8,846 nucleotides of DNA from an uncultured Atopobium sp. Lineage in GTDB: Bacteria; Actinomycetota; Coriobacteriia; Coriobacteriales; Atopobiaceae. Of this stretch, positions 1 through 8,846 are shown one piece after another (positions within the stretch are counted from its first letter, which is position 1; every line of letters begins with the position of its first letter). The notes below the pieces were generated by a model. That model did no database searches. It was not told the DNA's origin and saw only the letters and a list, made by a program, of their open reading frames with translations. The stretch lies in the NCBI GenBank assembly GCA_946647055.1, contig CAMPCT010000075.1, positions 1-8,846 on the forward strand, read 5' to 3'. The position numbers and the translations under genes were made by a program.

Positions 1-329
1 CCGATCACCGCGAGGGCCACGCTCAGCGCGATGGCGGCATACACGATGAGCGAGAAGCGCTCCTGTGCCAGGCGCTCGTCGCCCTCCCCACGCGTGCGGC
101 TGACGATGGCCGAGCCACCGGTGCCGAACATGAAGCCCACGGTGGCGAGGATCATGGGGATGGGGAAGGCGAAGTTCACCGCGGCGAGCGCGGTCTTGGA
201 GCACCAGTTGGCCACGAAGAAGCCGTCGGTCATGACATAAAACGACTTGAAGAGCATCATCCCGATGGACGGCAGGGTGACGCGGACAAGCGCCGGCAGG
301 GTGAAGTGTCGTGACATGTCGGTCGCCAT
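1..329 (-). CDS. MATE family efflux transporter, MepA-like, N-terminal part (cut by window edge)
   Basis: Inner-membrane multidrug/cation antiporter of the MATE family; the first 109 codons are present and the gene runs off the left edge. The start at 329 gives MATDMSRHFTLP and is preceded by GGGAG with a 4-nt spacer; a second Met at residue 5 (317) lies too far from that site. Family signs are the first membrane segment with LPSIGMMLFKSFYVMTDGFF (residues 19-38), then AALAAVN-type sequence near 48-52 and the FMFGTGGSA block at residues 67-74, which is typical of MepA-like MATE proteins, followed by a charged loop (RTRGEGDERLAQE) and the start of another membrane helix. It is divergent from the YoaK-family gene. 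Substrate is unknown. It is not the same gene as the MATE fragment at the right end: both are on the minus strand, and the ends present show they are separate genes. Confidence 0.92.
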   Translation of the reverse strand, partial: MATDMSRHFTLPALVRVTLPSIGMMLFKSFYVMTDGFFVANWCSKTALAAVNFAFPIPMILATVGFMFGTGGSAIVSRTRGEGDERLAQERFSLIVYAAIALSVALAVI

Positions 330-361
330 GGGACTCCCGTGGTCGTGAGCGTGTCCGACTG

Positions 362-390
362 ACGCTATCCCATGGCGGCCGTTCGGTCAA
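362..390 (-). promoter_or_regulatory. Candidate promoter for the left MATE gene
   Basis: Reading the minus strand, TTGACC (390-385) is followed after 17 nt by TAGCGT (367-362). The -35 is close to consensus, while the -10 matches at only three of six positions. It lies about 33 nt upstream of the MATE start at 329. It faces away from the YoaK promoter in the same 144-bp gap. Confidence 0.4.
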
Positions 391-410
391 CTCCACCATG
401 AACATCTCGT

Positions 411-440
411 TTGCGGATGCCCTCGTGATGGCCCTATCAT
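411..440 (+). promoter_or_regulatory. Candidate promoter for the YoaK-family gene
   Basis: TTGCGG (411-416) and TATCAT (435-440) are separated by 18 nt, placing a start point near 447 and giving a leader of about 27 nt that contains the AGGGGGG ribosome binding site at 461-467. The call rests on consensus likeness and position only. Confidence 0.5.
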
Positions 441-473
441 GTCACTTCGGCAACCGGACGAGGGGGGTCGAGC

Positions 474-1130
474 ATGGTGGCGGGGGAGAGAAGACACGAG
501 CGCACGGCCTTGGGTCTGCTCGTCATTTGCGCCGGCGGCCTCATGGACGCCTATTCCTACCTCACGCGCGGACAGGTCTTCGCGACAGGTCAGACCGGGA
601 ATGTGGTGCTCCTGGGAATCCACCTCGCGCAGCTCGACTGGCTGGGGGTCGCTCACTACCTCGCGCCCATCGCGTCCTTTGTCGTGGGGATCTTGCTCTC
701 GAAGCACGTCATGGCGACGGTGCATGGTGGCGACCATACGCGCATGCAGCGCACGGTCATCGCCTTCGAGGCACTGGCCTTCGCGGCGATCGCCCTGGTG
801 CCGCAAATGGCTCCCGACCTGCTGGTGAACTCGCTCATCTCGCTGTGTGCCGCGGTCTCGTTCGAGAACTTCCGAACCTTCGGGACCCGTTCCGCCTATG
901 CGAGCATCTTCTGTACGGGCAACCTGCGCTCGTTTGCGGAGACCCTCTATGACGGGGTCGTGGGTGGCGACGCCGAGGAGGTCCAGCGGTCGCTCCGCTA
1001 TCTCGCTCTGGTCGTGTCGTTTGCCTTCGGGGTCATGATGGGATTTGGTTTGGTCTCGGCCCTTGGGTCGTATGCGGCGCTTGGGGTGAGCGCCCTGTTC
1101 CTCGTCGCGAACCACTTCGTGGGGGAGTGA
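474..1130 (+). CDS. YoaK family (DUF1275) integral membrane protein
   Basis: A 218-residue polytopic membrane protein of the YoaK/DUF1275 family, whose transported substrate or role is not established. The start at 474 is well placed: AGGGGGG sits 6 nt upstream. Diagnostic blocks are GGLMDAYSYLTRGQVFATGQ (residues 21-40) running into TGNVVLLGI (41-49), and a second FCTGN block near 146-150, consistent with the internal two-fold repeat of the family. About six or seven hydrophobic segments are visible (roughly 11-28, 36-52, 62-78, 95-112, 116-130, 176-196 and 199-215). Length is ordinary for the family. Its stop lies 3 bp from the stop of the convergent YvlD-like gene, with no terminator between them, so read-through in both directions would give overlapping transcripts. 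It appears to be monocistronic. Confidence 0.93.
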   Translation: MVAGERRHERTALGLLVICAGGLMDAYSYLTRGQVFATGQTGNVVLLGIHLAQLDWLGVAHYLAPIASFVVGILLSKHVMATVHGGDHTRMQRTVIAFEALAFAAIALVPQMAPDLLVNSLISLCAAVSFENFRTFGTRSAYASIFCTGNLRSFAETLYDGVVGGDAEEVQRSLRYLALVVSFAFGVMMGFGLVSALGSYAALGVSALFLVANHFVGE

Positions 1131-1133
1131 CAG

Positions 1134-1493
1134 CTACCCAGCCAGGACGCCGCTCACGACCATGGTGGCGATGGAGATGATGATCGAACCCACGAAGGCA
1201 TCGCCGAAGGAGTCAATCTCGATGCCCGAACCCACCGAAGCCACGGAGAGCCAACTTGCCAACTGGAGCATGAGGGCGTTCACCACGAGGTGGAATATGC
1301 CCAGCGTGAGCACGGTGATGGGCAGCGAGAAGAACTGCGCCGCCGGTGCGACCACAGCGTTCACCAGGGCGAGAGCGAGCGCGCAGGTGGCAGGGCCCAG
1401 GTACGAGCCACCCACGGCGCGGATGCCAGGGACGATGGCGATGGTGATTGCGATGGCTATGGCCGTGGCGAGCCAGGTGGCGAGAAAGCCCAT
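1134..1493 (-). CDS. YvlD-like small membrane protein (phage holin family 4 superfamily, PF04020)
   Basis: A 119-residue membrane protein with about four hydrophobic segments. I chose the ATG at 1493 because AAAGGA lies 6 nt upstream; an upstream in-frame ATG at 1556 would add 21 polar residues (MKNGYKAHWSAHLAP...) that no family member needs and has no comparable site. The core LVNAVVAPAAQFFSLPITVL (residues 43-62), TLGIFHLVVNALML (63-76) and the C-terminal GSIIISIATMVVSGVL (102-117) are characteristic of the YvlD/PF04020 group. Despite the holin label in the family name, there is no endolysin or phage gene nearby. Members are chromosomal membrane proteins, in some bacteria linked to envelope stress, but the function here is unknown. 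Its start region is divergent from the PhzF gene across a 123-bp gap. Confidence 0.9.
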   Translation of the reverse strand: MGFLATWLATAIAIAITIAIVPGIRAVGGSYLGPATCALALALVNAVVAPAAQFFSLPITVLTLGIFHLVVNALMLQLASWLSVASVGSGIEIDSFGDAFVGSIIISIATMVVSGVLAG

Positions 1494-1574
1494 GGTGCGT
1501 CCTTTCGTGCGTGGCGCGAGATGCGCCGACCAATGAGCCTTGTACCCATTTTTCACGTGACCGGGGCGTGTCCC

Positions 1575-1583
1575 TGCTAGACT
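1575..1583 (+). promoter_or_regulatory. Candidate extended -10 promoter for the phzF-MATE-vanZ operon
   Basis: TGCTAGACT (TG-n-TAGACT) is an extended -10 element starting 42 nt before the PhzF start codon, predicting a start point near 1590 and a short leader carrying GGGAGGA (1606-1612). There is no good -35 at the usual distance; TTCACG at 1552-1557 is 20 nt away. The surrounding stretch 1541-1560 is more AT-rich than the flanks. Confidence 0.4.
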
Positions 1584-1616
1584 CGAATCGTTGCGTGCGA
1601 CTTACGGGAGGATTCG

Positions 1617-2411
1617 ATGCGACTCAAGTACTACGTGGTGGATGCGTTCTGCGAGCGCCCCTTTGGGGGCAACCCGGCTGGCGTCTGCCCGCTTGACGAG
1701 TGGCTCGACGACGACCTCATGCTCGCCATCGCCGCCGAGAACCGCCTCTCCGAGACGGCCTTCTGCGTGCGTCGCCCAGACGGCGTCTACGAGCTGCGCT
1801 GGTTCACGCCCGCCGGCGAGATCGACCTCTGCGGGCACGCCACCTTTGGCACCTCGTACGTGCTCTTCTCGTTCTTCGAGCAGGATGCCGCCGAGCTGCG
1901 CTTCCATGCCCCCCTGCGTGGCTATGACCTGGTCTGCAGGCGTGCCGGGGACCTCATCGAGATGGACTTCCCCCGCATACCGCCCGAGCCCATCGTGTGC
2001 GACGAGGACTTCGCCGCGGCCCTTGGGGCCTTGCCCGAGGGGGTGCTCGCCACCGAGCGCGACCTCGTGCTCGTCTACGGCGACGAGGCGGTCGTGCGCG
2101 GCATGAGGCCGGACTTCGAGCTGGTCCGGGGCTTCTCGCGTGGCCTCTCGTGCTACGTGACAGCGCCTGCGGCGGACGTCGACTACGTGGCGCGGGCCTT
2201 CTGGCCCAAGCTCGGCATCCCCGAGGACCCGGTGTGCGGCTCCATGCAGTCGGCCCTCGTCCCGTACTGGTCGGCGCGACTGGGCAAGGACGCGCTGGTG
2301 TGCGAGGAGCCCTCGGAGCGCGGGGGGATGGTATGGTGCCGCGACCTGGGCGACTCGGTGCGCATCGCGGGACATGGTAGGCTATACCTGACGGGAGAGA
2401 TCGAGGTCTGA
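1617..2411 (+). CDS. PhzF family isomerase/epimerase-like protein
   Basis: A 264-residue enzyme of the PhzF fold (two similar alpha/beta halves, related to diaminopimelate epimerase), cytosolic. The family includes the phenazine isomerase PhzF and many uncharacterised YddE-like proteins. Visible signatures are VVDAFCERPFGGNPAGV (residues 7-23), the catalytic-Glu block LSETAF (44-49, Glu46), RWFTPAGEIDLCGHAT (61-76, including Asp70 and His74), and EDPVCGSMQSALVPYW (203-218, with Asp204). By homology Glu46, His74 and Asp204 correspond to the acid-base residues of PhzF. All are intact, so it should be active. GGGAGGA lies 4 nt before the ATG. Length is slightly short but normal for the YddE-like branch. 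No other phenazine genes are present, so phenazine synthesis is not implied; the substrate is unknown. It is the first gene of a tight operon, with the MATE start codon 2 bp after its stop. Confidence 0.93.
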   Translation: MRLKYYVVDAFCERPFGGNPAGVCPLDEWLDDDLMLAIAAENRLSETAFCVRRPDGVYELRWFTPAGEIDLCGHATFGTSYVLFSFFEQDAAELRFHAPLRGYDLVCRRAGDLIEMDFPRIPPEPIVCDEDFAAALGALPEGVLATERDLVLVYGDEAVVRGMRPDFELVRGFSRGLSCYVTAPAADVDYVARAFWPKLGIPEDPVCGSMQSALVPYWSARLGKDALVCEEPSERGGMVWCRDLGDSVRIAGHGRLYLTGEIEV

Positions 2412-2413
2412 CG

Positions 2414-3841
2414 GTGGCCGTGGGCGAGCTCGACATAGACCGGTTGCGCGCGGGGTACACGCCCACGCGCGCCGAGCTCGTGCGCATCGTCATCCTGATG
2501 AGCGTCCCCATGATCCTGTCCGAGATCAGCGTGCAGGTCATGAGCTACATCGACGCGGGCATGGTGGGAAGCCTGGGACCCGTCGCCACGGCGTCCGTGG
2601 GCCTCGTCAACACCACCGACTGGCTCATGTCGGGCATGTGCTTCTGCGTCTCCATGGGCTTCAACGTGCAGATCGCCCAGCTGGTGGGGGCAGGCCGCCT
2701 TGACGAGGCGCGCGGCGTCCTGCGCCAGTCGATGGTGGTCACCCTGCTGTTTGGTGCGGCCATGATGGCCATCGGGCTCTCCATCGCGGGGTCGCTTCCC
2801 CGATGGCTGGGTGGCGAGCCCGAGACCTGGCAGGACGCCAGCAACTACTTCCGCTGGTTCTCGCTGTCGATGCCCATGTGGGCGCTGTCGCGGGCCCTTG
2901 CGGGTGCCCTGCAGTGCAGCGGCGACATGAGGACGCCCAGCAACCTCACCATTGCCTCGTGCTTCCTCGACGTCGCCTTCAACGCGCTCCTCATCTTCCC
3001 GGGCCTCGACCTCGCGGTGGGAGGCGTCTCCGTCCATCTCCCGGGCGCCGGCATGGGCGTGCCCGGGGCGGCGCTGGGCACCGTGCTCGCGGAGTGCGTG
3101 GTGACCCTGGGCATGGCATGGGCCCTGCTCGTGCGCTCGCCGATCCTGGCGCTGCGGCTTGGCGGCAGCTGGCGGCTGCATGCCGACTGCCTTGTGTCTG
3201 CCACCAGAATCTGCGCGCCGATGTTCCTCGAGCGCATCGCGATGAACTTCGCCCTCGTGGTGCTCACGGTCTTCGTGACCCCGCTGGGCACGCTGGCGCT
3301 CGCCGCCCATTCGCTTGCCATCACAGCCGAGGGCATCTGCTACATGCCGGGCTTTGGCATCTCGGCTGCGTCGACCACGCTGGTGGGACAGGCAATCGGT
3401 GCCAACCGCAAGGACCTCGCCGTCCGCTTCTCCAACGCCTCGCTCATGCTGGGCTCGACGATGATGGGGCTCATGGGCGTCCTGCTCTTCGTGTTCGCCC
3501 CTCACATCATGTCGCTGCTCACGCCCGACCCCACCGTGGTGGGGCTCGGTGCCGCCGTCCTGCGCATCGAGGCCTTTGCTGAGCCGCTCTATGCCGTCTC
3601 CATCGTGGGCACGGGCATCTTCCGCGGGGCGGGCGACACGCTGGTTCCCAGCCTCATCGGCCTTGGCACGGTGTGGATCGTGCGCCTGCCGCTTGCATGG
3701 TTCCTCTCCCAGAGCATGGGCCTGGTGGGCATCTGGCTGGGCATGGCGACCGAGCTGTGCGTCCGTGGCCTCATCTTCCTGGTGCGCGCACGTCGCGGAA
3801 GGTGGCTCGAGACCAAGGCCATCACGATGGGGGAGGGCTAG
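2414..3841 (+). CDS. MATE family efflux transporter (full length)
   Basis: A complete 475-residue MATE-family (NorM/DinF-like) cation-coupled exporter with about twelve membrane segments. The start is taken as GTG at 2414, 2 bp after the PhzF stop; GAGG at 2403-2406, inside the end of the PhzF gene, sits 7 nt upstream, so translation is probably coupled. A GTG at 2420 is the alternative. Family signs are MSYIDAGMVGSLGPVATA (residues 43-60), the loop VGAGRLDEARGVLRQS, and two matching half-repeat blocks, ALQCSGDMRTPS (165-176) and GIFRGAGDTLVPS (401-413), reflecting the two-lobed MATE architecture. AAHSLAITAEGICYMPGFG (297-315) is also typical. There is a 15-20 residue polar N-terminal extension before the first helix. 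It may export the PhzF product or an unrelated compound; the sequence does not say which. Confidence 0.95.
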   Translation: MAVGELDIDRLRAGYTPTRAELVRIVILMSVPMILSEISVQVMSYIDAGMVGSLGPVATASVGLVNTTDWLMSGMCFCVSMGFNVQIAQLVGAGRLDEARGVLRQSMVVTLLFGAAMMAIGLSIAGSLPRWLGGEPETWQDASNYFRWFSLSMPMWALSRALAGALQCSGDMRTPSNLTIASCFLDVAFNALLIFPGLDLAVGGVSVHLPGAGMGVPGAALGTVLAECVVTLGMAWALLVRSPILALRLGGSWRLHADCLVSATRICAPMFLERIAMNFALVVLTVFVTPLGTLALAAHSLAITAEGICYMPGFGISAASTTLVGQAIGANRKDLAVRFSNASLMLGSTMMGLMGVLLFVFAPHIMSLLTPDPTVVGLGAAVLRIEAFAEPLYAVSIVGTGIFRGAGDTLVPSLIGLGTVWIVRLPLAWFLSQSMGLVGIWLGMATELCVRGLIFLVRARRGRWLETKAITMGEG

Positions 3842-3844
3842 CGC

Positions 3845-4300
3845 ATGTCTCGACGGACGGCCGGCTGGGGTCCTGCCTGGGCTTGGGTGCTGCTGGCGCT
3901 GTGGGTCTGCGTCATCTGGGGCCACTCGATGGTGCCCGCGCAGGGCTCCGATGCCGAGAGCCTGGCGGTGGTCGGTGTCGTCCGCAGGCTCTTCGAGCTC
4001 CTTGGCGTCACGGACGTCCATGTGATGAACCACGTCGTGCGCAAGGCGGGCCACTTCTGCGAATACCTCGTCCTGGGCCTGCTTGCGGTCAACGCGCTCC
4101 GGCCGCGGTGGGAGGGATGCCGGGAGCGACTCGTGCCCACGCTCGTCCTGGGAGCCTTCGTCCCCATCGTCGACGAGACGATCCAGGTCTTCGTGCCCGG
4201 CCGCGCCGGCATGCCCGCCGACGTCCTGCTCGACATGAGCGGCTTCGCCGTCGCCCTCGCCGCGCTAATAGCCACTAGGGGAGTATCCCCTAGTGGCTAA
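3845..4300 (+). CDS. VanZ-like family membrane protein
   Basis: A 151-residue membrane protein of the VanZ-like family (PF04892); the named member gives low-level teicoplanin resistance, but most members have no known role. GGGAGGG (3831-3837) lies 7 nt before the ATG, and the start is 3 bp after the MATE stop. Conserved blocks are the first helix AWAWVLLALWVCVIWGHS (residues 11-28), RKAGHFCEYLVLGLL (66-80), and DETIQVFVPGRAGMPADVL (110-128) with LDMSGFAVALAALI after it. Arg66-Lys67, His70, Glu73-Tyr74, Asp110-Glu111, Gln114, Arg120 and Asp126 are all present. The last ten codons (I142 to G151) and the stop lie inside a perfect 14-bp-stem hairpin (4269-4299), so the C-terminal tail ATRGVSPSG is encoded by the repeat rather than by family-conserved sequence. 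Third gene of the PhzF-MATE operon. Confidence 0.92.
   Translation: MSRRTAGWGPAWAWVLLALWVCVIWGHSMVPAQGSDAESLAVVGVVRRLFELLGVTDVHVMNHVVRKAGHFCEYLVLGLLAVNALRPRWEGCRERLVPTLVLGAFVPIVDETIQVFVPGRAGMPADVLLDMSGFAVALAALIATRGVSPSG
4269..4299. repeat. Hairpin 1 of a tandem pair: perfect 14-bp stem overlapping the VanZ gene end
   Basis: The left arm TAGCCACTAGGGGA (4269-4282) and right arm TCCCCTAGTGGCTA (4286-4299) are exact reverse complements around the 3-nt loop GTA. The arms contain the last VanZ codons and part of the stop. No T-tract follows on either strand, so it does not look like a standard intrinsic terminator, though it could still act as one or as a 3'-end protection structure between two convergent operons. 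The stretch is visibly more AT-rich than the flanking genes, which would fit an inserted repeat. Confidence 0.9.
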
Positions 4301-4335
4301 ATTGTCCATTAGGGGAGTATCCCTTAGTGGACAAT
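4301..4335 (+). repeat. Hairpin 2 of a tandem pair: 16-bp stem with two G-T pairs
   Basis: The left arm ATTGTCCATTAGGGGA (4301-4316) pairs with TCCCTTAGTGGACAAT (4320-4335) around the same GTA loop. Fourteen pairs are Watson-Crick and two (4309/4327 and 4312/4324) are G-T. In + strand RNA these become stable G-U pairs; in minus-strand RNA they would be A-C mismatches. I therefore assign it to the + strand, downstream of the VanZ gene. It exactly fills the gap between the VanZ stop (4300) and the cyclase stop (4339). Its centre is 34 bp from that of hairpin 1. No U-tract follows. Confidence 0.85.
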
Positions 4336-4338
4336 CGG

Positions 4339-5088
4339 TTATTCGAAAATGGCCCAGGCACGGACGGGCAGGCCCGTGGCACCCTCGATGTGCGGGTAGG
4401 CGATGAAGATGATGGCACCCGTCGCGGGGAGCTGGTCGAGGTTGTCCATCAGCTCGACCTGGAAGCGCTTGGACGAGAGGATGCGACGCTCGCAGGCGAG
4501 GTCCTCCTCCTTGACGGCCTCGGGAGAGGCGTCGGTGTCGAAGGTCTCATGGCCGATGGCCGCGACGTCGCGCTCGTCGATGAGGAAGTCGACTACGGGC
4601 AGGCTCCAGCCGGGGGCGTGCTCGCCGCCTTCCTCGTCAAAGTTGTTGAGGGCGTCGTTGCTGGGCCAGCGGTGGCCCCAACCGGTGCAGAGGGCCACGA
4701 AGGTGCCGGCGGGGATGGTGCCGTGCTCGGCCTCCCAGGCCGCGACGTCATCGAGGGTGATCGCGTACTCGGGGTTCTCGGCGACCTTGTCACGGATGTC
4801 GATGACCACGAGCGGCAGCACGTGGTCGGCGACGGAGAAGATCTCGGGGCCGGGGTCGCCGGCGGTGAAGTGGTTGGGGAAGTCGATGTGGGTGCCAAAC
4901 TGGCCGGGGAACTTGAAGGTGTGGATGCGGCAGGAGAGCATCTCCTCGTCGTAGTCGAAGACGGTCTTGCAGAGCTCGACCGAATCCTTGGGGATGCCGC
5001 TCCAGAAGGGGCTCTCGTTGTTGAGCGGGTGCGTGAGGTCGACCCAGTGATAGCCCTTGAGCTCCTCGAGCTTGTTCCAGAGACCCAT
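4339..5088 (-). CDS. Cyclase family protein (kynurenine formamidase/isatin hydrolase-like fold, PF04199)
   Basis: A 249-residue cytosolic metal-dependent hydrolase-type protein of the cyclase family. I place the start at ATG 5088, preceded by AGGAGG with a 4-nt spacer; the longer reading from 5154 adds a basic, family-foreign stretch. Family signs are YHWVDLTHPLNNESPFWSG (residues 13-31), QFGTHIDFPNHF (63-74), FVALCTGWGHRW (130-141) and VELMDNLDQLPATG (211-224). The usual metal motif is HxGTHxDxPxH; here Gln63 stands where the first His is expected, while His67, Asp69 and His73 are kept. The later His ligand region also seems altered (ACERRIL, with Glu200), with IGHETFDTD (178-186) just before it; Glu212 is present. 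It may belong to a distinct branch with altered metal binding. Substrate unknown. Second gene after DUF2804 on the minus strand, with its own likely promoter. Confidence 0.88.
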   Translation of the reverse strand: MGLWNKLEELKGYHWVDLTHPLNNESPFWSGIPKDSVELCKTVFDYDEEMLSCRIHTFKFPGQFGTHIDFPNHFTAGDPGPEIFSVADHVLPLVVIDIRDKVAENPEYAITLDDVAAWEAEHGTIPAGTFVALCTGWGHRWPSNDALNNFDEEGGEHAPGWSLPVVDFLIDERDVAAIGHETFDTDASPEAVKEEDLACERRILSSKRFQVELMDNLDQLPATGAIIFIAYPHIEGATGLPVRAWAIFE

Positions 5089-5124
5089 GTTTCCTCCTCG
5101 TGCGTCGTTGGCGGACCTGTGCCG

Positions 5125-5133
5125 TTTATACCA
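5125..5133 (-). promoter_or_regulatory. Candidate internal promoter for the cyclase gene (extended -10)
   Basis: On the minus strand, TGGTATAAA is an extended -10 (TG-n-TATAAA) in an otherwise very GC-rich region, placing a start point near 5118, about 30 nt before the cyclase ATG. No convincing -35 is present at 17 nt, which extended -10 promoters can tolerate. It suggests that the cyclase can be transcribed without DUF2804. Confidence 0.45.
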
Positions 5134-5135
5134 TG

Positions 5136-5155
5136 CGTGCCATCGCGGTGGCACG
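5136..5155 (-). other. Small inverted repeat between DUF2804 and cyclase genes
   Basis: On the minus strand, CGTGCCA and TGGCACG form a 7-bp stem with a 6-nt loop, starting 8 nt after the DUF2804 stop and immediately upstream of the extended -10. There is no T-tract, so termination is unlikely. Its position, just upstream of the -10, fits an operator or an mRNA-processing hairpin, but this is inference. Confidence 0.4.
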
Positions 5156-5163
5156 TGAGAACC

Positions 5164-6201
5164 CTAGTAGCGGTTGTGGACGTGCTCCGCAAAGCCACGC
5201 AGGTGGTCGATGGCGAACTTGCTCCCGCCATCGAGCGTGACGATGCCGCTGTACGTGCCAAAGACCTGGTGCTGGTCGGTCACGACCACGGCCATGTTGA
5301 TGAGGTCGGAGCGGTCGAGGGCGGGACGGAAGGTGAGGTCGAGCCTGCCCTCGTCGTCGGTGACGTGCCAGGGCTCGAGGTAGCGCGGCGCGCCCTCCTC
5401 GAGTCCGGGGATGCCAAAGGAGACGCGCCCGAGCTTATGGGCGACGCCATCGAAGAAGAGCATGTTCTCGCTCGCGGCGGAGGTGTCGCCAAAGCCGTAC
5501 CCCAGGTTGAAGCCCACGACATGGCCCTGCTGGCGTCCCTGCGCGGCGCCCCAGAACCAGACGTTGTCGTAGGTCCACACGCCGCGTCCCCAGTCGAGCA
5601 GGCCAAATGAGTCCTTCGTCTCGAACTCGTGCACCAGCGCACCACGGCGGAAGCTGCCCCGCGCCCGCATGCCGATGATCTTGCGGTTGTAGTAGAAGGC
5701 GTGCTCGTCCTCCGCCCAGGGGGTCACGATGACCATGGAGTCACGTGGCTCCTCGTCGAGCAGGAACTCCGCCTCGAAGTCCTCGCCCGGCGCGAACTCG
5801 CGCATCGAGAACGAGAGCCGTCGCCCTGCGGGGGTGTGCGCGAACGAGACCATGCAGCGCCTGTTCTCCCAGCGGACGTCGCCCGTCTCCGAGCTTGCCG
5901 GCAGGCCCATCCTGCCCAGCGGAAGCAACACGAGCTCGCTGGTGGTGGTGTGCCCGGCGGCACGGAAGTCGATGACCGCCGCCGAGACCAGACCGATGTA
6001 GCCCAGGTCCGAGAAGGTGAGCGCCACCGCGTAGCGGTCGTCGTTCACCAAATAGTAGTCCCAGTCCTTGATGCGCAAGGGACCCGCGGCGATCCGGTCG
6101 TGGGAGTAGTCGAAGGGCGGTCGAAGGGCATAGCCTGGCTCGCGGAGCCTGCCGTGCTCGTCGAGCAGGGGACCCGTTCCCTGGATGAGGTGGTTGGCCA
6201 T
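5164..6201 (-). CDS. DUF2804 domain-containing protein
   Basis: A 345-residue protein matching the DUF2804 family over its whole length; the family has no established function. The ATG at 6201 follows AGGAGG with a 4-nt spacer, and the longer reading from 6318 would add an unrelated 39-residue tail. Recognisable blocks are GPLLDEHGRLREPGYALRPP (residues 10-29), RIKDWDYYLVNDDRYAVALT (43-62) followed by FSDLGYIGL, the Trp-rich DWGRGVWTYDNVWFWGAAQG (203-222), NLGYGFGD (232-239) and HQVFGTYSGIVTLDGG (311-326). It has no signal peptide or membrane helix, is rich in alternating aromatic and beta-forming residues, and is probably a cytosolic beta-rich protein. It sits 75 bp upstream of the cyclase gene on the same strand, suggesting shared expression. 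Function remains unknown. Confidence 0.88.
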   Translation of the reverse strand: MANHLIQGTGPLLDEHGRLREPGYALRPPFDYSHDRIAAGPLRIKDWDYYLVNDDRYAVALTFSDLGYIGLVSAAVIDFRAAGHTTTSELVLLPLGRMGLPASSETGDVRWENRRCMVSFAHTPAGRRLSFSMREFAPGEDFEAEFLLDEEPRDSMVIVTPWAEDEHAFYYNRKIIGMRARGSFRRGALVHEFETKDSFGLLDWGRGVWTYDNVWFWGAAQGRQQGHVVGFNLGYGFGDTSAASENMLFFDGVAHKLGRVSFGIPGLEEGAPRYLEPWHVTDDEGRLDLTFRPALDRSDLINMAVVVTDQHQVFGTYSGIVTLDGGSKFAIDHLRGFAEHVHNRY

Positions 6202-6238
6202 GGTTCCTCCTCCATGCGTGCGGCACATTCCTGCGAGA

Positions 6239-6244
6239 AGTGTA
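6239..6244 (-). promoter_or_regulatory. Weak candidate -10 for the DUF2804 gene
   Basis: TACACT on the minus strand lies 38 nt before the DUF2804 start codon. I find no acceptable -35 at 16-18 nt upstream, so this is only a suggestion. The 174-bp divergent gap 6202-6375 holds no gene that I can support. Confidence 0.25.
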
Positions 6245-6346
6245 GCCGAGCAAATGCGCCGCAGGTGGCAGGCACGCAATGACAGTGGTGGATGGCAGGA
6301 CTTGGGGCACGGGCGCACGATTATGGCGGGAGGGAGTCCGCTGCAC

Positions 6347-6352
6347 TATCAT
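6347..6352 (+). promoter_or_regulatory. Candidate -10 for the large membrane-anchored protein gene
   Basis: TATCAT, the same hexamer proposed for the YoaK-family promoter, lies 24 nt before the GTG start at 6376, so transcription would begin near 6359. The only -35-like hexamer, TTATGG (6321-6326), is 20 nt away. If correct, this rules out the upstream ATG at 6292 as the start. Confidence 0.35.
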
Positions 6353-6375
6353 TGACGGGGCTGAGAGGGGGCTGG

Positions 6376-8298
6376 GTGAGCGAGAAGTACGGCATGGGTG
6401 ACCTCGACCGACGCGGCGAATCCGTGCCACGGGGCTGGTCGGGTGAGGGCGGGCGCCAGGAGGCACCGTCCCCCTTCTCGGGGCATCCGGCACCGCAGCC
6501 CACGCCTCAATCCGCGCCGCAGCAGCCCGCGCCGCAGCAGCCTGCCCAGCAGCAGTACTACCAGCCACCGGCGTCCCAGCCCGCGCCGCAGCAGCCTGCC
6601 CAGCAGCAGTACTACCAGCCACCGGCGTCACCGCAGGCGCCACGGCAGAGGAGGGGAGGATGGGGCATGAACGCCCTCGTGATCCTCGCCGCTGCCGGCG
6701 CCCTGTTCCTCATCATCCAGATGGTCATGGGCATCATGGCGATTGGGGCGCTCTCCGCGGGCCTCGTCTCGTGCGTTCGCTCCTGTTCCGACGATCCCAT
6801 CGGGGACTCCCCGGAAGTTGCCTCCTTCATTGCCGACCGCACGGCCAACGAGCGCGACCTGGCGACCTTCGACGCCCTGCGCGGCTGCCTTGACTCGTTG
6901 TACCGGGACCGCGAGTCCGACGCGACGTTCTACGACGAGAACATCGATGGCGTGACGCAGGAGCACCCGATGTCCGTCGACGAGCTGCGCGCGGCGGTCG
7001 CCGCTGGCATCTGGCCGGAGGACCCGGCAGGCTATGGTGGTACGGACGGCTCGCTCGACCCCCAGACCTGGGTACGACTGGCCGAGCTCGCGCAGGACTG
7101 GCTCGAGGACCAGACGGGCGAGCGCTGGGAAGTCGTCGACTTTGCCTATCCCTTCCCCAACAATGGCCCCATCCCCGTGCCGGCGACGCGTGGGGAGGGC
7201 AGCTCGGTCACGACGCGCCTCCACTGCACGTCGGGGGAGGACACAGGCCTCTACGTTGACGTCAGCTACTACCGCTGGCGGCGTCCGACGACGTTCGAGA
7301 GCAACCTCGACGCCCTGCGCGCCCAGCTTGACGAGCGCACCGGCGTGCTGCGACAGGTGCAGGAGTCGGACCTTCTGGCAGGGCGTCGCTTCCTCGTGGA
7401 CGGCTCGGAGCTCTTCCTGTGGTCGACAGGTGACGATGACGAGCTGCGTGACCCTGACGCCTTCGTGGCGTTTGCCAACGAGGCGATGACGCGGCTGCCC
7501 ATCAACTCCGTGTCGCTCGTGGCGAAGGACGCCCCGGTCATGGTCGACTACGACTCCGCCTCGTTTGACTATCCCAGCAGTCGTCCCCGCTCCATCATGT
7601 CCCTGGAGGATGCCCAGCAGGCCTTCCTGCGTGCGGGAAACGTCTGCTCCTTCGACTATGCGAGGTTGGACCTGCTGCTCAGGGGAAGCAGCTGGCAGGG
7701 GCAGGAGATTGGCGTCGACGACCTCTACGGCGAACTCTCTCCCAGGATGCTCGAGAGCACGGACCACTACGACAACCCCTGGCCCGCCGTGTGGGACAGG
7801 ATGGTGTATGACGAGGGGCTGACACGGGTCGTGGCAGGCGCGCTGGAGTGCGACACCTCGGACGTGATGGCGCTCAGGACGTTCGACGTCTCCTCGTCTG
7901 GTGACGAGACCACCACGTACTTCGTTTTCGTTCGGGAGGGTACCGTCCCCGAGACGCATGCGTTCTGCGCCGTCGCGAACGACTTGCGCGACCTCCTCTG
8001 GGGCTACGTGGACCAGTCGTGCGAGGAGGGCCGCGTCACCATGTACCTGGCGCTCTATGTCGTCGGTGACGAGGGGCTCGTTGACGCCTCGGGCGAGGCA
8101 CGGAGCTTCGCCGACCTGAGGGAGGCCGTCGTGCGAGACCCTGCGTCCGTCATGGGATGGTCCTGCCAGGTGCGCCTGCAAGGCAACTCGTCGTACGTCC
8201 TCTGGGGCGCGGGGGAGGAGCCCCATCGGTACGACTGCGAGGTCTGGGAAGTCGGGGGCACCGTGGCACGCTCCCACGAGTGGCGCTACGAGGAGTGA
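6376..8298 (+). CDS. Unrecognised membrane-anchored protein with Pro/Gln-rich N-terminus and large exported domain
   Basis: I do not recognise the family. The start is taken as GTG 6376 because AGAGGGGG lies 4 nt upstream and the likely -10 at 6347 lies downstream of the in-frame ATG at 6292; this gives 640 residues. Layout: residues 1-97 are polar, rich in Pro, Gln and Ala, with two 18-residue tandem repeats (50-85); RQRRGG (91-96) is a basic stretch before a hydrophobic segment of about 30-35 residues (98-132), implying N-in, C-out topology. The remaining roughly 500 residues are acidic and probably outside, with Cys at about 133, 137, 171, 284, 424, 492, 531, 549, 597 and 621, which could form disulfides. 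There is no LPxTG, lipobox or catalytic motif that I can name. Low-complexity cytoplasmic tails like this are common in actinobacterial membrane proteins. It is monocistronic, divergent from DUF2804 and convergent with the right-hand MATE gene. Confidence 0.85.
   Translation: MSEKYGMGDLDRRGESVPRGWSGEGGRQEAPSPFSGHPAPQPTPQSAPQQPAPQQPAQQQYYQPPASQPAPQQPAQQQYYQPPASPQAPRQRRGGWGMNALVILAAAGALFLIIQMVMGIMAIGALSAGLVSCVRSCSDDPIGDSPEVASFIADRTANERDLATFDALRGCLDSLYRDRESDATFYDENIDGVTQEHPMSVDELRAAVAAGIWPEDPAGYGGTDGSLDPQTWVRLAELAQDWLEDQTGERWEVVDFAYPFPNNGPIPVPATRGEGSSVTTRLHCTSGEDTGLYVDVSYYRWRRPTTFESNLDALRAQLDERTGVLRQVQESDLLAGRRFLVDGSELFLWSTGDDDELRDPDAFVAFANEAMTRLPINSVSLVAKDAPVMVDYDSASFDYPSSRPRSIMSLEDAQQAFLRAGNVCSFDYARLDLLLRGSSWQGQEIGVDDLYGELSPRMLESTDHYDNPWPAVWDRMVYDEGLTRVVAGALECDTSDVMALRTFDVSSSGDETTTYFVFVREGTVPETHAFCAVANDLRDLLWGYVDQSCEEGRVTMYLALYVVGDEGLVDASGEARSFADLREAVVRDPASVMGWSCQVRLQGNSSYVLWGAGEEPHRYDCEVWEVGGTVARSHEWRYEE
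6523..6630 (+). repeat. 54-bp tandem duplication, two copies, in frame
   Basis: Unit 1 (6523-6576) and unit 2 (6577-6630) are identical except for the last base (C versus A, silent). Each encodes QPAPQQPAQQQYYQPPAS. Near-identity at silent positions points to a recent duplication, and the 18-codon period keeps the frame, so copy number could vary between strains without breaking the protein. A partial, more degenerate Pro/Gln stretch lies upstream. Confidence 0.95.
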
Positions 8299-8322
8299 GG
8301 CCACCCGGGGAGGGACGTGCCG

Positions 8323-8846
8323 CTAGGGGGCCGCGTGCCCCTGCCCCTCCTCGAGCCGCAGCTCGTGCAGGACCGACCACGCCATGGGGATGGTGACGAG
8401 CCCCGTGATGACGTCGGTCACGGGCTGGGCGACTTGGACACCAGGCAGGCCGAGGAAGTGCGAGAGCACCACCACGACCGGCCCCAGCACGAGTCCCAGA
8501 CGGCAGGCGCCCAAGATGGTGGCCCGCCACATGCGACCCGAGGTCTGCAGCAGGAAGTTGGTGATCATGGCGACGCCCGTGAGGGGGAGCGTGAAGCTCA
8601 CGAGGCGCAGCGTTGGCGTCGCGATGGCCACGACCTCGGGGTCGTCGCGGAAGAAGCCGATGAGCTGCGGGGCGAAGGCGCAGGTGAGACATCCGATGCA
8701 CAGCACGGTGACGAACACCGTCCTGATGGTGAAGAAGTAGCCCTCGCGGATGCGGTCGTACTTTTTGGCCCCCAGGTTGTAGCCCACGAGCGGCTGGAAG
8801 CCCTGGCCAATGCCGATCTGCACGAAGTTGCCGATGCCCGAGATGC
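8323..8846 (-). CDS. MATE family efflux transporter, C-terminal part (cut by window edge)
   Basis: The last 173 codons of a third MATE-family exporter; the 5' part is beyond the right edge, so no start is assigned. The reading frame is open to the window end, beginning ISGIGNFVQIGIGQG. The block GQGFQPLVGYNLGAKKYDRI, running into REG, is characteristic of MepA-like MATE proteins at the start of the second half-domain. Four or so hydrophobic helices follow, with FFRDDPEVV and QTSGRMWRATILGACR between them, and a charged C-terminal tail (LRLEEGQGHAAP). The stop is 24 bp from the stop of the convergent membrane-anchored protein gene, with no obvious terminator between. Substrate unknown; the branch looks the same as that of the left-edge MATE fragment. 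Confidence 0.93.
   Translation of the reverse strand, partial: ISGIGNFVQIGIGQGFQPLVGYNLGAKKYDRIREGYFFTIRTVFVTVLCIGCLTCAFAPQLIGFFRDDPEVVAIATPTLRLVSFTLPLTGVAMITNFLLQTSGRMWRATILGACRLGLVLGPVVVVLSHFLGLPGVQVAQPVTDVITGLVTIPMAWSVLHELRLEEGQGHAAP

What the first reader, a model, noticed from the sequence alone, without database searches (positions are those of the whole stretch)
4269..4335. Tandem matched hairpins with covarying stems between two convergent operons
Two hairpins with 34-bp period share the core TAGGGGAGTATCCC and GTA loop. Aligned on their centres, the outer stems differ at two adjacent pairs by compensating changes (A-T to G-C, and G-C to T-A), and two other differences turn G-C pairs into G-T. 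Every difference within the aligned 31 bp keeps RNA pairing. Selection for a structure, rather than for a sequence, is the simplest reading. There is no T-tract, so this is not a textbook terminator. It may be a dispersed repeat family (REP or MITE-like), a double 3'-end structure, or a protein-binding RNA.
Basis: partly seen in the sequence, partly recalled or inferred. Interest (0 to 1): 0.7.

Follow-up and report, generated by a model that had tools for sequence, protein, structure and literature searches.

The report
REP-like hairpin repeats in Coriobacteriia
The two hairpins are copies of a short palindromic repeat scattered, sometimes hundreds of times, between genes of some Coriobacteriia; its tip is strongly conserved while its stem changes from copy to copy yet usually still pairs.

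Summary
Observation confirmed: two strong hairpins (4269-4299, 4301-4335) with identical GGGGA-GTA-TCCC tips and four differences that all keep pairing. They belong to a dispersed family. The exact 12-nt core occurs in 55 of 140 same-family genomes, at 5 or more copies in 20, 425 in one (reversed control 0-2 per genome). Copies lie mostly between genes, without significant strand preference, often in inverted pairs (REPIN/BIME-like). Stems differ between copies yet pair more than shuffled arms in several genomes, not all. No shared GTAG/CGTC tag, no general T-tract, and no RAYT transposase closely linked to the exact core was found; in the highest-copy genome a RAYT is flanked by a sister repeat (GGGGAGTACCCC). 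Of 5 orthologous sites compared between two close relatives, one shows a 33-nt tandem duplication and one an in-place inversion of the core. So the window's pair is probably a local duplication of one dispersed unit, and its covariation may come from DNA template switching rather than selection on RNA. Best reading: an untagged REP-like palindromic repeat family, not found in the papers searched; movement and its enzyme are unproven. One copy supplies the stop codon of a vanZ-like gene.

The parts
4269..4299 (+). Hairpin copy 1 of the repeat: 14-bp perfect stem, GTA loop, core GGGGAGTATCCC at 4278-4289
   Evidence: (covariance model R1: 44.1 bits, E 2.7e-13; this copy was in the training set)
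4301..4335 (+). Hairpin copy 2 of the repeat, same orientation, 34 nt on: 16 pairs with two G-T, core GGGGAGTATCCC at 4312-4323
   Evidence: (31.7 bits, E 5.7e-9; also in the training set)
3845..4300 (+). VanZ-like gene whose last 10 codons and stop (4268-4300) coincide with hairpin 1 (C-terminus IATRGVSPSG)
   Evidence: Pfam PF04892, E 2.5e-14; homologues P0001-P0003 (97, 96, 85% identity) share that C-terminus, P0004-P0011 do not
4339..5154 (-). Convergent putative cyclase gene (PF04199) whose stop lies 3 nt beyond hairpin 2

Best explanation
The two hairpins are copies of an untagged REP-like palindromic DNA repeat that is dispersed between genes in a group of Coriobacteriia. SHOWN: the family exists, is mostly extragenic, has a strongly conserved 12-13 nt tip (GGGGA-GTA-TCCCC), has stems that vary from copy to copy and genome to genome but are complementary more often than shuffled arms in several genomes, and is often arranged as inverted pairs (REPIN-like); orthologous copies are inherited in place, and one tandem duplication and one core inversion were seen. 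INFERRED: copies spread as single-stranded hairpins handled by an HuH/Y1 (RAYT-like) enzyme acting in trans or since lost, which reads the tip rather than the stem; the stems are then kept complementary by template switching at the hairpin (a change in one arm is copied into the other), perhaps helped by selection. In the window one copy came to lie at the 3' end of a vanZ-like gene, was duplicated in tandem (34 nt), and the two copies then diverged by paired changes. As a side effect they can form stable 3'-end hairpins in both convergent transcripts.
For: Counts: exact GGGGAGTATCCC in 55 of 140 same-family genomes, 5 or more copies in 20 of 140: 425 in G086, 118 in G079, 83 in G084, 66 in G088, 33 each in G076 and G001; reversed control 0-2 per genome. 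Class-wide 44 of 396 sampled genomes hold the 13-mer; 13 have 4 or more, 11 of them in that family, the other two being G344 (6) and G361 (4). Tip: in 400 kb of G086 82 exact 13-mers, the commonest one-base variant 19. Placement in the same 400 kb: 2 of 83 copies in predicted coding, 30 in convergent and 3 in divergent gaps, although divergent gaps hold 27% and convergent 15% of gap bases; 5 of 157 coding in 13 other genomes. Lone copies in co-directional gaps: 30 with the genes, 22 against. Close pairs in G086 (one mismatch allowed, so sister repeats included): 55 '-+', 19 '+-', 9 '--', 4 '++'; 44 of the '-+' at 72 or 73 nt. Covariation: 37 copies, 89 cells changed on both sides against 38.8 +/- 4.8 in shuffles, 0 of 500 as high; 81.7% paired against 40-54% for slid partners. 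In G086 the outer arms of 54 '-+' pairs pair at 0.89-0.94 for positions 2-6 against 0.33-0.46 shuffled, with 29 different 5-mers. Five orthologous G009/G010 sites: one 33-nt tandem duplication, one core inversion, three with the same single core. The only Y1 gene found in G086 (L193) is flanked by inverted pairs of the sister repeat GGGGAGTACCCC.
Against: No transposase is closely linked to the exact core: 0 of 22 Y1 loci and 1 of 30 (L197, a pair about 1.5 kb from the gene); 52 of 73 Y1 matches were looked at. G005 (29 copies) and G138 (10) have no Y1 match; their completeness is not told. No clean empty site was obtained, so movement is not shown. 24 of 83 exact copies have 7 or fewer paired positions by the simple count. 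Local stems do not exceed the shuffled maximum in G003, G009, G010, G079, G085 and G086, and only tie it in G076. In one search the number of pairs with any two-sided change (9) is no more than in shuffles (8.4). At the G001/G002 site one pair changed on both sides, but three pairs formed in G002 are broken in G001. In the 13 other genomes divergent gaps are not clearly avoided (15, against 38 convergent; no base shares computed). The gene caller is home-made.
Confidence: 0.72

Rival explanations
1. A conserved RNA element: an apical GGGGA-GUA-UCCCC hairpin bound by a protein or needed for 3'-end processing, with stems under selection for pairing only.
For: Strong covariation; copy 1 kept over 15% protein divergence in VanZ (P0003) and one orthologous copy kept between G001 and G002 at about 87% DNA identity with one two-sided change; many copies lie close behind stop codons.
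Against: No significant strand bias: 49 same and 44 opposite, of which lone copies 30 and 22 (inverted pairs give one of each by design, and 30 to 22 would still allow a modest bias); copy number from 0 to 425 between genomes of one family; core inverted in place between G009 and G010; no Rfam match at gathering scores.
Confidence: 0.12
2. Transcription terminators (bidirectional, without U-tract) multiplied by duplication.
For: Enriched in convergent gaps in G086; stable hairpins.
Against: T-runs after the stem in 24 of 238 copies on the same strand and 13 of 238 on the other; background over all DNA 8% in G086 and 2.6% in G001. Hairpin 1 begins inside the vanZ-like frame. A conserved tip is not needed for a terminator.
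Confidence: 0.05
3. A double-stranded operator or nucleoid-protein site with the near-palindrome GGGGA-GTA-TCCCC.
For: The core is strongly conserved and near-palindromic; copies with poor stems still keep the core (24 of 83, but all were found by the core).
Against: A double-stranded site does not need 9 further flanking pairs that vary and still match; few copies in divergent promoter gaps of G086; spread of very similar 72-nt pairs in one genome looks like copying.
Confidence: 0.06
4. Chance or a single local duplication confined to this locus.
For: The direct 34-nt pair itself looks like a tandem duplication, as at the orthologous site t.
Against: Hundreds of other copies; shuffles never fold as well.
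Confidence: 0.02

Closest known systems
REP / REPIN (REP doublets forming hairpins; Bertels and Rainey 2011, PMC3116915, abstract and passages seen)
   Same: Short extragenic palindromes, high copy in some genomes, inverted doublets with fixed spacing (71 bp there, 72-73 nt in G086), compensatory changes reported as common there, tandem arrays too.
   Different: No RAYT found closely linked to the exact core; no GTAG foot; here the tip is conserved and the stem is free, and variable paired arms lie outside the cores.
GTAG- and CGTC-tagged palindromic repeats (PMC3733652, abstract and passages seen)
   Same: CGTC families also lack a dedicated transposase; some dimers sit inside palindromes; units lie mostly behind genes; untagged REP-like families are acknowledged there.
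   Different: No shared GTAG or CGTC tag; the word Actinobacteria does not occur in its main text.
RAYT-linked REPIN of G086 (GGGGAGTACCCC, this study)
   Same: Same genome, tip differs at one base, inverted pairs, 45 copies against 83 in the same 400 kb.
   Different: It flanks a Y1 transposase gene (L193); its pairs are mostly '+-' with spacing 34.
Template switching at inverted repeats (PMC8794818, abstract and introduction seen; PMC8604942, start of abstract in a listing)
   Same: Paired changes, arm homogenisation and spacer inversion at inverted repeats, as seen at site a.
   Different: A mutational mechanism, not a repeat family; not demonstrated for these repeats by experiment.

Membership tests
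REP / REPIN | Short palindrome, many extragenic copies in one genome | tested here: met
   425 copies in G086; 2 of 83 in predicted coding
REP / REPIN | Inverted doublets at fixed spacing | tested here: met
   G086: 55 '-+' pairs of 87 close pairs, 44 of them at 72 or 73 nt. Not met at this locus, where the pair is direct
REP (GTAG class) | Unpaired GTAG tag at the foot | tested here: not met
   GTAG within 30 nt left and right of the core in 0 and 2 of 81 (G086), 3 and 1 of 30 (G001), 4 and 2 of 24 (G079) copies (no shuffled control)
REP (GTAG class) | Flanks a RAYT gene | tested here: not met
   0 of 22 and 1 of 30 Y1 loci, the latter about 1.5 kb off; only a variant core flanks the G086 RAYT; 21 of 73 Y1 matches not looked at
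CGTC-tagged REP | CGTC tag | tested here: not met
   1 and 8 of 81 in G086, 2 and 3 of 30 in G001
Intrinsic terminator | T-tract behind the stem | tested here: not met
   none at the window's two copies; 24 and 13 of 238 copies on the two strands
Rfam RNA family | Reaches the gathering score of a known family | tested here: not met
   0 matches in the window
Mobile element (MITE/REPIN-like) | Demonstrated movement or clean empty site | tested here: inconclusive
   5 orthologous sites are filled in both genomes; the L065 region matched only repeats in G009

The most novel reading that the evidence does not exclude
A class of palindromic repeats that is recognised only by its hairpin tip, so that stem sequence is free; each copy's stem is rewritten by template switching at the hairpin, which produces textbook 'covariation' and in-place loop inversions genome-wide with no RNA function. 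It would be a natural, replicated record of quasi-palindrome correction and a warning for covariance-based RNA discovery.
Probability: 0.3. Interest if true: 0.65.

Novelty: new variant of a known kind. Interest (0 to 1): 0.47.

Why it matters
If right, covariation, usually taken as the best sign of a functional RNA, arises here in a DNA repeat without clear strand preference. Hundreds of copies in a genome, plus orthologous copies in close relatives, would allow the rates of paired change, inversion and duplication at hairpins to be measured. It also adds Coriobacteriia to the bacteria with REPIN-like populations and asks which enzyme moves an untagged, tip-conserved palindrome.

Tried and rejected
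Viral contigs with an exact 21-nt pattern: none. Phage records: none; plasmid records: one weak match (E 0.6) in a Legionella plasmid, taken as chance. Rfam: none. Hairpins behind the cyclase gene in 11 close relatives: none in the stretch printed (up to 220 nt; 159 and 210 nt in L003 and L004, which end there; three Slackia/Eggerthellaceae loci were printed too). Core near vanZ-like genes of relatives: 1 of 22 loci scanned (of 30 fetched), L274 of G086. An autonomous element carrying the core: 37 genes in 60 fetched stretches have cores (one mismatch allowed) on both sides; by the look of their first 60 residues, with no family search, they are ordinary genes except the G086 RAYT, which has the variant core. 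Idea that pairs sit in pre-existing GTGC...GCAC palindromes: 6 such hairpins without the exact core in 400 kb of G086, against 0-2 for eight other feet, and 2 of the 6 have tips close to the core; so too few to explain the pairs, but not excluded. Literature: the core string in 1 paper, on mouse neurexins (listing only, chance), its complement in none; Coriobacteriia, Atopobiaceae or Olsenella with REP terms gave nothing relevant in the listings.

Full report
OBSERVATION. The two hairpins are real: 4269-4299 and 4301-4335. They fold far better than shuffles as RNA (z -9.5) and as DNA (z -8.8). The four differences between them within 14 pairs are two adjacent two-sided changes and two changes to G-T (by eye). 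They lie between a vanZ-like gene (+) and a cyclase gene (-) that converge. Hairpin 1 lies in the vanZ-like frame and coincides with its last codons and stop.

SOURCE. No whole genome is held for the window. The cyclase protein is 81-90% identical to loci in 11 genomes whose titles say Coriobacteriaceae, Coriobacteriales, Atopobiaceae or (one) Actinomycetes; eight are named RUG, which I recall to mean rumen uncultured genomes, and one is from water-deer ileum. So the window is very likely from such an organism. None of these 11 has the hairpins in the stretch printed behind the cyclase gene. Other genomes below bear handles without names; 'same family' is as given by the tool for G001 (the genome of L001).

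DISPERSED FAMILY. The 14-nt core with up to one mismatch occurs in 10 of those 11 genomes, up to 33 times (G001), reversed control 0-1. The exact 12-nt core occurs in 55 of 140 genomes of the same family: 425 in G086, 118 in G079, 83 in G084, 66 in G088, 33 in G076, 33 in G001, 29 in G005; 20 of 140 have 5 or more, and many of the rest have one copy, which is about chance. Class-wide, 44 of 396 sampled genomes have the 13-mer; of 13 with 4 or more, 11 are in that family and two (G344 with 6, G361 with 4) are not in its list of 140, so the family of repeats reaches a little beyond it. A covariance model from 37 copies lists 51 matches in G001 and 45 in G005 (some places counted on both strands; only 150 candidates per genome scored) and none in G008. 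In G011 it lists 25, but those shown span about 70 nt and G011 has no exact core, so I do not count them. In the window only the two copies score clearly. In 400 kb of G086 there are 82 exact 13-mers; one-base variants are led by GGGGAATATCCCC (19) and a C at position 9 (8).

PLACEMENT. In those 400 kb (20 stretches, most chosen around listed copies, one around the Y1 gene) 2 of 83 copies lie in predicted coding sequence, 30 in convergent gaps, 43 in co-directional gaps, 3 in divergent gaps, and 5 lie at the edge of a stretch; divergent gaps hold 27% of gap bases and convergent 15%. In 13 other genomes 5 of 157 are coding; of those placed, 93 are in co-directional, 38 in convergent and 15 in divergent gaps, so avoidance of divergent gaps is clear only in G086. 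In co-directional gaps 49 copies point with the genes and 44 against. Because inverted pairs give one of each, I recounted lone copies: 30 with, 22 against, which is not significant but allows a modest bias. T-runs follow 24 of 238 copies on the same strand and 13 of 238 on the other.

ARCHITECTURE. Two forms occur. Form A is one core at the tip of its own stem: the window, G001, G005 (TGACTCAAAGGGGAGTATCCCTTCTGAGTCA), G009/G010. Form B is an inverted pair of cores whose outer and inner arms pair across, dominant in G086: 55 '-+' of 87 close pairs, 44 at spacing 72 or 73. These counts allow one mismatch and therefore include some sister repeats GGGGAGTACCCC. Both forms are seen in G084. Of 83 exact copies, 56 have 11 or more and 24 have 7 or fewer paired positions.

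COVARIATION. On 37 form-A copies (of 83 listed; I left out one coding copy and the 45 copies of G003, G005, G009 and G010, whose species-specific stems would dominate) the 14-pair stem is 81.7% paired against 68.6% in shuffles and 40-54% with slid partners; 89 cells are changed on both sides against 38.8. One of the five measures, the number of pairs with any two-sided change (9), does not exceed shuffles (8.4). The copies were found by the core alone, so pairs outside it were not selected. Per genome, pairing beyond the core exceeds the highest of 300 shuffles in G001 (184 against 152, of 330), G005 (142, 139) and G084 (165, 150), ties it in G076, and stays within shuffles in G003, G009, G010, G079, G085 and, for the local stem, G086. 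In G086 it is the outer arms across the pair that covary: 54 pairs (55 less one cut off), 0.89-0.94 paired at positions 2-6 against 0.33-0.46, 29 different 5-mers; at position 13 and beyond pairing is at background. Two pairs there carry matching changes even in the core, GGGGAGCATCCC with GGGATGCTCCCC.

ORTHOLOGOUS SITES. G009 and G010 are close enough to compare. Of 5 sites, three have the same single core (b, c and the L069/L302 site, the last with a different left flank). At site t G009 has two direct copies 33 nt apart where G010 has one. At site a the core reads GGGGAGTATCCCC in G009 and GGGGATACTCCCC, plus one G, in G010, with the right flank nearly identical and an indel close to the left. 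Site t is a tandem duplication (or a loss of one unit) much like the window's pair. Site a is an inversion of the hairpin tip in place, which template switching between hairpin arms is said to cause (PMC8604942, start of abstract; PMC8794818, abstract and introduction). Between G001 and G002 one site is kept at about 87% identity, with an identical core; one stem pair changed on both sides (T-A to G-C), and three pairs formed in G002 are mismatched in G001 (by eye). VanZ homologues P0001-P0003 (97, 96, 85%) keep the hairpin-coded C-terminus; P0004-P0007 (67-79%) and the more distant ones aligned lack it, so copy 1 is probably an old, retained insertion.

WHAT MOVES IT. Y1 transposase (PF01797) genes were found in 10 of 11 and 23 of 26 genomes. 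Of 73 matches I read the surroundings of 52 (two of these loci overlap). Many have their own, different flanking repeats. The exact core was near none of 22 and near one of 30 (L197, about 1.5 kb away); the single G086 gene (L193) is flanked by inverted pairs of GGGGAGTACCCC, which has 45 copies against 83 in the same 400 kb. G005 and G138 have copies and no Y1 match. So a RAYT-like enzyme is a plausible but unproven mover; the sister repeat is the best hint.

COMPARISON. The family works like REP/REPIN elements but fails two tests of the GTAG class (tag, RAYT flank) and the tag test of the CGTC class. PMC3733652 reports CGTC repeats without a transposase, REP dimers inside palindromes, and untagged REP-like families (abstract and passages); PMC3116915 reports 71-bp inverted doublets and common compensatory changes (abstract and passages). 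I found no paper that describes this core or REP-like repeats in Coriobacteriia in the searches made; the library lacks most subscription journals.

VERDICT. An untagged REP-like family with a conserved tip and free, mostly paired stems. The tandem pair in the window is most likely one dispersed unit duplicated locally. The covariation is real, but its cause (template switching, selection, or both) is open.

Noticed in passing
L193 (G086) 1043-1111, 1892-1957, 3150-3214: Y1 transposase gene (match 1501-1827) with inverted pairs of ACCTCTCAAGGGGGAGTACCCCTCTTGATTGG on both sides, a sister repeat one base from the studied core.
   Followed up: partly
L088 (G003) 1044-1090 and 1922-1983; L096 (G011) 1304-1373 and 2230-2297: Very long perfect palindromes (stems 22-33 bp) flank Y1 transposase genes on both sides, unrelated to the studied core.
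   Followed up: no
L207, L213, L218 (G086), pairs at 8898, 1720 and 1505: Some sister-repeat pairs have complementary flanks that extend beyond the repeat (by eye).
   Followed up: no
window 3845-4300: The repeat coincides with the last codons and the stop of a vanZ-like gene, a REP-like insert that became coding.
   Followed up: yes
L302 (G010) beside the core, against L069 (G009): The right flank of an identical copy matches closely while the left flank differs for some 200 nt, as if a stretch had been inserted or replaced at the repeat.
   Followed up: partly
L061 (G002) and L078 (G001): A copy kept between two co-directional genes, just ahead of the downstream gene's start, in two species.
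   Followed up: partly
G344 and G361: Six and four copies of the 13-mer in genomes of the class that are not in the family list of 140.
   Followed up: no
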